Part shown: positions 1-64,000 of the stretch, piece by piece | Layout of the letters: every line of letters starts with the position of its first letter | How positions within the stretch are numbered: position 1 is the stretch's first letter | Source of the DNA: Clostridia bacterium | GTDB taxonomy: Bacteria > Bacillota > Clostridia > Christensenellales > Aristaeellaceae | Direction: 5' to 3' | Length of the DNA stretch: 64,000 nucleotides | Assembly (NCBI GenBank): GCA_017410455.1 | Contig: JAFQQT010000010.1 | Location: 1-64,000, forward strand | Notes under the pieces: generated by a model | What the model was told of the DNA's origin: nothing | The model's database searches: none | The model's input: the letters and a program-made list of their open reading frames with translations, nothing else | Position numbers and translations under genes: made by a program

Positions 1-214
1 CTGCGTCCACGTCCAGATCCACCTGCAGCAGCGTCCCGGCCTGCAGCCGGAGGTCGATGCTGTAGCTTCCGTCCATCCGGATCAGGTACATCCAGGAGTC
101 CGTGCATTCGTAGCTTGCGAGATGCTCCGCCAGGTGGAGCGTCAGTCCGGCAAAAATGCCAAGGAGCATAGCGAGCACAATCAGTATACTCGTAACCCTT
201 CGTTCCCTGATCAT
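1..214 (-). CDS. Membrane-anchored protein, N-terminal part (partial)
   Basis: The reading frame starts at an ATG at 214 and is still open at base 1, giving the first 71 residues. They show a basic start (MIRERR), one hydrophobic segment at about residues 7-28 and then a soluble, probably extracytoplasmic stretch with alternating polar and hydrophobic residues that may be beta-rich. A near-consensus promoter (TTGACG, 17 bases, TATAAT) lies 41 bases upstream, which makes the gene real despite the weak ribosome binding site. It is divergent from the XRE regulator at 357. No family is recognisable from this fragment. Confidence 0.6.
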   Translation of the reverse strand, partial: MIRERRVTSILIVLAMLLGIFAGLTLHLAEHLASYECTDSWMYLIRMDGSYSIDLRLQAGTLLQVDLDVDA

Positions 215-254
215 CCGTCTTCACTTCCACATGATTGTATGTTGTGTTACGCAC

Positions 255-283
255 ATTATACAATAGCCATTATTGCACGTCAA
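255..283 (-). promoter_or_regulatory. Sigma-A promoter for the partial membrane protein gene
   Basis: On the minus strand TTGACG (278-283) and TATAAT (255-260) are separated by exactly 17 bases. An inverted repeat TGCAC-N5-GTGCA (274-288) covers the -35 box and could be an operator for the neighbouring XRE regulator. Confidence 0.75.
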
Positions 284-320
284 GTGCAGCGGGACATTTA
301 ATGTTGCATAACATCCCTTC

Positions 321-339
321 GCATCATCTACAATGATGC
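321..339. promoter_or_regulatory. Inverted repeat just upstream of the XRE gene RBS
   Basis: GCATCAT-N5-ATGATGC is a perfect 7-base inverted repeat that ends directly before the AAAGGAGGG ribosome binding site of the regulator at 357. It could be an autoregulatory operator or an RNA hairpin next to the translation start. This is inferred from position only. Confidence 0.4.
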
Positions 340-356
340 ACAAAGGAGGGACGTAC

Positions 357-668
357 ATGCTTCCCGATGAAATCCCGCTGCGTATTGCACGCTTGCGCAC
401 CGCCAAAGGTGTTTCCGCCCGTGACATGAGTCTTTCCATCGGTCAGAATACCAACTACATCAATCACATCGAGAACGGCAAGGCGCTCCCCTCGATGGAC
501 GCATTCCTGAACATCTGCGAGTACCTCGGCGTCACGCCCAGCGAATTCTTCGACGCCGGGTCCCGGGATCCGCAGCGCATCCGCGAGCTTACCGCAGACC
601 TGAAGCGGCTCGATGAGCAGCAGTTCAGCATCGTAGCGGCACTGGTGCGCAGCCTGCTGAGAAGCTGA
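357..668 (+). CDS. XRE-family helix-turn-helix regulator
   Basis: A 103-residue DNA-binding protein, probably a small cytoplasmic repressor. Residues about 8-60 form a Cro/CI-type HTH (LRTAKGVSARDMSLSIGQN followed by YINHIENGKALPSM), followed by a short helical tail with many Leu and Arg, possibly for dimerisation. The ATG at 357 is chosen over the one at 333 because AAAGGAGGG sits six bases before it and overlaps the upstream candidate. It is divergent from the membrane protein gene at 214 and the shared intergenic region holds two inverted repeats, so control of both genes is plausible. Specific target unknown. Confidence 0.85.
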   Translation: MLPDEIPLRIARLRTAKGVSARDMSLSIGQNTNYINHIENGKALPSMDAFLNICEYLGVTPSEFFDAGSRDPQRIRELTADLKRLDEQQFSIVAALVRSLLRS

Positions 669-718
669 ATGCGCAAAGGCGCAGCCCATTGCCAGCCGCG
701 CCATCCCCGCCAACACAA

Positions 719-750
719 AGCCCCGGCACGCACGCTCGCGCACCGGGGCT
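719..750 (-). terminator. Hairpin downstream of nrdR
   Basis: AGCCCCGG (719-726) pairs with CCGGGGCT (743-750). On the minus strand the stem is followed by TTTGTGTT, a weak T-tract; it would close the nrdR transcript and also lies after the convergent XRE gene. Confidence 0.5.
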
Positions 751-762
751 GTTGCTGTTCAC

Positions 763-1236
763 TTATTCGTCCTGCTTCTGTGCGTTCTCCTCCACCAGCC
801 GTTGCAGCTCCTGCATGAAATCGCCGATGTCGGTGAAGAGGCGGTACACGGCGGCAAAGCGAACGTAGGCCACATCGTTGACGGCCTTGAGTTCCTGCAT
901 CACCATATCGCCCAGGCGGGTGGTGCTGATCTCCGCGTCCATGCTGGCGTAGGCGGCCTGCTCCACGCTGGCGGTCATCTCGTCGATCTGCTGCATGGAG
1001 ATGGGCAGCTTCTCGCAGGCGCGCATGATACCCGCCTTGATTTTCTGCACGTCAAAGGGCTCGCGGCGGCCGTCGCGCTTGACGACCATCAGCGGCAGGA
1101 GCTCGATCTTCTCATAGGTGGTGAAGCGGCGGCCGCAGTTGGTACACTCGCGGCGGCGGCGGATGCTGCTGCTCTCCTCGGTCGGGCGGGAATCAATAAC
1201 TTTGCTCTCCGTGCAGCTGCAATACTGGCACTTCAT
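763..1236 (-). CDS. nrdR: Transcriptional repressor NrdR
   Basis: A 157-residue repressor of ribonucleotide reductase genes. The N-terminal zinc ribbon is complete (MKCQYC at 1-6, then CTNCGRRF around 31-38), followed by the ATP-cone domain (LMVVKRDGRREPFDVQKIKAG at about 49-68) that senses ATP/dATP. Length matches the family (about 150-160). The ATG at 1236 is preceded by AGGAGGT at a spacing of nine; an upstream in-frame extension has no RBS. It has its own promoter (1271-1299) just inside the end of the upstream phosphodiesterase gene. No nrd gene is in the window. Confidence 0.97.
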   Translation of the reverse strand: MKCQYCSCTESKVIDSRPTEESSSIRRRRECTNCGRRFTTYEKIELLPLMVVKRDGRREPFDVQKIKAGIMRACEKLPISMQQIDEMTASVEQAAYASMDAEISTTRLGDMVMQELKAVNDVAYVRFAAVYRLFTDIGDFMQELQRLVEENAQKQDE

Positions 1237-1270
1237 ACAGGCACACCTCCTGTAGGGGCTGTTTTGCTCG

Positions 1271-1299
1271 ATTATACCACATTTTGCGCCCCGCGTAAA
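1271..1299 (-). promoter_or_regulatory. Sigma-A promoter of nrdR
   Basis: Minus strand TTTACG (1294-1299), 17 bases, TATAAT (1271-1276), with the extended -10 form TGTGGTATAAT. It lies between the stop of the phosphodiesterase gene and nrdR. Confidence 0.75.
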
Positions 1300-1307
1300 G
1301 GGGGAAA

Positions 1308-1796
1308 TCAAACAAGGCCGTAATCCAGCAGCCGTGCCCGGGGGTGCTCACGCTCGATCTCCAGCAGGGCGCAGCGGTCCCGCATCACCGTGCCGGGGTT
1401 TACCAGCAAAGGGACGTTCATCTCGATGTTCGGGCAGTGGGTGTGGCCGTAGAGGCCGACCTTGCAGTCCGCCGCCCGCACCGTGTCCATCAGGATATCC
1501 AGCCTGCGCTTGACCTGCTGCTCATGGCCGTGGGTCATGTAGATCCGCACGCCGCCCAGGGTGATGATGCGCTTTGTGGGCGCGTCGCACCAGTCGTTGT
1601 TGCCCTTCACGGCATACATGACGGCATGCTCATCCCGCCGGCGGATGAAGCCCTCCACCCGCTCGAAATCCCGCACGCCATCCCCCAGGCAGAGATAGGC
1701 GTCGATGGGGCCCACGTCCCGCCAGACCTGCTCCAGCAGCCAGCGGAGGTTCGTGTCCTCCCCGTGGATATCCGAGAGAATCAGCGCTCTCAGCAT
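1308..1796 (-). CDS. YfcE/MJ0936-type metallophosphodiesterase
   Basis: A 162-residue calcineurin-like phosphoesterase. The metal-binding motifs are in order: D-x-H (SDIHG, residues 8-12), GDGVRDF (38-44), GNNDW (65-69), THGHE (88-92) and GHTHCP (117-122). The start ATG at 1796 overlaps the last codon and stop of the upstream rph-rdgB gene (ATGCTGA), so translation is probably coupled. The order rph, rdgB, phosphodiesterase is the same as rph-ysnA-ysnB in Bacillus subtilis, which supports the orthology. Its substrate is not established for this subfamily. Confidence 0.93.
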
Positions 1797-3121
1797 TCGT
1801 GCAGCTCCTTCATGATCTCCAGCATCCGCTCGCAGGCCCTGGCGCGGTGGCTGATGGCGTTTTTCTCCTCGTCGGTGACTTCGGCGAAGGTCTTGCCCAG
1901 GGGCTCGTAGAGGAACAGCGGGTCGTAGCCGAAGCCGCCGGTGCCGCGCAGATCCTCCAGCAGCACGCCGGGGCAGCTGCCATGGGCGATGAGGGTCTCC
2001 TCGCCCGGGCGGGCCAGCGCGATGGCACACTCAAAGGCGCAGGAACGGCGGGTGCGGCCCTTCATGCGGCGCAGCAGCAGGGTGTTGTTGTCCGCGTCGC
2101 CCTCGCCCTCGTCGTTGAGCATGGCATAGCGGGCGGAGTACACGCCGGGCTCGCCGTCCAGGGCGTCCACGCTCAGGCCGCTGTCATCCGCCAGGGTGGG
2201 CAGACCCGTGGCCGCGCAGACCGCCTCCGCCTTGATGGCCGCATTGCCCGCGAAGGTGGTCGCCGTCTCCTCGATATCGCCGGTGAAGCCCGCCGCCTTC
2301 ATGGGTACGACCGTGTAGTAATCCCCGAAGATGACCTGCAGCTCGCGGATCTTGCCGGGGTTGCCGCTGGCGACCACCAGCGGGGGCTTGGCGCAGATGT
2401 AGCGGGCTGCGTCGCCCAGGGCCTCGCGCTGGGCCGCCATCAGGGCCTCCACGCCCTTCTTGCCGTAGCCCAGCAGCACGTTCAGCTCATCAGCGGTGAA
2501 GGCGCGGCCCTCACCGGTGCCCTGCAGCTCGATGAATTCGCCCTTCTCGTTCATCACCAGGTTCATGTCCACCTGGGCGCGGCTGTCCTCCTGGTAGCAC
2601 AGGTCGCAGCAGGGCACGTCATCCACCACGCCCACGGACACCGCCGCCACCTGGTGGATGATGGGCGACCAGACCAGCTTGCCCTCGCGCATCAGCTTGC
2701 TGACCGCCAGGGTCAGGGCCACCATCGCGCCGGTGATGGAGGCGGTGCGGGTGCCGCCGTCAGCCTGGAGCACGTCGCAGTCCAGGGTGATGGTGCGCTC
2801 GCCCAGCTTGGTCAGGTCCACCGCCTGGCGCAGGGAGCGGCCGATCAGCCGCTGGATCTCTACGCTGCGGCCATCCTTCTTGATGCCGTCGCGCTTCTTG
2901 CGGGTGGTGGTGCTGCCGGGCAGCATGGCGTATTCCGCCGTCACCCAGCCCTGGCCCTTGCCGCGCAGGAAGGGCGGCACGCCTTCCTCCACCGATGCGG
3001 TGCAGATGACGCGGGTGTTGCCCGTGGCAATCAGGCAGGAGCCCGCCGCCGAGGGCACAAAATCGGTCACAATGCTGATGGGGCGCGCCTGCTCAGGCGT
3101 GCGGTTGTCGATGCGGTTCAT
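1790..3121 (-). CDS. rph-rdgB: Fused ribonuclease PH / XTP-dITP diphosphatase
   Basis: A 443-residue bifunctional protein. Residues 1 to about 238 are RNase PH, which trims tRNA 3' ends with phosphate ([21 protein letters not shown] near the start, [11 protein letters not shown] and [11 protein letters not shown] later). After a short linker, residues about 248-443 are the HAM1/RdgB pyrophosphatase that removes non-canonical purine triphosphates ([50 protein letters not shown]). No stop or frameshift separates the halves. The ATG at 3121 has AAGGAGG eight bases upstream. In many Firmicutes these are separate neighbouring genes, so this looks like a clean gene fusion. Confidence 0.96.
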
Positions 3122-3302
3122 ATCTTCATCCTCCTTGCAGGGTGTTTGTGGATCATATGGCCATACTCCAGCAAATTCTGTACTTCGACATTGCAGCCGG
3201 GGAATCCTGCTGCACCCGGGCAGCAATTTCACGCCCGCGCCGCAGGCAATACCCGCCGACCGCCGAAAAAAGTGAATTTCGGGCTGGTATTTCTCCACAG
3301 GA

Positions 3303-3313
3303 TATGGTATGAT
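3303..3313 (+). promoter_or_regulatory. Possible extended -10 promoter for pgsA
   Basis: ATATGGTATGAT carries the TGn extension and a TATGAT -10 box, but the -35 region is poor. The 275-base interval between rph (3121, minus) and pgsA (3397, plus) holds nothing else that I can support. Confidence 0.35.
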
Positions 3314-3396
3314 ATAGCTTGTGGCTGTCGCGACCGGGGCAGCCCGAGACATCTTCCACAATTGACGGACGCGCGTCCGTGGAAAGGGTATGGCCC

Positions 3397-3978
3397 GTGA
3401 GCAGCTTCCGTGAGCGTTATCTGACCAACATCTGGAACCTTCCCAACATCCTGACCATCGTGCGCATGCTGCTGATCCCCGTGTTTGTGGTGCTGCACAT
3501 CATGGGGCATGGCAAGCTGGCGCTGCTGGTGTTCTGCATCGCCTCCTTCACTGACTGGCTGGACGGCCATATCGCCCGCAGCTGCAACCTCATCACCGAT
3601 TTCGGCAAGCTGATGGACCCGCTGGCAGACAAGCTGATGGTCTGCACGGCCCTGGTGATGCAGGGCATTGAGGGCGTGTTCCCCGTGGTGGCCATCGTGA
3701 TTGTGATCATCAAGGAGCTGGTGATGATCTACGGCAGCTCCTACATGCTGCACAGGAACATCGTCGTGCAGTCCAACATGTGGGGCAAGCTGGCGCAGTG
3801 CAGCTTCATCCTGGCGCTGGTGCTCTCCTTCTGGCATCACGATTTTGAGGCGATGGCACTGCCCATCGACCGGGTGATCCTGTGGATCGCCGTGGTCATC
3901 GCCGTCATCGCGCTGGTGGACTACACGCTGGCGTCGCTCAGGACCCTGCGCGGGCTGAAGCAGCAGCACGCAGGATAA
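3397..3978 (+). CDS. pgsA: CDP-diacylglycerol-glycerol-3-phosphate 3-phosphatidyltransferase
   Basis: A 193-residue integral membrane enzyme making phosphatidylglycerophosphate, the committed step to phosphatidylglycerol. The CDP-alcohol phosphotransferase signature is intact: D-G-x2-A-R-x8-G-x3-D-x3-D, seen as DWLDGHIAR then [10 protein letters not shown]. Several hydrophobic helices follow. I take the GTG at 3397 as start because GAAAGGG lies eight bases before it and the resulting protein begins [19 protein letters not shown], as usual for PgsA; longer in-frame starts lack an RBS. It is closed by its own terminator. Confidence 0.95.
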
Positions 3979-3991
3979 CCGATCCATTTGC

Positions 3992-4019
3992 AGACTCCCT
4001 CCTGCGGGGAGTCTTTTTT
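3992..4019 (+). terminator. Intrinsic terminator of pgsA
   Basis: GACTCCC and GGGAGTC form a 7-base stem followed by TTTTTT. Confidence 0.9.
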
Positions 4020-4029
4020 CGTGCAATCG

Positions 4030-4058
4030 AAAATCCCCCAGCCGCAAAGGCCGGGGGA
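4030..4058 (-). terminator. Intrinsic terminator of the beta-propeller protein gene
   Basis: On the minus strand CCCCCGGCC pairs imperfectly with GGCTGGGGG and is followed by ATTTTC. Confidence 0.7.
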
Positions 4059-4070
4059 AGGAAACCGGGA

Positions 4071-7000
4071 TTACTGGAGCTTGATGGCGTAGATGAAGCT
4101 CTTGTCCTTGCCGGTGGTGCCAAAGACCATCATGTCGTTGTAGACAGCGGGGCTGCCTTCGATGGTGCCGGCCACCTGCAGGGTGTTGACCACTTCGCCC
4201 GTCAGGCCGTCAAGCAGGTAAATGGTGCCGTTGGAGCAGCACTGCAGCACCCAGCCCCGGCCCGCCTCGTTGTAGACCGCCACGGGGGAGGAGTAGCTGT
4301 AGGCGTCCATCGCCAGGGTCCACACGGGCTTGCCGTCGGCCTTGTTGATGGCCACCAGCACGCTGGGCTGCTTCGTCTGCTCGCCGGCCAGAGTGGCATA
4401 GCCATCCGCGCTGACGCTGGAGAGGGTGAAGTAGACCATGTCGCCCAGCTCATGCTGGCCGATGATGGGGCTGGCCACCGCGCCGGCGATGATCTCCTTG
4501 CCGGTGGCGTCCTTCTGCCCGGAATACTTGCTGATGCTGTGCACGGGCAGCTGCCAGTCCTCCTCGCCGGTCATGGCGTTGAAGCGGCGGATGGTGACGT
4601 CGCCATTCTTGCTGCGGTTCTTGATGGTGTTGGCCGTGTAGAGCCAGAGGTTGTTCTCCTCATCCAGGTCCAGGGCCACCGCCGCACACACCGCGTCGCC
4701 GGTATCCACCGCCCACACGGTGGTCATGGTGGTGGTGTCCACACAGCGCAGGATGCCGTCCATGTCAGCATAGAAGGCGTAGCTGCCATACATCGCCAGG
4801 GAGGACTCCACAGCTGCGTAGCTCTCCTTCTGGCCCTTCGTGTGGGACATCAGCGCCACCTGCTCCTCCACCTCGCCAAACTCAAAGCGGTTGCCTTCCG
4901 CGCCCACATAGAGGGTCATGTCCAGCTTCTCGGTGTAAAGCAGGCCATTGCTGCCAATGGCGATAAGGGTGTTGGTGTTGCGGTCAAAGAGCGCAGAGGT
5001 GTCCATCGCGCCCACGGTGTAGTAGGAGCGGTCGTCGTTGACGGTGTTGATCAGGTGTACGCGCTCATTGCTCGACAGGTCATAGTAGTGCAGGCCATGG
5101 GTCTTCACAGCGCTGCCCGAGGGCTTCTTGTTGCTGAACTGGCCCACGGTGATGATCGGGTAGCCCAGGGAGTTGACGCTGGGCGCGCCACGCAGGGCGT
5201 AGCCGATGTTGATGGCCTCGCGGGTGGGTTCGCCCGTCTCCAGGTCGAGGAAATAGACCTTGCCGTCCTGGCCGGAGAGGATGACCTCCTTCATGGCGCT
5301 CTTGGTGGCGAAGCCCTCGTTCATCGCCATCACGCTGCGGACCTCCTGCGTCCACTTGACGATGGCCGGCTGGCTGTAGACGCCGAAGCCGTAGCGCCAG
5401 GAGCCGGAGAGCTCCAGCTTGCCGCCCTCCACCGTCCAGACGACGGTCATGGAGGTGGGATCCGTATCCAGATTGCCGGAAGCCGCATTCATGCGGAAGG
5501 CATTGCCGCGGAAGGTGGTCACGCCGAAATCGCGGGTGAGATACGCATCACCGGCGGGCATGTTGATGGCCTTCTCGCGGGTGTAGCTGTCCACGCGGCG
5601 GGTACCCTTGTAGATCTTCTGCGTGGAGATCAGCGAGGGAGAGGCGCCCTCAGCCGCGGCGGCCTCCAGCTTCTGCGTGGGTTCGGGGGTGGGCTTGGGG
5701 GTGGCCGTGGGCTCCTCCGTCGGGGTGGCTGTGGGTTCCGCCGTGGGGGTGGCCGTGGGCTCCGCCGTGGGCGTGGCCGTCACGCGGACGGTGGGCGTGG
5801 GCGTGACCGCAATGGTGGGGGTGGCCGAGGGGGTGGGGCTGGGCGTCGCCGTCACGACGGGCTCGGCAGCAGCAGCCACCGCAGCGTCGGTTTCCACAGC
5901 ATCGTCCGCCTCCTGGGTCTCAGGGGTCTGCGGGTCGTTGCTCCCCACCGCGTCCGTCGGCTGCGGCGCGCCGGTTTCCGACACTGCAGGGCTGACCGTC
6001 GACTCCTCATCGGAACCGGCGGCCAGCGTGGTGTTCACCGTGGCGACGGCAGTGGATCCGGCCGTCAGCGTGGTGGAGGACGTATCGGAGATCTTCAGCT
6101 TCATATCGCTGCCAATGGACAGCTGCAGGCTGTTATCGGTATCCAGCCAGTATTCGCCGTTAAAGATCTGCAGATAGATGTCGCCCTCGTATTCGCTCGC
6201 CAGCGTCAGGCTCAGCACATGCAGTACGCTGTTGGTGTTGTTGATCTGATTGACAAGGATGGCAGGCATCACCTCGCCCCGGCTGTTGAGGATGCGGACA
6301 TCGCTGACGCCGGTGGTGGTTTCCACAGACAGGGAGATCTGGTAGGGGGCCGTATCCACAGTGGCGTCGCCGGTGAAGCCCAGGGCCTGAGCGGGTTCCC
6401 TGCTCTCCTTCGCGCCGCCGAAGATCCCCGTCACGGCGCGCTTCACATCGCCCAGGGGGCCCTCCATGTCGCTGGGGATCAGCAGCAGGCTCAGCACCAG
6501 CGCAGCAATCACCAGCAGCACGATGATCACAATGGGCAGCACGCGCCCCTTGCCCTCGGCCTCGTAGTCGTCCCCGTCATCCAGGGTGGCGGTGCGGCGG
6601 GAGGTCTGATCCAGGCGCGGCAGCTCCATCCGCTCCGGACGGGCAGACGGCTTGCGCTGCGCAGGATCCTGCGCATCGGTGCGGTTCGTGCCCAGCGGGC
6701 GCACAGGCACATAGCCCTCCGCCTTCACGGGGCGGCGGACCTCCCCCATCCCGGCGGAAAACACCGGGCGGCGCGGCGCCGGCTGATTGGACTCCGCCGG
6801 ATGCGGAACGCCCTGAGAGGGGATCTCGCCCGGAACCGGCGGCGTGTAGCGCGTCTGGAAGCGGGGCACCGTCGTGGTGCTGGCAGCCTTCTGCACGGGC
6901 GCCGCCTGCGTATCCCCCGCCGGGATGGCCGGGATCTGCTGCGTGGGCGCGGGCTGGCTGTCCGCTGCGGGCGCTTCAGGCGCGGGGGCGTTCTCCCCCT

Positions 7001-7193
7001 GCTCACCGCCGTTGGCCTGCGCGGAAGAAGCCGCAGCTGCCGCCTCATAGCTGGCCGCATTGCGCTCGGTACGGCGGCGGCGCGTGGGCGTCACCGGCGG
7101 CACGGCGCGGGTCGCGTCCGCCCCGGGCTGGCTTTCCTGCGTCCCTTCGGGCGTGCCCTGCGGCGTTGTGGGCATATCAAAGATATCGTCCAA
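4071..7193 (-). CDS. Large membrane-anchored PQQ-like beta-propeller protein
   Basis: A 1040-residue protein. Residues 1-215 are a disordered Pro/Ala/Gln-rich cytoplasmic stretch, 218-239 one transmembrane helix, 255-395 a small folded domain, 448-506 a Thr-Pro linker (repeats of TATPTAEP type), and about 540-1040 an extracellular PQQ-like propeller with blade motifs such as DGKVYFLDLETGEPT, DGILRCVDTTTMTTVW and GTIYLLDGLTGEVV. Start: TTG at 7193 is preferred, giving MDDIFDMP, because AAAGGAG lies eight bases upstream; a GTG at 7235 has no RBS. A good promoter is present. Propeller proteins of this type often bind wall polymers or assist assembly, but the role here is unknown. Confidence 0.85.
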   Translation of the reverse strand: MDDIFDMPTTPQGTPEGTQESQPGADATRAVPPVTPTRRRRTERNAASYEAAAAASSAQANGGEQGENAPAPEAPAADSQPAPTQQIPAIPAGDTQAAPVQKAASTTTVPRFQTRYTPPVPGEIPSQGVPHPAESNQPAPRRPVFSAGMGEVRRPVKAEGYVPVRPLGTNRTDAQDPAQRKPSARPERMELPRLDQTSRRTATLDDGDDYEAEGKGRVLPIVIIVLLVIAALVLSLLLIPSDMEGPLGDVKRAVTGIFGGAKESREPAQALGFTGDATVDTAPYQISLSVETTTGVSDVRILNSRGEVMPAILVNQINNTNSVLHVLSLTLASEYEGDIYLQIFNGEYWLDTDNSLQLSIGSDMKLKISDTSSTTLTAGSTAVATVNTTLAAGSDEESTVSPAVSETGAPQPTDAVGSNDPQTPETQEADDAVETDAAVAAAAEPVVTATPSPTPSATPTIAVTPTPTVRVTATPTAEPTATPTAEPTATPTEEPTATPKPTPEPTQKLEAAAAEGASPSLISTQKIYKGTRRVDSYTREKAINMPAGDAYLTRDFGVTTFRGNAFRMNAASGNLDTDPTSMTVVWTVEGGKLELSGSWRYGFGVYSQPAIVKWTQEVRSVMAMNEGFATKSAMKEVILSGQDGKVYFLDLETGEPTREAINIGYALRGAPSVNSLGYPIITVGQFSNKKPSGSAVKTHGLHYYDLSSNERVHLINTVNDDRSYYTVGAMDTSALFDRNTNTLIAIGSNGLLYTEKLDMTLYVGAEGNRFEFGEVEEQVALMSHTKGQKESYAAVESSLAMYGSYAFYADMDGILRCVDTTTMTTVWAVDTGDAVCAAVALDLDEENNLWLYTANTIKNRSKNGDVTIRRFNAMTGEEDWQLPVHSISKYSGQKDATGKEIIAGAVASPIIGQHELGDMVYFTLSSVSADGYATLAGEQTKQPSVLVAINKADGKPVWTLAMDAYSYSSPVAVYNEAGRGWVLQCCSNGTIYLLDGLTGEVVNTLQVAGTIEGSPAVYNDMMVFGTTGKDKSFIYAIKLQ

Positions 7194-7279
7194 GGTTCTT
7201 ACTCCTTTGCTGAATGCTGTCGCTTTATGCGTCACAGCGATATTCTTTGCGGGCCGGGCATATAATCAAGCCTGCACCT

Positions 7280-7308
7280 ATTATAACGTATCTCCCGTGC
7301 AATCTCAA
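7280..7308 (-). promoter_or_regulatory. Sigma-A promoter of the beta-propeller protein gene
   Basis: Minus strand TTGAGA (7303-7308), 17 bases, TATAAT (7280-7285). It leaves a leader of about 80 bases before the TTG start at 7193. Confidence 0.8.
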
Positions 7309-7398
7309 CCCCTGCAAAACGCCCATCAGGAAATTCTTTTTGCAGGCAGCGCACACGGGATATACACCCATTTTCATTATAAGGGAGAGAACCCGCCC

Positions 7399-7965
7399 AT
7401 GTCAACCCATCAGCCACCCCTGCCCCTGGGAAACCTGCTGCCCCTGGCCCTGGCGGGCGTCCGGCAGCAGCACGCCTTCTGCCTGCAGGCCGCCAGCGCG
7501 CTGGAAGCGGCAGACCTGCACGTGCTGGCCCACACCTTCCGCTTCACGGCCCGGCAGGAGGCGGAGCACGCCGCCATCCTGGGCGCCATGCCGGAGGATG
7601 CGCCGCCAGCCGCCCTGTCCGGATCGCCCGAAGCGCTCCTGCAAGCCGCCATCGCCCGGGAGGAAGCGTCCTGCGCCCTGCTGCAGGAGGCCGCCCGCCG
7701 GGCACAGGACGCAGCCCGGCCCCGCCTCGCCCTGACATTGCAGCGCATCGCCGAAACCGAGGCCGCCCACGCCCGCCGCTTCCGCCGCTGCCTTGCCCGC
7801 CTGCAGGATCAGTCCCTCCTGCACAGCCACTGCAGCGTGAGCTGGTTCTGCCTGGGATGCGGCGGGATCCATCACGGCTGCGACGCCCCCGAAGCCTGCG
7901 AAAGCTGCGGGCGCTCCCGCGGGCACTTCATCCGCAGCGACCATTCGCCCTTCGCCTGCGGCTGA
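7399..7965 (+). CDS. Rubrerythrin-like protein with C-terminal rubredoxin zinc/iron ribbon
   Basis: A 188-residue protein with a four-helix ferritin-like part (two E-x-x-H motifs: ARQEAEHAA near 52-60 and AETEAAHARRF near 114-124) and a rubredoxin-like knuckle pair (CLGCGGIHHGC then CESCGRSRGHF). Rubrerythrins reduce peroxide in anaerobes. The first helix carries Gln (GVRQQHAFC) where the family usually has a metal-binding Glu, and the helices are very Ala/Arg rich, so the diiron site may be incomplete. The ATG at 7399 follows AAGGGAG. It is divergent from the propeller gene and followed by the DUF362 gene with its own promoter. Confidence 0.8.
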   Translation: MSTHQPPLPLGNLLPLALAGVRQQHAFCLQAASALEAADLHVLAHTFRFTARQEAEHAAILGAMPEDAPPAALSGSPEALLQAAIAREEASCALLQEAARRAQDAARPRLALTLQRIAETEAAHARRFRRCLARLQDQSLLHSHCSVSWFCLGCGGIHHGCDAPEACESCGRSRGHFIRSDHSPFACG

Positions 7966-7972
7966 ACCGCGC

Positions 7973-8001
7973 TTGCGCCCTTCGCCCGCCTGTGGTATAA
8001 T
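7973..8001 (+). promoter_or_regulatory. Sigma-A promoter of the DUF362 gene
   Basis: TTGCGC (7973-7978), 17 bases, TATAAT (7996-8001) with the extended form TGTGGTATAAT. Confidence 0.8.
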
Positions 8002-8032
8002 GCCCGTATACCATTGTGCAAGGAGGCCCTCC

Positions 8033-9202
8033 ATGGACAAGCATGTCGTCGTCCTCGTACCCCTTGATACCTACGACCAGCCGCAGGTGGACGAAGCCGT
8101 CCGCACGGGTCTTGCCCTTCTGGGCGGCGTGGAACGCTTTGTCCGCCCGGAGGAGAAGGTGCTCCTCAAGCCGAACCTGCTGGCCCGCGCCCTGCCGCAG
8201 AAGGCCATCACCACCCACCCGGCGGTGTTCTCCGCCGTCGCCCGTGCCATCAGGGAGACCGGCTGCACCCACATCAGCTATGGCGACAGCCCCGGCAACC
8301 CCACCACCACCCCGGACAAGGCCGCCGAGGGCAGCGGCATCACTGAAGCCGCCGGGCAGTTCGGCCTCACGAAGGCGGATTTCTCCTCCGGCAGCATCGT
8401 GCCCTTCCCGGACGGCCGCACCGCCAGGTCCTTCTACCTGTGCAACGGCGTGCAGCAGGCGGACGCCCTCATCAACGTCTGCAAGATGAAGACCCACGCC
8501 CTGGAGCGCATCACCGGCGCGGTGAAGAACCTCTACGGCTGCGTCACCGGCGTGAACAAGGCCACCGGCCACGCCCTCTACCCCAACAGCGAAGTCTTCG
8601 CCGATATGCTGGTGGACCTGAACCGCTGCATCGCCCCGCGCCTGCACATCATGGATGGCGTGGTGGCCATGGAGGGCAACGGCCCCACCTCAGGCACGCC
8701 CACGCCCATGAACGTGCTGCTCTTCTCCGACGACCCCGTCGCGCTGGATGCGGTCTTCTGCGCGCTGATCCACCTGGCCCCCACGGAGGTTCCCACCTGC
8801 GTCTGCGGCCAGCAGCAGGGGCTGGGCGTGATGGACGCAGAGAAGATCTGCGTGCGCACCCCCGCGGGCGAGATGACCCTCGCCCAGGCCCAGGCGCAGT
8901 TCGGCCGAAAGGACTTCGACGTCTACCGCGGCACGCTGCAGAAGGGCCTGCTCTTCAAGCTCATGCCCCTGCTGCCCTTCCTGCAGCACCGCCCCAAGGC
9001 CGACCCGAAGAAGTGCGTGGCCTGCGGCGTGTGCGAGGAGGCCTGCCCCGTGCCCGAAAAGGCCGTCCGCTCCGGCAACGGCCAGAAGGCGAAGTACGAC
9101 TATAAGAAGTGCATCCGCTGCTACTGCTGCCAGGAGATGTGCCCCGTCAAGGCCATCGACGTCTACCGTCACCCGCTGACAAAGCTGCTCAGCGGGCGCT
9201 GA
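8033..9202 (+). CDS. DUF362 protein with C-terminal 2x[4Fe-4S] ferredoxin domain
   Basis: A 389-residue cytoplasmic iron-sulfur protein. Residues about 5-290 are the DUF362 domain (VLLKPNLLARALPQKAITTHP, YGDSPGNPTT, VCKMKTHALERITGAVKNLYG). Residues about 325-380 carry two ferredoxin clusters, CVACGVCEEACPVPEKA and CIRCYCCQEMCPVKA; the second Cys block is CxxCxCCxxxCP, still with four spaced ligands. Family members are thought to be redox or maturation proteins of anaerobes, but no reaction is established. The ATG at 8033 has AAGGAGG seven bases upstream. The zinc-ribbon membrane gene follows after 25 bases, probably co-transcribed. Confidence 0.9.
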   Translation: MDKHVVVLVPLDTYDQPQVDEAVRTGLALLGGVERFVRPEEKVLLKPNLLARALPQKAITTHPAVFSAVARAIRETGCTHISYGDSPGNPTTTPDKAAEGSGITEAAGQFGLTKADFSSGSIVPFPDGRTARSFYLCNGVQQADALINVCKMKTHALERITGAVKNLYGCVTGVNKATGHALYPNSEVFADMLVDLNRCIAPRLHIMDGVVAMEGNGPTSGTPTPMNVLLFSDDPVALDAVFCALIHLAPTEVPTCVCGQQQGLGVMDAEKICVRTPAGEMTLAQAQAQFGRKDFDVYRGTLQKGLLFKLMPLLPFLQHRPKADPKKCVACGVCEEACPVPEKAVRSGNGQKAKYDYKKCIRCYCCQEMCPVKAIDVYRHPLTKLLSGR

Positions 9203-9227
9203 CCTACCACGAGTGAAGGAGTGCCCC

Positions 9228-10103
9228 ATGCCGCTGACATCCTACTGCAAGAAGTGCGCCTGTGACATGCCCGTGGGCGATGTCTGCCCCCAATGCGGCG
9301 GCAAGCTGCCCGCCAGCAGCGTCCGCCTGGCCTGGTGCATTGAGCACACCCCCCTGCGGGACTGGATGTGCTGGAACGCCGTGATGCGCATCGCCCTGCC
9401 GGTACTGACGCTGATGCTGGCGATGATCTTCCTGCTGGAGCTGCTGCTGGGCGGACTGACCGGCGTGGAACGGCTGCTGACGGGCGGCCTCTTCCCCACC
9501 CTGGCCGGGCTGGCGCTGGGGGCGCTGGCGCTGCTGCTGCTCATCTTCATGCTGCAGGGGGATGACCTGCTGGACTGCGTCATCGACTCCGCCGGCCTGC
9601 ATGTGCAGCAGTACCTGCCCCAGCCCACGGCGCTGAAGCTGCTGCTGCGCCTGCGCTCCCCGCAACTGCTGCAACAGGCCGACGAGAGCGGCCTGCTGCT
9701 GGCAGGCTCCCGGGAGATCCCGTGGAAGGAGATCCGCCGCGTGCAGCTCTGGCCGGAGAAGGGGATCATCCTGCTCTACGCCCCCGCCTGGTGGCAGCGT
9801 CTGGCCATCCAGTGCACCCGGGAGACGTGGCTGGACGCCCTCGGCTTCATCCGCGACAAGATCGGCAAGCGCAAGGACGTGATCCTGCCCCCGGAGTGCG
9901 TGCAGACCGCCCCGCCCAGGCCGAAGAAGGCAAAGCCGGCCCGCACCAAGCAGCTGACCATCGACGACGTGCCGCCCCAGCCCATCCCGCCCGAAGAGGT
10001 TCCCCCCGCCCCCGACTGGACGCAGGACGAGCAGCCCGGGGACTTCACCCCCCTGGGCGACGTCCTCGACGAGCTGCGCCAGGGGCAGGACGGGCAGCCC
10101 TGA
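9228..10103 (+). CDS. Zinc-ribbon membrane protein of unknown function
   Basis: A 291-residue protein. Residues 7-23 hold a zinc ribbon (CKKC then CPQC), residues about 48-75 and 88-110 form two transmembrane helices, and a cytoplasmic beta-type domain (EIPWKEIRRVQLWPEKGIILLY) resembling PH-like YcxB/EbsA-type domains follows, with a Pro/Lys-rich acidic tail. The ATG at 9228 is preceded by GAAGGAG. It lies 25 bases after the DUF362 gene on the same strand and is closed by a strong terminator. I do not recognise a named family. Confidence 0.8.
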   Translation: MPLTSYCKKCACDMPVGDVCPQCGGKLPASSVRLAWCIEHTPLRDWMCWNAVMRIALPVLTLMLAMIFLLELLLGGLTGVERLLTGGLFPTLAGLALGALALLLLIFMLQGDDLLDCVIDSAGLHVQQYLPQPTALKLLLRLRSPQLLQQADESGLLLAGSREIPWKEIRRVQLWPEKGIILLYAPAWWQRLAIQCTRETWLDALGFIRDKIGKRKDVILPPECVQTAPPRPKKAKPARTKQLTIDDVPPQPIPPEEVPPAPDWTQDEQPGDFTPLGDVLDELRQGQDGQP

Positions 10104-10117
10104 CCCGCCACCAAATG

Positions 10118-10152
10118 AAAAGGGACGTTGCAGCGAATGCAGCGTCCCTTTT
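10118..10152. terminator. Bidirectional intrinsic terminator
   Basis: AAAAGGGACG...TGCA pairs with TGCA..CGTCCCTTTT; T-tracts on both strands serve the plus-strand zinc-ribbon gene and the convergent GDPD gene. Confidence 0.85.
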
Positions 10153-10169
10153 GCTGTGCGATGATTCTC

Positions 10170-11012
10170 TTACTCCGGCTTCCGGGCCTCGAATTTCTCG
10201 AAGATCTGCAGGTCATAGCGGCTGCGCAGGGCGTCCATATCGGCCTGGGAGCGCACCGTCCAGGCCACGAACCAGGGCTTCATCCACCGCAGCAGCAGGC
10301 TGGGCAGCCACCACATCTTCTCCGTCTTGTGGTCCAGGGCCATGAAGTCCGGCCGCGCCCAGAAATTCTGCAGCATCGAGGCGATGCCCATGTTGCGCCA
10401 CCACAGCTTCCAGGTCCTGCCCTTGCCGGCGTTGTTGAAGGCCAGCTGGCCGCGGATGACCTCCGGCGCGTTTTTGCGGAACCAGCGCACCGCCAGCGGG
10501 TCGAAGCTCTCCATGCACCAGGGGCCGTGGTAGCGCTGCATGCGCTGGTACACCGCCCGGCTCAGGGCGTCAGCGTTGCCCTCCACCTTCACCTCGACGA
10601 TGAGGGGCACGCGGCCCGCCACCGCCTCCAGCATCTCGTCGAAGGTGGGCACCGGCTCACCGTTGGGCAGGCGGCAGGCGCGGATCTGCTCAAGGGTGCT
10701 CTGCCCGATGATGATATCCATGCCTGTCAGCCGCTTCAGGCTGTCGTCGTGGTGCACCACCAGGCAGCCATCCGCCGTCAGGTGCACGTCCAGCTCGATC
10801 CCGTAGCCCTTCTCCGTCGCCGCGCGGAAGCCCGCCAGGCTGTTCTCGGGGCGGTTTCCCTCGCCGGGCTCGTTGCTCGTCCACAGGCCGCGGTGGGCGT
10901 AGTCAACGCCCTGCAGGCAGGAGATATCCCGCCGGGGCAGGTTCGGCCGGATCAGCCAGGCATACGCCGCCACAAACGCCGCCACCGCCGCGGCAAACAC
11001 GATCCATTCCAT
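10170..11012 (-). CDS. Glycerophosphodiester phosphodiesterase
   Basis: A 280-residue GDPD enzyme that releases glycerol 3-phosphate from glycerophosphodiesters. An N-terminal hydrophobic helix (residues 3-20) suggests membrane anchoring with the catalytic domain outside. Catalytic motifs: HRGLW (41-45), PENSLAGF (55-62), IELDVHLTADG with HHDD, then LIVEVK. The start at 11012 lies three bases after the stop of the MFS gene and uses GGAGGACTGACGG inside the end of that gene as RBS, so the two are translationally linked. The catalytic His, Glu and Asp pattern is complete. Confidence 0.93.
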   Translation of the reverse strand: MEWIVFAAAVAAFVAAYAWLIRPNLPRRDISCLQGVDYAHRGLWTSNEPGEGNRPENSLAGFRAATEKGYGIELDVHLTADGCLVVHHDDSLKRLTGMDIIIGQSTLEQIRACRLPNGEPVPTFDEMLEAVAGRVPLIVEVKVEGNADALSRAVYQRMQRYHGPWCMESFDPLAVRWFRKNAPEVIRGQLAFNNAGKGRTWKLWWRNMGIASMLQNFWARPDFMALDHKTEKMWWLPSLLLRWMKPWFVAWTVRSQADMDALRSRYDLQIFEKFEARKPE

Positions 11013-11015
11013 CCG

Positions 11016-12320
11016 TCAGTCCTCCACATCCAGGGCTTCAAGGCCCGATTTCGCCACAGGTCTGCTGTCGCCGTGGGCCACGAACAGCATCGTGCACAGC
11101 GCCGCCAGCCCCATCGCCACCGCATAGGGGAACAGCGTCCAGTAGCCCACATGCTCCATCAGCGCGCCGGAGAGCACGGGCGTTGCCACCTGCGCCGCCA
11201 TGGAGAAGGTGTAGTAATAGCCGGTGTAGCGGCCCACGTCCGCGCCGGAAGCCATCTCCACCACCATGGGGTAGCTGTTGACGTTGATGGCCGCCCAGCC
11301 CACGCCCACCAGCGCAAAGGCCGCGAAGGCCAGCGCCGACAGCCCCGGCAGGCAGGCGCCCGCCAGGAACCCGATGGTCAGCATCGCAACGCCCGCCAGA
11401 ATCACGCCCTTGCGCCCGACCCGGCTGGAAACGAGCCCCACCGGCCAGTAGCTGACGATGGCCGCGCCCGTGGCCACCAGGAGACAGTTGGCCGCCTGCC
11501 CCTCCGCGATGCCCCAGACCAGCGTGGCGTAGCGGCTGAAAGCAGTGGTGACGGCATTGTAGGCCATGAACCACAGGAACACCGAGCAGAGCATCAGCAC
11601 GAGGGAGCGCATTTCCGGGGGTGTCAGCTTCCTGTCATCCCGCGCAGCCGCCTTTTCCGGGGCGATGCGGGCATTGACGGCCTCGGCCCGGGCGCGGAGC
11701 TTCTCCTCGGGGATGGTCAGCTTCACCACCCACGCGCAGGCCATCATCAGGCAGGCCACGGATGCGAACAGCAGCGTGTAGTCGCTCGCCTCACGGCCCG
11801 CGCCATCCACCACCTTCATCACCAGAAAGTTGGTCAGCAGCAGCGAGAGCGCGTGCCCCAGCGTGCCCATCAGGTTGATGACGGCGTTGCCCTTGGAGCG
11901 CAGCGGGCGGGGCGTCACATCCGGCATCAGCGCCACGGTGGGCGAGCGGAAGGTGCCCATGGCCACCAGCAGCAGCCCCAGCAGCACCAGGAAGATCACG
12001 AGTCCTTCTCCCGGCGTTTCCGCCTGCATCCCCTGCCGCACCACCACGGGCAGCAGCAGCGTCAGCGCAGATGCCGCCATCGATCCCCACAGGATGAAGG
12101 GCATCCGCCGTCCGCGACGGTCGCTCAGCGCGCCAAAGAGGGGCAGCAGAAACAGCGCCGCAATGTTGTCCAGCGCCATCACCGCGCCGGTCAGCGTGTC
12201 CCCCAGGGCATAGGTGTTCCTGAGGATGAGGGGCACAGCGAAATCGTAAAGCCCCCAGAACGCGCTGATGGCCATGAAGACCAGGCCCACCCGCGCCGTG
12301 CGCATCACATTCAGCTTCAT
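11016..12320 (-). CDS. Major facilitator superfamily transporter
   Basis: A 434-residue protein with about 12 hydrophobic helices and the MFS loop 2-3 motif (FGALSDRRGRRMPF). The overall pattern (GLYDFAVPLIL, GSMAASALTLLLPVV, a cytoplasmic loop around residue 200 and a second half starting at LVLMLCSVFLWFM) resembles SLC45/sugar:cation-type and YcaD-like carriers, so a sugar or drug substrate is possible. The ATG at 12320 is preceded by GGTGGGAAA; a GTG four codons upstream is an alternative. It sits between DUF1810 and GDPD genes in a run of same-strand genes following radA. Confidence 0.88.
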   Translation of the reverse strand: MKLNVMRTARVGLVFMAISAFWGLYDFAVPLILRNTYALGDTLTGAVMALDNIAALFLLPLFGALSDRRGRRMPFILWGSMAASALTLLLPVVVRQGMQAETPGEGLVIFLVLLGLLLVAMGTFRSPTVALMPDVTPRPLRSKGNAVINLMGTLGHALSLLLTNFLVMKVVDGAGREASDYTLLFASVACLMMACAWVVKLTIPEEKLRARAEAVNARIAPEKAAARDDRKLTPPEMRSLVLMLCSVFLWFMAYNAVTTAFSRYATLVWGIAEGQAANCLLVATGAAIVSYWPVGLVSSRVGRKGVILAGVAMLTIGFLAGACLPGLSALAFAAFALVGVGWAAINVNSYPMVVEMASGADVGRYTGYYYTFSMAAQVATPVLSGALMEHVGYWTLFPYAVAMGLAALCTMLFVAHGDSRPVAKSGLEALDVED

Positions 12321-12341
12321 ATGCTTTCCCACCCGTATGTC

Positions 12342-12761
12342 TTACTGTACCAGCAACGCCAGCGTCTGCGCGTCTTCCTGCCCGCCGTAGTACTTCTCCA
12401 GCACGCGGCGGAAGAGGGGTTCCTCCGGCGCGACGCGGGCAAAGAGCGTCATGCAGGAGCAGAGCTTCAGGTTGTCCGGATACCCCATCAGCAGCAGCGG
12501 ATCGCTCCCTTCCAGCCCCGCGATGATCCCGCACACCTCCCGCAGCCGCGCGCCCAGCACGGGATGCGCCCAGTATGCGCGGGCCTCCTCCAGCCCGCAG
12601 AGGCCGTAGTAACCCGCCCTGTGGCTTCGGCCCAGCCCCCGCAGCTGCGGGAACACATACCACATCCAGTGGCTGCGCTTGCACCCGGCCCGCATCTCCT
12701 CCAGCACCGCCGGCCAGATGCGGTCCTGCGCCTGGGTGAAGCGCTCCAGCCCATCATTCAT
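12342..12761 (-). CDS. DUF1810 family protein
   Basis: A 139-residue cytoplasmic protein with the family features near the start (LERFTQAQD, then MWYVFPQLRGLGRS) and GYPDNLKLCSCMTLFA towards the end. The family is widespread but of unknown function. The ATG at 12761 is preceded by AGGAGG at nine bases and overlaps the end of the upstream GyrI-like gene by eight bases, which points to coupled translation in one operon. Confidence 0.9.
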   Translation of the reverse strand: MNDGLERFTQAQDRIWPAVLEEMRAGCKRSHWMWYVFPQLRGLGRSHRAGYYGLCGLEEARAYWAHPVLGARLREVCGIIAGLEGSDPLLLMGYPDNLKLCSCMTLFARVAPEEPLFRRVLEKYYGGQEDAQTLALLVQ

Positions 12762-13242
12762 CGCGCGTTTCCTCCTGTGAATCCTCGTCCAGCCGCCGCA
12801 CCGGGAAGCACATGTACGCCATGCCCGTGGCGGGGTCGGTAAAGTCCTGCACGGCCCCGGCCAGGGACAGGCCCTGCGCAGCCATGTCTGCCAGCGTGCG
12901 GGCGAAGGCATCCGGCCCGCTCTGCACCCGGAGGTACGCAAACCCCGGCACGTCCCAGCGCGTCCAGCCCGGCGGGGGAACCGCGTCGTCCCGGCATTCC
13001 ACGCCCGCCAGATACAGCCCGCGCGCGAACCCTTCCGTCCACGGGTGGAAGCTGCGCGACAGATCCGTCATCGCGCCCCACACGCCCACGAGGCTCCCGT
13101 CCGGGTTGCGTTTCGCCAGCGCGGCAACCTCATCGAAGCGCCCGTTGGCCTCCGCCCACAGCCGCTGCACAAAGCCCGCGCCGTCCTCCGTGGAACCTTC
13201 GATGCCTATGACGCAGAACCCCTGTTTCACCCAACACTCCAT
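12754..13242 (-). CDS. GyrI-like effector-binding domain protein
   Basis: A 162-residue stand-alone effector-binding (GyrI/SOUL-like, AraC effector) domain: GFCVIGIEGSTEDG at the start, YLAGVE in the middle, then VPGFAYLRVQ and a C-terminal strand with MAYMCFPVRR. There is no DNA-binding part, so it likely binds a small molecule, perhaps a drug or antibiotic, as in related YdeE-type proteins. The ATG at 13242 has GGAGG eight bases upstream. It heads the overlapping group GyrI-like, DUF1810, MFS, GDPD, 42 bases after radA. Confidence 0.8.
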   Translation of the reverse strand: MECWVKQGFCVIGIEGSTEDGAGFVQRLWAEANGRFDEVAALAKRNPDGSLVGVWGAMTDLSRSFHPWTEGFARGLYLAGVECRDDAVPPPGWTRWDVPGFAYLRVQSGPDAFARTLADMAAQGLSLAGAVQDFTDPATGMAYMCFPVRRLDEDSQEETRDE

Positions 13243-13284
13243 GCCACATGCCTCCGTCCCACATTCTCAGCCCCGGATTTCCAC

Positions 13285-14679
13285 TCAGAACAGCACGCTG
13301 ATGGCCTGCATCACCGTGTCCACGCCGATGAGCTTCACGCCCTCGGGCTGCCGGATGCGCCGGAGGTTCTCCCGGGGCAGCACAATGGTGGTGAAGCCCA
13401 GGCGCTGGCACTCGGCGATGCGCCGCTCGCACTGGGGGATGGCGCGCACCTCGCCCGCCAGGCCCACCTCGCCCATCACCGCCACATCCGCGCCCACGGG
13501 TTCATCCTTCAGCGAGGAAACCACCGCCAGGCACAGCGCCAGATCCGCCGCAGGCTCGGAGAGCTCCAGGCCGCCGGCCACGTTGATGTACACGTCCTGA
13601 TTGTAGGTCTTCTGGTTCGCGCGCTTCTCCAGCACCGCCAGCAGCAGCGACACGCGGCCGCCGTCCGCGCCGTTGACCGTGCGGCGGGGGGTGCCGAAGT
13701 AGCTCTGGCTGGCCAGGGCCTGCACATCGCACAGCAGGGGCCTGGAGCCCTCCAGCCCGCAGAACACCACGCTGCCGCTGGCGCCCTTGGCCCGGCGCGA
13801 AAGCAGCTGCTCGGAGGGGTTCAGCACCTCCACCATGCCCTCGCCGGTCATCTGGAACACGCCCAGCTCGTTGACCGAGCCGAAGCGGTTCTTCACCGCT
13901 CGCAGCAGGCGGTACTCCTGCATCTTGTCGCCCTCGAAGTAGAGCACCACGTCCACCATGTGCTCCAGCAGCCTCGGGCCGGCGATGGCGCCATCCTTGG
14001 TCACATGGCCCACGAGGAAGGCCGCAATGCCCGTTTCCTTGCACACGCGCATCACGATGCTCGTGCACTCGCGGATCTGGCTGACCGAGCCGGGTGCGGA
14101 GGGCAGATCCGGGCGGTACATGGTCTGCACCGAATCGATGACCGCCACATCCGGCTGCAGGTGGCGGAGCTTCTCCTCCACCGCGTCCAGCGCGTTCTCC
14201 GCCAGCACGTAGAGGTTCGGCTGATTCACCACGCCCAGCCGATTGGCGCGCAGCTTGATCTGCCGGGCACTCTCCTCGCCGCTGACGTAGAGCACCCGCT
14301 TGCCCGCCCGGGCCAGATTGGCGCAGACCTGCAGGAGCAGCGTCGACTTGCCCACGCCCGGGTCGCCACCGATGAGCATCAGCGCACCCTCCACCAGGCC
14401 CGCTCCCTCGGCGCTGCTGCCCAGCACGCGGTCCAGCTCGCCGATGCCCGTGGAGGTGCGCAGCGTCACGTCCTCGGGGATGTCATCCAGCAGCATGGGC
14501 GCCGCGCCGGTGCCGGGGCGCTGCTTCGCCGCCAGCTTGGCCGCCTTGCCCGCCGTGCCGGTGATGACGGCTGCCTCCTCCATGGTGTTCCACGCGTTGC
14601 AGCCGGGGCATTTGCCCACCCATTTCGCCGTTTCATAGCCGCAGGCCGTGCAGGCAAAGAGCGTTTTCTCCTTGGCCAA
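13285..14679 (-). CDS. radA: DNA repair protein RadA/Sms
   Basis: A 464-residue helicase that helps branch migration of recombination intermediates. It has the N-terminal zinc finger (CTACGYETAKWVGKCPGC), Walker A (GGDPGVGKST), the RadA motif KNRFG, and the C-terminal Lon-like domain (DVYINVAGGLELSEPAAD). The TTG at 14679 is taken as start because it gives MAKEKTLFACTACG, the usual beginning, with a purine-rich RBS (GGGGGCGGAG) just before it; the upstream ATG-in-frame extension has none. It has its own promoter. Confidence 0.97.
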   Translation of the reverse strand: MAKEKTLFACTACGYETAKWVGKCPGCNAWNTMEEAAVITGTAGKAAKLAAKQRPGTGAAPMLLDDIPEDVTLRTSTGIGELDRVLGSSAEGAGLVEGALMLIGGDPGVGKSTLLLQVCANLARAGKRVLYVSGEESARQIKLRANRLGVVNQPNLYVLAENALDAVEEKLRHLQPDVAVIDSVQTMYRPDLPSAPGSVSQIRECTSIVMRVCKETGIAAFLVGHVTKDGAIAGPRLLEHMVDVVLYFEGDKMQEYRLLRAVKNRFGSVNELGVFQMTGEGMVEVLNPSEQLLSRRAKGASGSVVFCGLEGSRPLLCDVQALASQSYFGTPRRTVNGADGGRVSLLLAVLEKRANQKTYNQDVYINVAGGLELSEPAADLALCLAVVSSLKDEPVGADVAVMGEVGLAGEVRAIPQCERRIAECQRLGFTTIVLPRENLRRIRQPEGVKLIGVDTVMQAISVLF

Positions 14680-14710
14680 GGGTCTCCGCCCCCTTTCATG
14701 TGTTGCCCTG

Positions 14711-14739
14711 ATTATACCACACTCCCCCGCCGCTGAAAA
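14711..14739 (-). promoter_or_regulatory. Promoter of radA
   Basis: Minus strand TTTTCA (14734-14739), 17 bases, TATAAT (14711-14716), extended as GTGGTATAAT. Confidence 0.65.
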
Positions 14740-14749
14740 GGGGAACATG

Positions 14750-14782
14750 AAAGGCCCGCCCCGGCAGAGGGAGCGGGCCGCG
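14750..14782 (-). terminator. Terminator of the GH4 alpha-galactosidase gene
   Basis: Minus strand GGCCCGC and GCGGGCC form the stem, followed by TTTC only; a GC-rich hairpin with a short T-tract. Confidence 0.55.
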
Positions 14783-14784
14783 CG

Positions 14785-16128
14785 TCAGCGGTACATGGCC
14801 ATGTAGGGCCCGTGGGCCTCAATCAGGTCATCGATCATGCGGCTCATATCGTCGATGGACAGCTGGGCGGCGCAGCGGGGCTCCAGCATCACCGCGCGGA
14901 GGATGTCTTCCTTCCTGCAGGTGCGGGCGGCCTCGATGGTCAGCAGCTGGGGATTGATGTTGGTCATGTTCATCGCGGCCAGCACCGGCGGCAGCGCGCC
15001 CACATGGGTCGGGTGGATGCCCTGGCCATCCACCAGGCAGGGCACCTCCACGCAGGCATGCTCCGGGAAGTCGGTGATGAGCCGGCCGGTGTTGAGCACG
15101 TTTCCGCCGATGCGGATGGGCGTGTCGGTCACGATGGCCTCCATGATGTAGGAGGCATACTCCCGCGAACGGGTGTGGCTGAGGGTCGGGTCCTCCAGCA
15201 GCTCCCGGCTGAGCTTCTCCCATCCGGCGATCTGGTTGACACAGCGGCGGGGGTACTCGTCCAGCGGGATGTTGAAGCGCTCCACCAGCTCCGGATACCC
15301 GGGCCTGATGTAGAAGGGGTTGTACTCCGCATTGTGCTCGCTGGACTCGGTGCAGTAGTAGCCGAGCTTGTCGATGTAGTCAAAGCGCACCATGTCCCAG
15401 TGCTTTTCCGCGCCGGGCTGCAGGGCAGCTTCGTTCTTCTCCCTGGCGCGGCGGCGGATCTCGGGGTACAGGTCGCGGCCTTCCCGGTCGCGGATCTCCA
15501 GCAGCCAGGCCATGTGGTTGATGCCCGCGATGAGTTCCTTGCGGCCCTCCATGTGCTCCTCCATGCCCAGATGCTTCAGCAGATGCTCGGAGCAGACCTG
15601 CACGCTGTGGCACAGGCCAACCGTTTTGATCTTCGTGTAGCGCAGCATGTAGCCCGTCAGCATGGCCATGGGGTTGGTGTAGTTGAGGAAGTACGCGTCC
15701 GGGCAGACCTCCTCCATGTCGCGGGCGAAGTCGGCCATCACGGGGATGGTGCGCAGCGCGCGCATGATGCCGCCGATGCCCAGGGTATCGGCGATGGTCT
15801 GGCGCAGGCCGTACTTCTTGGGCACCTCGAAGTCGATGATGGTGCAGGGGTCGTAGAAGCCCACCTGGATGGCGTTGACCACGAAAGTTGCGCCCCGCAG
15901 GGCCTCCTTGCGCTCGGCCACGCCCAGGTAGGACTTGATGACCGCGCGGCCCTCGTTGACGTTGCGGTTGATGACGTCCAGGATGCGGCGGCTCTCCTCC
16001 AGCCGCTGCCCGTCGATATCGTACAGGGCGATCTCACACTGGCGCAGCGCCGGGGTGCACATCACATCCCCCAGCACATTGCGGGCAAAGACGGTGCTGC
16101 CCGCGCCCATAAAGGTGATTTTCAGCAT
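14785..16128 (-). CDS. melA: GH4 alpha-galactosidase-type glycosidase
   Basis: A 447-residue NAD- and Mn-dependent glycosidase of family GH4, cytoplasmic. The Rossmann start is ITFMGAGSTVFARNVLGD; NYTNPM and the signature CHSVQ follow at about 195-199. In GH4 the C-H-S form marks alpha-galactosidases (MelA), while other letters mark glucosidases and uronidases; GINHMAW completes the active site. RBS is AAGGAG before the ATG at 16128, with a promoter at 16173-16201. It is monocistronic and has no transporter beside it, so melibiose or raffinose must enter by carriers encoded elsewhere. Confidence 0.93.
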   Translation of the reverse strand: MLKITFMGAGSTVFARNVLGDVMCTPALRQCEIALYDIDGQRLEESRRILDVINRNVNEGRAVIKSYLGVAERKEALRGATFVVNAIQVGFYDPCTIIDFEVPKKYGLRQTIADTLGIGGIMRALRTIPVMADFARDMEEVCPDAYFLNYTNPMAMLTGYMLRYTKIKTVGLCHSVQVCSEHLLKHLGMEEHMEGRKELIAGINHMAWLLEIRDREGRDLYPEIRRRAREKNEAALQPGAEKHWDMVRFDYIDKLGYYCTESSEHNAEYNPFYIRPGYPELVERFNIPLDEYPRRCVNQIAGWEKLSRELLEDPTLSHTRSREYASYIMEAIVTDTPIRIGGNVLNTGRLITDFPEHACVEVPCLVDGQGIHPTHVGALPPVLAAMNMTNINPQLLTIEAARTCRKEDILRAVMLEPRCAAQLSIDDMSRMIDDLIEAHGPYMAMYR

Positions 16129-16172
16129 ATGCGTTTTCTCCTTTTCCGCCGCAAGTCCGGCGCGTTGGCACC

Positions 16173-16201
16173 ATTATAGCACATGCTGCGCCCCGCGTCC
16201 A
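16173..16201 (-). promoter_or_regulatory. Promoter of the GH4 alpha-galactosidase gene
   Basis: Minus strand TGGACG (16196-16201), 17 bases, TATAAT (16173-16178). Confidence 0.7.
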
Positions 16202-16205
16202 CATC

Positions 16206-16248
16206 AAAAGAACCCGTCCGCAGCCTTTTCAGGCGCACGAACGGGTTC
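16206..16248 (-). terminator. Terminator of the ABC exporter operon
   Basis: Minus strand GAACCCGT pairs with ACGGGTTC, with an inner GCCT/AGGC stem, followed by TTTT. Confidence 0.85.
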
Positions 16249-16261
16249 ATGCCGGGTACCG

Positions 16262-17032
16262 TCACCTCAGCTCCGCCCGCATCTTCCAGCGGAACGCCAG
16301 CGCCGAGAGCGCCGTCAGCAGCGCCGCGCAGCCCGTGACGATCACCAGCGGCAGCCACAGTTCCTCCCAGCCCGTGCGCAGCTGCAGCGCCGCGCGCATC
16401 GCGCCGGTGCAGTAATAGAAGGGCAGGCAGCGGCTGATGTCCAGCAGCACACCGCCGGTGGCGGCTGCGTCGAACCAGATGGACCCCAGGAAGGAGCCCA
16501 GGGAGATAATGACCGAGCACAGCCCCGGCGAAGCCTTCTCTGTGAAGAGTACGCCAAAGAGCATGCCGAAGGCGATGAACAGCACCGCCGAGGGCAGCAG
16601 GGGCAACAGCGTCAGCAGCAGCCCGCCCACCTGCAGCGCATCGCCCGTGATCAGCGATACAACCATCGCACACAGCCCGATGAGCGCCCCCTGCACCAGG
16701 GCGATGACCAGCATGGGCAGCATGTAGCCCGCCACGAAATCCACGGAAGTCATGGGCGTGGCGTACATGCGCATGAGGAAGGCGCCGCTGCGGTCCTTCG
16801 ACACGGAGATGGCGGTAAAGAGCATGACGAACATCTGCCCGAAGACTACGATGCCGCCCGCCAGGTTGTCGATGTGGAAGATGGTCATCCCCGCCTGCGC
16901 CGGAATGCTGCGGTCCACCAGCGTCATGATGACGAGCATCACCAGCGGGAAGCCCACGCAGAAGATGTAGCTCAGGGGATCGCGCAGGATCTCCTTTGCG
17001 TTCCGCCCGGAAAACGCGCTGATCTTATGCAT
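16262..17032 (-). CDS. ABC-2 type transporter permease
   Basis: A 256-residue membrane protein with six predicted helices in the ABC-2 pattern (LIM type: ILRDPLSYIFCVGFPLVMLVIM near the start, FVMLFTAISVSKDRSGAFLMRMYATPM in the middle). It forms an exporter with the ATPase encoded just upstream, which it overlaps by eight bases. The ATG at 17032 gives MHKISAFSGRN; a TTG eight codons earlier is possible. Substrate unknown: partner regulators of this layout often govern drug, bacteriocin or lipid export. Confidence 0.9.
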   Translation of the reverse strand: MHKISAFSGRNAKEILRDPLSYIFCVGFPLVMLVIMTLVDRSIPAQAGMTIFHIDNLAGGIVVFGQMFVMLFTAISVSKDRSGAFLMRMYATPMTSVDFVAGYMLPMLVIALVQGALIGLCAMVVSLITGDALQVGGLLLTLLPLLPSAVLFIAFGMLFGVLFTEKASPGLCSVIISLGSFLGSIWFDAAATGGVLLDISRCLPFYYCTGAMRAALQLRTGWEELWLPLVIVTGCAALLTALSALAFRWKMRAELR

Positions 17033-17762
17033 CCTGCTGCACGCTCCCTTCCGCAATGGCCACGAAGGCCTCCTCCAGCCCGGTCTTGCCCGTGGCGGCT
17101 TCCAGCTCCGCCAACGTGCCGCAGGCCGCGATCCGCCCGCTGATCATCACGGCGATGCGGTCGGCCAGGCGTTCCGCCTCCTCCATGTAGTGCGTCGTCA
17201 GCAGGATGGTGATGCGGCCCTTCAGCCCCTCGATCACCCGCCAAAGCTCCCGCCGGGCCAGCACATCCAGCCCCAGGGTCGGCTCGTCCAGGAAGAGCAC
17301 CTCCGGGCGGCCGATGAGCGCCATAGCGATGGACAGGCGGCGCTTCCAGCCCCCCGAAAGGGTCTTCGCGCGGCTCCTGACCACTTCCCCCAGCCCCATC
17401 AGGGCGATGATCTCCTCCGTCCGCTGCGCCGCAGCCTTCCTGTCCAGGCCGTACACCTGCGCCATGAAGGTCAGGTTCTCCTGCACGGTCAGGTTCTCCG
17501 CCACGGCGGTGTCCTGCGGGGACAGGCCGATGCGGCGCTTCACCTCGCCCTGCTGGCTCTGGCAGGAGAAGCCGCAGATGCTGCACTCCCCCGCCGTGGG
17601 CACGCTCAGGCAGCTGAGCATGCGGATGGCGGTGGTCTTGCCCGCGCCGTTCACGCCCAGCAGCGCAAAGAGCTCGCCCTTTTCCACCGTCAGGTCCAGC
17701 CCGTCCACGGCCGTCTTTTCCCCGAAGCGCTTCGTCAGCCCCCGGGTCCGGATCGCAGTCAT
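17025..17762 (-). CDS. ABC transporter ATP-binding protein
   Basis: A 245-residue ATPase of the ABC-2 exporter class (CcmA/DrrA-like). Walker A is GVNGAGKTT (36-44), the Q-loop is LSPQDTAV, the signature is LSGGWKRRLSIA and Walker B is VLFLDEPTLGLD with TTHY as H-loop. It overlaps the regulator gene upstream by four bases (ATGA) and the permease downstream by eight, so the three genes form one tightly coupled operon. RBS is GGAGG seven bases before the ATG. Confidence 0.95.
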   Translation of the reverse strand: MTAIRTRGLTKRFGEKTAVDGLDLTVEKGELFALLGVNGAGKTTAIRMLSCLSVPTAGECSICGFSCQSQQGEVKRRIGLSPQDTAVAENLTVQENLTFMAQVYGLDRKAAAQRTEEIIALMGLGEVVRSRAKTLSGGWKRRLSIAMALIGRPEVLFLDEPTLGLDVLARRELWRVIEGLKGRITILLTTHYMEEAERLADRIAVMISGRIAACGTLAELEAATGKTGLEEAFVAIAEGSVQQDA

Positions 17763-18166
17763 GTTCCTTCCTCCTTCACGATGGTCTCGCCGGACATCAC
17801 GCCCATGTTCACCAGGGCGATGCCCTTCTCCGTGTCCGCCAGCACCAGCATCAGATCGCCCGGGCTGATGCCGAAGGCTTCCCGCACATTCACCGGCAGG
17901 GTGATCTGCCCCTTGTCGTTCACACGGACGCAGCCGTACATCTTCTTTCCGTTGACGGTGGGCGGGCCGTCTGTCAGGCTGCGCACCATCATCTCCACGG
18001 GGATGCCGAAGATGTCCGCCATCCGAACGCAGCTGGCGATGTCCGGCAGCGTGTCGCCCCGCTCCCACTTCGCCACCGTCTGGCGGCTGACGTCCAGCTG
18101 CTCCGCCAGTTCCTCCTGGGTCAGCCCCCGCTGGCTGCGGAAGATCCGGATCTGGTTCATGTCCAT
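17759..18166 (-). CDS. XRE-HTH regulator with SpoVT/AbrB-type C-terminal domain
   Basis: A 135-residue regulator. Residues 5-60 are an XRE HTH (FRSQRGLTQEELAEQLDVS followed by RQTVAKWERGDTLPD); residues about 75-125 are a swapped-hairpin AbrB-like fold (VRVNDKGQITLPVNVREAFGISPGD), itself normally a DNA-binding dimer. Two DNA-binding folds in one chain is uncommon. It heads the ABC exporter operon and probably controls it. ATG at 18166 follows GAGGTG at eight bases; the ATG two codons later is equally acceptable. Confidence 0.92.
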   Translation of the reverse strand: MDMNQIRIFRSQRGLTQEELAEQLDVSRQTVAKWERGDTLPDIASCVRMADIFGIPVEMMVRSLTDGPPTVNGKKMYGCVRVNDKGQITLPVNVREAFGISPGDLMLVLADTEKGIALVNMGVMSGETIVKEEGT

Positions 18167-18188
18167 CCTTTCATCACCTCACAGGCAT

Positions 18189-18217
18189 ATTATACGCCAC
18201 GGAAAATGCAATCGCAA
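18189..18217 (-). promoter_or_regulatory. Promoter of the regulator-ABC exporter operon
   Basis: Minus strand TTGCGA (18212-18217), 17 bases, TATAAT (18189-18194). AT-rich imperfect repeats upstream (18217-18262) could be operators but none is convincing. Confidence 0.75.
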
Positions 18218-18276
18218 TCAACCAAAGTGAACATTTCCGCCATTTCGCTTAACATTTTCTGAAATTGCTGCATGGG

Positions 18277-18306
18277 AAAAGGGCTGCACTCCCCCGTGCA
18301 GCCCTT
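18277..18306 (-). terminator. Terminator of the polysaccharide deacetylase gene
   Basis: A perfect 11-base stem, AAGGGCTGCAC with GTGCAGCCCTT, followed on the minus strand by TTTTCCC. Confidence 0.9.
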
Positions 18307-18312
18307 CATGTG

Positions 18313-19695
18313 TTACTCCGCGTTGTTGACGTCTTCCAGCATCTGCGCATACTCCGGCAGGTTGCGCTCCAGCCAGGTTGCCCAGTACTCGTCGGTGTAG
18401 ACCATGGCCTCCTTGTCCGAAGGCGTCTCGGGCAACTCCAGCCCGGAGGCGTAGATCAGCGCGCTGATGGGCACCACCTGCAGGCCCAGGGACTCGTAGT
18501 AGGTCAGGCCGGCGTCCAGCGTGTCGGGCTGATAGTAGCCGTCCAGATGGCACAGCACCACGCTGCCGGGGCCGTAGTCGCTGCCCTCGGTGGCGTAGTT
18601 GTAGATCTGCTTCTCGGTGTACTTGCCGGTGGAATCGTGGTAGGTGGCCGACCACATGACGACCTCCATGCCCTCGGCGCGGGCGATGGACGCGATGTTG
18701 CTGTTGTACTCGCCGTGCGGGGGGCGGAAGAGGCGGGGCGTGACGCCCAGGAGGGCCTCGGCTTCCTCGGTGGGGATCTGCAGCTGGCGCAGCTGGTTGT
18801 AGCTGCTCAGTTCCTTCATGTGCTTATGGGTGTTGGAGTGGTTGGCGATCTCATGGCCGGCCTGATAGATCTTGACGGCCTCCTCGGGGAACTCGCGCAG
18901 GAAATAGCCGGTCATGAAGAAGGTGCACTTCACATTGTGCTTCTCCAGCACGGCGAGGATGTCATCGGTCTTGCGGCCGTTGAAGCCGCAGTCGATGCCG
19001 ATGGCCATGAGCGGGATGGGCGTATCCAGCTCCACAACCACCTTGCGCTCCGGGTCTGCAACGGTGCCGTAGCCATCGTCGATGGAGACCTCATGATCCC
19101 CCAGCCACACGGTGAACTTGTGCCGGCCGATCATGCCCTCATCCGGGGTGAACTTGAACGTCAGGCGGTTTGAGGCGTTGGACCACACCTTCTCGCACAG
19201 AACCGTGCCGTCGGTGTCGCGCAGGGTGAAGGTGTTGTTGTTCTTCTGCACGGTGGAGGCGTTGTTGCACTGCACGATGACAGACATTTCCTTCCCCGCC
19301 GTGCCGAAGGACACCGCCAGATAGAACTGCACCTTGGGCAGCTGCAGGATGTTGAGGGTGTGCATGCTGCCCACGCTGTAGGCGTCAGTCTTGACGAGGG
19401 AGAAGGTCATCTTGTCCTTCTTCTCCACCACCTGGGTGGGGATGGTCAGGGACGCGGTGGTCTGCCCGGCAGGGATGACCACGGTCAGCGTTTCGCCGGT
19501 GGTGTTGTTGAGGATGTCGATGGACAGATCCTCCTCCTGGGCCTTGCTGACCTTCACGCCCAGCTCATATTCAAAGCCGCCGTTGACATTGCCGCTCTTC
19601 GCCGTGAAGGACACGGTGGGCTTGCTGGCCGCCAGGGCAACGCTGCACGCCAGCGTCAGGCAGATCGTCAGCAGCGCAACGAGAAATTTCTTCAT
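18313..19695 (-). CDS. Secreted polysaccharide deacetylase (NodB domain)
   Basis: A 460-residue exported protein. Residues 1-22 are a signal peptide (MKKFLVALLTICLTLACSVALA), residues about 25-215 are beta-rich Ig-like domains, and residues about 225-430 are a NodB deacetylase domain: motif 1 GIDCGFNG, motif 2 NHSNTHKHM (H-S-x2-H), motif 3 RPPHGE. In motif 1 the usual metal-ligand Asp is Cys (D-C instead of D-D), so metal use may differ. Substrate is probably peptidoglycan, or acetylated xylan given the hemicellulases nearby. RBS AGGAGG precedes the ATG at 19695. Confidence 0.92.
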   Translation of the reverse strand: MKKFLVALLTICLTLACSVALAASKPTVSFTAKSGNVNGGFEYELGVKVSKAQEEDLSIDILNNTTGETLTVVIPAGQTTASLTIPTQVVEKKDKMTFSLVKTDAYSVGSMHTLNILQLPKVQFYLAVSFGTAGKEMSVIVQCNNASTVQKNNNTFTLRDTDGTVLCEKVWSNASNRLTFKFTPDEGMIGRHKFTVWLGDHEVSIDDGYGTVADPERKVVVELDTPIPLMAIGIDCGFNGRKTDDILAVLEKHNVKCTFFMTGYFLREFPEEAVKIYQAGHEIANHSNTHKHMKELSSYNQLRQLQIPTEEAEALLGVTPRLFRPPHGEYNSNIASIARAEGMEVVMWSATYHDSTGKYTEKQIYNYATEGSDYGPGSVVLCHLDGYYQPDTLDAGLTYYESLGLQVVPISALIYASGLELPETPSDKEAMVYTDEYWATWLERNLPEYAQMLEDVNNAE

Positions 19696-19728
19696 TCGGA
19701 TTCCTCCTGTGATGTACAGATTCGCCCC

Positions 19729-19758
19729 ATTATACCACGTCGGCAGCGTCGGATGCAA
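19729..19758 (-). promoter_or_regulatory. Promoter of the polysaccharide deacetylase gene
   Basis: Minus strand TTGCAT (19753-19758), 18 bases, TATAAT (19729-19734), extended as GTGGTATAAT. It is divergent from the AEC promoter at 19798. Confidence 0.7.
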
Positions 19759-19797
19759 CCATTCCCGCGTGATTTTACAACTTCCGCCAGCAACCGA

Positions 19798-19826
19798 TTG
19801 TGCCCCGCGCGATTCTGTGGTATAAT
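19798..19826 (+). promoter_or_regulatory. Promoter of the AEC transporter gene
   Basis: TTGTGC (19798-19803), 17 bases, TATAAT (19821-19826) with extended form TGTGGTATAAT. Confidence 0.8.
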
Positions 19827-19859
19827 ACGCGGGAATCCACACAAAGGAGCTTCAACCCG

Positions 19860-20819
19860 ATGGAGAACCTCGTCACATCCTTTGAGGCGGTGCTGCCGCT
19901 TTTCCTGATGATCATGCTGGGCATGTTCCTGCGCCGCATCGGCATGCTGGAGGAGAAGGTCCGCCAGAGCCTGAACAAGCTGTGCTTCAAGGTGTTCCTG
20001 CCCATCTACCTGTTCAACAACATCTATGAGATCGAGGACATCTCGAAGGCCTTCGACCTGCGGCTGATCCTCTTTGCGTGCATCGGCCTTGTCGCCGCCT
20101 TCTGCGTGATGATGGCCCTCGTCCCCCGGTTCGAGAAGAAGAACAGCCGCCGGGGCGTGATGATCCAGGCCATGTTCCGCTCCAACTTCGCCCTCTTCGG
20201 CCTGCCGCTGGCGGAGACCCTGTGCACGAAGGAATTCATCGGCCCCACGTCCCTCCTGCTGGGCCTGACGGTGCCCATCTTCAACATCCTCGCCGTCATC
20301 TCCCTGGAGACCTTCCGCGGCGGCAAGCCCAGCGTGAAGAAGATGCTGCGGGGCATCGCTGCCAATCCGCTGATCATCGCGTCCCTCCTGGGCATCGCCT
20401 TCTACTGCCTCAAGACTTACGCCGGGTTCATCCTGCCCACTTCGCTCCACAAGGGCACGCTGGTCAAGCTGGGCAACGTGGCCACGCCCCTGTCGCTGGT
20501 GGCGCTGGGCAGCCAGTTCGTCTTTTCCAGCGTGAAGAATTTCAAGTGGCAGCTCTTCTTCACCGTGCTGGTGCGCCTGGTGGTGCTGCCGCTGGTGATG
20601 GTGAGCATCGCGGTGATGCTGGGGCTGCGCAACGAGTTCCTCGTGCCCATCATGATCATGTATGGCGCGCCCACGGCGGTGTCCTCCTACCCCATGGCCC
20701 AGCAGATGGGCGGCGACGGCGACCTGGCAGCCTCCTGCGTGGTGTTCACCAGCGGCTTTGCCATCCTGACGATCTTCCTGTTCATCTTCGGGCTCAAATC
20801 GATGGGGCTGATCCTGTAA
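19860..20819 (+). CDS. AEC family permease (auxin efflux carrier-like)
   Basis: A 319-residue membrane protein with about ten helices. Family features are the N-terminal FLMIMLGMFLRRIGML with LNKLCFKVFLPIYLF, the central cytoplasmic loop, and the C-terminal GAPTAVSSYPMAQQMGGDGDLA. Bacterial members carry malate, malonate or related carboxylates; the substrate here is not indicated by neighbours. The ATG at 19860 is ten bases after AAAGGAG. It is monocistronic between its own promoter and a strong terminator. Confidence 0.93.
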   Translation: MENLVTSFEAVLPLFLMIMLGMFLRRIGMLEEKVRQSLNKLCFKVFLPIYLFNNIYEIEDISKAFDLRLILFACIGLVAAFCVMMALVPRFEKKNSRRGVMIQAMFRSNFALFGLPLAETLCTKEFIGPTSLLLGLTVPIFNILAVISLETFRGGKPSVKKMLRGIAANPLIIASLLGIAFYCLKTYAGFILPTSLHKGTLVKLGNVATPLSLVALGSQFVFSSVKNFKWQLFFTVLVRLVVLPLVMVSIAVMLGLRNEFLVPIMIMYGAPTAVSSYPMAQQMGGDGDLAASCVVFTSGFAILTIFLFIFGLKSMGLIL

Positions 20820-20828
20820 ATAAGCATA

Positions 20829-20866
20829 CGAAAAGGGCGGCGTACCGAGGTGGTACGCTGCCCTCT
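20829..20866. terminator. Bidirectional terminator
   Basis: AGGGCGGCGTACC pairs with GGTACGCTGCCCT; the minus strand reads TTTT after the stem and the plus strand CTTATT. It separates the AEC gene from the convergent gene ending at 20866. Confidence 0.85.
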
Positions 20867-21288
20867 TATTCTGCCATGGTCGAGAAATACCACACATGCC
20901 CGCCGGCCCGCCGGAGCACGTTCAGCCCCTCCGTGCCGACAGAAGCGTCCCCGGAGACCACATAGCCCCAGCAGTCATCCACCGCGCCGCCGGTGATGAA
21001 GTACACGTCATCCCCGGCCTTCCAGCCGCCCAGCAGCCGGAACCTGCGCCACCATGGCCGCTCAAAATGCGCCATGACTTCCGCCGGCAGGGGAACGACC
21101 TGCTCCGTCCCGTCCGTCAGATACAGGCGCAGACCGCCCTCCTCCGGCCGCATGCGCGTGAAATCCGGGCACGCGGCCAGCTGCGGGTACGCCTCGCCCA
21201 GTGTCTGCAGCAGCTCCTGCTCACCCTCGCGGCGCAGCGCATTGCATGTCAGCGTCACGGTCAATGCCAGTGTCAGCAGCGCCGCCAC
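20866..21288 (-). CDS. Single-helix membrane protein, apparently 5'-interrupted by an amber codon
   Basis: From GTG 21288 the frame encodes 140 residues: a transmembrane helix (AALLTLALTVTLTC), then a soluble extracytoplasmic domain rich in Trp and Gly (YFITGGAVDDCWGYVVSGD). The GTG has no good RBS. The same frame runs upstream through W-W-I-V, N-I-P and K-S-R to a TAG at 21316-21318 and, beyond it, to an ATG at 21342 with an excellent RBS (GAGGTG) placed at the stop of the XRE gene. The natural gene probably began there (MGILKHTS, stop, KSRNIPWW). Either a recent nonsense mutation, a sequence error or re-initiation. Function unknown. Confidence 0.65.
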   Translation of the reverse strand: MAALLTLALTVTLTCNALRREGEQELLQTLGEAYPQLAACPDFTRMRPEEGGLRLYLTDGTEQVVPLPAEVMAHFERPWWRRFRLLGGWKAGDDVYFITGGAVDDCWGYVVSGDASVGTEGLNVLRRAGGHVWYFSTMAE

Positions 21289-21315
21289 AATCCACCAGGG
21301 TATATTCCGGGACTT

Positions 21316-21342
21316 CTATGAGGTATGTTTCAGGATTCCCAT
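21316..21342 (-). other. Eight-codon start with in-frame TAG before the 20866-21288 gene
   Basis: ATG at 21342, RBS GAGGTG overlapping the stop of the XRE gene, codons M-G-I-L-K-H-T-S then TAG at 21316-21318. The frame continues without another stop into the membrane protein gene. Confidence 0.7.
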
Positions 21343-21350
21343 AATACACC

Positions 21351-21578
21351 TCAGTGCGTCCACTCCATCGGATCCTCGGACTCCTCGAAGATGAGGATAT
21401 CCCCCGGCTGGCAGCGCAGCGCACGGCAGATGGCGTCCAGGGTGGACATGCGCACCGCCTTGGCATGGCCATTTTTGAGGATGGAGAGGTTCGCCATGGT
21501 GATGCCCACCTTCTGGCTCAGCTCCGTCAGCGACATCTTGCGGCGCGCCATCATCACGTCCAGATCAACACGAATCAT
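21351..21578 (-). CDS. Small XRE-family regulator (YozG-like)
   Basis: A 75-residue Cro-like HTH protein covering the DNA-binding fold only (MARRKMSLTELSQKVGITMANLSILKNGHAKAV split by the turn around residue 26). Such single-domain regulators typically sit beside DUF2975 membrane proteins, as seen here with three of them directly upstream. The ATG at 21578 has AAGGAGG nine bases before it and the gene has its own promoter at 21619-21648. It probably regulates this cluster, including the membrane protein downstream. Confidence 0.92.
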   Translation of the reverse strand: MIRVDLDVMMARRKMSLTELSQKVGITMANLSILKNGHAKAVRMSTLDAICRALRCQPGDILIFEESEDPMEWTH

Positions 21579-21618
21579 ATCGTCAGGCCTCCTTGTTCAT
21601 GAAGGTCGTATTCGCCCC

Positions 21619-21648
21619 ATTATACCACATCTGCCTGCTCCTCTTCAA
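21619..21648 (-). promoter_or_regulatory. Promoter of the small XRE gene
   Basis: Minus strand TTGAAG (21643-21648), 18 bases, TATAAT (21619-21624). The 18-base box GTGGTATAATGGGGCGAA is identical to that at 19721-19738 before the deacetylase gene. Confidence 0.65.
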
Positions 21649-22099
21649 GTGCCATCGCATTTTCCAGCAGGCGGCTGAGGATGAAGGCCAGCGCACTCAC
21701 CGTCAGGAAGGTGCCGGGAAGGATCACCGCCTCGATCACGAGGTAGACGTCGGGCGCAGCGATCAGCCGGGGCAGCGCGCGCAGGCACATCACCACCGCC
21801 ATCAGCGCCACGCAGCCGCCGATGGCCCGCAGGGCGCGGCTGTTGGCCTGCGTGAAGGCGCTGCCGCCCTTCATCAGCCGGCCGCACATGCCAAAGAACG
21901 CGCACCAGGCCATGCACCACAGCCCGCAGTTGACCAGGGCTGTGACCACATAGCCCACCGCCGGCGCATCCTCCGCCCCGGTGAGGGCCTGTAGCACACC
22001 GCAGCTCAGGCTCAGCCACACGCCCACAGCGATGGCGACCACCGCCACCACCCGCAGGAGACCGAAGAGCACCTTCGGCGAATCAAGCCACTTCATCAT
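21620..22099 (-). CDS. DUF2975 membrane protein, paralogue 1
   Basis: A 159-residue protein with four predicted helices. The family pattern is seen at the third helix boundary (MKGGSAFTQANSRALRAIG) and in the C-terminal helix-tail (FLTVSALAFILSRLLENAMALEEEQADVV split by the membrane exit). It is the most diverged of three tandem copies (21620, 22115, 22667); its tail lacks the LTV end of the others. Starts with two adjacent ATGs (22099, 22096) after GGAGG. The family is of unknown function and is usually paired with a small XRE regulator, as here. Confidence 0.88.
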   Translation of the reverse strand: MMKWLDSPKVLFGLLRVVAVVAIAVGVWLSLSCGVLQALTGAEDAPAVGYVVTALVNCGLWCMAWCAFFGMCGRLMKGGSAFTQANSRALRAIGGCVALMAVVMCLRALPRLIAAPDVYLVIEAVILPGTFLTVSALAFILSRLLENAMALEEEQADVV

Positions 22100-22114
22100 G
22101 TTGCAAACGCCTCC

Positions 22115-22630
22115 TCACACCGTCAGGTCGCTTTCGTTCTGCATGTCCACGGCGCGCTTCAGCAGCACCTGGATGGCGCGCACCAGCAGCGCCGCCGTCC
22201 AGGCCACAAAGGCCGGCAGCAGCCACCACACCGGCGAGCGGAAGCCCCGCATGCCCAGCAGGAGCCAGTCCATCATGGGCTTGCCCAGCAGCAGCATGAA
22301 CACGCCGCCGATCACAAACGCCAGCACGATGCGCCCCAGGGCCCGCACATTCGCGGCGGTGAAGGCCGTTTCCTTCTTCACCCGGCCGCACATGAGCACA
22401 AACTCCAGCAGCAGCCACATAAGGCACGCGCCCACGCCCGTCACCGTCAGCAGGATCAGCAGCATGTTGCCGATATCGCTGCCGCCCTCCTGCGCCGCGG
22501 TGATCAGGCTCCCGCACACCGGGATGATCACCCCCGCCAGAATGGTCACGGCAACGATCACCATCGCGCACAGGCCCATCGCCTGCACGAATGTGAACAG
22601 CGCCACCGGGCGCCCCTTCTTCATGCTCAT
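22115..22630 (-). CDS. DUF2975 membrane protein, paralogue 2
   Basis: A 171-residue four-helix membrane protein closely similar in layout to the copy at 22667: basic start (MSMKKGRPVALFTFVQAMG), KKETAFTAANVRALGRI before helix 3, and the tail LLKRAVDMQNESDLTV. RBS AGGA precedes the ATG at 22630. Only 15 bases separate it from paralogue 1, so they share a transcript starting at the 23684-23712 promoter. Confidence 0.88.
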   Translation of the reverse strand: MSMKKGRPVALFTFVQAMGLCAMVIVAVTILAGVIIPVCGSLITAAQEGGSDIGNMLLILLTVTGVGACLMWLLLEFVLMCGRVKKETAFTAANVRALGRIVLAFVIGGVFMLLLGKPMMDWLLLGMRGFRSPVWWLLPAFVAWTAALLVRAIQVLLKRAVDMQNESDLTV

Positions 22631-22666
22631 CGCTCGTCCTTCCTTTCCATAAACCCTGCCGGCAGT

Positions 22667-23194
22667 TCACACCGTCAGGTTGACTTCCGTTTGCATGCGC
22701 ACCGCGCGCTTCATCTGCGCCTGAATGGCCCTGACCATCAGCGCCGCCGCCCAGGCCGTGAAGGCGAGCATCGGCAGCCACAGCGGGGACACAGCGCCAT
22801 CCCCCGCCAGGAAGCCATGGATGCAGATCACCGCCAGCCCCACCAGCAGCTCCCCGCCGATGAGCAGCAGCGTCCCGCCGGCAAAGAACGCATTCGCGAT
22901 GCGCCCCAGCGCCGCCACGTTTTCTTCCGTGAAGGTCGCCCCCCTGCGCACCCGACCGCAGAGCAGCACGAACTCCGTCAGCAGCACCAGCGCGCTCACG
23001 CCCACGCCGAAGCAGCACAGGCACTGCAGCAGCAGCGGCCACTCCCGCGGCAGATCCAGCGCGCCGCCCAGCACGTCCATCAGCGCGCCCAGGCCAAAGA
23101 GCCCCAGCGGGACCCCCACGGCCACCAGCGCCACCGCGCCCATCGCCTGCGCGAAGGTGAGCAGCGCCACGGGGGGCTTAACATTCTTCATCAT
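22667..23194 (-). CDS. DUF2975 membrane protein, paralogue 3
   Basis: A 175-residue membrane protein. Start MMKNVKPPVALLTFAQAMG matches paralogue 2; RRGATFTEENVAALGRI and the tail QMKRAVRMQTEVNLTV are the family signatures. Its first ATG overlaps the stop of the upstream gene (TCATCAT context, four bases), so they are coupled. RBS GGGAGG six bases upstream. Confidence 0.88.
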   Translation of the reverse strand: MMKNVKPPVALLTFAQAMGAVALVAVGVPLGLFGLGALMDVLGGALDLPREWPLLLQCLCCFGVGVSALVLLTEFVLLCGRVRRGATFTEENVAALGRIANAFFAGGTLLLIGGELLVGLAVICIHGFLAGDGAVSPLWLPMLAFTAWAAALMVRAIQAQMKRAVRMQTEVNLTV

Positions 23195-23655
23195 GCGCGG
23201 CCTCCCTTGCCGTTTGCCTGCAGCATCCGCTCACTCAGACTCCACAGCCCGTGCAGCAGGCACTGCGCCGCCATCACCGCCGCCATCAGCTGCACGATGC
23301 ACTGGCCGACGTTATCCCATGCACCGGGGTATGACTGGCTCGCCAACACAGCCCAGGCCAGCGCGTTCGGGAAGAAACCCCACCAACGGTACCCGTAGCC
23401 GCTCAGGCGCAGCGCGGTCAGCATCAGCAGCAGCCCCCACAGGCACCACGCCGCCCGGATCAGCAGCGTGTTGCCTTCGGGCATGCCCTCCGTGATCAGG
23501 CCCGCCGCCGCCGTGAGGATCAGCATCACGCCCGGCCACATGCAGATCACCGTGATGATGGTCAGCCCCCACTGGCACCCGCGCAACACCTTCCCCCACA
23601 GCCCCGGCTGAAGGGGGCCGAAGGGTTCACGGGGTCGGTTCCGCAGATCCGTCAT
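23191..23655 (-). CDS. Small polytopic membrane protein heading the DUF2975 operon
   Basis: A 154-residue protein with four hydrophobic stretches (LTIITVICMWPGVMLILTAAAG, LIRAAWCLWGLLLMLTAL, a third after RWWGFFPNALAWAVLA, and IVQLMAAVMAAQCLLHGL). It has a layout like DUF2975 proteins but lacks their FT-x-x-N signature, so it may be a distant relative. ATG at 23655 follows GGAGG. It is the first gene after a strong promoter with a palindromic operator. Confidence 0.8.
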   Translation of the reverse strand: MTDLRNRPREPFGPLQPGLWGKVLRGCQWGLTIITVICMWPGVMLILTAAAGLITEGMPEGNTLLIRAAWCLWGLLLMLTALRLSGYGYRWWGFFPNALAWAVLASQSYPGAWDNVGQCIVQLMAAVMAAQCLLHGLWSLSERMLQANGKGGRA

Positions 23656-23672
23656 ATGAAAACACCCTCCTC

Positions 23673-23691
23673 TGTTACCCCAAGGATAACA
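23673..23691. promoter_or_regulatory. Palindromic operator candidate overlapping the -10 box
   Basis: TGTTATCCTTGGGGTAACA (minus strand reading) is a 19-base inverted repeat with one mismatched pair. It covers the -10 box of the DUF2975 operon promoter and the transcription start, the classical position for a repressor site. Confidence 0.6.
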
Positions 23692-23712
23692 CGGGAGGGC
23701 GACGTTTGTCAA
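23684..23712 (-). promoter_or_regulatory. Promoter of the DUF2975 operon
   Basis: Minus strand perfect TTGACA (23707-23712), 17 bases, TTATCC (23684-23689). Confidence 0.8.
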
Positions 23713-23754
23713 GGCTTATTTATTGTTTTACAATACACAGCGATTGTAACAACA

Positions 23755-24564
23755 TCACAGTTCCTTGCCGGGGAAGAGCAGCATCTGGCTCACGGGCGCA
23801 CCGCCGAAGCCGCGCATCAGGCGGGCCTGGGGCTGGCTGGCAGCCATGATGCGCGCCTGTACGTTCTGCACGCCATAGGGCGCGCACAGGGACAGCGCGC
23901 GGCGCAGCAGCTTCTTGCCCATGCCGTTGCCGCGATAGCCGGCGGCGACGTAGATGGCCACCAGCTCCGGCTCGCTCCCGGGTGCGCCGGAGATGATGCA
24001 CTCGGCCACGGGGGTGCGCACATCGCTGTAGAACAGGCCCAGGGCGACGAAGACGGGGTTGCGCGCCAGCATCTGCAGGTACTCCTGGGTGATGTGGGTC
24101 AGGCCGTTCTGCGCCATGTTGGCGATGAGGGCATTCTGCTGCTGGATGGTGTTGAGGGGGATGGGCGCAAAGGTGCAGCCGAAGGTCTCCGGGCCGCCAT
24201 CCTGGGGCACCTGCAGCATCACCAGCTCCTCGGCGTTGCCCACCGTCAGGCCGTTGTGGAGGCAGAAGTTCAGCAGGCGGGTATCGCGGGGGTTCACGTC
24301 GGTGTAGACATAGGCCGCCACATGGGGGTGCTGCTGACGCAGCTGCAGCGCACGGCCCATCAGCGCGCCGAAGAGCATATACTCCGCCTCGGGCGTGCAC
24401 TCCATGCTGAAATAGATGCGCACCGGCCGGTCGGGATAGATCGCGGGCTGGTAGAGGTAGCACACATAACCGCGGCCACACATCACGCCCTGGTCGTTGA
24501 CCACGTCAAACACATTTTCGGGGTGGATGTTGTTCACCGGCCCCGAGGGATGAATCACCTGCAT
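23755..24564 (-). CDS. GNAT family N-acetyltransferase
   Basis: A 269-residue protein with a duplicated-looking GNAT layout: the N-terminal half (residues about 40-120, VCYLYQPAIYPDRPVRIYF, VYTDVNPRD) is a degenerate copy and the C-terminal half (about 150-265) has the acetyl-CoA loop AAGYRGNGMGKKLLRRAL. The ATG at 24564 shares one base with the stop of the Lgt-like gene (TGATG) and uses its GGAGG, so expression is coupled. Substrate unknown. Confidence 0.88.
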   Translation of the reverse strand: MQVIHPSGPVNNIHPENVFDVVNDQGVMCGRGYVCYLYQPAIYPDRPVRIYFSMECTPEAEYMLFGALMGRALQLRQQHPHVAAYVYTDVNPRDTRLLNFCLHNGLTVGNAEELVMLQVPQDGGPETFGCTFAPIPLNTIQQQNALIANMAQNGLTHITQEYLQMLARNPVFVALGLFYSDVRTPVAECIISGAPGSEPELVAIYVAAGYRGNGMGKKLLRRALSLCAPYGVQNVQARIMAASQPQARLMRGFGGAPVSQMLLFPGKEL

Positions 24565-25703
24565 CAGGCAGCCTCCTTCCGGCCGTCAGCGATGGCCACG
24601 GACAGCATCAGCGCCACCACGGCCAGCACATCCAGCACATACAGGGCGGTGTTGTCGCCGCCGAACATCCTGATCTTGCCGTCCAGGGCGAACTCGACCA
24701 CGATCACCACGCCAACGCCCAGGGCAAACAGCACGATGCGCAGCGTTTCCCAGGCCTTCCAGCCGCCGCGCCGCACCCGGCGCACAATGCGGGTGACGAG
24801 GATGAAGGCCAGCACCGCCGCCGCCGCGATCATGTTCAGGCACACGAAGCCGAAGCGGATCAGCTCATCGCCACGCATGGACTCAAAGATCAGCTGCCAC
24901 GCGCTGATGATGGCCAGGCCCACTTCCGCCACGCGCCCCGCAGGCGCACGACGCGCCAGCAGCACCACGCCGGCAATCAGCGCCGCTGCCGCCGCGATGG
25001 CCTCGTAGATCCAGACCTTCATCACCGGGTCGTCCCACTCGTTCACGCCGGTGAAGGGCAGCATCCGCAGCGCCTCGGCGGCACGGGTGTTGGCCATGCC
25101 CTGGCTGGTGAACATCTCGCCCGCGCGGCCCGCCACCATCACCAGCAGCGCGCCCACGATCACCATGTCCAGCACCTGAGGCAGGCGCATGCCGGTCATC
25201 TTCCACGCGATCACGCCGCCCAGGAGCGCGCCAAGGATGGCGCCATACATCGTGTAGCCGCCCTGCCAGAACTGCACAGGGAAGCTCCAGTCGCCCGCCA
25301 GGTCATTGACGATATAGCCCCAGCGGACAGCGCAGTACATCCAGTGGCCCATCAGCAGCGCGAACAGGCCGCTGAGCACCGCTGTGGCCGCGCCCTTTTC
25401 CGCACCCGCCGGGCACATCAGCGCCATGACCAGCAAGGCCAGCACGCCGCCGATGGCGATGCACAGCCCGTAGCCCGTCACCGAAAGGGGAATAGGCTCC
25501 TCCCATGCGTCCACCAGGCCGGTGTCCAGCGTCAGCAGCGACCAGGCCGTGGCGTCCCCGGCGCGGAACTCCTCCAGGGTACCGGTGTATTCCAGCTTCA
25601 GCGCGGGCGAAGAGGGCACCAGCGCCAGCGCGAACACCGCCACCACCATGCACAGCACCACCGTGACCACCACGCCGGCAAAACTCAGTTTCTTATCCTT
25701 CAT
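24564..25703 (-). CDS. Lgt-like prolipoprotein diacylglyceryl transferase homologue, divergent
   Basis: A 379-residue membrane protein of about nine helices resembling Lgt, which moves a diacylglyceryl group to lipobox cysteines. The Lgt core can be followed: FWQGGYTMYGAILGALLGG, then GRAGEMFTSQGM in place of the GRxGNFxNxE signature, then IFESMRGDELIRFGF. The Arg of GR is kept but the Asn and Glu are not, and an extra N-terminal extracytoplasmic stretch and two C-terminal helices are present. It may be a paralogue with a changed substrate rather than the main Lgt. ATG 25703 follows AGGAG. Confidence 0.7.
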   Translation of the reverse strand: MKDKKLSFAGVVVTVVLCMVVAVFALALVPSSPALKLEYTGTLEEFRAGDATAWSLLTLDTGLVDAWEEPIPLSVTGYGLCIAIGGVLALLVMALMCPAGAEKGAATAVLSGLFALLMGHWMYCAVRWGYIVNDLAGDWSFPVQFWQGGYTMYGAILGALLGGVIAWKMTGMRLPQVLDMVIVGALLVMVAGRAGEMFTSQGMANTRAAEALRMLPFTGVNEWDDPVMKVWIYEAIAAAAALIAGVVLLARRAPAGRVAEVGLAIISAWQLIFESMRGDELIRFGFVCLNMIAAAAVLAFILVTRIVRRVRRGGWKAWETLRIVLFALGVGVVIVVEFALDGKIRMFGGDNTALYVLDVLAVVALMLSVAIADGRKEAA

Positions 25704-25754
25704 TGTGTATCTCCTGCATGCATTGCTGCGGGTCTGCACAGAAACCCAGCATCT

Positions 25755-25783
25755 ATTATAGCGCGTTTGCCCGCGCATTGCAA
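25755..25783 (-). promoter_or_regulatory. Promoter of the Lgt-like/GNAT operon
   Basis: Minus strand TTGCAA (25778-25783), 17 bases, TATAAT (25755-25760). Confidence 0.8.
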
Positions 25784-25799
25784 GCCATTGGCGAATTTG

Positions 25800-26627
25800 T
25801 TACGATTCCCCCAGCAGCGTCATCAGCCCCAGCGCCAGCAGGAAGGACAGGCCGCCATGCACCGCCTGCCAGAGGATCTGCCGCCCCAGGGGCATCGCCT
25901 GCGCCCCCGCCGCAGCCCGGTTCTGCGTCAGGATGGCCATGCCGCCCGCGCCCGTCACCCCGGCGATCAGCGCCGTCCGCCAGGCCAGGGGCAGCGGCTG
26001 CTGCGAGAGCTGCCGAACGCCGCAGGTCACCTCCAGCAGCGCCGAAAGGGGCAGCGCCATCCCCGGCAGCCATTCGGCCGCAAAGGCCGCCAGCACGCGC
26101 CAGACTGCCATCGTCCCGCAGACGGTCAGGAGCGTCCGGGCCGTCTGCTCCACCGCCGCGCCCAGGGTCAGCGGGGCCTGTGCTGCCGGGGCCTCTCCCC
26201 CGCCCGATGCGCCGCGCATGCCACCCGCCGCCATCGCGCCGGCTGCCGCGCCCCCCGCCAGCACGCTGATGAGCAGCACCCACCCCGCCCGCGCCGAGCC
26301 CAGCCATCCCCCGCAGGTCCCCAGGAGGAACATGGGGCTCATCGTGGCCGCAGCCACGCAGACGAAGCGGTGCTCCCGCCCCGTCAGGCCGCTCAGCGCA
26401 GCCAGCCGCGCCCCCGTGGGCGAGCCGCCGCACCACCCCAGCAGCACCAGCAGGCCGGGTGAAAGGCTGCGGCACCGGCTGACGAGCATCGAGGAAAGCA
26501 CCATGTAGGGCAGCAGCCCGGGCATCACCGCCGTCACAAACAGGCGGCAGGAATCCCGCACCGCTCCCATCGCCATTTCCGACCGGAAGAGCAGCAGCGC
26601 CATCGCCGCCGCCAGCATCAGCCGCAT
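25800..26627 (-). CDS. YlbJ-like nucleoside-recognition (Gate) membrane protein
   Basis: A 275-residue membrane protein of about eight helices. Resemblance to sporulation protein YlbJ rests on the order VMPGLLPYMVLSSMLV, a glycine turn WCGGSPTGARL, ATMSPMFLLGT, and a second half repeating the gate pattern (TGAGGMAILTQN). YlbJ is needed for heat-resistant spores in Bacillus; whether this species sporulates is not shown. ATG at 26627 follows AGGGGG by seven bases. It lies behind the terminator of the GH28 operon; I found no clear own promoter. Confidence 0.7.
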   Translation of the reverse strand: MRLMLAAAMALLLFRSEMAMGAVRDSCRLFVTAVMPGLLPYMVLSSMLVSRCRSLSPGLLVLLGWCGGSPTGARLAALSGLTGREHRFVCVAAATMSPMFLLGTCGGWLGSARAGWVLLISVLAGGAAAGAMAAGGMRGASGGGEAPAAQAPLTLGAAVEQTARTLLTVCGTMAVWRVLAAFAAEWLPGMALPLSALLEVTCGVRQLSQQPLPLAWRTALIAGVTGAGGMAILTQNRAAAGAQAMPLGRQILWQAVHGGLSFLLALGLMTLLGES

Positions 26628-26673
26628 CACATCACCCCCTGATACAGCCTATGCCGCCCGTCCAGGCGCAAGA

Positions 26674-26704
26674 AGAAAAGCGCCCCCACGATGGGAAGCG
26701 CTTC
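26674..26704 (-). terminator. Terminator after the GH28 gene
   Basis: Minus strand AAGCGCTTCCC pairs imperfectly with GGGGGCGCTT, followed by TTCTTCTT. Confidence 0.65.
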
Positions 26705-26717
26705 GGCGTTTCTGCAT

Positions 26718-27974
26718 TCACTCCACGAGGGTCACGTTCACGTTTTCGACCGCTGCATCGCGGATCAGGCCCTCAGCATAACCATCCGTCTTCGCGCGGA
26801 TGGTCAGGTTCCTTAGCGTGAAGCGGCTCAGCTGATACTGATCCGGTCTGGCGGACACGTTGAAGAACGCATCGCAGTCCAGGTCGCAGTCCGCCAGCGT
26901 CACCGCATCGGCGTAGGACATGGGCGCATCCGCCCGGCCCTTCAGGTCGAAGAACTGCGTCCAGGGCTGGATGTAGACCACATTGCGCACGCGGCCGCTC
27001 ATGCCCTCCACGCGGATGTGCTCATAGCGCTGGGGCGTGTCGGGGCGCATCTTGAGCCAGAGCAGGTTGCTGGCGTAACCGATGCGGCAGTTGCGCAGGA
27101 TGATGTTGCGGTCATGCACCGACTCCGACCCGCAGGTGAGGCAGCCGTGGCAGAATTCATAGTCGCAGTCCTCGATGAGGACGCGCTCGTTGCTGCCGTT
27201 TTCCGGCTGCGTGTCCGCCCAGGGGCCCTTGCCGCCCTTGAGGACGATGGAGTCGTCGTTGACGTGCAGGCTGCAGCCCTTCACCAGCACATCGTGACAT
27301 ACATCGATATCCAGCGCGTCGCTGCTGGGGGCGCGCACGCCCTCGGTGGGCGCTGTGATACGCACGTTCAGGTACCGCACATGGTCGCACCGGTAGAGGT
27401 GGTTCGTCCAGAACTGCGGGTTGCGCATCGTCACCCCGGCGACAGTCACATTGCTGCAGCCCGACAGGTACACCAGGCGGGCGCGCTGCTCATCCTTGTT
27501 GGTGCATTTCGGGTTCCATTTGCGCCGCAGCCAGAAGGCCTTCCACGCCCGCAGGCCGTTGCCGTCGATCACGCCGCTGCCGCAGATGGTGAAGCCATCG
27601 AGCCCGTCGGCGTTGATCAGCGCGGCAAAGTAGGTGCAGCTCTCCCCCTCGATGCGCGTGGGCAGGAGGGGGTAATCGCTGATATCATCGCTGCCCAGCA
27701 GCACCGCGCCCTCCTCCAGGTACAGGTTCACGCCCTGGCGGAAGAAGAGTGCGCCGGTCAGGAACGTCCCCCGGGGGATGACGAGCACGCCGCCGCCCCG
27801 GGCCGCAATGCGGTCAATCAGGGCCTGCAGCGCCTCCGTCTGCAGCGTGCCGTCGCCGCGCACGCCGTGCTCCGTGGCCACGTAAGGCTTGCCCAGCGCC
27901 GCCAGCTCCGGAACCTCCGCGCCGTGGAACCAGGCGTCCATGGGCGTGCCGTCGGGGAAGAACTCCTGCCTCAT
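26718..27974 (-). CDS. GH28 polygalacturonase-type glycoside hydrolase
   Basis: A 418-residue right-handed beta-helix enzyme, without signal peptide, acting on pectin-derived galacturonides or related oligomers inside the cell. It starts with the pectate-lyase 3 type segment (GVRGDGTLQTEALQALID, GGGVLVIPRGTFLTG) and contains the GH28 acid cluster as SSDALDIDVC and VNDDSIVLKGG; the usual GHG-x-S is replaced by TCGSESVHDRN and the RIK by WLKMR, as in exo-acting members. RBS AGGAGG; 12 bases after the Nudix gene, so in the same operon. Confidence 0.9.
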   Translation of the reverse strand: MRQEFFPDGTPMDAWFHGAEVPELAALGKPYVATEHGVRGDGTLQTEALQALIDRIAARGGGVLVIPRGTFLTGALFFRQGVNLYLEEGAVLLGSDDISDYPLLPTRIEGESCTYFAALINADGLDGFTICGSGVIDGNGLRAWKAFWLRRKWNPKCTNKDEQRARLVYLSGCSNVTVAGVTMRNPQFWTNHLYRCDHVRYLNVRITAPTEGVRAPSSDALDIDVCHDVLVKGCSLHVNDDSIVLKGGKGPWADTQPENGSNERVLIEDCDYEFCHGCLTCGSESVHDRNIILRNCRIGYASNLLWLKMRPDTPQRYEHIRVEGMSGRVRNVVYIQPWTQFFDLKGRADAPMSYADAVTLADCDLDCDAFFNVSARPDQYQLSRFTLRNLTIRAKTDGYAEGLIRDAAVENVNVTLVE

Positions 27975-27986
27975 ACCTGCCTCCTG

Positions 27987-28391
27987 TCAGCCCAGCCGCT
28001 CATCCACGCGGCGGAGGATGTCCTTGGTACTGCCGTAGGTCAATGTCCTGATGGCCGCCTCCACCGGCAGCACCAGCACCCCCAGCACCTGCGTGCGGTC
28101 CGCCACGGGGGTCTGGTTCTCATAGTAGGCCATGAACCAGCTCACCCGCTTCAGGTCGCCCCCGGCGATGGGGTATTCATCCACCATCACGGGCTGAAAG
28201 GTGTGCAGCATCGCCCGCACGCCGGTTTCCTCACGCACCTCGCGCAGGGCCGTCTGGGCCAGGGTCTCTCCCGGCTCCACATGGCCCTTGGGCAGGCCGT
28301 AGCTGCCGTTTTTCTCGCGGACGAGCACATAGTGCCGCACGCCGTCGATGACGGTGTACAGCGCCGCGCCCGCAGACTGAATCAGTGCCAT
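27987..28391 (-). CDS. Nudix hydrolase
   Basis: A 134-residue pyrophosphohydrolase. The Nudix box is complete: GHVEPGETLAQTALREVREETGV (G-x5-E-x7-R-E-x2-E-E-x-G). The N-terminus SAGAALYTVIDGVRHYVLV resembles bis(5'-nucleosyl)-tetraphosphatase type members. ATG 28391 is preceded by AGGAGGT. It lies between the aminotransferase and GH28 genes on the same strand. Confidence 0.93.
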   Translation of the reverse strand: MALIQSAGAALYTVIDGVRHYVLVREKNGSYGLPKGHVEPGETLAQTALREVREETGVRAMLHTFQPVMVDEYPIAGGDLKRVSWFMAYYENQTPVADRTQVLGVLVLPVEAAIRTLTYGSTKDILRRVDERLG

Positions 28392-28432
28392 ATCGCACCT
28401 CCTGTTAAACCATCTTGCGCCCAAAGGCGGCG

Positions 28433-29614
28433 TCAGTCAGCCTGACATGCGCCCTCCAGGGCCTTCCTGAGCCGCATCACGCCCTCGGTGATATGGCGGC
28501 GCGGGCAGCCGATGTTGATGCGCAGGAAGCCCTCGCCGCCTTCGCCGAAGAAGCCGCCGCCGGTGAAGACCACGCCGTGCTCCGCCGTGCGCTTTTCCAG
28601 CGTCGCGCCGTCCAGGCCGTAGGCCCGCAGGTCGAGCCAGCCCAGGTAGGTGGCCGTCATGGGCGAGAGCACCGCCCGGGGCAGATGCTCCTTCACCAGC
28701 GACGCGAGATGGTCCCGGTTGCCGGCCAGGTAGTCCATCAGGCCATCCAGCCAGGCGTCGCCGTGCTCATAGGCGGCGCGGGTGGCCTCCAGGGCAAAGA
28801 TGTTGCCGCAGGTGACGCCGGCGCGGTTCTTCTCCTGCTGCAGGGCAGCGCGGAGCTTCTCATCCGGGCAGATGCAGGTCGCCTGCTGGAGCCCGGCCAG
28901 GTTGAAGGTCTTGCTGGCCGCGCAGAAGGACAGCACGTTCTCCTGCGTGACGGACAGGATGGGCACGAAAGTCTCCGGCGCGTAGACAAAGTCCGCGTGG
29001 ATCTCGTCGGAGACCAGCGGGACGTTGTAGCGGCGCAGCAGCTCCGCGAGCGCGGTCAGCTCCTCCCGCGTCCACGCGCGGGACACCGGGTTGTGGGGGC
29101 TGCAGAGCACCATCAGCTTCGCGCCCTGCTGCAGGCGGGTTTCCACCGCCGCCAGATCCATGTCATAGCCGCCATCCTCCCGGCGGATCAGGGGCGCATC
29201 CATCAGCTTGCGCTCCGTGGCCTCCACGCTGAAGCGGAACGGGCCATACACCGGGGACTGGATGATGACCCCGTCCCCCGGCTGCGTCAGGGCGAGGATG
29301 GCCAGCTTGATGCCCGTCACCACGCAGGGCAGCATCGTCAGCGCCTCCGGGGCGATGGTCAGGCCGTGGCGGCGCTGCCAGAAGCTGATGAGCGCCTGCC
29401 AGTCGTCCTCCTCCACGCCCGTGTAGCCGAAGGTGGGGTGGCCTGCGCGGCGCAGGATCGCCTCCTGCACCTCCGGCGGGCTGGGGAAGTCCATGTCCGC
29501 CACCCACAGGGGCAGCACGCCCGAACCGTGCTCCTTCCGCATGCCGTCCCACTTCTCGCACCGGGTGCCCACGCGGTACAGACCGGCGTCAAAGAATTCC
29601 TGATCAAACTTCAT
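28433..29614 (-). CDS. PatB/MalY-type PLP aminotransferase or cystathionine beta-lyase
   Basis: A 393-residue class I/II PLP enzyme of the MalY/PatB branch, which cleaves cystathionine or cysteine conjugates. Motifs: LPLWVADMDFPSPPEV near residue 37, VSDEIHADFVY, and the PLP lysine in CAASKTFNLAGLQ; C-terminal GFLRINIGCPR binds the carboxylate. The ATG at 29614 is chosen (AGGAGG at nine bases) over one two codons earlier. It overlaps the end of the methyltransferase gene by 11 bases. Confidence 0.93.
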   Translation of the reverse strand: MKFDQEFFDAGLYRVGTRCEKWDGMRKEHGSGVLPLWVADMDFPSPPEVQEAILRRAGHPTFGYTGVEEDDWQALISFWQRRHGLTIAPEALTMLPCVVTGIKLAILALTQPGDGVIIQSPVYGPFRFSVEATERKLMDAPLIRREDGGYDMDLAAVETRLQQGAKLMVLCSPHNPVSRAWTREELTALAELLRRYNVPLVSDEIHADFVYAPETFVPILSVTQENVLSFCAASKTFNLAGLQQATCICPDEKLRAALQQEKNRAGVTCGNIFALEATRAAYEHGDAWLDGLMDYLAGNRDHLASLVKEHLPRAVLSPMTATYLGWLDLRAYGLDGATLEKRTAEHGVVFTGGGFFGEGGEGFLRINIGCPRRHITEGVMRLRKALEGACQAD

Positions 29615-30227
29615 CGTCATTGCCCTCCTGCGCCACGGGTTCACTCGCCTTCAGCACCCAGAATCCGCCGGACTTGTCCAGCTTCTCCACCGTGCAAAAG
29701 AGCGTCCTGAGGTACTTCACGCAGCTCTCCGCGCCCTGCTGCTTGCGGATCACCAGATACAGCGCGCCGCCTTCCTTCAGGCTGACGGCCGCATCGGCAA
29801 ACATCCGGTAGATCACCTGCTTGCCCGCGCGGATGGGCGGGTTGGTGACGATGGCGTCAAAGCGGCGGCCCATCACCGCTGCCATGCCGTCGGACTCGAT
29901 GACCTCCGCAGCAACGCCGTTGCGCTGGCAGTTCTGGCGCGTCAGATCCAGGGCGCGGTGGTTCACATCCGCCATGACCACGCGGGCGTCGCGGTTCGCT
30001 TTGGCGATGGCCACGCCGATGGCGCCCCAGCCGCAGCCCAGGTCCAGCACATCCCCGTTAAGGGACGGCAGCGCGTCCAGCAGCAGACGGCTGCCCACGT
30101 CAAGCTCCCCCTTGGAGAACACGCCCGCATCGGTCATGAAGTTCAGCCCGTACCCGCGATAAGGGAAAGCACAGGGCACGGGGCGCGACTCGCTCTGCGG
30201 GTCGGCGGTGTAATACTGGTCGTTCAT
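29604..30227 (-). CDS. RsmC-like class I SAM methyltransferase
   Basis: A 207-residue methyltransferase. SAM motif I is VLDLGCGWGAIGVAIA (about 60-75), motif IV is TNPPIRAGK, typical of the RsmC/YbxB branch acting on guanine N2 of 16S rRNA. The start at 30227 uses GGAGG seven bases upstream. Single-domain RsmC-like proteins such as this are common in Firmicutes. Confidence 0.92.
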   Translation of the reverse strand: MNDQYYTADPQSESRPVPCAFPYRGYGLNFMTDAGVFSKGELDVGSRLLLDALPSLNGDVLDLGCGWGAIGVAIAKANRDARVVMADVNHRALDLTRQNCQRNGVAAEVIESDGMAAVMGRRFDAIVTNPPIRAGKQVIYRMFADAAVSLKEGGALYLVIRKQQGAESCVKYLRTLFCTVEKLDKSGGFWVLKASEPVAQEGNDDEV

Positions 30228-30280
30228 TGCTTCGCCTCCATTTGCGGCCATCACCGCCACGGCGGCGCTGGCTACACTTG

Positions 30281-30313
30281 ACCATTGCAAGCAATGGTAT
30301 TGCAAGCAATGGT
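30281..30313. repeat. Short hairpin repeat (ATTGCAAGCAATGGT twice)
   Basis: A 15-base unit ATTGCAAGCAATGGT occurs twice head to tail; each is itself nearly palindromic (ATTGC-AA-GCAAT) and the first extends to ACCATTGC/GCAATGGT. It lies in the 91 bases between the RsuA-like and methyltransferase genes. The core recurs in the hairpin at 62986-63003. Confidence 0.7.
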
Positions 30314-30318
30314 CTGCG

Positions 30319-31068
30319 TTAGTCGGGCTTGCGCACGACCTCCAGATGCGCATCCCGATAGAGCGCAGCGATCTCGTCTTCCGTCAGTTCACGCCAGCTT
30401 CCCTCGGGGAGGTCGTCCGGCAGAGTCAGCGCGCCGAAGCTCAGCCGGTGCAGCTGCACCACCTCGCGCCCCACGGCGCGGAACATGCGCTTGACCTGGT
30501 GGAACTTGCCCTCGCGGATGGTCAGCACGGCCACGTCGGGTGCTTCCAGCGTGAGCTCCGCCGGCAGCGCGTCGAAGGCAGGTTCCTTGCCATCAGCGGG
30601 GATGTGCATCCCGGCAGCGAAGGCCGCGATGTGCTCCTGCCCCAGCGCGCCATCCACCGTGGCGCGGTAGGTCTTGTCCACATGCCGGCCCGGGGCCAGC
30701 AGGCGATGGTTCATTTCGCCGTCGGTGGTCAGCAGCAGCAGGCCCGTGGTGTCCTTGTCCAGCCGGCCCACGGGCATGCAGCCGATGGCCCCGTACACAT
30801 CCGGCAGCAGGTCCATCACGGTGGGCTGCTTCTTATCCCGGGCGGCGGTGAGGAGTCCGGCGGGCTTGTGCAGCATCACATGGCGGACGAGGCGGCCATC
30901 AACAGCTGCGCCCTGCACGGTCAGCTGTGCGGTGCGCTCATCCACCTGCTTCCCGGGGTCGGTCACGATGGCGCCGTTCACCTTCACCCCGCCCTTGCGG
31001 ATCAGCTTCTGCACCTCGCTCCGGCTGCCCGTGCCCAGGGTCACCAGCCATCTGTCAAGCCTGAGCAT
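30319..31068 (-). CDS. RsuA/RluB-family pseudouridine synthase
   Basis: A 249-residue rRNA pseudouridine synthase. N-terminal S4 RNA-binding domain (MLRLDRWLVTLGTGSRSEVQ, then IRKGGVKVNG), catalytic motif GRLDKDTTGLLLLT with the essential Asp, and the C-terminal REGKFHQVKRMFRAVG. The target is most likely 16S U516 as for RsuA, but RluB/RluF-like roles cannot be excluded. Its start overlaps the upstream membrane protein gene by 14 bases. Confidence 0.95.
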   Translation of the reverse strand: MLRLDRWLVTLGTGSRSEVQKLIRKGGVKVNGAIVTDPGKQVDERTAQLTVQGAAVDGRLVRHVMLHKPAGLLTAARDKKQPTVMDLLPDVYGAIGCMPVGRLDKDTTGLLLLTTDGEMNHRLLAPGRHVDKTYRATVDGALGQEHIAAFAAGMHIPADGKEPAFDALPAELTLEAPDVAVLTIREGKFHQVKRMFRAVGREVVQLHRLSFGALTLPDDLPEGSWRELTEDEIAALYRDAHLEVVRKPD

Positions 31069-31975
31069 CGTTCTTCTCCCCGCCGGTCTTCAGCTGCGGA
31101 TAGTCCGCCTTCGCCTGCTCATGGGCCGCCACGGCGGGCAGCAGCTGCTTGAAGGGCACCATGGGCACGAACAGCAGCGCAAAGGCCGCCGCGATGAGGT
31201 ACGCCTTCTCGCCCAGATCGGGCACCGTCAGGCTGTTCATGAGGAACATCTGCGCGAAGTTCAGCACGAAGGCCTTCAGGTCGCTCATGAGCACCGCAAG
31301 CGTCACCGCCATAAAGGGCAGGAACACCACGAAGCCCAACGCCCAGAGGAACATCACCTTCAGGCGCTTGCCGCGCAGGAGCTTCTTCTCCTCCAGCGCC
31401 GCAGCGTGGCGGTTGCCGCAGTGCACCGCGCAGCCGATCACCGGCAGGATGAAGGTGCACAGGATCACAATGACCGCGTTGATCACGCCATTGATCGTGC
31501 TGCTGCCCAGCTTTCCGAACCACTTCATCACCGTGATGCCATCCATGCCCTCAAGGCCCCACAGGCTCATGACCCAGCGCACCAGCGCGCCCTGGCCGAT
31601 ATACGCCTGCACCAGCAGCACCACGCCCGCAATGGGCAGCGCCATCCAGGCCAGCATCTTCAGCGTGCCCGCCAGGCCGCGCCCCAGCTTGCCCCAGTAG
31701 CCCTCGAAGCTGATCAGCCGCGGGCTGAGCACCCGCCCGCCATAGAGCATGTCCTGCATGGCGATGGCGTAGTTCTGCCGCGCCGGCAGGGCGATGAACA
31801 CATACAGCGGCACGCACAGCCACGCAAGGGCCGCCGTCTCCGGCACGAGCAGGAACATCAGCGGCGCCAGGCACATCGCCCGCAGCGCAGCTTCAACCAG
31901 ATACGCGCCCATCAGGCCGAAGAAATTCTTCACATACGCTTTCGCGCTTTCCATCAATACGGTGCCGATTTTCAT
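31055..31975 (-). CDS. Polytopic membrane protein of unknown function
   Basis: A 306-residue protein with about seven hydrophobic helices (first at residues 17-45; later LAWMALPIAGVVLLVQAYIG and AVIVILCTFILPVIG) and a hydrophilic, charged C-terminal tail. The overall look is that of DUF624/DUF975-like membrane proteins, but I cannot assign a family. ATG 31975 follows AAGGGG. It heads the transcript containing the RsuA-like gene and has a good promoter. Confidence 0.8.
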   Translation of the reverse strand: MKIGTVLMESAKAYVKNFFGLMGAYLVEAALRAMCLAPLMFLLVPETAALAWLCVPLYVFIALPARQNYAIAMQDMLYGGRVLSPRLISFEGYWGKLGRGLAGTLKMLAWMALPIAGVVLLVQAYIGQGALVRWVMSLWGLEGMDGITVMKWFGKLGSSTINGVINAVIVILCTFILPVIGCAVHCGNRHAAALEEKKLLRGKRLKVMFLWALGFVVFLPFMAVTLAVLMSDLKAFVLNFAQMFLMNSLTVPDLGEKAYLIAAAFALLFVPMVPFKQLLPAVAAHEQAKADYPQLKTGGEKNDAQA

Positions 31976-32009
31976 TGGAAAATCCCCTTTCCCGACAATC
32001 CTTCACCTT

Positions 32010-32038
32010 ATTATACAGGAGAAACGCAACAATTGCAA
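32010..32038 (-). promoter_or_regulatory. Promoter of the membrane protein/RsuA operon
   Basis: Minus strand TTGCAA (32033-32038), 17 bases, TATAAT (32010-32015). The TTGCAA hexamer is palindromic and is also the -35 box of the divergent promoter at 32033-32062. Confidence 0.8.
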
Positions 32039-32062
32039 ATGGATATGCGCATGTGGTAGAAT
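32033..32062 (+). promoter_or_regulatory. Promoter of the radical SAM gene
   Basis: TTGCAA (32033-32038), 18 bases, TAGAAT (32057-32062) with extended TGTGG. It shares its -35 box with the minus-strand promoter. Confidence 0.65.
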
Positions 32063-32092
32063 GTTCATGAGAAAAACACGGAGGATCCCGCC

Positions 32093-33760
32093 ATGCGCCT
32101 GACTCTGACCGCCCTGGCCAGCCAGTACATCCACATGCCCCTGGCGCCCTTCTGCCTGAAAAAGGCGGTGGACGACGCCCTGCCGCAGGTCACGGCAACC
32201 ATCTGCGACCTGAACATCAACCAGCCCCACGAGGAGCTCCTTGCCCGCGTGATGGCCACCGGGCCGGACGTACTGGGCGTTTGCACCTACATCTGGAACC
32301 GCGGGCACGCCGCCGCGCTGATCCGCCGGGTGAAGGCGCTGCAGCCGGAGATCGTGGTCATCCTGGGCGGCCCGGAGGCCAGCTGCGACCCCGGGGGCAT
32401 GCTGGCGGAGGCCCCGGCGGACTTCGTGCTGCGCGGCGCGGGCGAGGAGAGCCTGCCCGCCCTGCTGCGCTGCCTGGCGGAGGGCGGCGACCCGGCGGAG
32501 GTGCCCGGCTGCTGCTTCCGCACGGCAAACGGGCTGCATGCCGCCGCCCCCGCGCCCACCCCGCCTCCCCGCGCCGACCTCTACGACGATGGCTGGCACG
32601 CCGCCCTGAACGGCCGCATGGCCTATGTGGAGACCTCGCGGGGCTGCCCGTTTGCCTGCGCATTCTGCCTGTCCGGCCATCACCGCCCTTCCGGCAGCGC
32701 ATGCGACCGCACAGTGCAGTTCATGCCGCAGGAGGAGGCGCTGGCGCTGCTGATCCGCATCGGTCAGAGCGGCTGCGACACCGTCAAGCTCATCGACCGC
32801 ACCTTCAACTGCCACCGGGGGCGCACGGAATATCTCCTGCGCGGGCTGATCGACGCGAAGACCCGGGGCGATATCGGCGATGTATGCTACCACTTCGAGG
32901 TGGCCGCCGACCTCTTCGACGATGAGATCCTCGATCTGCTGGCCACCGCCCCGCCGGGCCTATTCCAGATGGAAGCCGGCCTGCAGTCCTTCCACGCCCC
33001 CACCCTGGACGCCTGCGACCGCCACACCGACATGAACCGGCTCGCCGACCGCATCCGCCGCATCCTCGCCCCCGGCAACATCCACCTGCATATCGACCTG
33101 ATCGCCGGGCTGCCGCTGGAGGATTTTACGACCTTCGGGCAGAGCTTCGACCAGGCCTTCGCCCTGCAGCCCCATCAGCTGCAGCTGGGCTTCCTCAAGC
33201 TGATCCACGGCAGCCGCCTCAGAGAAACGGACTGGGGCCAGCGTTTCTCCCCCGACACGCCCTACGAGGTGCTCTCCACCCCCTGGCTGGCCTACGGCGA
33301 GCTCTGCCGCCTGCATGCCGCCGCTGAGGCCGTGGAGCGCATCCACAACAGCGGCCGCTTCGCCCTGGCGGAGGAACTCGCCCTGCGCGAAACGGGCATG
33401 CGCCCCTTCGACCTCTATCTGCTGCTGGGCGAGCGGATGGCCGCAAGGCAGGGCCGCTGGAGCCTGGACGCGCTGACCGGCATGGTGCTGGATGCGCTGC
33501 TGTCCCTGGGGCTGGACGGCGCTGCACTGCGGGACGCGATGATCCGCGACCGCCTCGCCACGGACAACACCGGCTACATCCCGCCCGTGCTGCAGCCGGG
33601 AGACCCCGCACGCGTCAAGGCCGTGCTGCGCCAGGTGCGCGAAGGCCGCCCCGGCAGCCGTCCCCGCGCCGCTCTGCTGCACGATGGCCGCATCGCCCTG
33701 GCCCTCTGGGAGCGGCTCCACCCCGTCACCGGGCGGGGCTGCGTGGAAATCCTGCCGTAA
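32093..33760 (+). CDS. B12-binding domain radical SAM protein (DUF4080 type)
   Basis: A 555-residue enzyme. Residues about 1-140 are a cobalamin-binding fold without the usual DxHxxG (LTALASQYIHMPLAPFCLKKA, GVCTYIWNRGHAAALI, GGPEASCDPGG); residues about 170-400 are the radical SAM barrel with the cluster motif RGCPFACAFC; the rest is the DUF4080 C-terminal region. Related proteins are annotated only as radical SAM of unknown substrate. GGAGG lies eight bases before the ATG at 32093. It is followed by a separate gene with its own promoter. Confidence 0.92.
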   Translation: MRLTLTALASQYIHMPLAPFCLKKAVDDALPQVTATICDLNINQPHEELLARVMATGPDVLGVCTYIWNRGHAAALIRRVKALQPEIVVILGGPEASCDPGGMLAEAPADFVLRGAGEESLPALLRCLAEGGDPAEVPGCCFRTANGLHAAAPAPTPPPRADLYDDGWHAALNGRMAYVETSRGCPFACAFCLSGHHRPSGSACDRTVQFMPQEEALALLIRIGQSGCDTVKLIDRTFNCHRGRTEYLLRGLIDAKTRGDIGDVCYHFEVAADLFDDEILDLLATAPPGLFQMEAGLQSFHAPTLDACDRHTDMNRLADRIRRILAPGNIHLHIDLIAGLPLEDFTTFGQSFDQAFALQPHQLQLGFLKLIHGSRLRETDWGQRFSPDTPYEVLSTPWLAYGELCRLHAAAEAVERIHNSGRFALAEELALRETGMRPFDLYLLLGERMAARQGRWSLDALTGMVLDALLSLGLDGAALRDAMIRDRLATDNTGYIPPVLQPGDPARVKAVLRQVREGRPGSRPRAALLHDGRIALALWERLHPVTGRGCVEILP

Positions 33761-33763
33761 CGG

Positions 33764-33792
33764 TTGTGCATTCCCACGAATCATGCTATAAT
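33764..33792 (+). promoter_or_regulatory. Promoter of the 49-residue repeat protein gene
   Basis: TTGTGC (33764-33769), 17 bases, TATAAT (33787-33792). Confidence 0.8.
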
Positions 33793-33829
33793 GGAGCATC
33801 CCGCACCGTTCATACAAGGAGGCACACCC

Positions 33830-34633
33830 ATGAAGCACATCCGCCGCATCCTCGCCCTGCTCTTATGCATGACCCTGCTGACCGCCGGCGCCTTCGCCCG
33901 CGACTACGGCAGCGCCATCGACAGCATCTTCACCACCTACACCTCCGGCGACAACAACGCCGAAACCGTCTACCAGCAGATGGCCAACGGCGCCTACCGC
34001 TCCTTTGAGTTCGCCTACATCATCGCCCTGGAGCTGGACGAAAGCGGCTACTACGACAGCGCCATCCGCAGCGTTTTCTCCTCCTATGAGCAGAACAACG
34101 ACCGCGCCGAGAACATCTACCAGCAGATCGCCAACGGCACCTACCGCACCACCGAGATGCTCTACATCATCGCCCTGGAGCTGGATCAGAGCGGCTACTA
34201 CGACGCCGCCATCCGCGGCGTTTACTCCGCCTATGAGCAGAACGACGAGTACGCCGAGAACGTCTACCAGCAGATCACCAACGGCGTGTACCGCTCCTTC
34301 GAGCTGACCTACATCATCGCCCTGGAGCTGGACGAAAGCGGCTACTACGACGATGTGATCCACAGCGTCTTCACCTCCTACGAGCAGGGCAACGAAAACG
34401 CCGAAACCGTCTACCAGCAGATCGCCAACGGCGTCTACCGCACCACCGAGATGCTCTACATCATCGCCATGATGCTGGATGGCGATGGCGCTTACAGCGA
34501 CTACCTGGGCGGCGTCTGGAGCTCCTTCGAGCAGGTGGACAGCCTCAGCGAGACCGTCTACCAGCAGATCGCCAACGGCTTCTACCGCTCCACCGAGCTG
34601 CTCTACTTCATCGCCACCTGCTGGAACGACTGA
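33830..34633 (+). CDS. Secreted protein of five tandem 49-residue repeats
   Basis: A 267-residue protein with a signal peptide (residues 1-23, cleavage after AFA) and then almost nothing but five head-to-tail repeats of 49 residues (27-75, 76-124, 125-173, 174-222, 223-267). Each reads roughly SAIRSVFSSYEQ..., then AENIYQQIANG, YRTTEMLYIIALELD and SGYY. Helices rich in Glu and Tyr suggest an alpha-solenoid-like, acidic extracellular protein. AAGGAGG precedes the ATG at 33830. I do not recognise the family. Own promoter and terminator; monocistronic. Confidence 0.88.
   Translation: MKHIRRILALLLCMTLLTAGAFARDYGSAIDSIFTTYTSGDNNAETVYQQMANGAYRSFEFAYIIALELDESGYYDSAIRSVFSSYEQNNDRAENIYQQIANGTYRTTEMLYIIALELDQSGYYDAAIRGVYSAYEQNDEYAENVYQQITNGVYRSFELTYIIALELDESGYYDDVIHSVFTSYEQGNENAETVYQQIANGVYRTTEMLYIIAMMLDGDGAYSDYLGGVWSSFEQVDSLSETVYQQIANGFYRSTELLYFIATCWND
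33908..34630 (+). repeat. Five in-frame 147-base tandem repeats
   Basis: Units of 147 bases start at about 33908, 34055, 34202, 34349 and 34496 (the last is 135 bases). The protein sequence is well kept while third codon positions vary, so the repeats are old and under selection. Confidence 0.85.
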
Positions 34634-34644
34634 TCCGCAGCAGC

Positions 34645-34679
34645 ACCCCCGCCTGCCTCTTGTGCAGCCGGGGGTTTTC
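34645..34679 (+). terminator. Terminator of the repeat protein gene
   Basis: ACCCCCG...CGGGGG stem followed by TTTTCT. Confidence 0.75.
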
Positions 34680-34695
34680 TGTCGTCACGGCACAC

Positions 34696-34727
34696 AAAAG
34701 CCCCCGGAACCCTTTCGTTCCGGGGGC
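34696..34727 (-). terminator. Terminator of the lipocalin-like repeat protein gene
   Basis: Perfect 11-base stem GCCCCCGGAAC / GTTCCGGGGGC, followed on the minus strand by TTTTGTG. Confidence 0.9.
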
Positions 34728-34736
34728 GTTGTCCGC

Positions 34737-35909
34737 TTATTCGAAGAAGCGCGTGTAGCAGGTGGGGCAGACGATCAGGCCGCCCACGTCGTGGCCCTGG
34801 CCCTCATATTCCTTGCCGCAGAACTCGCACACGGATGCGGCTGTCTGCGCTGCCGGGATCGTTTCTGCCGCCGGAGCCGTCGTTTCCGGCGCATCCTCGC
34901 GCACGAAGATCAGCACCACCGTGTCGCCATTCATCAGCGTATCGCGGCACAGGCGCCCCTTCACGTCCACGGTGAAGGCGATCTCGCCCTGGCGGGTGGT
35001 CAGCGTCAGCACGCCCTCGCCCTGCTCGGCGATGGCCAGGGAGCTCTCCTCGTTGAGGGTGTAGCGGGCGCTCTGGCCCATCACGTTCACAAGGCCGCTC
35101 ATGCCCAGCTGGGCAGCGTCCATTTCCGCGCCGCCCTGCTGCACAGCCGTCAGCGTCCACAGGCCGTCGAAATTCTCCACAGTCACGGGGGCATCGGCCA
35201 CTGCAGCCGCAGGGGCGCCGCCCACGCGCTCGAGGCGGATGATCACCTCCACGCCCTCCATGTCCATGGTCATGTACATGCTGCCGTCCACGATGGCACA
35301 GGTGAGCGTCTTGCTGTTGTTGGTGAAGATGAGGCTGTCGCCCTCGTAGAGCGTGGGGCATTCGCCACCTTCGCCATCCAGGTTCAGGTAGGCCACGTCC
35401 TGCTCCACCCGCAGCTCGAACACGCTCCAGCCGACCTCCTCAATGGCGAACTCCATGCCCATCAGGCTGAGGGACTTGCCCTCCCACTCGCCCAGGAAGG
35501 GGTTCGCATCGGACGCGGCCTGCAAATCTTCTGTGGGCTGGACATCCGCAGATGCCTCGCCCACGCGCTCCATCTTCACCGTTACTCTGATGCCCTCAGA
35601 GATCATTGTCATGAAGACAAACCCGTCTTCGAGCCTGCAGGAGATGCCGTTCTCCAGCACGAGGGTATCCCCCTCCAGCACCGTCCGGCAGCTGCCGGTC
35701 TCGCCGTCCAGGGTGAGGCGGGTCTCGTCCTGCCCCACATGCAGGGTGAAGCCGCTCCAGCCCAGCTCATCCAGGGTGAACTCCAAGCCCATCAGGCTGG
35801 CGCTCACACCCTCCCACTGACCCAGGAAGGGGTTCACGGCTTCCTCCGCCAGGGCCGCACCGCAGCCCAGCAACAGCAGCGCCACAAGCAGCGCAAGCAG
35901 TTTCTTCAT
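34737..35909 (-). CDS. Secreted protein with three lipocalin-like repeats and a C-terminal zinc ribbon
   Basis: A 390-residue exported protein. The N-terminus (MKKLLALLVALLLLGCGAALAEE) is a signal peptide; LLGC could act as a lipobox or the cut may follow ALA. Two closely related beta-barrel repeats (residues about 27-115 and 138-230, each starting NPFLGxWEGxSxSLMGxEF) and a third, diverged one (about 245-335, FDGLWTLTAVQQGG) resemble lipocalin-like DUF domains. The tail has CEFCGKEYEGQGHDVGG then CPTCYTRFF, a four-Cys ribbon that is unexpected outside the cytoplasm. RBS GGAGG ten bases before the ATG. Function unknown. Confidence 0.85.
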   Translation of the reverse strand: MKKLLALLVALLLLGCGAALAEEAVNPFLGQWEGVSASLMGLEFTLDELGWSGFTLHVGQDETRLTLDGETGSCRTVLEGDTLVLENGISCRLEDGFVFMTMISEGIRVTVKMERVGEASADVQPTEDLQAASDANPFLGEWEGKSLSLMGMEFAIEEVGWSVFELRVEQDVAYLNLDGEGGECPTLYEGDSLIFTNNSKTLTCAIVDGSMYMTMDMEGVEVIIRLERVGGAPAAAVADAPVTVENFDGLWTLTAVQQGGAEMDAAQLGMSGLVNVMGQSARYTLNEESSLAIAEQGEGVLTLTTRQGEIAFTVDVKGRLCRDTLMNGDTVVLIFVREDAPETTAPAAETIPAAQTAASVCEFCGKEYEGQGHDVGGLIVCPTCYTRFFE

Positions 35910-36066
35910 CGTTCAAAGGCCTCCTTTTGCATTCCGGTTGATTCCATTCATTCGACATGCAGCCGCCGGATTCCTTCAACGCGCCCTGCAAAAGCGGACG
36001 CGCAGGAATTTCCTTCCTCCCGCCTGCAGGGAATCACGCAGTCCGCAGCGAATATATCCGCAAAGC

Positions 36067-36090
36067 GTCAGCGACGCATTCAACGCTGAC
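36067..36090. promoter_or_regulatory. Inverted repeat before fucO
   Basis: GTCAGCG-N10-CGCTGAC lies 26 bases upstream of the fucO start, inside a 206-base intergenic region with no convincing sigma-A promoter. Candidate operator only. Confidence 0.35.
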
Positions 36091-36115
36091 AATGAATTGA
36101 AGGAGGTCGATTCCC

Positions 36116-37264
36116 ATGGCAAACCGCATCGTTCTCAACCCCATCTCCTATCACGGCAAGGGCGCCATCGAATCCATCGTGCCCGAGGTTCAGTCCCGCG
36201 GCCTGAAGAAGGCCTTCGTCTGCTCCGACCCCGACCTGCTCCGCTTCGGCGTGACCGAGAAGGTAACCAAGCTCCTGGACGCAGCCGGCTGCGCATACGA
36301 AGTCTACTCCGACATCAAGCCCAACCCCACCATTGAGAACGTCCAGACCGGCGTGGCCGCCTACAAGGCCTCCCAGGCGGACTACATCATCGCCATCGGC
36401 GGCGGCTCCTCCATGGATACCGCCAAGGCCATCGGCATCATCATCAACAATCCGGAATTCGCCGACGTCCGCTCCCTGGAGGGCGTGGCTCCCACGAAGA
36501 ACAAGACCGTCTTCACCATCGCCGTGCCCACCACCGCCGGTACCGCGGCCGAGGTCACCATCAACTACGTCATCACCGACGTGGAGAAGAAGCGCAAGTT
36601 CGTCTGCGTGGACGTGCATGACATCCCCGAGGTGGCCGTGGTCGACCCCGACATGATGTCCACCATGCCCAAGGGCCTGACCGCCGCCACCGGCATGGAC
36701 GCCCTGACCCACGCCATCGAGGGCTTCACCACCAGGGCCGCCTGGGACATGACGGACATGTTCCACCTGAAGGCCATTGAGATCATCGCGGGGTCCCTGC
36801 GTGATGCGGTGGCCGGCAAGGCCGATGGCTTCGAGGGCATGGCCCTGGGCCAGTACGTGGCCGGCATGGGCTTCTCCAACGTGGGTCTGGGCATCGTGCA
36901 TTCCATGGCGCACTGCCTGGGCGCGGTGTACGACACCCCCCACGGCGTGGCCAACGCCATCCTCCTGCCCACCATCATGGAGTACAACGCCCCCGTCACC
37001 GGCGATAAGTACAAGTACATCGCCGCCGCCATGGGCGTTGAGGGCGTGGAGAAGATGACCGTGGAGGAGTACCGCAAGGCCGCCGTGGACGCCGTGAAGC
37101 AGCTCTCTGCGGACGTGGGCATCCCCGCCGACCTCAAGCAGATCGTCAACCCCGCCGACCTGGACTTCCTGGCCGAGTCCGCCTATGCAGACGCCTGCCG
37201 CCCCGGCAATCCCCGCGAGACCTCCGTGGAGGACATGAAGGCGCTGTACATGAAGCTGCTGTAA
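36116..37264 (+). CDS. fucO: Lactaldehyde reductase, iron-containing alcohol dehydrogenase
   Basis: A 382-residue group III alcohol dehydrogenase that reduces L-lactaldehyde to 1,2-propanediol in anaerobic fucose and rhamnose breakdown. It matches Escherichia coli FucO along its length: IAIGGGSSMDTAKAIGI (NAD site), IINNPEFADVRSLEG, TTAGTAAEVTINYVITD, metal ligands in GMDALTHAIEG, HSMAH and TPHGVANAILLP. AAGGAGG precedes the ATG at 36116. There are no fucose or rhamnose genes beside it. A general aldehyde reductase role is possible. Confidence 0.95.
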   Translation: MANRIVLNPISYHGKGAIESIVPEVQSRGLKKAFVCSDPDLLRFGVTEKVTKLLDAAGCAYEVYSDIKPNPTIENVQTGVAAYKASQADYIIAIGGGSSMDTAKAIGIIINNPEFADVRSLEGVAPTKNKTVFTIAVPTTAGTAAEVTINYVITDVEKKRKFVCVDVHDIPEVAVVDPDMMSTMPKGLTAATGMDALTHAIEGFTTRAAWDMTDMFHLKAIEIIAGSLRDAVAGKADGFEGMALGQYVAGMGFSNVGLGIVHSMAHCLGAVYDTPHGVANAILLPTIMEYNAPVTGDKYKYIAAAMGVEGVEKMTVEEYRKAAVDAVKQLSADVGIPADLKQIVNPADLDFLAESAYADACRPGNPRETSVEDMKALYMKLL

Positions 37265-37332
37265 GATGAATCAGGAATGATGAATCGAGAGTGTTCACCG
37301 TTTGTTCCTTTTCGTGATTCCGCACACAAAAC

Positions 37333-37377
37333 CGCCGGACGGCCCTCCCCCGCAGGGAGCAGCCGCCCGGCTTTCCT
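37333..37377 (+). terminator. Terminator of fucO
   Basis: GCCGGACGGC pairs with GCCGCCCGGC around a GC-rich loop, followed by TTTCC; on the minus strand the stem is followed by GGTTTTGTG, so it may serve both sides. Confidence 0.65.
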
Positions 37378-37383
37378 CATCCA

Positions 37384-37416
37384 ATGAAGAATTACGAATT
37401 AAGAATTAAGAATTCC
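37384..37416. repeat. AT-rich GAATTA microsatellite-like element
   Basis: Repeats of AAGAATTA/ACGAATTA in a GC-rich genome, directly at the 3' end of the PepSY-type gene. Related AATTCATAATTC strings occur at 44656 and 46909. Confidence 0.6.
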
Positions 37417-37419
37417 ACA

Positions 37420-39765
37420 TCACCCGTTTCCACGGCATTCCCACACCGCTTCGCAGTCCTCGATGGTCTCTTCCAGCACGATGTCGCGGAACCAGAGGTT
37501 CTGGGGCGTGCCGTAATCGTAGCTGGCGCCGGGGCTGGCAACGCCGCTGGCGTCCTGATGCAGGCGGTACACCTTGCCGGTCATGCAGTTCACCTCGGCG
37601 TACCAGAAGTCGCCGCCGGGCTGCTGCATGCAGACCTTCCAGACCGGGGTGCCGCCAGCTGCGCTGTCCTCCGCCGTGCCGATGAGCACCGCGCCGCACA
37701 GCGTCCAGTCCTCCATGGCGTGGCCATTGCCGATGGCGGTGGCAGCGCAGCGCATGGCCTCCTCGCGGGAGATGGCATTGTCCGGGATGTCGGGGTAGAT
37801 GGTGGCCCGCAGGCAGGGCACGCCCAGGTCGTAATCATAGTCGCTGCTGAGCATCACCATCTGCTGGAAGGTGCGCAGCTGCTCCTGCGTCCATGCGCCC
37901 ATGTCGGGGCCATAGATCTGCCGGAAGCGGGTGTAGAGGTGATCCACGCGCATGCCGTCGGCGGTGTTGTGCGCTTCCGCAAGGGGCCAGGCGGGGGACT
38001 CGTAATCCACCGGGACGGGCATGCCCGCCGCCTGCATATCCGCTGTCAGCACATAAGGCAGATACCAGTTCTGCCAGATGTTCTCCACCTGCTGCAGGTG
38101 CAGGATCTCCATCGTCACGCTGTCCACCTCCGCCAGGAAGCTGCCCGCATCGCAGCTGAAGGCCAGCTTCCACACAGGGTTGGGCGTTGCACCGATCAGC
38201 ACGGCGCGGAGGTTCGTCGCCGCTCGCACGTCCAGGGCGTTATAGACCGCTTTCTCAGCCACGCTGTATGCGCTGCCGTCGTAGTAGTCGCCCAGCCACA
38301 CGGTGCTGCAGAACACGCGCATGACCGCGTCCTCCGCGTCCGCTATCTCGCGCGCCCGCTCCTGCCAGAGCTGCAGGGTCTCCAGCCGCCAGTCCAGCGC
38401 GGGTGCAGTGGGGGTGAAGGGCTCGCTGCCAGCGGGCGTGACGCTGCGGTTCGCCGCCAGCACCTGGCCGTAATCGTCGATCCACAGGACATACTCCGTC
38501 ACTTCGCCCGCGCCGGTGCTGCGGTAGGTCAGCTGCTGCTGGCACTGCATGCAGGCCGGGTCGCCGAAGGTTTCAGTCAGAGTGAATTGGTCGGGATCGT
38601 TGATATCGCGCTCCTCGCCCCAGACCTCCCGCACATAGGCCGCCGCGATTTCGCCGCGGGCCTCGTCCGTCAGGCCGGGATGGCCGTCTCCGGAGGTGGT
38701 GGTGGCCATGAGGGCATCGATGGTGGAGCGGGCGAAGCTCTCGTGCCAGGCAGAATAGAGCGCATCCACCGTTTCCATGCGCAGCACGGCCTGCGTCACG
38801 CTGTCCACCTCAATCAGGATTGTGCGGATGGTTTCATACCCCTCCTGATTGACCGCCCGCTGCTCCACCGCCACCTTCCACACCGGGTTCGGGTAGGCGC
38901 TGATGTAGCGGGCGCGGGGCTCGCCCAGGAGCTCGGCGTCCTGCCAGCGGGGCGCGGCGCCGGTATCGCCGTCGTGCTCAAAGAGGAGCAGATCCAGATC
39001 GGCCATCGTCCAGGCGAGGACCTCCTCGCGGGTCATGGCGCCCTCCGCCACATCCGGGTAGCTGCTCAGGAGGTAGAGGTAATCCTCCCAGCGCAGGGTG
39101 CCGGCGGCCGCCTTCTTGAGCGTCTGGCAGTACAGGCGCAGCTGCGCGTTGGTCCAGGTGCGGCGGTCCGGGCCGTAGAGGCGGGCGTATCCGGCGAGGA
39201 TCTCCTGCGCCGTGTGCCCGGGCTGCGCGCCCCGCTGCACATCGCAGCTGAGGATGCTGCCATCCTCCGCCGACACCCGCAGGGCATAGGCCGTGCCCTC
39301 GGCGGTCAGGGCGCAGAAGTCCACGCGGTAGAAGTTGCGGTGCACTTCCTCCCGGGCGACGTATTCGCAGTTGATCGCGTAGCAGGCCCCGTCGCGCAGG
39401 TTGACGGCGCTGTCGTGGTTTTCCAGGACGTAGCTTTCCGCCAGGGCGGTGGCGCGGTTCATGTCAATATTGATGATAGGCTCCTCCTCCACCGGCACGA
39501 ACCCGGCGGGGACTTCCGTCGTCTGCACATCCGGCTGATTGAGCGGCTGCGCATCCTGCACGCTGGTGCTCAGCCGCCAGCCCACCGCCGCGACCATCGC
39601 CAGCATCACCACCGCCAGGGCGATGACAGGCCGCCAGTCGGTGCGCCTGCGGGGCTTCTCCTGCCCATCGGCACGGGCCCTGCGCAGGATCGCGGCCACA
39701 TGCCCCTCATTGACGCGCAGGCCATACAGGCCGCCGTCAATGGCATTCCTGATCTGTTCAGACAT
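37420..39765 (-). CDS. Transmembrane partner of the ECF sigma factor with PepSY-type repeats
   Basis: A 781-residue protein. A cytoplasmic N-terminus of about 45 residues (MSEQIRNAIDGG, RRARADGQ), one transmembrane helix (VIALAVVMLAMVAAVGW), then a long extracellular part with at least three PepSY-like units of the form NPVWKVAV...LIEVDSVTQAVLRM, NPVWKLAFS...AEVDSVTMEILHL and TPVWKVCMQ...AEVNCMTGKVYRL, and two YGPDxxxWTxxQLR helices. Start ATG 39765 overlaps the sigma gene by eight bases and uses its AAAGGAGG. Position and topology suggest an anti-sigma factor or envelope sensor, although the cytoplasmic part lacks a zinc motif. Confidence 0.82.
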   Translation of the reverse strand: MSEQIRNAIDGGLYGLRVNEGHVAAILRRARADGQEKPRRRTDWRPVIALAVVMLAMVAAVGWRLSTSVQDAQPLNQPDVQTTEVPAGFVPVEEEPIINIDMNRATALAESYVLENHDSAVNLRDGACYAINCEYVAREEVHRNFYRVDFCALTAEGTAYALRVSAEDGSILSCDVQRGAQPGHTAQEILAGYARLYGPDRRTWTNAQLRLYCQTLKKAAAGTLRWEDYLYLLSSYPDVAEGAMTREEVLAWTMADLDLLLFEHDGDTGAAPRWQDAELLGEPRARYISAYPNPVWKVAVEQRAVNQEGYETIRTILIEVDSVTQAVLRMETVDALYSAWHESFARSTIDALMATTTSGDGHPGLTDEARGEIAAAYVREVWGEERDINDPDQFTLTETFGDPACMQCQQQLTYRSTGAGEVTEYVLWIDDYGQVLAANRSVTPAGSEPFTPTAPALDWRLETLQLWQERAREIADAEDAVMRVFCSTVWLGDYYDGSAYSVAEKAVYNALDVRAATNLRAVLIGATPNPVWKLAFSCDAGSFLAEVDSVTMEILHLQQVENIWQNWYLPYVLTADMQAAGMPVPVDYESPAWPLAEAHNTADGMRVDHLYTRFRQIYGPDMGAWTQEQLRTFQQMVMLSSDYDYDLGVPCLRATIYPDIPDNAISREEAMRCAATAIGNGHAMEDWTLCGAVLIGTAEDSAAGGTPVWKVCMQQPGGDFWYAEVNCMTGKVYRLHQDASGVASPGASYDYGTPQNLWFRDIVLEETIEDCEAVWECRGNG

Positions 39766-40279
39766 AGCAGTCACCTCCTTTCAGCGCAAGCTTCAGCATG
39801 CCTTCCGCCTTCCTGAGGCGGTTGTGTACGGTGGATTTGCCGATGTGCAGCACCTGCGCCACCTCTTCGATGGTCATGTCATGATAGTAGTACAGCAGGA
39901 TCGGCTGCTTGTACTTCTCCGGCAGCTGCATCACATCCAGCAGGAGCGTGCGGTCCTCCGGCAGCGCGGCGGACACCCCCTGGGGCAGATCCTCCAGCGC
40001 GCGGCGCTTGTCGATATGCCGGAACCAGCGCGAGCGCTGCACATCGCGGCATACATTGAGGGCGATGTGGCACAGCCAGGTCTTCTCGCTGGCGCCGTTG
40101 CGGCCCTCGAAGGCGTCCATGGCCCGCCAGGCCTTGATGAATGTTTCCTGCATGGCGTCCTCCGCTTCCCGCGCGTCCGACAGGCAGACGAAGCACGTGC
40201 GCAATATCGCCGTACCATAGGTGCGTACCCAGCCTTCCAGGCGCGCCTCCCGCTCGGGGCGGGATGTTCCTTCGTTCAT
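39758..40279 (-). CDS. ECF RNA polymerase sigma factor
   Basis: A 173-residue sigma-70 family ECF factor. Region 2 is DAREAEDAMQETFIKAWRAMDAF; region 4 is YYYHDMTIEEVAQVLHIGKS followed by TVHNRLRKAEGMLK. RBS AGGAGG precedes the ATG at 40279. The overlapping gene downstream codes for the membrane partner. A plausible ECF-type promoter (GGAAAA, 16 bases, CGTC) lies 60-90 bases upstream, consistent with autoregulation. Confidence 0.95.
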   Translation of the reverse strand: MNEGTSRPEREARLEGWVRTYGTAILRTCFVCLSDAREAEDAMQETFIKAWRAMDAFEGRNGASEKTWLCHIALNVCRDVQRSRWFRHIDKRRALEDLPQGVSAALPEDRTLLLDVMQLPEKYKQPILLYYYHDMTIEEVAQVLHIGKSTVHNRLRKAEGMLKLALKGGDCYV

Positions 40280-40340
40280 GGTATTTCCTCCTGATCCGGG
40301 GTTGGGGGTTCATGTTGTGCACCGGTGTTTCGCCCATATA

Positions 40341-40366
40341 GACGCAGGTGAGGCGTGGTTTTTTCC
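40341..40366 (-). promoter_or_regulatory. Candidate ECF-type autoregulated promoter
   Basis: Minus strand GGAAAAAAC (-35 like GGAAC) at 40358-40366 and CGTC (-10) at 40341-40344, 16-17 bases apart, just upstream of the ECF sigma gene. Confidence 0.45.
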
Positions 40367-40408
40367 ACCGGTCTGGAAAATTCATTGCCACATGCGATCC
40401 GCCGGATC

Positions 40409-40450
40409 AAAAATGCCGGACGGCCCGCCCCGAAAGGCAGCCATCCGGCT
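40409..40450 (-). terminator. Terminator of the luxS-phosphoesterase operon
   Basis: Minus strand GCCGGATGGC pairs with GCCGTCCGGC (one mismatch), followed by ATTTTTG. Confidence 0.8.
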
Positions 40451-40468
40451 CAGGATATGAACCCCGTA

Positions 40469-41164
40469 TCAGCGGGAATACACCCCCGTGAGCACCTCGT
40501 TGATGAAGGCGTCCGCGTGGGGCAGGGCAGCGTCGCGCCGGGCGATCTCCGCCATGGCTTCGTTATCGTAGGGCACGCAGAGGATGGACATCGTCAGCGG
40601 CGCGGGCGCAGAACCCATTTCACCCTCCACGATCAGCGCATGGGCGCGGTTGACGCCCAGGCTGTTGCCCACGCTGCCGGTGTTGACCGCATAGCCCTCG
40701 TGCAGCGTGCGGACGAAGGGGCGGTGGCTGTCGGCGAAGATGATGCCGGAATACTGCACCCCATTGGCCCGGAAGGCTGCAGCCAGCACATCCTTATCCG
40801 CCTGCACGGACATGAGCGGCGTCACCGGGCGGCCGTGGAAGAGGCGGAAGTGCACGCCGCTGATGTGGGCGTCCATCTCCCGGGGCAGGCCGTTCAGCCA
40901 CGCCAGGCGCTCATCGCCCAGCTGATCCCAGAAATAGCCGTCCTCGGCAAACTCCCTGCCGCCCACGCCGTAATCCCAGTTGCCGCCGACGAAGCGGGTG
41001 CAGTGGCTGCGCACCCAGTCGCAGGTCTCGCGGGACTGGGGGCCCTTGCCCACCGCATCGCCCAGGAACCAGATCTCGTCCGGCTGCACGCGCTGAAGCG
41101 CCTTCTCCAGCGCCAGGGTGGCGACATAGTTGCCGTGGAGGTCGCCGATCATTGCAATCTTCAT
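40469..41164 (-). CDS. Calcineurin-like metallophosphoesterase
   Basis: A 231-residue YfcE-related phosphoesterase. Motifs: GDLHGN (7-12), FLGDAVGKGP, GGNWDYG (instead of GNHD), LFHGRP, ADSHRPF and VNTGSVGNSLG. The usual GHTH is ADSH here, so one metal ligand site is altered. The gene starts nine bases after the stop of luxS, whose TAAGGAGG supplies the RBS, so it is co-expressed. Substrate unknown. Confidence 0.9.
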   Translation of the reverse strand: MKIAMIGDLHGNYVATLALEKALQRVQPDEIWFLGDAVGKGPQSRETCDWVRSHCTRFVGGNWDYGVGGREFAEDGYFWDQLGDERLAWLNGLPREMDAHISGVHFRLFHGRPVTPLMSVQADKDVLAAAFRANGVQYSGIIFADSHRPFVRTLHEGYAVNTGSVGNSLGVNRAHALIVEGEMGSAPAPLTMSILCVPYDNEAMAEIARRDAALPHADAFINEVLTGVYSR

Positions 41165-41173
41165 GTGGCCTCC

Positions 41174-41638
41174 TTACGCGGGGTAGGTCAGGGTATCCGC
41201 GCTGCAGCCCGCCAGCACGCGGACATACGCCGCCGCCTCGGCCTTCGCGCCGGGGAGGTCGTGCTCCAGGTAGTTGCCGCACTCGATCTGCTTCGCGCCG
41301 GGGATATCGCCGGTGAAATCCGCCGCAAAGGCGAAGGCCGCCTTCACCAGGTCGATGGCCTGCTGATGGCTCACCGAGTCCCGCATGATGAGGTAGAAGC
41401 CCGTGCGGCAGCCCATGGGGCCGAAGTACACCACCTGATCCGACCTTTCGGAGGAGCGCACGAAGGTGGCCACCAGGTGCTCGATGGTGTGCAGCGCCGC
41501 CTGGGGCAGGTAATCGCCCCGGTTGGGCCACTTGCAGCGCAGGTCATAGGTGATGCAGTCCCCGTCCACGCGGGAGACATACATGCCGGGGGTGAGGGTG
41601 TCGTGGTTGATGGTGAAGGACGCGATCTTGCGCAGCAT
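41174..41638 (-). CDS. luxS: S-ribosylhomocysteine lyase
   Basis: A 154-residue enzyme that splits S-ribosylhomocysteine into homocysteine and the autoinducer-2 precursor DPD. Metal ligands His50 and His54 sit in LHTIEHL with Glu53 catalytic; the third ligand is Cys120 in IECGNYLEHD; the catalytic Cys77 lies in GPMGCRTGFY. GGAGG is eight bases before the ATG at 41638. No pfs (nucleosidase) gene is adjacent. The promoter at 41669-41697 is divergent from and overlaps that of the cupin gene. Confidence 0.97.
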   Translation of the reverse strand: MLRKIASFTINHDTLTPGMYVSRVDGDCITYDLRCKWPNRGDYLPQAALHTIEHLVATFVRSSERSDQVVYFGPMGCRTGFYLIMRDSVSHQQAIDLVKAAFAFAADFTGDIPGAKQIECGNYLEHDLPGAKAEAAAYVRVLAGCSADTLTYPA

Positions 41639-41668
41639 GGCGGAATCCTCCTGCAGTTTTTCCCGATC

Positions 41669-41697
41669 ATTATAGCACATGATCACGACTTGCACAA
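41669..41697 (-). promoter_or_regulatory. Promoter of luxS
   Basis: Minus strand TTGTGC (41692-41697), 17 bases, TATAAT (41669-41674). Confidence 0.8.
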
Positions 41698-41718
41698 GTG
41701 CGTCGGATGGAGTACAAT
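41690..41718 (+). promoter_or_regulatory. Promoter of the cupin gene
   Basis: TTGCAC (41690-41695), 17 bases, TACAAT (41713-41718). Its -35 box overlaps the luxS -35 by four bases within TTGCACAA. Confidence 0.75.
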
Positions 41719-41753
41719 GGAACCATCATCATGCGCCACAGGAGGCTGATTCC

Positions 41754-42221
41754 ATGCATTACACCGCTGACGAGCTGATCCGCCGCTTCTCTCTGACACC
41801 CCATGTGGAAGGCGGCGCCTTCCGCGAGCTGTACAAGGAGGGCTGCATCCCCGACGGCACCCGCCCCGCCCACGGGGTCATCTACTACCTGCTGAACGCG
41901 GACGAGGTGAGCGACTTCCACGTCCTGGATGCGGACGAATACTGGCTCTGGCATGCCGGGCCGGACATCGAGCTGTGGTCATACCCGGAGGGCGACCCTG
42001 CCGCGCTGAAGGTGGAGCGCATGGGCATGGGCGAGGGCGCGCAGCCCTGCGTGCTGATGCCCGCCGGCACCATCTTCGGCGCACGGCCCGTGAAGGGGGC
42101 GCAGGGCGCGATGCTCTGCTCCTGCGTGTGCGTGCCGGAGTTCACCTACGAGCATTACCGCATCCTGACGAAGGCCGAGGTCCTCGCCCAGTGCCCGGCA
42201 GCGGCGGACTTCTTCGCCTGA
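41754..42221 (+). CDS. Cupin DUF985 family protein
   Basis: A 155-residue single beta-barrel cupin. The DUF985 pattern is complete: LTPHVEGGAFRELYK, a central IYYLLNADEVSDFHVLDADEYWLWHAG (given here across the two cupin motifs) and AGTIFGARPVKG with CVCVPEFTYEHYRILT at the end. Function is not established for the family; metal binding through the two His is likely. ATG 41754 follows AGGAGG by eight bases. Own promoter and bidirectional terminator. Confidence 0.92.
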   Translation: MHYTADELIRRFSLTPHVEGGAFRELYKEGCIPDGTRPAHGVIYYLLNADEVSDFHVLDADEYWLWHAGPDIELWSYPEGDPAALKVERMGMGEGAQPCVLMPAGTIFGARPVKGAQGAMLCSCVCVPEFTYEHYRILTKAEVLAQCPAAADFFA

Positions 42222-42237
42222 CCAGCCCGTCTGCAGC

Positions 42238-42288
42238 AAAAAAACGCAGAGCCGGTCCCATTTCACAGGGATCCGGTTCTGCGTTTTT
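42238..42288. terminator. Bidirectional terminator
   Basis: AACGCAGAGCCGG pairs with CCGGTTCTGCGTT (one mismatch); A-tract on the left and T-tract on the right serve the cupin gene and the convergent GH51 gene. Confidence 0.9.
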
Positions 42289-42300
42289 GTGATTGCGTCG

Positions 42301-43782
42301 TCAGGAGAGCGTCACCTCGGCCACCGAGCAGGGCGGCAGCGTCACGCAGAGCCTGCCCCGGGCGTACTCCGCCGTATGGGGGCGGATCACCACATCCTCC
42401 GGGTGGTCGAAGTCGTTGAAGGCATGGGTGTCCGCAGTCAGGATGCGCGCCCGCACCTGCGATGCGCTGAAGTGGCACACGTCGCAGGCAATCTCCACCG
42501 TTTCTGTGAGGGAGCAGTTGCTCAGCGTGATGGTCATCACCCCGTCCAGGACAGAGGCGCTGCTGGACACCATGTCCGCCCGGCAGCCCTCGGCGGCCTT
42601 CTCGCTGTCGGTGTAGCAGTAGACCGCCGTGCCCTCCTGATGCGCCTTGAACAGGTCGAACACATGGTAGGTCGGGGTCTTCACCAGCCGGTCGCCATCG
42701 GTGAGCAGGACGGCCTGCAGCACGTTCACCGTCTGGGCGAGGTTGGCCATCATCACGCGCCTGCTGTGGCGGTTGAAGGCGTTGAGGTGGATGGCAGCCA
42801 CCAGCGCATCCCGCATGGCGTTCTGCTGATAGAGGAAGCCCGGATTCGTCCCCGGCTCCACCTGATGCCAGCAGCCCCATTCGCCGATGACCAGGCCGAC
42901 CCTGTTCTCCGGGTCGTAGCGATTCATGATCTCGGTGTGGCGGGTGAGCAGCTCATCCACAAAGGCTGCCGACTCCATGGTGGCGTAGTGGAGCTTATCG
43001 TCAAAGTCGGTGGCGGAGTCCATCTGCGGGTGGATGGGCATGGTGTAGTAGTGCAGGTCAACGCCGCCAGCCAGCGGGTAGCCGCCCCAGCCCCGGCTGA
43101 GGGACTTCATGATCGTTTCCATCCAGCCGTAATCCGCAGAAGAAGGCCCGCAGGCGATGCGGCACAGGCGATTGCCGTTGTGATCCCGGCAGAAGGCCCC
43201 GAAGCGGCGGAAATGCGCCGCGTAGGTCTCGGCGGTCATTTCGCCGCCGCAGCCCCAGTTCTCGTTGCCCACGCCCAGGAACTCCAGCTTCCACGGGTCG
43301 CTTTGCCCGTTGGCCCGGCGCCACTCGGCCATGGGCGTGCCCTCAGCGGTCATGTATTCGACCCACTCGGCCATCTCCTGCACGGTGCCGGAGCCGACGT
43401 TGCCGTTGATGTAGGGCTTGCAGCCCACCTGACGGCACAGCTCCATGTACTCGTGGGTGCCGAAGGAATTGTCCTCCACCACGCCGCCCCAGTTGATGTT
43501 GACCATCCGCCGGCGCTTGTCCTTCGGGCCGACGCCGTCCTTCCAGTGGTACTCCTCGGCAAAGCAGCCGCCGGGCCAGCGGATGGTGGGCACGCGGATG
43601 TTGCGGAAGGCTTCCACCACATCGGTGCGGATGCCGTTCACATGGGGGATGGCGCTGTCCTCGCCCACATAGATGCCGCCGTAGACGCACCTTCCCAGAT
43701 GCTCGGCGAAATGCCCGTAGATCTCCGGGCGGATGCGGGCGATGACGTCCCGGGCGTTGATGAGCATGCAGATCTGTTTCAT
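42301..43782 (-). CDS. GH51 alpha-L-arabinofuranosidase
   Basis: A 493-residue cytoplasmic enzyme that removes arabinofuranose from arabinoxylan or arabinan oligomers. It has the GH51 N-terminus (PEIYGHFAEHLGRCVYGGIYV), RWPGGCFAEEYHWKDGVGP, the acid/base Glu in GVGNENWGCGG and the nucleophile Glu in IGEWGCWH, then a beta-sandwich C-terminal domain. Full length. GGAGG precedes the ATG at 43782. No signal peptide, so it acts on imported oligosaccharides. Confidence 0.96.
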   Translation of the reverse strand: MKQICMLINARDVIARIRPEIYGHFAEHLGRCVYGGIYVGEDSAIPHVNGIRTDVVEAFRNIRVPTIRWPGGCFAEEYHWKDGVGPKDKRRRMVNINWGGVVEDNSFGTHEYMELCRQVGCKPYINGNVGSGTVQEMAEWVEYMTAEGTPMAEWRRANGQSDPWKLEFLGVGNENWGCGGEMTAETYAAHFRRFGAFCRDHNGNRLCRIACGPSSADYGWMETIMKSLSRGWGGYPLAGGVDLHYYTMPIHPQMDSATDFDDKLHYATMESAAFVDELLTRHTEIMNRYDPENRVGLVIGEWGCWHQVEPGTNPGFLYQQNAMRDALVAAIHLNAFNRHSRRVMMANLAQTVNVLQAVLLTDGDRLVKTPTYHVFDLFKAHQEGTAVYCYTDSEKAAEGCRADMVSSSASVLDGVMTITLSNCSLTETVEIACDVCHFSASQVRARILTADTHAFNDFDHPEDVVIRPHTAEYARGRLCVTLPPCSVAEVTLS

Positions 43783-43821
43783 GTTGTCCCTCCATTGCCG
43801 TGAGGCAGGGTTGTATCAGCC

Positions 43822-43850
43822 ATCATAACATATCCCCGGCCATTTGTAAA
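43822..43850 (-). promoter_or_regulatory. Promoter of the GH51 gene
   Basis: Minus strand TTTACA (43845-43850), 17 bases, TATGAT (43822-43827). Confidence 0.75.
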
Positions 43851-43851
43851 C

Positions 43852-43889
43852 AGGAGGGACGCCCGGCCGGCTGCAGCGGACGCCCCTCC
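43852..43889 (-). terminator. Terminator of the GNAT gene
   Basis: Minus strand GGAGGG and CCCTCC with inner CG pairs, followed by TGTTT; the tail runs into the GH51 promoter. Confidence 0.65.
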
Positions 43890-43894
43890 ATCTC

Positions 43895-44359
43895 TCACGT
43901 CAACGGCTTGAGGTAGACGTCCGCCTGGTTCTTTGCACTGATCCCCTTCTGCAGCCGGTAGCCCTGCCTTTCGTAGAACCCCGGCGCCGTATCCGTGGTC
44001 AGGATGGCATAGCCGCAGCCCAGCTGGGCAAAGTGCTTCTCCGCCAGGCGGAGCAGGGCGGTTCCGTGCCCCTGCCCGCGGAGTTCCGGGGCGACCCAGA
44101 ATTCCTCCACGCAGCCCAGCCGCGCCGTGTAGAAGCCACGCCCCGCCGTTGCCGCCTCCAGCATCGCGAACAGCAGGAAGCCCGTCACCGTGCCTTCAGT
44201 ATCCCTGCGGACAAACAGGCAGTCCGGCGAGGTGCTGATCTCCGCAAACAGCCCCTCCCAGTTGGTCACCTGCACGCCCAGCTCGCCGTAGTAAGCGCGG
44301 AACGCCCTCTGCAGCGCCGCATCGGTCATGTCCGTCATCAGCGTATCGGTATACATCAT
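43895..44359 (-). CDS. GNAT acetyltransferase behind a leader peptide and terminator
   Basis: A 154-residue GNAT enzyme: EEFWVAPELRGQGHGTALLRLAEKHF is the acetyl-CoA binding segment (R-G-Q-G-H-G) and GFYERQGYRLQKG the C-terminal motif. Three ATGs in a row (44362, 44359, 44356) follow AAGGGAG; I use the middle one. The gene has no promoter directly before it: transcription comes from 44538-44567, passes an 18-codon leader gene and a strong intrinsic terminator, so expression is probably conditional. Substrate unknown; antibiotic acetylation is one possibility given this layout. Confidence 0.9.
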   Translation of the reverse strand: MMYTDTLMTDMTDAALQRAFRAYYGELGVQVTNWEGLFAEISTSPDCLFVRRDTEGTVTGFLLFAMLEAATAGRGFYTARLGCVEEFWVAPELRGQGHGTALLRLAEKHFAQLGCGYAILTTDTAPGFYERQGYRLQKGISAKNQADVYLKPLT

Positions 44360-44382
44360 CATTTTCTCCCTTTCACCGCAGC

Positions 44383-44413
44383 AAAAAGCGCGCTCCGGTC
44401 TGCGAAGCGCGCT
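44383..44413 (-). terminator. Terminator (attenuator candidate) between leader peptide and GNAT gene
   Basis: Minus strand AGCGCGCT (44406-44413) and AGCGCGCT (44387-44394) form an 8-base perfect stem with an 11-base loop, directly followed by TTTTT. It sits 21 bases before the GNAT start codon region. Confidence 0.85.
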
Positions 44414-44450
44414 GGTTTTCCGCCATATCAAAGGGAGGGGCTGCTGCGTG

Positions 44451-44507
44451 TCACCGCGCCCCCCGTGAACGGCAGATCGCTCCGAACCGGGCCTGAATCA
44501 CGAACAT
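44451..44507 (-). CDS. Leader peptide MFVIQARFGAICRSRGAR
   Basis: An 18-codon open frame with an ideal ribosome binding site (AAGGAGGTGAGC) before the ATG at 44507, 31 bases downstream of a strong promoter, ending in TGA at 44451-44453. It lies upstream of an intrinsic terminator and the GNAT gene. It is too short to be a usual protein; its position and RBS strength fit a regulatory leader peptide whose translation decides read-through. Confidence 0.65.
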   Translation of the reverse strand: MFVIQARFGAICRSRGAR

Positions 44508-44537
44508 ACCGCTCACCTCCTTCACATCGTTACCCCG

Positions 44538-44567
44538 ATTTTACCATCCTGCGCCATCAGCTGTCAA
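44538..44567 (-). promoter_or_regulatory. Promoter of the leader peptide/GNAT unit
   Basis: Minus strand perfect TTGACA (44562-44567), 18 bases, TAAAAT (44538-44543). Confidence 0.8.
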
Positions 44568-44599
44568 GCAAGATATCCCCATTCACCCGCAAAATCACT

Positions 44600-44628
44600 T
44601 TGCCAAACCCACCACGATATGCTATGAT
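44600..44628 (+). promoter_or_regulatory. Promoter of the GNAT-GH43 fusion gene
   Basis: TTGCCA (44600-44605), 17 bases, TATGAT (44623-44628). The AT-rich string AATTCATAATTC lies in the leader at 44656-44682. Confidence 0.7.
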
Positions 44629-44705
44629 GTAACCAGACATCATCCACACCTCTCCCAATTCATAATTCCTGATTCATAATCACTCAGAACCAAGGAGGTC
44701 CCTCT

Positions 44706-46853
44706 ATGATGAACCTCACCCCCTTCGGCATGACCTGGAACGGCGACTGGAACCTCTTCACCCGCATGGCCGCGGCCTACCAGCAGGAGCTGTCCCTGCC
44801 CGACGGCCTGAGCGCCCCGGAGGTGCGCACGCGGCTGATCCAGCGCTGCCAGCACCAGCACAACCCGCTCATCCTGCGCAAGATCGACGTCGATGGCGCC
44901 TGCGTGGGCTTCATCTGCTGCACGGTGGATGACGACGCCCACGCCGCCTCCCTCCTGGCCATCACCCTGTGGGCAGACAAGCGCCGTCAGGGCCACGGCA
45001 GTGCCGCGCTGCGCCGCCTGGAGCGGGAGCTGCGCCAGCGGGACGTGACCCGCGTGACCCTCGCCGGCGCGCCGCAGTGCCTGCCCTTCTGGGAGAAGCA
45101 GGGCTACGCCTATGCCGGGGACAGCTGCAGCAAGGCCCTCCCCCGCCGCAACGAGACCGCCCCCGTGCAGCTGCTCATCTACACCCGCGAGCCGCTGGAC
45201 GAAAGTATTTACGCCCCCAAGCTGGCCGACAGCGTCCACTTCGCCCTGATCGAAGACGGCGAGTGCATGCCCCTGCTGCACAACAGCGGCGTCGTGTACG
45301 CCAGAGCCGTCCCGGGCGAGATGGGCGTGCTGCACCCCTACAGCCTGCGCAGGCCCTGGCTGATCCGGCTGGGTGGCCATCCCCGGCCCTGGGCGATCCT
45401 CGCCGAGCGCATCGAGTGCGACGGCACGCCGGATGCCGCCAGCGAGGATCACGTTCTCCTCTTCATCAGCGACGACCTGATCCACTGGGTGGAGCAGCCC
45501 CTGCTGCACATCAGCGACCCGCTGGCCCAGGAGTACCTCGACAAGCGCCGGCAGCAGCCCGACCTGCCCGGCCTTGACCTGCCCGAGGGCTGCATCCCCG
45601 GCAATGTCGTGCCCCTCAGCGAGGCCGCCGCCCGCCGCCTGCGCACCCGCTTCCTCACCCCGGTGAACGTAAGCAACGACGTGCCCGCCGAGGTGGAGGC
45701 CGCCTCCCCCGCCGACCTGGCCGATGTGCGCGCCACCGCCCGCTATTCCGACGGCAGCAGCGTCGTCAAGCGCGTGGACTGGGATACCCGCGCCATCGAC
45801 TGGACGAAACCCGGCCGGTACGGGATCGCAGGCCGCGTCCATCAGGACCGCTACGAGTTCCCCTCCATGTGGAACAAGGCTGACCCTGCCGTCTGCCGCT
45901 GGCAGGGCAGGTACTACTTCATCTCCACCAACGACCTGGACGGCAACCACACCCTCTTCATCCGCGAGGCGGACAGCCTCCCCGGGCTGGTCACCGCCCA
46001 GCAGACCTGCATCCTCGATACCACCATGTACCCCCATCTGGGGAGCCTGCTCTGGGCGCCGGAGTTCCATGAGATAGGCGGCAAACTCTACATCTTCCAC
46101 GCCGGCACCCCCGGCCCCTTCGGGCAGGAGCAGAGCCATGTCATGGCCCTGAAGCCCGGCGGAAACCCCATGAAGGCCGCCGACTGGGAGATGCCCCGCC
46201 GCGTTGTGAAGAAGGACGGCTCAATGCTCTACGACAAGGGCATCACCCTGGACATGACGGTCTTCTGGTCCGCCGGGCGGCTGTACGCCAGCTGGTCGCA
46301 GCGGCAGTTCGACCCCGTTGATCTGGGCGCGTGGCTCTACATCGCCGAGCTGGATCCCGCGGAGCCCTGGCGGCTGCTCAGCGACCCGCAGGTGCTGACC
46401 GTCCCCGAGTACGGCTGGGAGAACAACCACACCTTCGTGGTGGAGGGCCCCTTCGCCCTCAAGCAGGGCGGGCGCATCCTGCTGACCTACTCCGGCGCGC
46501 TGGTGGACAGCACCTACGTCGTGGGCCTGCTCTCCATGGCGGATGGCGCGGATCCCCTCGACCCGGCCAGCTGGACGAAGGAGAACTATCCCCTGCTGAC
46601 CTCGCGGAGCGTGCCGGGCGAGTTCGGCCCCGGCCACAACGCCTACGTCATCGACGGGGACGGCCTGATCTGGAACACCTACCACGCCCGCCCCGGCGTG
46701 ATGGTGGACGGCAGGCAGGGCTTCGGCCCCCGCTCCTCCGGCATCCGCCGCGTCCACATGAACGCAGAAGGCTTCCCCATCCTGGACATGACCGAAGAGA
46801 TGGATCTCGACCCGAAGCTGGCGTGGGTGAAGACCACCGTCACCGTGAAATAA
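44706..46853 (+). CDS. GNAT domain fused to a GH43-like five-bladed propeller with Ig-like insert
   Basis: A 715-residue cytoplasmic protein. Residues 1-155 are a GNAT domain (ITLWADKRRQGHGSAALRRL, then FWEKQGYAYAG). Residues about 165-320 begin a GH43/GH32-type propeller (HPYSLRRPWLIRLGG, LLFISDDLIHW); about 325-382 is an Ig-like group 4 domain (ATARYSDGSSVVKRVDWD); 385-715 complete the glycosidase with the acidic residues in WNKADPAV, LLWAPEFHEIGG and FVVEGPFALKQGG. AGGAGG precedes the ATG. The frame is continuous. Likely acts on arabinose- or xylose-containing oligomers; the acetyltransferase part is unusual and may handle the same substrate. Confidence 0.88.
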   Translation: MMNLTPFGMTWNGDWNLFTRMAAAYQQELSLPDGLSAPEVRTRLIQRCQHQHNPLILRKIDVDGACVGFICCTVDDDAHAASLLAITLWADKRRQGHGSAALRRLERELRQRDVTRVTLAGAPQCLPFWEKQGYAYAGDSCSKALPRRNETAPVQLLIYTREPLDESIYAPKLADSVHFALIEDGECMPLLHNSGVVYARAVPGEMGVLHPYSLRRPWLIRLGGHPRPWAILAERIECDGTPDAASEDHVLLFISDDLIHWVEQPLLHISDPLAQEYLDKRRQQPDLPGLDLPEGCIPGNVVPLSEAAARRLRTRFLTPVNVSNDVPAEVEAASPADLADVRATARYSDGSSVVKRVDWDTRAIDWTKPGRYGIAGRVHQDRYEFPSMWNKADPAVCRWQGRYYFISTNDLDGNHTLFIREADSLPGLVTAQQTCILDTTMYPHLGSLLWAPEFHEIGGKLYIFHAGTPGPFGQEQSHVMALKPGGNPMKAADWEMPRRVVKKDGSMLYDKGITLDMTVFWSAGRLYASWSQRQFDPVDLGAWLYIAELDPAEPWRLLSDPQVLTVPEYGWENNHTFVVEGPFALKQGGRILLTYSGALVDSTYVVGLLSMADGADPLDPASWTKENYPLLTSRSVPGEFGPGHNAYVIDGDGLIWNTYHARPGVMVDGRQGFGPRSSGIRRVHMNAEGFPILDMTEEMDLDPKLAWVKTTVTVK

Positions 46854-46854
46854 C

Positions 46855-46895
46855 AAACAGGCAGGCACCTCTCACACGGGCGCCTGCCTGTTTCC
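46855..46895. terminator. Bidirectional terminator
   Basis: AAACAGGCAGGC and GCCTGCCTGTTT form a 12-base perfect stem between the GH43-fusion and GH2 genes. Confidence 0.9.
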
Positions 46896-46908
46896 GTACC
46901 ACAAACCA

Positions 46909-46935
46909 AATTCATAATTCATAATTCATAATTCT
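46909..46935. repeat. AT-rich AATTCATAATTC element
   Basis: Three copies of TTCATAA in tandem. The C-terminal codons of the GH2 gene (LKKNYEL, stop) lie within it. Confidence 0.6.
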
Positions 46936-48583
46936 TTTTCAGCGTTTCCTCCGCCTCCAGCATGATCAGGCGCATCTTCTCCTTATCCACCTTGCAGACC
47001 TGCCGGTCGTAGGTGTACAGGCCGTTGATCTCCTCCTCCACGTCGCTCAGCTGCGTGTAGACCACGCCGCACAAGCCCTCCGGGATGGCCGGCAGCACCA
47101 TCTCGCCATACATCAGGGCAATGGCGGCGGTCAGCTGCTCCTCGGTGTCGGTCTTGCCGTAGCCGTAGTTGGCCTCGGGCTTCCACAGATGGCCGGGGAT
47201 GGCCCGGGCGTAGCCGCCGCATTCGCTCAGGAACATGGGACGCTTGCCGGGGCGCAGCCGCTTGTTGCGGAAGTAGACATGGCGGCTGTCCACGTCGGTC
47301 TGCCGGGGCTCGAACCAGCCGGAGCACACGTCGTAGAAGCGGGTGCCATCCAGCCCCTTCAGCAGCCGGTAGAGCCGCTCGGGCTCGAACTGCCCCCAGC
47401 CCTCATTGAAGATGGTGTAGGCGATGATGCAGGGGTGGTTGTACAGGTGGCGCAGCGTCCCCAGCGCCTGCTGCTCGAAGTACCCCCTGAAGCGGCGGTT
47501 CAGCGGCAGATGGGGCGTGTACTTGAAGCCGATGGTGGGCAGGGCGGTATCCATCAGCCAGGAATACGGCCCGCCGGAGACCATGTCCTGCACCACCAGC
47601 ATGCCCAGGCGGTCGCAGGCGTGGTAGAAGCACTCCGGCTCGATCTTGATATGCTTGCGCAGCATGTTGAAGCCCAGCGCCTTCATGCGCAGCACGTCCC
47701 GCTCGAATTCCTCCGGGCTTTCCGGCAGGAAGATGCCCTCGGGGTAGTACCCCTGATCCAGCACGCCGTTGAGGAACACCGGCTCCCCGTTGAGGCACAC
47801 ACGCTGCACACCGCTGCCGTCCGGGCGGATCTCCACCGTGCGCAGGGCGAAGTAGCTCTCCACCGCGTCCTCCCCGGCGCAGATCCGCATGTCGTACAGC
47901 ACGGGATCCGCCGGCGTCCACAGGCGGCGGGATTCCGGGGGGATCTCGATCCGGTAGGGCCGCCCCGTCAGGGAGAAGGAGGCCCGCGCCACCGGCTCTC
48001 CCGCCAGCGTCACCGCCACGTCGCAGTGGGGGGCGTCACTTTCCACCTCCAGGGTGATCCCGGTCAGGTCGGGGGTGATGCGCAGGCCGCGGATGTAGCG
48101 CACGGGCACGGCCTCCAGCCACACGCTCTGCCAGATGCCGCTCACGGGTGTGTACCACATGCCGCCGGGGTTCTTGGACTGCTTGCCGTAGGGGATGTCC
48201 TGGTCGAGGCGATCCACCGCGTCCACTTCCAGCAGGTTTTCGCCCGGCAGCAGGTGCGCCGTCACGTCCGCCGAGAAGGGCAGGTATCCGCCCTCGTTGT
48301 ATGCCACGCGCTCGCCGTTGAGCTTCACCCCGGCGATCTGGTCCACCGCTCCCAGGTGCAGCAGCAGCCTCCGCCCCGCCGGCAGGAAGCCCTCCGGCAG
48401 CGCAAAACGCTTCTCATAATGAAGATTCTCGCCCACCGTGCCGCCAAAGCCGCTTGCCGGGCTCTGCGGCGGATAGGGCACATTGATGGGCTGGCCATCC
48501 AGCGTCCAGCCGCCATCGCACAGGGAGCAGAAGCTGTCCCTGCGCATCTGCGGGCGCGGATAGTATTCCTGCCATGGATTCAT
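46919..48583 (-). CDS. GH2 family glycoside hydrolase
   Basis: A 554-residue cytoplasmic enzyme of the beta-galactosidase/beta-glucuronidase/mannosidase family. Sugar-binding domain (about 45-165, YEKRFALPEGF, GVKLNGERVAYNEGGYLPF), Ig-like domain (about 170-255), TIM barrel (about 260-545) with acid/base Glu in IFNEGWGQF and nucleophile Glu in LSECGGYA. It is short for the family and lacks extra C-terminal domains. The aglycone specificity cannot be read from the sequence. GAGGG precedes the ATG. The last residues come from an AT-rich repeat. Confidence 0.93.
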   Translation of the reverse strand: MNPWQEYYPRPQMRRDSFCSLCDGGWTLDGQPINVPYPPQSPASGFGGTVGENLHYEKRFALPEGFLPAGRRLLLHLGAVDQIAGVKLNGERVAYNEGGYLPFSADVTAHLLPGENLLEVDAVDRLDQDIPYGKQSKNPGGMWYTPVSGIWQSVWLEAVPVRYIRGLRITPDLTGITLEVESDAPHCDVAVTLAGEPVARASFSLTGRPYRIEIPPESRRLWTPADPVLYDMRICAGEDAVESYFALRTVEIRPDGSGVQRVCLNGEPVFLNGVLDQGYYPEGIFLPESPEEFERDVLRMKALGFNMLRKHIKIEPECFYHACDRLGMLVVQDMVSGGPYSWLMDTALPTIGFKYTPHLPLNRRFRGYFEQQALGTLRHLYNHPCIIAYTIFNEGWGQFEPERLYRLLKGLDGTRFYDVCSGWFEPRQTDVDSRHVYFRNKRLRPGKRPMFLSECGGYARAIPGHLWKPEANYGYGKTDTEEQLTAAIALMYGEMVLPAIPEGLCGVVYTQLSDVEEEINGLYTYDRQVCKVDKEKMRLIMLEAEETLKKNYEL

Positions 48584-48615
48584 GAGCGATCCCTCGCTTC
48601 CGTCTTGCTGCTTCT

Positions 48616-48644
48616 ATTGTAGCAGAACACGGCGATTCCGTCTA
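48616..48644 (-). promoter_or_regulatory. Promoter of the GH2 gene
   Basis: Minus strand TAGACG (48639-48644), 17 bases, TACAAT (48616-48621). Confidence 0.55.
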
Positions 48645-48814
48645 CCAGAAATTTTCTCGCATTATTCAGGGTATATTGTGGGATCCATCGCGGTATATTT
48701 CGGGCGGCTTCCGATGTGCAAATTCGACTTTGCCCCCTCATTTTCTCCAGTCCGCAAGGACTTCAGCCCTCCGGCAGCGAATGCAGACCGCAAAACCCTG
48801 ACAGGAGGCGCACC

Positions 48815-49816
48815 ATGATCTTTCAGAACATCGACTTCCACAACGTTGCCCAAATCATACCCTATGAAGATGGCTGCCGGCTCTGGCGCGTGCCCGTGGA
48901 CGTTGCCGCCCGGGCCAACGAAGGCCTGCGGGACCGCAGCGCCACCTATTCCACCGGCATCGAGCTGCGCTTCGTCATGCACAGCGACGAGGTGACCATC
49001 CGCCTGCGCAACCTGCCCATCGCCGAGGGGCAGATGGCCTACCTGTACTTCGGCTCCCTGCAGGGCGGCTGGCAGCAGTCCTCTTTCATCATCCGTGATG
49101 ATACCACGACCATCAGCATCCGCAGGCCCGGCAATCTGGAGCAGATGCAGCTCATCACCCGCCAGGCCGGCCTCCCCTTCGACCCGCAGGTGGTGCGCCT
49201 GGTGCTGCCCTATGGCAACATCCTGTACTGCAGCATGACGGGCGAAGTGACGCCCCCCACTGCCGACATGTTCCCGAAACATACCCTGCTGTGCTACGGT
49301 TCCTCCATCACCCATGGCTCGCTGGCGCTGGCCGCTCCCCATACCTACCCCTTCCGCATCGCGCAGAAGCTGGGCTTCGACTACCTCAACTGCGGCTTTG
49401 CCGGCACCGCCCTGTGCGACCGGGCCATTGCCGAGTGGCTCGTGAGCCGCCGCGACTGGCATGTGGCCACGCTGGAGATGGGCGTGAACATGCTGGGCAT
49501 GGACGAAAGCGAGTTCGAGGCCCTCGTGGACACTTTCACCGGCATCCTGGCCGATGACGGCCGCCCGGTGTTCGCCACCTCCATCTTCCGCTTCAATACC
49601 GTGGATGGCCAGCTCTCTCCCAAGGCGAACCGCCTGCGCGCCATCGTCTGCAAGTATGCCCAGGCCCGCATGCACTTCACCGACGGCCTGGCGCTGCTGG
49701 AGAATCCCGCCTTCATCTCGCAGGACATGGTGCATCCCTCCCTGGAGGGCATCGCGCAGATCGTGGAGCGCTGGACGCCCATCATCCGCCAGAACCTGCC
49801 CGAAACGCTCCGCTGA
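48815..49816 (+). CDS. SGNH/GDSL-type carbohydrate esterase
   Basis: A 333-residue cytoplasmic hydrolase. Residues about 1-150 form a beta-sandwich N-terminal domain; residues about 155-333 form the SGNH fold with Ser in CYGSSITHGS, Gly in NCGFAGTALC, Asn in EMGVNMLG and the Asp/His pair in DMVHPSLEG. The arrangement matches acetyl-xylan esterase-like SGNH enzymes often found with hemicellulases. AGGAGG precedes the ATG at 48815. GGTATATT boxes lie upstream and downstream; no consensus promoter was found in the 231-base region before it. Confidence 0.9.
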   Translation: MIFQNIDFHNVAQIIPYEDGCRLWRVPVDVAARANEGLRDRSATYSTGIELRFVMHSDEVTIRLRNLPIAEGQMAYLYFGSLQGGWQQSSFIIRDDTTTISIRRPGNLEQMQLITRQAGLPFDPQVVRLVLPYGNILYCSMTGEVTPPTADMFPKHTLLCYGSSITHGSLALAAPHTYPFRIAQKLGFDYLNCGFAGTALCDRAIAEWLVSRRDWHVATLEMGVNMLGMDESEFEALVDTFTGILADDGRPVFATSIFRFNTVDGQLSPKANRLRAIVCKYAQARMHFTDGLALLENPAFISQDMVHPSLEGIAQIVERWTPIIRQNLPETLR

Positions 49817-49820
49817 ATTT

Positions 49821-49864
49821 CAGGGTATATTTCAGGCACATCAGGTTGCAGGGTATATTTCAGG
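49821..49864. repeat. Direct repeat CAGGGTATATTTCAGG, two copies
   Basis: Identical 16-base units at 49821-49836 and 49849-49864, 28 bases apart, between the SGNH and AAC(3)-like genes. The core CAGGGTATATT also occurs at 48667 and the related CAGGGTATAAT (minus strand) near 50774. Confidence 0.75.
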
Positions 49865-49929
49865 ATTCTTCAGGGCATGAAAATCCGGAAAAAGAACAAC
49901 CGGAATCTCCATTTTTGCCATCTTTGGGG

Positions 49930-49958
49930 TTGAGCTTGCCCGGAATGCGTGGTATAAT
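49930..49958 (+). promoter_or_regulatory. Promoter of the AAC(3)-like gene
   Basis: TTGAGC (49930-49935), 17 bases, TATAAT (49953-49958) with extended TGGTATAAT. Confidence 0.8.
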
Positions 49959-49986
49959 AAAGGAAAAGATTGCACAGGAGCAGCCC

Positions 49987-50790
49987 ATGATCACGAAAGA
50001 CGACGTTTTCCGCCTGCTGGAGGCCCACGGTGTACAGCGCAGCGATGTGGTGACCATCCACGCCGCCCTGCGCGCAGCCGGCCCCATCGAAGGCGGCGCA
50101 GATGGCCTGATCGACGCGCTGAAGGCGTACCTCTGCGATGGGCTCCTGCTCGTGCCCACCCACACCTGGGCGGTTGTCAACGCCGCCAACCCGCACTTCG
50201 ACGTACGCAGCACCGTTCCCAACATCGGAACCCTGGCGCGGGTCGCCGCCTTCCGCCCGGATGCGGTGCGCTCCCTGCACCCGACCCACTCGCTGGCCGT
50301 GTTCGGCCGGGGCGCCCGGGAATATGTGCAGGGCGAGGAGCGATCCACCACGCCGGCGCCCATGGGCGGGTGCCTCAGCCGCCTGTACGAGCTGGGCGGC
50401 AAGGTGCTGCTGCTGGGCGTGGGGCACGAGCGCAACACCTACCTCCACGCGGTGGATGAGCGCATGAACCTCCCCAACCGCCTGCGCCAGCCGGGTTTTG
50501 CCGTGAGCGTCACCGACTGGGATGGCAATACCACCCACGTGGCGGAGTTCCACCCCCACGCCGTGGCGGGCATTCCCGTGGGGTGCTCGGAGTTCTACCC
50601 CAACTACGGCCCCGCCCTGGACGCCTGCGGCGCCGTCACCCGCGGCACGCTGGGCAATGCCACCGTGCTTGTCTGCGACTGCCGCCGCATGACGGACTGC
50701 GTCATGCACCTGTGGCAGCAGGCCGACCGCGACATCTGCCTCGGCCCCTTCGACATCCCTGAAGCCTGGTATTCCCGGATTATACCCTGA
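49987..50790 (+). CDS. AAC(3)-family aminoglycoside N-acetyltransferase-like protein
   Basis: A 267-residue antibiotic NAT fold protein. Family motifs: VVTIHAALRAAGPIEGGADGLIDAL, LLVPTHTW, RSTVPNIGTLARVAA, the catalytic-loop HPTHSLAVFG and LLGVGHERNTYLHAVDE. Chromosomal homologues such as YokD often have unknown physiological substrates, so aminoglycoside resistance cannot be assumed. ATG 49987 follows ACAGGAG. It is followed after 35 bases by the coiled-coil repeat protein gene, perhaps in the same transcript. Confidence 0.92.
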   Translation: MITKDDVFRLLEAHGVQRSDVVTIHAALRAAGPIEGGADGLIDALKAYLCDGLLLVPTHTWAVVNAANPHFDVRSTVPNIGTLARVAAFRPDAVRSLHPTHSLAVFGRGAREYVQGEERSTTPAPMGGCLSRLYELGGKVLLLGVGHERNTYLHAVDERMNLPNRLRQPGFAVSVTDWDGNTTHVAEFHPHAVAGIPVGCSEFYPNYGPALDACGAVTRGTLGNATVLVCDCRRMTDCVMHLWQQADRDICLGPFDIPEAWYSRIIP

Positions 50791-50825
50791 TATCCCAATA
50801 CATACCCTACAGACGGAGTGATGAT

Positions 50826-52037
50826 ATGTCCACCATCGATAAGAGCCGCCTCCATAGCGCCTGCGACGACCTGACCCGCCAGTACAACGCCGCCGTGCAG
50901 CGTCAGCATGACCTCGAAGGCCAGCTGCAGAACGTCCAGGCCGAGATGGGCAAGCTGGGCTTCATGCAGCTGGGCAAGAAGATGCTGCTGCGCGCCGAGC
51001 TGGACAGCATCTCCAAGAAGCTGGCTGCCAACCAGCAGCTGCAGGAGAACCTGAAAAAGCGCGTCGCCGACGCACAGGCGCAGCTCGAAGCCGCACTGGC
51101 GGAGGCCTCCACCCCCGCGGACGAGCCTGCTCCCGTGGACGAGCCTGCTCCCGTGGACGAGCCTGCCCCCGTGGACAAGCCCGCTCCCGTGGACGAGCCT
51201 GCTCCCGTGGTCGAGCCTGCTCCCGTGGACGAGCCTGCTCCCGTGGTCGAGCCTGCTCCCGTGGTCGAGCCCTCCCCCGTGGACAAGCCCACGATCGTGG
51301 ATGAGCCCGCCCCCGCCGCAAAGCCCGTCCGGAAGCCCCACAGCAGCGCACCCCGCAAGAACGGCCCCCGCGCCGCCCGTCCGGCTGTGGACGCAGCCCT
51401 GCCGCCCCAGGAGCAGGCCGCCCGCCTGCTGGCCCACCTGGAGGCCTACTACCCGGAGCACCAGGTGTTCGCCACTGAAGTCCTCACCACTGAGGCCCGG
51501 AACATGCTCGCCGCCCTGGCCACTGGCAGCGGCATGGCCATCGCGGATTTCCTGGCCGCCAACGGCTGGCAGCTCATCACCCCCCAACAGGGCCGCACCC
51601 TCCGTCAGGGTCTGTACACCACGCCGGGCAGCGAGCCCGCCGTCATCCAGCCCAAGCTGCAGAGCGTGCTGAACCGCCTGGAGCGGCACTATCCCGACCG
51701 CGTCATCTCCCGCAGCATCCAGCACGACCACAAGGGCCTGGCGCAGGACGTGTCCGCCCTGAGCGCCTTCCTGGGCTACCCCACCGGCGGCGCCATGCTG
51801 ACCGCCCACGGCTTCCGCTACAACGTGCCCTCCAGCGGCCGCCCGGCCATGGACGTACAGAGCGTGGTGACCGCGCTCAAGGCTGCCTACGCCGGCCGCG
51901 AGAAGCCCCGCACCATCGCCGCCATCGCCGCGGATAACCCGCAGTACGCCGCCGTCCTCAAGACCCTGCAGAACCAGGCGCCCAAGCGCTTCGGCATGAG
52001 CCTGCGCCAGTATTTCGTGCAGCAGGGGCTGATGTGA
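50826..52037 (+). CDS. Coiled-coil protein with VDEPAP hexapeptide repeats and three C-terminal repeats
   Basis: A 403-residue soluble protein without signal peptide. Residues about 5-95 form a coiled coil (Gln/Leu/Lys-rich), 98-163 are eleven hexapeptides of VDEPAP type, and about 200-403 hold three related units of 60-70 residues (LLAHLEAYYPEHQVFATEVL..., LNRLERHYPDRVISRSIQHD..., VTALKAAYAGREKPRTIAAI...), each ending near FLAANGWQL, LTAHGFRYNV or YFVQQGLM. I do not recognise the family; the units could be small helical protein- or DNA-binding modules. Weak RBS (GGAG) before ATG 50826. Confidence 0.85.
   Translation: MSTIDKSRLHSACDDLTRQYNAAVQRQHDLEGQLQNVQAEMGKLGFMQLGKKMLLRAELDSISKKLAANQQLQENLKKRVADAQAQLEAALAEASTPADEPAPVDEPAPVDEPAPVDKPAPVDEPAPVVEPAPVDEPAPVVEPAPVVEPSPVDKPTIVDEPAPAAKPVRKPHSSAPRKNGPRAARPAVDAALPPQEQAARLLAHLEAYYPEHQVFATEVLTTEARNMLAALATGSGMAIADFLAANGWQLITPQQGRTLRQGLYTTPGSEPAVIQPKLQSVLNRLERHYPDRVISRSIQHDHKGLAQDVSALSAFLGYPTGGAMLTAHGFRYNVPSSGRPAMDVQSVVTALKAAYAGREKPRTIAAIAADNPQYAAVLKTLQNQAPKRFGMSLRQYFVQQGLM
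51117..51314 (+). repeat. Eleven 18-base tandem repeats coding for VDEPAP
   Basis: Units close to GTGGACGAGCCTGCTCCC repeat in frame with changes D to V and E to K. Several are identical at the base level, so the number of copies can vary between strains. Confidence 0.9.
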
Positions 52038-52061
52038 GGCCGATCCCCCGAAACAGACAGC

Positions 52062-52107
52062 GCCGGACCGCGCAGGGAGCATCTTCCCGCGCGATCCGGC
52101 CTTTTTC
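52062..52107 (+). terminator. Terminator of the VDEPAP protein gene
   Basis: GCCGGACCGCGC pairs with GCGCGATCCGGC (one mismatch), followed by CTTTTTC. Confidence 0.85.
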
Positions 52108-52152
52108 TGCTGATTTACGGCCTCCAGGCCGTCTCCGCAGCGCACTTTTCCC

Positions 52153-52181
52153 TTGACGCACCCCTGCCGACGTGGTACTCT
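52153..52181 (+). promoter_or_regulatory. Promoter of the AAA kinase-like gene
   Basis: TTGACG (52153-52158), 17 bases, TACTCT (52176-52181) preceded by the TGG extension. Confidence 0.65.
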
Positions 52182-52242
52182 GAACTGGAACTGCTCTCGG
52201 CATGACATACAGGCTCTAACCACGCCACCAAGGAGGCTTCCC

Positions 52243-52716
52243 ATGAAGGTGATCCTGCTCATCGGCCGCATCTGCTGCGGCAAGTCCACATACGCCCGCA
52301 CCCTGCCGGGCACGATGCTGCTCTCCTGCGATCAGCTGATGCAGACGATGTTCCCCGGCGGATGCGGCGAGGCCCACGACGCGCTGGCCGCCCGCGCCCG
52401 GGCATACCTCTTCGCCCTGGCACGGCAGTCCACCGCCGCCGGCGTGACCCCGGTGCTGGACTTCGGCTTCTGGACGCCGGAGATGCGCCGGGAGGCCACC
52501 GACGCCCTCGCCGGGTGCGAGCTGGACTGGCGCTACCTCGACGTGCCGGAGGATGAGTGGGCGCGCCGCATCGCGCAGCGCAACGCTGCCATCACCGCCG
52601 GCCACGCCGACCCGTCGGACTACTACGTGGACGAGGGGCTGCTGGAGAAGGTCCGCACGCTGTTCATCCCGCCGACGGCGGACGAACTGCCGGGGCTGAC
52701 CATCCTGCGCGCATGA
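52243..52716 (+). CDS. P-loop kinase-like ATP-binding protein
   Basis: A 157-residue AAA_33/zeta-like small kinase fold. Walker A is LIGRICCGKSTYAR (6-19), a strand VLDFGFWTPEMRREA stands at the Walker B position, and RIAQRN is the lid Arg motif. Such proteins phosphorylate small molecules, for instance antibiotics or sugars; no substrate is indicated. AAGGAGG before the ATG at 52243; own promoter and terminator. Confidence 0.85.
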   Translation: MKVILLIGRICCGKSTYARTLPGTMLLSCDQLMQTMFPGGCGEAHDALAARARAYLFALARQSTAAGVTPVLDFGFWTPEMRREATDALAGCELDWRYLDVPEDEWARRIAQRNAAITAGHADPSDYYVDEGLLEKVRTLFIPPTADELPGLTILRA

Positions 52717-52725
52717 TCGCGCAAC

Positions 52726-52757
52726 GCTGCCCTTCCGCTGCGGACGGGCAGCATTTT
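52726..52757 (+). terminator. Terminator of the kinase-like gene
   Basis: GCTGCCC and GGGCAGC stem followed by ATTTTG. Confidence 0.75.
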
Positions 52758-52802
52758 GATGTCTGCCCGTCCCCGAAAAACACCACAAAAACAGCGGCGG
52801 CC

Positions 52803-52831
52803 TTGAAAACTCCACCAAATCGTCCTATAAT
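52803..52831 (+). promoter_or_regulatory. Promoter of ilvE
   Basis: TTGAAA (52803-52808), 17 bases, TATAAT (52826-52831). Confidence 0.8.
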
Positions 52832-52863
52832 GAATTGACCCGCAATCCGAAATTCATTATAGG
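52824..52863. promoter_or_regulatory. 13-base inverted repeat spanning the ilvE -10 box and RBS
   Basis: CCTATAATGAATT (52824-52836) and AATTCATTATAGG (52851-52863) are perfect inverse copies with a 14-base spacer. The left arm contains the -10 box and the right arm the start of the AGGAG ribosome binding site. It may be a repressor site; an RNA hairpin is less likely because the left arm lies at or before the expected transcript start. Confidence 0.65.
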
Positions 52864-52872
52864 AGATGTATG

Positions 52873-53898
52873 ATGATGGCAAAGCAGATCGATTGGGCCA
52901 ACCTTGGCTTTGGCTATATCCAGACCGAATACCGCTATGTCTGCCGCTACAGGGACGGCCAGTGGGACGAGGGCGGCCTCGAGACCGAGGCGAATATCAC
53001 CCTGAACGAGTGCGCCTGCGTGTTCCAGTACTGCCAGGCATGCTTTGAGGGCCTGAAGGCTTACTATACGAAGGACGGCCGCATTGTGACCTTCCGCCCC
53101 GACCTGAACGCCCAGCGCATGGCCGACACCTGCCAGCGGCTGGAAATGCCCCCCTTCCCGGTGGAGAAGTTCGTCGAGGCCGTGAAGATGGTCGTCAGCG
53201 CCAACGCCGATTATGTGCCCCCCTACGGCAGCGGCGCGAGCCTCTACCTGCGCCCCTTCATGATCGGCACCAACCCCGTCATCGGCGTGAAGCCCGCCAC
53301 GGAGTTCGAGTTCCGCATCTTTGTCACCCCCGTAGGCCCCTACTTCAAGGGCGGCGTGAAGCCCATCGCCCTGACCGTCTCCGACTTTGACCGCGCGGCT
53401 CCCCACGGCACCGGCGCCATCAAGGCGGGCCTGAACTACGCCATGTCCCTGCACCCGGTGATGGAAGCCCACCGCGCGGGCTACGCGGAAAATATGTACC
53501 TGGACGCGGCCACCCGCACCAAGGTGGAGGAGACCGGCGGCGCCAACTTCATCTTCATCACGAAGGATGGCAAGCTCGTCACCCCCAGGAGCGACTCCAT
53601 CCTGCCCTCCATCACCCGCCGCAGCATCATGGTGGTGGCGGAAAAGTACCTGGGCATGGCCGTCGAGCACCGCGAGGTGCCATTCACCGAGGTGGAGACC
53701 TTCGCCGAGTGCGGCCTGTGCGGCACCGCCGCCGTCATCAGCCCCGTGGGCTCGATCAATGACCATGGCCGCGAGATCGTCTTCCCCTCCGGCAAGGAGG
53801 AGATGGGCCCGGTGCTCACGAAGCTGTACCAGACCCTGCGCGGCATCCAGATGGGCGAGATCGAAGCACCCGAGGGCTGGGTCGTGCAGGTCAAGTAA
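52873..53898 (+). CDS. ilvE: Branched-chain amino acid aminotransferase
   Basis: A 341-residue PLP class IV aminotransferase for the last step of valine, leucine and isoleucine synthesis or the first of their breakdown. The family pattern is complete: QACFEGLKAYYTKDGRI, FRPDLNAQRMADTCQRL, YLRPFMIG, PLP Lys in GAIKAGLNYA, ENMYLDA and EVETFAECGLCGTAAVISPVG. Three consecutive ATGs (52870, 52873, 52876) follow AGGAG; the middle one has the best spacing. A strong terminator follows. Confidence 0.96.
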   Translation: MMAKQIDWANLGFGYIQTEYRYVCRYRDGQWDEGGLETEANITLNECACVFQYCQACFEGLKAYYTKDGRIVTFRPDLNAQRMADTCQRLEMPPFPVEKFVEAVKMVVSANADYVPPYGSGASLYLRPFMIGTNPVIGVKPATEFEFRIFVTPVGPYFKGGVKPIALTVSDFDRAAPHGTGAIKAGLNYAMSLHPVMEAHRAGYAENMYLDAATRTKVEETGGANFIFITKDGKLVTPRSDSILPSITRRSIMVVAEKYLGMAVEHREVPFTEVETFAECGLCGTAAVISPVGSINDHGREIVFPSGKEEMGPVLTKLYQTLRGIQMGEIEAPEGWVVQVK

Positions 53899-53942
53899 GC
53901 CGCCGTTTTTCACCATTGTCACCATTTTCACCGCATCATTTC

Positions 53943-53974
53943 GGGACTGCGCGCTCTTGCGCAGTCCCATTTTT
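53943..53974 (+). terminator. Terminator of ilvE
   Basis: Perfect 10-base stem GGGACTGCGC / GCGCAGTCCC followed by ATTTTT. The -35 box of the MATE promoter lies inside its right arm. Confidence 0.9.
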
Positions 53975-53985
53975 CGTGCTATGAT
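53957..53985 (+). promoter_or_regulatory. Promoter of the MATE gene, overlapping the ilvE terminator
   Basis: TTGCGC (53957-53962), 17 bases, TATGAT (53980-53985). Confidence 0.65.
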
Positions 53986-54042
53986 AAGAGTTCCGGGCGT
54001 CCGAGGTGGCACGACAACGCCCCAGAATCAGGAGGAATCCCC

Positions 54043-55410
54043 ATGCAGAATCAACCCGACCTCGGCCGTGAACCCATCGGCAGGCTGCTTTTCAAGCTCG
54101 CACTGCCCACCATCACCGCCCAGCTGGTCAACATGCTCTACAACATGGTCGATCGTATCTATATCGGCCACATCGAAGGCATCGGCACTGCCGCCCTCAC
54201 CGGCGTGGGCGTGTGCATGCCGCTGATCATGATCATCTCCGCCTTTGCCTCCCTGGCAGCCATGGGCGGCGCGCCGCTGGCGTCCATTGCCCTGGGCAAG
54301 GGGGACAAGGAGCGAGCGGAGGGCATTCTGGGCAGCTGCACTGCGCTGCTTCTGTGCATCTCCGCCGTGCTGACGGCTGTGATGGCCCTGTTCCACCGGC
54401 CGCTGCTCGTTGCCTTTGGCGCCACGGAGGATGTGATCGGCTACGCCTGCCGCTACATGTCCGTCTACAGCCTGGGCACGGTATTCGTGCAGCTGTCCCT
54501 GGGCCTGAACGCCTACATCACCGCCCAGGGCTTCTCCCGCGTCAGCATGCTGACGGTGCTCATCGGCGCGGTGCTCAACACCATCCTCGACCCCATCTTC
54601 ATCTTCGGCTTCGGCATGGATGTACAGGGCGCAGCGCTGGCGACCATCATCTCGCAGGCGGTCAGCGCGATTTTCGTGCTGCGCTTCCTCACCGGCAGGA
54701 AGACCACCCTGCGCCTGACACTGCCCCGCATCCGCCTGAACTGGAAGCTGCTGGGCCCCTGCGTGGCCCTGGGCCTGTCCCCCTTCATCATGCAGAGCAC
54801 GGAGAGCCTCATCGCCGTGTGCTTCAACACCTCCCTGCGCACCTACGGCGGCACCGTTGCCGTCAGCACCATGACCCTTTGCACCTCCATCATGCAGCTG
54901 GCGATGCTGCCCTTGCAGGGACTGTCGCAGGGTGCGCAGCCCATCATCAGCTACAACTTCGGCGCAGGCAACGCCGACCGCGTAAGGCAGGGCTTCCGGC
55001 TGCTGCTGATCTGCTGCCTGACCTTCTCGGTGACCCTGGGCGTGGCGGTCATCGCCGTCCCGCAGGTGTTCCTGGGCATCTTCACCCCCGACGCCGCGCT
55101 GATCGAATACGCCATCCCCCTGGTGCGCACCTACATGGCCGGCACCGTCATCTTCGGCATCCAGATCGCCTGCCAGCAGACCTTCGTGGCCCTGGGCAAC
55201 GCCAAGTGCAGCCTGTTCCTGGCCTGCCTGAGAAAGCTCATCCTGCTGATCCCGCTGGTGTACATCCTGCCGAATTTCTTCGGCGACAAGGTCTTCGCCG
55301 TGTTCCTCGCCGAGCCCGTGGCGGATATTGCCGCCGTCACCTGCACGGCCATCCTGTTCTTTGTCGTCTTCCACAGGACGATGCGCAAGCTGGCCGAAAA
55401 AGCCGCATGA
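54043..55410 (+). CDS. MATE family efflux transporter
   Basis: A 455-residue membrane protein with 12 predicted helices, drug/cation antiporter fold. Typical features: GRLLFKLALPTITAQLVNMLYNMVDRIYIG at the start (across helix 1), NTILDPIFIFGFGMDVQGAALAT, and the second-half repeat LQGLSQGAQPIISYNFGAGN. It belongs to the DinF/MepA-like branch common in Clostridia. AGGAGG before the ATG at 54043. Confidence 0.96.
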   Translation: MQNQPDLGREPIGRLLFKLALPTITAQLVNMLYNMVDRIYIGHIEGIGTAALTGVGVCMPLIMIISAFASLAAMGGAPLASIALGKGDKERAEGILGSCTALLLCISAVLTAVMALFHRPLLVAFGATEDVIGYACRYMSVYSLGTVFVQLSLGLNAYITAQGFSRVSMLTVLIGAVLNTILDPIFIFGFGMDVQGAALATIISQAVSAIFVLRFLTGRKTTLRLTLPRIRLNWKLLGPCVALGLSPFIMQSTESLIAVCFNTSLRTYGGTVAVSTMTLCTSIMQLAMLPLQGLSQGAQPIISYNFGAGNADRVRQGFRLLLICCLTFSVTLGVAVIAVPQVFLGIFTPDAALIEYAIPLVRTYMAGTVIFGIQIACQQTFVALGNAKCSLFLACLRKLILLIPLVYILPNFFGDKVFAVFLAEPVADIAAVTCTAILFFVVFHRTMRKLAEKAA

Positions 55411-55420
55411 CCATCCCCCA

Positions 55421-55453
55421 GGCCGACTGTCCGCAAAGGCAGCCGGCTTTTTC
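55421..55453 (+). terminator. Terminator of the MATE gene
   Basis: GCCGACTG pairs with CAGCCGGC (one mismatch), followed by TTTTT. Confidence 0.8.
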
Positions 55454-55462
55454 GATTCAATC

Positions 55463-55492
55463 TTTACAAACCCCGCCCACATCCGTTATAAT
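55463..55492 (+). promoter_or_regulatory. Promoter of the GH4 uronidase-like gene
   Basis: TTTACA (55463-55468), 18 bases, TATAAT (55487-55492). Confidence 0.75.
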
Positions 55493-55525
55493 GGAAACAA
55501 CCAACCTTGAAAGGGGTTACAGAGA

Positions 55526-57115
55526 ATGATTCAGCATCACGACAACAAGGTTTCCGGTCTGCAGATCGCCTACATCGGCGGCGGCTCCCGCGGCTGGGCC
55601 TGGGGCTTCATGACCGACATCGCCTGCGACGAGCAGCTTTCCGGCACCGTGCGCCTCTACGACATCGACCGCGAGGCGGCTGCGCGCAACAAGATCATCG
55701 GCGAAAAGATCGTTGCTCACCCGGATGCGAAGTCCCACTGGGATTTTGAGGTCTCCGGGAGCCTGCAGGAAGCGCTGACCGGCGCGGATTTCGTCATCAT
55801 TTCCATTCTGCCCGCTACCTTTGAGGAGATGCGCTCTGACGTCCACCTGCCCGAGCGCGTGGGCGTGTACCAGCCCGTGGGCGACACGGTGGGCCCCGGC
55901 GGCTTCATGCGCGCGATGCGCACCATCCCCATGTTCGTGGAGATCGGTCAGGCCATCCGCGATTACGCCCCCGACGCCTGGGTCATCAACTACACCAACC
56001 CCATGACGCTGTGCATCCGCACGCTGTACGAGGTGTTCCCCGCCATCAAGGCCTTCGGCTGCTGCCATGAGGTCTTCGGTACGCAGAAGCTGCTGTGCGC
56101 CATGCTCAGGGAGATGGGCATCGCCGATGATGTGCAGCGGCAGGACCTGTACACCACGGTCGTGGGCATCAACCACTTCACCTGGCTGACCCGCGCCACC
56201 TGGAAGGGCGTCGACCTGTTCCCGCTGTACGCCCAGTTCTGCGAGAAATACCAGGACGGCTTCTGCGAGGGCGGCGACGACAACTGGATGAACAGCTCCT
56301 TCTCCTCCGCCCAGCGGGTGAAGTTCGACCTCTTCCGCCGCTATGGCGCCATCGCCGCCGCCGGCGACCGCCATCTGGTGGAGTTCCTGCCCCCGTGGTA
56401 CAACCGCGACCCGGAGACCGTCCGCCGCTGGAAGTTCGGCCTGACCACCGTGGACTGGCGCGTGGAGGATCTGGCCCGCCGCATGAAGCGCTCCGACGAC
56501 CTCATCTCCGGCGCGGAGGAGATCCAGCTCAAGACCTCCGGCGAGGAGGGCCATCTGCTCATCAAGGCCATCCTCGGCCTGGGCGACCTGGTCAGCAACG
56601 TCAACATCCCCAACCGCGGGCAGATCGAGAACCTGCCCATCGGCGCGGTGGTGGAGACCAACGCCCTCTTCGGCTACGACCGCATTGAGCCCGTCCACGC
56701 AGGCCGGGTGCCGGAGAATGTGCTGCCCCTGGTGGCCCGCCATGTGTACAATCAGGAGAACACCCTGCGCGCCGCCATGACCTGCGACCGCAAGCTGGGC
56801 CTTTCCACCTTCATGAACGATCCCCAGATGGCCGCCGTCACCCCGGAGGAGGGCGAGAAGCTGTTCAACGACATGCTGGAGAACCAGCGGGAATGGCTGC
56901 CGGAGGGATGGTTCCCCGAAGATGAGCTGCACATCATCATGACCACCTTTGCGGACTCCGACTGGCCGCTGATCGCTGAGCCTGCCAATGCCTGGCTTTC
57001 CGGCAATTACGACCGCGAGGTGCTCATTGCCGCCATCCGCCAGGCCGACGCCGAGTGCGGCAGCTGCGGCTGTTCCTTCGACGCGATGTACAAGCGGGCG
57101 CTGGCGCTGCTGTAA
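55526..57115 (+). CDS. lplD: GH4 alpha-galacturonidase/glucuronidase-type enzyme (LplD-like)
   Basis: A 529-residue NAD-dependent GH4 glycosidase. Rossmann start IAYIGGGSRGWAWGFMTDIA, NYTNPMTLC, then the signature CHEVFGTQKLL. The C-H-E-V form is found in LplD-type enzymes acting on alpha-galacturonides, in contrast to C-H-S-V in the alpha-galactosidase at 14785. VGINHFTWL supplies the Mn site. This fits pectin use together with the GH28 enzyme at 26718. AAAGGGG before the ATG. The C-terminus is Cys-rich (ECGSCGCSFDAMYK), which is odd and unexplained. Confidence 0.9.
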   Translation: MIQHHDNKVSGLQIAYIGGGSRGWAWGFMTDIACDEQLSGTVRLYDIDREAAARNKIIGEKIVAHPDAKSHWDFEVSGSLQEALTGADFVIISILPATFEEMRSDVHLPERVGVYQPVGDTVGPGGFMRAMRTIPMFVEIGQAIRDYAPDAWVINYTNPMTLCIRTLYEVFPAIKAFGCCHEVFGTQKLLCAMLREMGIADDVQRQDLYTTVVGINHFTWLTRATWKGVDLFPLYAQFCEKYQDGFCEGGDDNWMNSSFSSAQRVKFDLFRRYGAIAAAGDRHLVEFLPPWYNRDPETVRRWKFGLTTVDWRVEDLARRMKRSDDLISGAEEIQLKTSGEEGHLLIKAILGLGDLVSNVNIPNRGQIENLPIGAVVETNALFGYDRIEPVHAGRVPENVLPLVARHVYNQENTLRAAMTCDRKLGLSTFMNDPQMAAVTPEEGEKLFNDMLENQREWLPEGWFPEDELHIIMTTFADSDWPLIAEPANAWLSGNYDREVLIAAIRQADAECGSCGCSFDAMYKRALALL

Positions 57116-57143
57116 GATATCCGTCAGACCCCTCGATCGCCCC

Positions 57144-57177
57144 GGGCTGTCGCGGCAAGTGCTGCGGCAGCCCTTTT
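57144..57177 (+). terminator. Terminator of the GH4 uronidase-like gene
   Basis: GGGCTGTCGC pairs with GCGGCAGCCC (one mismatch), followed by TTTTGCTT. Confidence 0.85.
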
Positions 57178-57179
57178 GC

Positions 57180-57208
57180 TTGACAGGCCCGCGCGTCCGG
57201 GGTATGAT
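57180..57208 (+). promoter_or_regulatory. Promoter of the TcdA gene
   Basis: Perfect TTGACA (57180-57185), 17 bases, TATGAT (57203-57208). It begins inside the T-tract tail of the preceding terminator. Confidence 0.8.
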
Positions 57209-57242
57209 AAATACGCCCCATCAACCATCCGAGGTGAGCCGC

Positions 57243-57977
57243 ATGTCTGAACAGTTTTCCCGCTCCATCGCCCTGCTGCAGCAGGAGGGCTTCTCCCGCC
57301 TGCAAAAGGCCCGCGTGGCCGTCTTCGGCGTGGGCGGCGTGGGCGGATACGTCTGCGAGGCGCTGGTGCGCTCAGGGCTTACGCAGCTGGACATCTTCGA
57401 CAGGGACGACGTGAGCGAATCGAACCTGAACCGGCAGATCATTGCCCTGCGCTCCACCCTCGGCCGCGACAAGTGCGACGCCATGGCCGACCGCCTGCGC
57501 GACATCAACCCGGAGGCCGTCATCCGCTGCCACCGCATGTTCTACCTCCCCGAAAACGCGGACGAGGTGGACCTGACCCAGTACGACTATGTGGTGGACG
57601 CGGTGGACACCGTCGCGGCCAAGATCGAGCTGGCCATCCGCTGCCAGCAGCTGGGCGTACCGCTGATTGCCGCCATGGGCGCGGGCAACAAGCTGGATCC
57701 CTCCAGGCTTCAGCTTGCCGATATCAGCAAGACCAGCGTGTGCCCCCTGGCCCGGGCCATGCGCACGGCGCTGCGCAGGCGGGGCGTGAAGAAGCTGACC
57801 GTGGCGTTCTCCACCGAGGAGCCCGTGCGGCCCGCCGCGCCCATCGCCGGCGATTCTCCCGTACGCAAGGACGTGCCCGGCTCGATGGTGTTCGTCCCGG
57901 CAGCCATGGGGCTGCTCATCGCCAGCCATGTGGTGCGCCAGCTGACCCTTCCGCCCGTGCAGGACGAAGCAGAATGA
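57243..57977 (+). CDS. tcdA: tRNA threonylcarbamoyladenosine dehydratase
   Basis: A 244-residue ThiF/E1-like enzyme that cyclises t6A37 of tRNAs to ct6A using ATP. ATP-binding GVGGVGGYVCEALVRSG, then DRDDVSESNLNRQI, DAVDTVAAKIELA, and GAGNKLDPSRLQLADISKTSVCPLARAMR are the TcdA/CsdL pattern. The start at 57243 follows GAGGTG. Length is normal. It ends at a bidirectional terminator facing the Rrf2 gene. Confidence 0.94.
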   Translation: MSEQFSRSIALLQQEGFSRLQKARVAVFGVGGVGGYVCEALVRSGLTQLDIFDRDDVSESNLNRQIIALRSTLGRDKCDAMADRLRDINPEAVIRCHRMFYLPENADEVDLTQYDYVVDAVDTVAAKIELAIRCQQLGVPLIAAMGAGNKLDPSRLQLADISKTSVCPLARAMRTALRRRGVKKLTVAFSTEEPVRPAAPIAGDSPVRKDVPGSMVFVPAAMGLLIASHVVRQLTLPPVQDEAE

Positions 57978-58006
57978 AAAAAGCGCTCCGCAGGAGCGCT
58001 TTCTTC
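57978..58006. terminator. Bidirectional terminator
   Basis: AAAGCGCTCC and GGAGCGCTTT form a 10-base perfect stem with a GCA loop; A-tract before and TTCTT after. Confidence 0.9.
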
Positions 58007-58008
58007 CC

Positions 58009-58452
58009 TCAATTCACGCTTTCTTCCTTCGCCGCACGGGCCGCTGTCATGCGGTCCAGCACATCCTGCAGCGTCATGGACGTGAGGTAATCGCGGATGA
58101 CCTTGTCCAGCCCCTCCCAGATGAAGAGGGTTTCGCAGCCATTGCAGCGTTCGCAGTCATTGGGCGCGTGATCCAGGCAGGCCACGGGGTGCAGCGAACC
58201 CTCCATCCGCTCCAGAATCTCGCAGACGGTATAGTCAGTCGCCTTGCCCACCACGCGATAGCCACCCTGATGGCCGCGCGCGCCGTGAAGCATGCCGGAC
58301 TGGCTGAGCACCAGCGCGATCTGCTCCAGGTACTTCTTGGAAATGTTCTGCCGCTCCGCCACATCCTTGAGGGCCACAGCGCCCTTGCCCTGGTGCTGGT
58401 AGATGTCCAGCAGCATGCGCAGGGCGTAGCGTCCTTTGGTAGAGATCTTCAT
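58009..58452 (-). CDS. Rrf2-family iron-sulfur type regulator
   Basis: A 147-residue winged-helix regulator: MKISTKGRYALRMLLDIYQH start, HTH ALKDVAERQNISKKYLEQI, wing ARGHQGGYRV. The C-terminal region has four Cys (CLDHAPNDCERCNGCETLF), as in IscR-like Fe-S sensors, although the spacing differs from the CxxxxxCxxxxxC of IscR. It may sense cluster status or cysteine supply. RBS GGAGG before ATG 58452. It is divergent from the TtcA-like gene, itself an Fe-S enzyme type, and its promoter carries an inverted repeat, suggesting autoregulation. Confidence 0.94.
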   Translation of the reverse strand: MKISTKGRYALRMLLDIYQHQGKGAVALKDVAERQNISKKYLEQIALVLSQSGMLHGARGHQGGYRVVGKATDYTVCEILERMEGSLHPVACLDHAPNDCERCNGCETLFIWEGLDKVIRDYLTSMTLQDVLDRMTAARAAKEESVN

Positions 58453-58495
58453 AGTCTCTGCCTCCATTCTCAGATTGTTAATGCAAGTATACCAC

Positions 58496-58524
58496 AAGGT
58501 TGATATGCTATCAAGGGGTACTTG
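58496..58524 (-). promoter_or_regulatory. Promoter of the Rrf2 gene
   Basis: Minus strand TTGATA (58519-58524), 17 bases, TATACT (58496-58501), extended TGTGG. Confidence 0.8.
58510..58524. promoter_or_regulatory. Inverted repeat TTGATA-N3-TATCAA at the Rrf2 promoter
   Basis: A perfect palindrome over the -35 box of the Rrf2 gene, between it and the divergent TtcA-like gene. Likely operator. Confidence 0.55.
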
Positions 58525-58531
58525 CAAATTT

Positions 58532-58560
58532 GCGACCAAAACTTTCTATTTTTCATCATT
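58532..58560 (+). promoter_or_regulatory. Possible promoter of the TtcA-like gene
   Basis: TTGCAA (58532-58537), 17 bases, TCTATT (58555-58560); the -10 box is weak. Confidence 0.4.
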
Positions 58561-58595
58561 GACGGCATTCGCGCACAGTCAAACGGAGGTACACC

Positions 58596-59492
58596 ATGGC
58601 TCGCAGCCTGACCCCTTGTGAGCGCATCGAGCGCAGCATCCTCACCGAACACCGCAAGAAGATCTGGAAGCCCTTCATCGCCGCGGTCAAGCAGTATCAG
58701 CTCATCCAGGCGGGCGATAAGGTCGCCGTGTGCATCTCCGGCGGCAAGGATTCGGTGCTGCTGGCCAAGCTCTTCCAGCTCCTGCACCGGCACACGGCGG
58801 TTCCCTTTGAATTGGAGTTCATCGTGATGGACCCGGGCTACAACCCCGCCAACCGGCAGAAGATCATCGATAACTGCCAGCTGCTGGAGATCCCCATCCG
58901 CATCTTCGATTCGGACATCTTCGACGTCACCACGCAGGTGGCAAAGAACGCCTGCTACCTCTGCGCCCGCATGCGCCGGGGGTTCCTGTACGACCGGGCG
59001 CAGGAGCTGGGCTGCAACAAGATCGCCCTGGGCCATCACTTCAACGACGTGGTGGAAACCACCGTGCTGGGCATGTTCTACGGCGGCCAGCTGCAGGCGA
59101 TGCTGCCCAAGCTGCACGCATCACATTTTCCCGGGATGGAGCTGATCCGCCCGATGTACATGATCCACGAGGAGGACATCCTCGCCTGGTGCCATGCCAA
59201 CGGGCTGACCTTCATCCAGTGCGCCTGCCGGTTCGTGGAGCAGCGGGATCATTCCGGCGATGGCGTGGGCGACTCCAAGCGCCAGGAGGTCAAGGTGCTG
59301 CTGCGCAAGCTCCGCGAAACCAACCCGGACGTGGAGAAGAGCATCTTCAACGCCATCCACTGCGTCACTCTGGACACCTTCCCCGCCTGGAAGGTACACG
59401 GCCAGACCTTCAGCTACCTGGAGGACTATGACCAATGGCCGGACACCTTCCGCGGGCTGATGGCGCAGAAAGCAGACGACGCCGACCGGTAA
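58596..59492 (+). CDS. TtcA-like tRNA 2-thiolation PP-loop ATPase
   Basis: A 298-residue N-type ATP pyrophosphatase. PP-loop VCISGGKDSVLLAKL (45-59), and CYLCARMRRGFLYDRAQELGCNKIALGHHFNDVVETT, the TtcA region with the CxxC that binds a [4Fe-4S] cluster (third Cys likely in IQCACRF). TtcA makes 2-thiocytidine at tRNA position 32; related clostridial proteins with this length may have other thiolation targets. GGAGG before ATG 58596. Divergent from the Rrf2 regulator. Confidence 0.92.
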   Translation: MARSLTPCERIERSILTEHRKKIWKPFIAAVKQYQLIQAGDKVAVCISGGKDSVLLAKLFQLLHRHTAVPFELEFIVMDPGYNPANRQKIIDNCQLLEIPIRIFDSDIFDVTTQVAKNACYLCARMRRGFLYDRAQELGCNKIALGHHFNDVVETTVLGMFYGGQLQAMLPKLHASHFPGMELIRPMYMIHEEDILAWCHANGLTFIQCACRFVEQRDHSGDGVGDSKRQEVKVLLRKLRETNPDVEKSIFNAIHCVTLDTFPAWKVHGQTFSYLEDYDQWPDTFRGLMAQKADDADR

Positions 59493-59505
59493 TACAGCAC
59501 GCAAA

Positions 59506-59546
59506 GAGCCGCAGCATCCACCTACGGGCGCTGCGGCTCCTTCATT
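59506..59546. terminator. Terminator between the TtcA-like and small membrane protein genes
   Basis: GAGCCGCAGC and GCTGCGGCTC form a 10-base perfect stem; plus strand tail CTTCATTATT, minus strand tail TTTGCG. Confidence 0.75.
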
Positions 59547-59587
59547 ATTCTTCCCGTTCTTCCCGGCTTCACGGCATGGAACAGCCA

Positions 59588-59782
59588 TCAGCCAACTGCC
59601 TCCACCATGTCCGTCGGCGTAACAGTCGCCGGCGGCGTCTGCTGCAGCATGTCCTCCGTCGGCTGCGCGGGCTCCGCAGTCACTGCAGGCACAGGCTGCA
59701 AAAGCTCCCCCTGCTGCAGGATTCCGCATACGGCAGCACCTGCCAGCAGCAGCACCAGCAGGATCAGCATTGGTCTCTTCAC
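59588..59782 (-). CDS. Small single-pass membrane or secreted peptide, Pro/Thr/Gln-rich
   Basis: A 64-residue protein from a GTG at 59782: one hydrophobic helix (PMLILLVLLLAGAAVCGIL) followed by a Pro/Thr/Gln-rich tail typical of other exported proteins in this genome (QQTPPATVTPTD). GGAGG lies ten bases upstream. A strong promoter (TTGACT, 17 bases, TATAAT-like TACAAT) stands 37 bases before the start, which is the main reason to call it real. Function unknown; it is divergent from the xylanase gene. Confidence 0.6.
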   Translation of the reverse strand: MKRPMLILLVLLLAGAAVCGILQQGELLQPVPAVTAEPAQPTEDMLQQTPPATVTPTDMVEAVG

Positions 59783-59818
59783 GCTTCTTCATCCTCCGTC
59801 TCCATATCAGTTCGCCTC

Positions 59819-59847
59819 ATTGTACGTCCAGAACGGCCATAAGTCAA
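59819..59847 (-). promoter_or_regulatory. Promoter of the small membrane peptide gene
   Basis: Minus strand TTGACT (59842-59847), 17 bases, TACAAT (59819-59824). Confidence 0.75.
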
Positions 59848-59906
59848 CCGGAATTTGCAGGTCAGTCCTCATATTGGTCATTATTTGCTCATTTCATGTG
59901 CATTCC

Positions 59907-59934
59907 TTGACAAAAGAATCCTCTGGTGTATACT
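59907..59934 (+). promoter_or_regulatory. Promoter of the GH10 xylanase gene
   Basis: Perfect TTGACA (59907-59912), 16 bases, TATACT (59929-59934). GTATAC occurs at 59928-59933 and 59964-59969, possible regulator half-sites flanking the start of transcription. Confidence 0.75.
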
Positions 59935-59986
59935 GTAAGACAGGGTATCCCGTTGTATCCAATGTATACAGAGAGGAGAAAACCAC

Positions 59987-62416
59987 ATGAAGAAACTGCT
60001 CATCGCCCTGCTGATGCTGGCGCTGCTGCTGTCCGCCGCCATGGCGGAGGACGCCGTGATCGACTTCGAGAACGGCTCTGCCGGCGTGTTCCAGCAGTCC
60101 GGCTCCTGCTCCGTCGCCGTGACGGACGCCATCGCCCACGAGGGCGGCAAGTCCCTGGCCATCACCGGCCGCTCCGGCAACAACTGGGACTGCGCTGACC
60201 TGGTTGCCGCCAGGGCCGGCATCGCCCTGGGCGACAAGGTCACCATCACCGCCTGGGTGTATGTGGACAGCGACGAGGAAGGCACCTTCGTCATCGCCAA
60301 GTCCGCCGCCGACTACGGCTGGTACGGCAACGCCACCATCCCCGGCAAGACCTGGACGGAGGTGACCGCCACCTTCACCCTGGAGGATGACGTCAACATC
60401 CGCTTCCAGAACTATGGCGACAACTGGAACGCCGTCAACTTCTACATTGACGACGTGACCATCGTCAAGGCCGCCGCTGAGGCCGCTCCCGCTGCCGAAG
60501 CCGCCATGACCACCACCACCTTTGACTTCGAGACCGGCGTGCCCGGCGAGTTCATCCAGTCCGGCTCCTGCGCGCCCCGCACCTCCGGCAACGTCGCCCA
60601 CGGCGGCAGCAGCGCCCTGTACGTCACCGGCCGCACCGGCAACAACTGGGACGCCGTTGACCTGAACGCCGAGGCCATGGGCATCGGCCTGGACGTCCCG
60701 GCCATCGTCACCGCCTGGGTGTATGTGGACAGCAACGAGGAAGGTACCTTCGTCATCGCCAAGGCTGGCGGCGACTACGCCACCCTGGGCTCCGTGACCT
60801 GCCCCGGCCGCACCTGGACGGAGATCCGCGCCGAATTCAGCCTGGATCAGCCCGTCAACCTGCGCTTCCAGAACCTGACGGAGAACTGGAACAACGCCGA
60901 GTACTACATCGATGACGTGACCGTGTCCGTGGGCGAAGCCCCCGAAGCGGTGGAGTCCACCGAGCCGCCCATCGACTATGCCTCCGACTTCTCCACCGGC
61001 GAGGACGGCTGGTACGCCCGCTCTGCCGGCGGCGCTTCCATCTCCGTGGTGGATGGCACGCTGTTCATCACCGGCCGCACCGCCACCTGGAACTCCCCCG
61101 GCCGCGACTTCGCCCTCGTGCCCGGCAAGACCTACAACCTGTCCGTGCTGGTGAAGCAGGATCAGCTGGATTCCACCGGCTTCATCCTCTCCATCGCCCA
61201 CACCCGCGACGAGGAGGAGTCCTACGAGAACCTGGGCACCTGCACCGCCAGGAAGGGCGAGTGGACGCTGATGCAGGCCACCTACGTCGCCGGCCGTTAC
61301 GATAAGTACGTCCTCTACGTCGAGGGCGGCGCGGAGGACACCGAGTTCTACATCAAAGACTTCACCTGCATGGAGAAGGTCAGCTCCTTCGGCCAGGAGG
61401 GCATGCCCTCCCTGAAGGAGGTCTACGCGGATCAGTTCGACTTCGGCACCGCCGTGACCGGCAACGAAGTCATCGACGAGGCCCGCATGGACTTCTACGC
61501 CACCCAGTTCGCCATCTTCACCCCCGGCAACGAAATGAAGCCCGACTACCTGCTGGACATGGCCGAGACCCGCCGCCAGGTGCGCCAGACCGGCGACCAG
61601 ACCATCGTCTGCGTCAAGTTTGACACCTGCATCCCGCTGCTGGACTGGGCGCAGGCCAACGGCGTGAAGGTGCACGGCCACACCCTGGTCTGGCGTTCCC
61701 AGACCCCCACGGCCTTCTTCCACGAGGATTACGCCACCCACAAGCCCCTGGTCTCCCGCGAGATCATGCTGGCCCGCATGGAGAGCTACATCAGGCAGGT
61801 ACTGACCTGGACGGCGGAGAACTACCCGGGCGTCATCGTCTCCTGGGACGTGGTGAACGAGGCCGCCGCCGACTCCGGCCGCAAGCTGTACGACTGCCTG
61901 TGGGTGCAGGTGGTGGGCGATGACTACGTCAACCGCGCCTTCGAGTATGCCCGCAAGTACGCCGAGCCCGGCACGCTCCTGTTCTACAACGATTACAACA
62001 GCGAGATGACCCTCAAGAACCTGATGATCTGCGACATCCTCAAGAGCCTGATCGCCGATGGCACCGTGGATGGCTACGGCTTCCAGTCCCACTACTCCAC
62101 CACCTCCAACCTGACGAAGATCCGCACCGCGTGGATCAACGTTTCCTCCCTCACCCTGCAGGACGGCTCCCCCATCCTGCTGCGCGTGTCCGAGCTGGAC
62201 GTGGGCATCGACGCCAACGACGAAATCAACTGGGAGCGCCAGGCTTACTTCTACGGCGAGCTGTTCAAGATCTACGCCGAGTATGCCGATCAGCTCATCG
62301 CCGTGCACACCTGGGGCACGGTGGACGACCTGAGCTGGCGCGCGAGCAACTATCCGCTGCTCTTCGACGCCAAGAGCCAGCCCAAGCCCGCCTTCTGGAC
62401 CCTGGTCGGCGAGTGA
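59987..62416 (+). CDS. Secreted GH10 endo-beta-1,4-xylanase with three N-terminal CBMs
   Basis: An 809-residue exported enzyme. Signal peptide 1-20, two very similar CBM22-like carbohydrate-binding modules (about 22-165 and 178-322, both with GNNWD, TAWVYVDS and FYIDDVT/YYIDDVT), a third diverged one (about 326-463), and the GH10 barrel (466-809). The acid/base Glu625 is in WDVVNEAAA and the nucleophile Glu736 in VSELDVGI; HGHTLVWRSQTP and VHTWGTVDDLSW complete the subsites. No sortase, SLH or dockerin module follows, so it is released or held only by binding. GAGGAG precedes the ATG. Confidence 0.96.
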   Translation: MKKLLIALLMLALLLSAAMAEDAVIDFENGSAGVFQQSGSCSVAVTDAIAHEGGKSLAITGRSGNNWDCADLVAARAGIALGDKVTITAWVYVDSDEEGTFVIAKSAADYGWYGNATIPGKTWTEVTATFTLEDDVNIRFQNYGDNWNAVNFYIDDVTIVKAAAEAAPAAEAAMTTTTFDFETGVPGEFIQSGSCAPRTSGNVAHGGSSALYVTGRTGNNWDAVDLNAEAMGIGLDVPAIVTAWVYVDSNEEGTFVIAKAGGDYATLGSVTCPGRTWTEIRAEFSLDQPVNLRFQNLTENWNNAEYYIDDVTVSVGEAPEAVESTEPPIDYASDFSTGEDGWYARSAGGASISVVDGTLFITGRTATWNSPGRDFALVPGKTYNLSVLVKQDQLDSTGFILSIAHTRDEEESYENLGTCTARKGEWTLMQATYVAGRYDKYVLYVEGGAEDTEFYIKDFTCMEKVSSFGQEGMPSLKEVYADQFDFGTAVTGNEVIDEARMDFYATQFAIFTPGNEMKPDYLLDMAETRRQVRQTGDQTIVCVKFDTCIPLLDWAQANGVKVHGHTLVWRSQTPTAFFHEDYATHKPLVSREIMLARMESYIRQVLTWTAENYPGVIVSWDVVNEAAADSGRKLYDCLWVQVVGDDYVNRAFEYARKYAEPGTLLFYNDYNSEMTLKNLMICDILKSLIADGTVDGYGFQSHYSTTSNLTKIRTAWINVSSLTLQDGSPILLRVSELDVGIDANDEINWERQAYFYGELFKIYAEYADQLIAVHTWGTVDDLSWRASNYPLLFDAKSQPKPAFWTLVGE

Positions 62417-62446
62417 TCAGCCCCGGCCCGTGATACCATGATGCCC

Positions 62447-62482
62447 GGCCCTCCTGCTGCTGCGGGAGGGCCTTTCGTTTTT
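62447..62482 (+). terminator. Terminator of the xylanase gene
   Basis: GGCCCTCC and GGAGGGCC stem followed by TTTCGTTTTTC. Confidence 0.9.
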
Positions 62483-62516
62483 CACATGTTTTTGCAAAAA
62501 ATCTTGAAAAAAGGTG

Positions 62517-62545
62517 TTGACAATCCGTTCCGGATGTGTTATTAT
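62517..62545 (+). promoter_or_regulatory. Promoter of the tRNA cluster
   Basis: Perfect TTGACA (62517-62522), 17 bases, TATTAT (62540-62545), about 35 bases before tRNA-Val. Confidence 0.85.
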
Positions 62546-62585
62546 ATATCTCGTCGCCGCGGTGGCATGCGGTTGACAGGGACAC

Positions 62586-62658
62586 GGGAGCATAGCTCAG
62601 CTGGGAGAGCATCTGCCTTACAAGCAGAGGGTCACAGGTTCGAGCCCTGTTGTTCCCA
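62586..62658 (+). tRNA. tRNA-Val (TAC)
   Basis: Cloverleaf with acceptor GGGAGCA/TGTTCCC, D-loop AGCTCAGCTGGGAGAGC, anticodon loop CTTACAA giving TAC, T-loop TTCGAGC. CCA is not encoded. Confidence 0.96.
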
Positions 62659-62684
62659 CTCCTCGAAAGAGGACTTACAAATAT

Positions 62685-62761
62685 GGCCCGGTAGCTCAGT
62701 CGGTTAGAGCGCCAGCCTGTCACGTTGGAGGTCGAGGGTTCGAGCCCCTTCCGGGTCGCCA
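62685..62761 (+). tRNA. tRNA-Asp (GTC)
   Basis: Acceptor GGCCCGG/CCGGGTC with discriminator G, anticodon loop CTGTCAC giving GTC, T-loop TTCGAGC. The 3' CCA is encoded, unlike in the other four tRNAs. Confidence 0.96.
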
Positions 62762-62769
62762 TCATATTT

Positions 62770-62842
62770 GCCTCGGTAGCTCAGTCGGTAGAGCAGCAGA
62801 CTGAAAATCTGCGTGTCGGTGGTTCGATTCCGCCCCGCGGCA
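62770..62842 (+). tRNA. tRNA-Phe (GAA)
   Basis: Acceptor GCCTCGG against CCGCGGC, with a T-C mismatch at the fourth pair; anticodon loop CTGAAAA giving GAA; T-loop TTCGATT. CCA is not encoded. Confidence 0.93.
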
Positions 62843-62850
62843 CACTTCAT

Positions 62851-62923
62851 GCGGTAGTAGCTCAGTTGGTAGAGCGCCACCTTGCCAAGGTGGAGGTCGC
62901 GAGTCCGAGCCTCGTCTACCGCT
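62851..62923 (+). tRNA. tRNA-Gly (GCC)
   Basis: Acceptor GCGGTAG/CTACCGC perfect, anticodon loop TTGCCAA giving GCC, T-arm GCGAG-TCCGAGC-CTCGT in which the normally invariant T55 is C. CCA is not encoded. Confidence 0.92.
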
Positions 62924-62932
62924 CTCTTTTAT

Positions 62933-63035
62933 AGGCTGGGTTTTCCAGTCTGTAATGAGGTCGGGCTTCAGCCCGACTAGCGACAGCGATTGCTTGCAAT
63001 CGCCGAGCGTAGCCAGCACGCGGCTTTACGCCGTG
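62933..63035 (+). repeat. Cluster of four hairpins between tRNA-Gly and tRNA-Cys
   Basis: Successive palindromes: AGGCTGG/CCAGTCT (62933-62951), GTCGGGC-TTCA-GCCCGAC (62960-62977), GCGATTG-CTTG-CAATCGC (62986-63003), CGGC-TTTAC-GCCG (63021-63034). The third shares its core with the repeat at 30281. No T-tracts, so not terminators; perhaps processing signals or a REP-like mobile repeat. Confidence 0.7.
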
Positions 63036-63047
63036 GGATGGCCGATT

Positions 63048-63119
63048 GGTGCCATGGCCAAGTGGTAAGGCAAAGGTCTGCAAAACCTTTATTCCCCAGT
63101 TCGAATCTGGGTGGCACCT
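63048..63119 (+). tRNA. tRNA-Cys (GCA)
   Basis: Acceptor GGTGCCA/TGGCACC perfect, short D-loop, anticodon loop CTGCAAA giving GCA, T-loop TTCGAAT. CCA is not encoded. Confidence 0.95.
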
Positions 63120-63124
63120 CTCCA

Positions 63125-63156
63125 ACCCCGACTTTTCAGAGTCGGGGCTTTTTTTG
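63125..63156 (+). terminator. Terminator of the tRNA cluster
   Basis: CCCCGACT and AGTCGGGG stem followed by CTTTTTTT. Confidence 0.95.
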
Positions 63157-63224
63157 TTCCGGCAGCCACCCCTGACAAAAGCATCCGCCACGCAAAACCC
63201 CACCCGGCACGCTGTCCCGCACAC

Positions 63225-63256
63225 AAAAAGCGCCTCCCCGTCCGGGGAAGCGCCTT
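63225..63256 (-). terminator. Terminator of the DMT transporter gene
   Basis: Minus strand GGCGCTTCCCCG and CGGGGAGGCGC stem followed by TTTTTG. Confidence 0.9.
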
Positions 63257-63267
63257 ATTCGTATGGG

Positions 63268-64000
63268 TCACTCGCCTTCCAGCACCGCCAGCATCAGGAT
63301 GCCCACGATGATGATGCCGATGAAGAGGTACTGCTTCTTCGTCAGCTTCTCCTTCAGGAAGATGCGGGACAGGATCAGGGACACCACGCACACGGCGGAG
63401 ATAATGGGAGCCGCGATGGCGCCGTTGCCGCTGGCCATGGCGTAGACGTAGGTCAGCTGACCGGCGGTCTCGCACACCGCCGCCAGGGCCTTGTCCTTCT
63501 GCTCCAGCAGGCCGCCGAACTTCACGCCCTTCACCTTCATGAAGATGAACATCACCAGACCCACCAGGGCGAAGGTCAGCTCGTAGGAGGTGTTGGCGAT
63601 CACCTCGATGGTATCCTCGGTGGCGCCCATGGTGAACAGGGGGCTGGTCACGTCCTCCAGGAAGTAGATGTCCAGCACGCAGCCGATAGCGTCAATGAAC
63701 GCATACAGGAAGGGCATGCAGAAGGCGATGATGGCCAGCTTCTTGCCCAGGCGCTTCTGACGCTGCAGATCGCCGGTGTTCTCCAGGAAGCCGATGCCCA
63801 CCACGCCGACGGTGATGATGCCGATGGCGACCCAGATCATCGCAGACAGCTCCTCGCCCAGGAAGAGCACGCACATCAGCGCACACATGGCGCCGGAGGT
63901 GTTCTCAATGGGATCAGAGATGGACTCCTCGATAAAGCGCATGCCGAAGAAGGAGAAGGCCATCGACAGGATGTAGCACGCCGACACCGGCAGGTAGCCC
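63268..64000 (-). CDS. DMT/EamA-type transporter (partial, 5' end outside window)
   Basis: The frame is open at the window end and gives the last 244 residues. Helices include MCALMCVLFLGEELSAMIWVAIG and a second EamA-type half ending with YVYAMASGNGAIAAPIISAV and LSRIFLKEKLTKKQYLFIG, the C-terminal EamA pattern. Exporters of this superfamily carry metabolites such as amino acids; substrate unknown. An internal GTG at 63987 is not a start because reading continues upstream in frame. Confidence 0.88.
   Translation of the reverse strand, partial: GYLPVSACYILSMAFSFFGMRFIEESISDPIENTSGAMCALMCVLFLGEELSAMIWVAIGIITVGVVGIGFLENTGDLQRQKRLGKKLAIIAFCMPFLYAFIDAIGCVLDIYFLEDVTSPLFTMGATEDTIEVIANTSYELTFALVGLVMFIFMKVKGVKFGGLLEQKDKALAAVCETAGQLTYVYAMASGNGAIAAPIISAVCVVSLILSRIFLKEKLTKKQYLFIGIIIVGILMLAVLEGE

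What the first reader, a model, noticed from the sequence alone, without database searches (positions are those of the whole stretch)
43895..44567. Leader peptide and intrinsic terminator in front of a GNAT gene: candidate attenuation switch
On the minus strand, a strong promoter (TTGACA-N18-TAAAAT) is followed by an ideal RBS and an 18-codon frame (MFVIQARFGAICRSRGAR), then a perfect 8-base hairpin with TTTTT, then the acetyltransferase with its own RBS. The G-run at the 3' end of the leader frame (CGGGGGGCGCGG) faces a C-run (CAGCCCCTCCC) shortly after it, so an alternative hairpin competing with the terminator is possible. This is the architecture of antibiotic-induced attenuation known for erm and cat genes; the seen parts are direct, the mechanism is inferred. 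The leader sequence is not one I recognise.
Basis: partly seen in the sequence, partly recalled or inferred. Interest (0 to 1): 0.85.

Follow-up and report, generated by a model that had tools for sequence, protein, structure and literature searches.

The report
Ribosome-sensing switch before acetyltransferase genes
In gut bacteria, a tiny leader gene folded into an RNA switch sits before acetyltransferase genes and appears to turn them on when ribosomes jam at its first codons, much like the known switch of an antibiotic-resistance gene in Bacillus subtilis.

Summary
In detail: promoter, ideal RBS, 18-codon frame, terminator and GNAT gene are all there on the minus strand, and the arrangement is conserved. 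I compared 14 distinct leaders: 11 before single GNATs related to the window's and 3 before a different, 316-aa double GNAT. One of the 14, from another family, was found by an RNA model that knew nothing of the terminator. It looks like an attenuator, but not with the pairing named, and probably not with an arrest peptide: only Met1, Cys12 and Ser14 are invariant. Comparative folding gives an anti-antiterminator hairpin P1 (SD/start codon with codons 12-15), an antiterminator AT (codons 7-10 with the terminator's 5' strand and loop) and the terminator T. In masked folding, a ribosome on codons 1-2 gives AT in 13 of 13 leaders; at the sampled codons 5-14 it gives at most 0.01. I infer antitermination by ribosomes stalled at the start, as in the vmlR leader. 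Weak points: no expression data, AT already wins without a ribosome in some leaders, and swap controls are not clean. A stem over the GNAT SD is a possible second layer. Inducer and GNAT substrate are unknown. New member of a known kind.

The parts
44538..44567 (-). sigma-70-type promoter TTGACA-N18-TAAAAT of the leader transcript
   Evidence: 11 of 12 matches; a TTGAC(A/G) box lies upstream of the leader in the 13 sequences printed; L263 lacks it
44451..44507 (-). leader ORF, 18 codons + TGA: MFVIQARFGAICRSRGAR; SD AAGGAGG at 44522-44516
   Evidence: 18 codons in 12 and 17 in 2 of 14 leaders, ATG start, TGA/TAA stop, frame open in 14 of 14
44465..44516 (-). P1, proposed anti-antiterminator hairpin: 44516-44507 (end of SD to the A of the start codon) with 44474-44465 (codons 12-15), 10 pairs plus an inner stem
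   Evidence: 99.2% of 132 cells paired over 12 sequences; changes on both sides at 2 of 11 pairs
44478..44489 (-). AT strand a: leader nt 19-30 (codons 7-10), proposed 5' half of the antiterminator
44396..44409 (-). AT strand b: upper part of the terminator 5' strand plus loop, partner of leader nt 19-30
44383..44413 (-). T: intrinsic terminator, 11-pair stem, loop 5, T-run
44430..44437 (-). P3 5' strand (CUCCCUUU) after the leader stop; also usable by the P2 hairpin
44366..44374 (-). P3 3' strand = GNAT Shine-Dalgarno GAAAGGGAG
43895..44362 (-). GNAT acetyltransferase (155 aa), substrate unknown

Best explanation
The 5' UTR is a ribosome-controlled transcription attenuator of the anti-antiterminator / antiterminator / terminator type. 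Supported by comparison: hairpin P1 joins the leader's SD and start codon to codons 12-15; segment AT (codons 7-10) is complementary to the terminator's 5' strand and loop; AT excludes T, and in nested folding it excludes P1. Inferred: without a stalled ribosome P1 forms, T forms and transcription stops. A ribosome held on the first two codons (the third depends on the assumed footprint) covers P1's 5' strand; its leading edge ends just before the AT strand (nt 18-19), AT pairs with the emerging terminator 5' strand before T can close, and RNA polymerase reads on into the GNAT gene. A ribosome further inside the leader covers AT, and termination follows. In the window, AT also frees the GNAT SD, a possible second check. 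The peptide sequence is probably not the sensor. The likely signal is an inhibitor that freezes ribosomes at start codons, and the GNAT is a candidate detoxifying enzyme; both are guesses.
For: P1: 99.2% of 132 cells paired over 12 sequences, against 29.5-47.7% with the partner slid by 1-3 columns. AT: over 8 representatives native leader-terminator pairs average -10.1 kcal/mol against -7.6 for all pairings, 38 of 40320 permutations as good; double-GNAT leaders give -10.8 with their own terminators and on average -2.2 with the type-A ones. L263, found in another family by a model of leader and P1 only, again has its best terminator match at nt 21 of the leader and precedes a GNAT 44% identical to the window's. 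Ribosome masking: P(AT) at least 0.97 with the P-site on codon 1 or 2 in 13 of 13 leaders, 0.00 at codons 5, 6, 8, 10 and 12 and at most 0.01 at 14; 8.2% of 195 shuffled leaders reach 0.97 at codon 1. Three of four footprint sizes give 13 of 13 at or above 0.9 for codon 1, the smallest 12 of 13. Leader frame open in 14 of 14. The same logic is supported by experiment for vmlR (PMC9226507, abstract and two results sections read).
Against: No expression data. Without a ribosome AT already wins at equilibrium in the three double-GNAT leaders (0.50-0.91) and L263 (0.99) and reaches 0.47 in L087. With T complete, T wins: mean 0.71 with a ribosome on codon 1, 0.90-1.00 elsewhere, so control must be kinetic. 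A ribosome near the stop also gives AT in the double-GNAT leaders, in L263 (0.78 at codon 14) and partly in L088 (0.60 at codon 17). Swaps are not clean: type-A leaders average -6.3 with double-GNAT terminators, some foreign pairs beat native ones, exchanged strands still give P(AT) 0.06-0.76 and 0.09-0.95, and L001 and L091 leaders reach -16.0 and -16.6 with L263's terminator against -17.6 for its own. In L001, L096 and L101 another leader stretch matches the terminator better. On the A3 alignment 63 of 500 shuffles reach the AT covariation score. Smallest footprint: one leader at 0.18 for codon 1. The GNAT SD gains little or no access in the AT state in 5 of 13 leaders (L087, L088, L098, L101, L113).
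Confidence: 0.62

Rival explanations
1. Arrest-peptide attenuator as in erm/cat: a drug in the exit tunnel makes the ribosome stop at the conserved AICRS stretch and so exposes the GNAT start.
For: AICRS is present in 9 of the 10 type-A leaders (L088 has AICCS); Ala10, Ile11, Cys12 and Ser14 are constant in those 10.
Against: In the double-GNAT leaders the stretch reads ENFCHS and in L263 REFCHS; only Cys12 and Ser14 remain, inside a P1 strand. A ribosome at codons 5, 6, 8, 10 or 12 gives no antiterminator in any of 13 leaders.
Confidence: 0.13
2. Read-out of completed translation: a ribosome pausing at the leader stop codon blocks P1's 3' strand and leaves AT free, so good translation rather than stress turns the gene on.
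For: In the window the stop codon begins 11 nt after P1's 3' end; masked folding gives AT of 0.98-1.00 for codons 16-18 in the three double-GNAT leaders and 1.0 for 16-17 in L263; L088 reaches 0.60 at codon 17.
Against: In the other nine type-A leaders AT stays at or below 0.17 for codons 16-18.
Confidence: 0.13
3. Plain constitutive gene with a leaky terminator and a conserved but unregulated leader.
For: No expression data; T is more stable than AT once complete.
Against: Co-variation of P1, AT and the SD stem; the same layout before a different GNAT.
Confidence: 0.07
4. The short ORF encodes a functional peptide (RiPP, toxin or substrate of the GNAT).
For: It is conserved and next to a GNAT wherever the gene is visible.
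Against: The peptide drifts outside the paired RNA positions and a terminator separates it from the GNAT.
Confidence: 0.04

Closest known systems
vmlR leader of Bacillus subtilis (PMC9226507; abstract and two results sections read)
   Same: Short uORF inside an anti-antiterminator stem; overlapping antiterminator; intrinsic terminator; a hairpin over the SD of the gene that the induced fold disrupts; two of three natural uORF variants tested there work as well as the native one, the third less; toeprint at +16 from the start codon, just before where AT begins here.
   Different: The vmlR uORF is 3 codons (MIN) and the gene an ABCF ATPase; here 17-18 codons that also run through the AT strand, and GNAT genes. 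I did not test sequence homology to the vmlR leader.
toiL uORF of E. coli topAI-yjhQ (PMC12121999; abstract and one results section read)
   Same: A uORF that senses ribosomes stalled at its start codon (tetracycline; retapamulin also induces). That YjhQ is a GNAT is my recollection, not from a call.
   Different: toiL acts on translation of topAI and, through it, on Rho-dependent termination; here an intrinsic terminator is the main switch, and the leader is followed directly by a GNAT.
yxjB leader of B. subtilis (PMC6851288; abstract and section titles seen)
   Same: Leader peptide, terminator plus SD-sequestering hairpin.
   Different: Needs tylosin-dependent stalling during leader peptide synthesis; the gene methylates 23S rRNA.
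erm/cat attenuators (recalled)
   Same: Leader ORF before a resistance-type gene.
   Different: Classical forms act mainly on translation and depend on the arrest-peptide sequence; here the peptide is not kept and a terminator is present.

Membership tests
ribosome-mediated transcription attenuator (AAT/AT/T) | translatable uORF upstream of the regulated gene | tested here: met
   frame open in 14 of 14, SD and ATG present; translation itself not measured
ribosome-mediated transcription attenuator (AAT/AT/T) | intrinsic terminator between uORF and gene | tested here: met
   13 sequences; L263
ribosome-mediated transcription attenuator (AAT/AT/T) | antiterminator that shares a strand with the terminator | tested here: met
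   weaker on the A3 alignment alone and swap controls not clean
ribosome-mediated transcription attenuator (AAT/AT/T) | anti-antiterminator that a ribosome on the uORF disrupts | tested here: inconclusive
   P1 is conserved and masked folding fits in most type-A leaders, but AT wins without a ribosome in the double-GNAT leaders and L263
ribosome-mediated transcription attenuator (AAT/AT/T) | condition-dependent read-through | not testable with these tools
   needs RNA or reporter data
vmlR leader family | homology to the vmlR leader | not tested
   the vmlR sequence was not fetched; no Rfam family matched the region up to E 5
vmlR leader family | hairpin hiding the SD of the gene, opened in the induced fold | tested here: inconclusive
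   complementarity: 15 of 40320 permutations as good; effect on the SD large in L001 and L095, small or absent in others
erm/cat arrest-peptide attenuator | conserved arrest peptide | tested here: not met
   only Met1, Cys12 and Ser14 invariant over 14 leaders; within the 10 type-A leaders AIC and Ser are kept
amino-acid (trp-type) attenuator | run of codons for one amino acid in the leader | tested here: not met
   the 14 peptides show no such run beyond two or three neighbouring Val in some
known Rfam riboswitch or leader family | covariance-model match | tested here: not met
   gathering, whole window: tRNAs only; 44300-44620, E up to 5: none

The most novel reading that the evidence does not exclude
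A peptide-independent sensor of start-codon-stalled ribosomes has been placed before at least two only distantly related GNAT types in gut Clostridia, with a long uORF that also keeps the gene off when ribosomes stall further in; the GNATs would then be undescribed resistance enzymes against inhibitors of early translation.
Probability: 0.25. Interest if true: 0.75.

Novelty: new member of a known kind. Interest (0 to 1): 0.55.

Why it matters
It gives a compact, conserved, testable attenuator from mostly uncultured gut Clostridia, with a covariance model to find more. If the reading holds, the leader reports which drugs freeze ribosomes at start codons and points to two GNAT groups as candidate, so far unassigned, detoxifying enzymes. 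It also illustrates how a conserved short peptide can be largely a by-product of RNA pairing and not an arrest peptide.

Tried and rejected
Rejected: the G-run/C-run hairpin as competitor of the terminator (but for the window's G-run end against the terminator strand); an arrest peptide and trp-like codon runs; a known Rfam element; plasmid carriage (window GNAT: no match; double GNAT: 11 records, all below 60% identity and none covering 80%); anti-phage defence models (no match). Weak model hits that on inspection I judged not to be leaders: 5 of 11 genomes, 7 of 22, 5 of 7, 3 of 4 matches. GNAT substrate: no NCBIfam cut-off reached; solved relatives are diverse GNATs. One search was a script that failed and was rewritten. 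Literature: no paper on such a GNAT leader was among the titles and abstract starts listed in searches, which cover only the held open-access library; one search listed 15 of 16 and one search listed 5 of 13.

Full report
OBSERVATION. On the minus strand the window holds TTGACA-N18-TAAAAT, an AAGGAGG SD, an 18-codon frame (44507-44451), a terminator (44413-44383) and a GNAT gene (44362-43895). The terminator stem is 11 pairs.

RELATIVES. A genome-collection scan with a GNAT alignment gave 22 loci, nearly all metagenome-assembled Clostridia and relatives; several titles name sheep, goat and deer gut, and some 'Lapin', which I read as rabbit. Of the 22, 10 have the same leader (two of these, L098 and L099, nearly identical), 1 starts too close to the gene to tell (L097), 3 have a different 13-codon leader (two of them from one assembly), 7 read on from coding sequence upstream, which I take for a fused GNAT domain (checked only for L103), and in 1 I saw no leader. 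An RNA model of leader plus P1 was then run on whole genomes. R1, built from 10 leaders before single GNATs, matched 11 of 396 genomes of the order; 6 are real, and two of these were new: G101 and G107 (E about 9e-5), where the leader precedes a 316-aa double GNAT. R2, built with these two added, matched 22 of 308 genomes of the family; 15 are real (E 2.4e-16 or better, most of them the model's own sequences or near copies) and 7 weak ones are not leaders. In 14 of the 15 a GNAT follows; in the fifteenth (G030) the contig ends at the terminator. In the class R2 matched 7 of 391 genomes, 2 real: the window's own and L263, from another family; L263 precedes a GNAT 44% identical to the window's. 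The double GNAT was found in 3 of 45 genomes of its genus; it shares only a weak match with the window's GNAT (E 0.010, 23% over 87 positions). The working set is 14 distinct leaders: the window and 9 relatives of the first group, 3 double-GNAT leaders (L113, L114, L128) and L263.

P1. The end of the leader SD through the A of the start codon pairs with codons 12-15. In 12 sequences 99.2% of 132 cells are standard pairs, 2 of 11 pairs show changes on both sides, and sliding the partner by 1-3 columns leaves 29.5-47.7%. It appears in the minimum-energy fold of each of the 10 leaders folded singly, although by energy alone several of those folds are no better than shuffles.

ANTITERMINATOR. Leader nt 18-30 matches the terminator's own 5' strand: CGGAGCG with CGCUUCG in the window, GAAAGCA with UGCUUUC in L096, AUUGAGAAC with GUUCUCGAU in the double-GNAT leaders, UUCGGGAA with UUCCCGAA in L263. 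A leader CCGG is constant in the first 13 leaders and pairs with a loop segment in many; the computed duplexes begin at nt 18-21. Over 8 representatives native pairs average -10.1 against -7.6 kcal/mol, with 38 of 40320 permutations as good; without the double-GNAT group 38 of 5040. The clearest case is the double-GNAT leaders: -10.8 with their own terminators, on average -2.2 with type-A ones. In the other direction the contrast is weak (type-A leaders average -6.3 with double-GNAT terminators), and some type-A leaders bind a foreign type-A terminator better than their own. L263's own pair is the strongest tested (-17.6), but the L001 and L091 leaders reach -16.0 and -16.6 with its terminator and its leader reaches -13.3 with L113's. 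The codons 8-10 stretch ranks between 2nd and 14th among the 62-65 12-mers of its leader; the worst rank (14 of 65) is the window's own, whose G-run end pairs better with the terminator strand (-15.7), and L096 and L101 also have a better stretch elsewhere. On the A3 alignment 100% of 65 cells pair, but 63 of 500 shuffles reach the covariation score.

RIBOSOME POSITION. I folded the transcript up to the start of the terminator's 3' strand with the ribosome footprint masked. With the P-site on codon 1 or 2, P(AT) is 0.97-1.00 in 13 of 13; at codons 5, 6, 8, 10 and 12 it is 0.00 and at 14 at most 0.01 in all 13; without a ribosome it averages 0.23, at most 0.14 in nine type-A leaders but 0.47 in L087 and 0.50-0.91 in the double-GNAT leaders. 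L263 gives 0.99 without a ribosome, 1.0 at codons 1-2, 0.0 at the sampled codons 4-12 and 0.78 at codon 14. Of 195 shuffled leaders 8.2% reach 0.97 at codon 1 (mean 0.30); with strands exchanged between the two GNAT types P(AT) is 0.06-0.76 one way and 0.09-0.95 the other, so exchange lowers but often does not abolish it. Other footprints keep 12-13 of 13 at or above 0.9 for codons 1 and 2; codon 3 ranges from 12 to 0 of 13. Once T is complete it wins at equilibrium (mean 0.71 at codon 1, 0.90-1.00 elsewhere), so antitermination has to be kinetic; the vmlR paper notes that an antiterminator can form first.

PEPTIDE. Over 14 leaders only Met1, Cys12 and Ser14 are invariant. The Cys12-Ser14 codons form P1's 3' strand, and Arg at position 7 (13 of 14) lies in the AT strand. 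Translation seems to matter: the frame is open in 14 of 14, the other frames are closed in 5 of 14 each, and the length is 18 codons in 12 and 17 in 2. So the frame is kept while the peptide largely follows the RNA pairing. This argues against the arrest-peptide reading, though within the 10 type-A leaders AIC and Ser are constant.

SECOND LAYER. The stretch after the leader stop is complementary to the stretch between T-run and GNAT start, which holds the GNAT SD; 15 of 40320 permutations of 8 representatives are as good as the native set, although single native pairs are not always the best. L263 shows the same complementarity (-13.2). In the window the SD is unpaired with probability 0.14 in the T state and 0.84 in the AT state, but the mean over 13 is 0.37 and 0.52 and several leaders show no gain. 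I regard this as a possible extra check, not as shown.

WHAT IT IS LIKE. The layout matches the model published for the B. subtilis vmlR leader: uORF inside an anti-antiterminator, antiterminator, intrinsic terminator, SD-hiding hairpin, with stalling on the uORF as the signal (PMC9226507). E. coli toiL shows that start-codon stalling by tetracycline can be read by a uORF (PMC12121999). It works like these; homology to either was not tested. No Rfam family matches.

LIMITS. The link to antibiotics rests on analogy and on the patchy occurrence of the GNATs: 25 of 100 relatives at E 1e-3, many of these weak, and 2 of 341 genomes of the class at E 1e-15, one of them the window's own.

Noticed in passing
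window 44706-46853 (+): The divergent gene next door fuses an N-terminal GNAT domain to a GH43 glycoside hydrolase (Pfam); a relative lies beside the GNAT in L087 (63% over 559 aa).
   Followed up: no
L093, L094, L106 upstream of position 2001: The same GNAT group has another short leader there (MKRKNDTGRACGS / MKRKNHMRRASGS) whose last codons form the 5' half of a terminator-like hairpin ending just before the GNAT SD; possibly a second, different attenuator. R2 does not match these loci.
   Followed up: partly
just upstream of the terminator, e.g. window about 44425-44412: A GGAAA or AGAAA stretch followed after a few bases by CAG or GAG precedes the terminator in the 13 leaders of both GNAT types shown; no role assigned.
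   Followed up: no
L035/L067, L066, L074: Nearly identical leaders in genomes of two genera (g14 and g30), suggesting recent transfer or assembly contamination.
   Followed up: no
L090, L100, L102-L105, L108: Relatives in which the GNAT reads on from coding sequence upstream, apparently a second GNAT domain, without the leader (the L103 product has GNAT matches in both halves).
   Followed up: partly
window 62586-63120: Cluster of five tRNA genes (Val, Asp, Phe, Gly, Cys).
   Followed up: no
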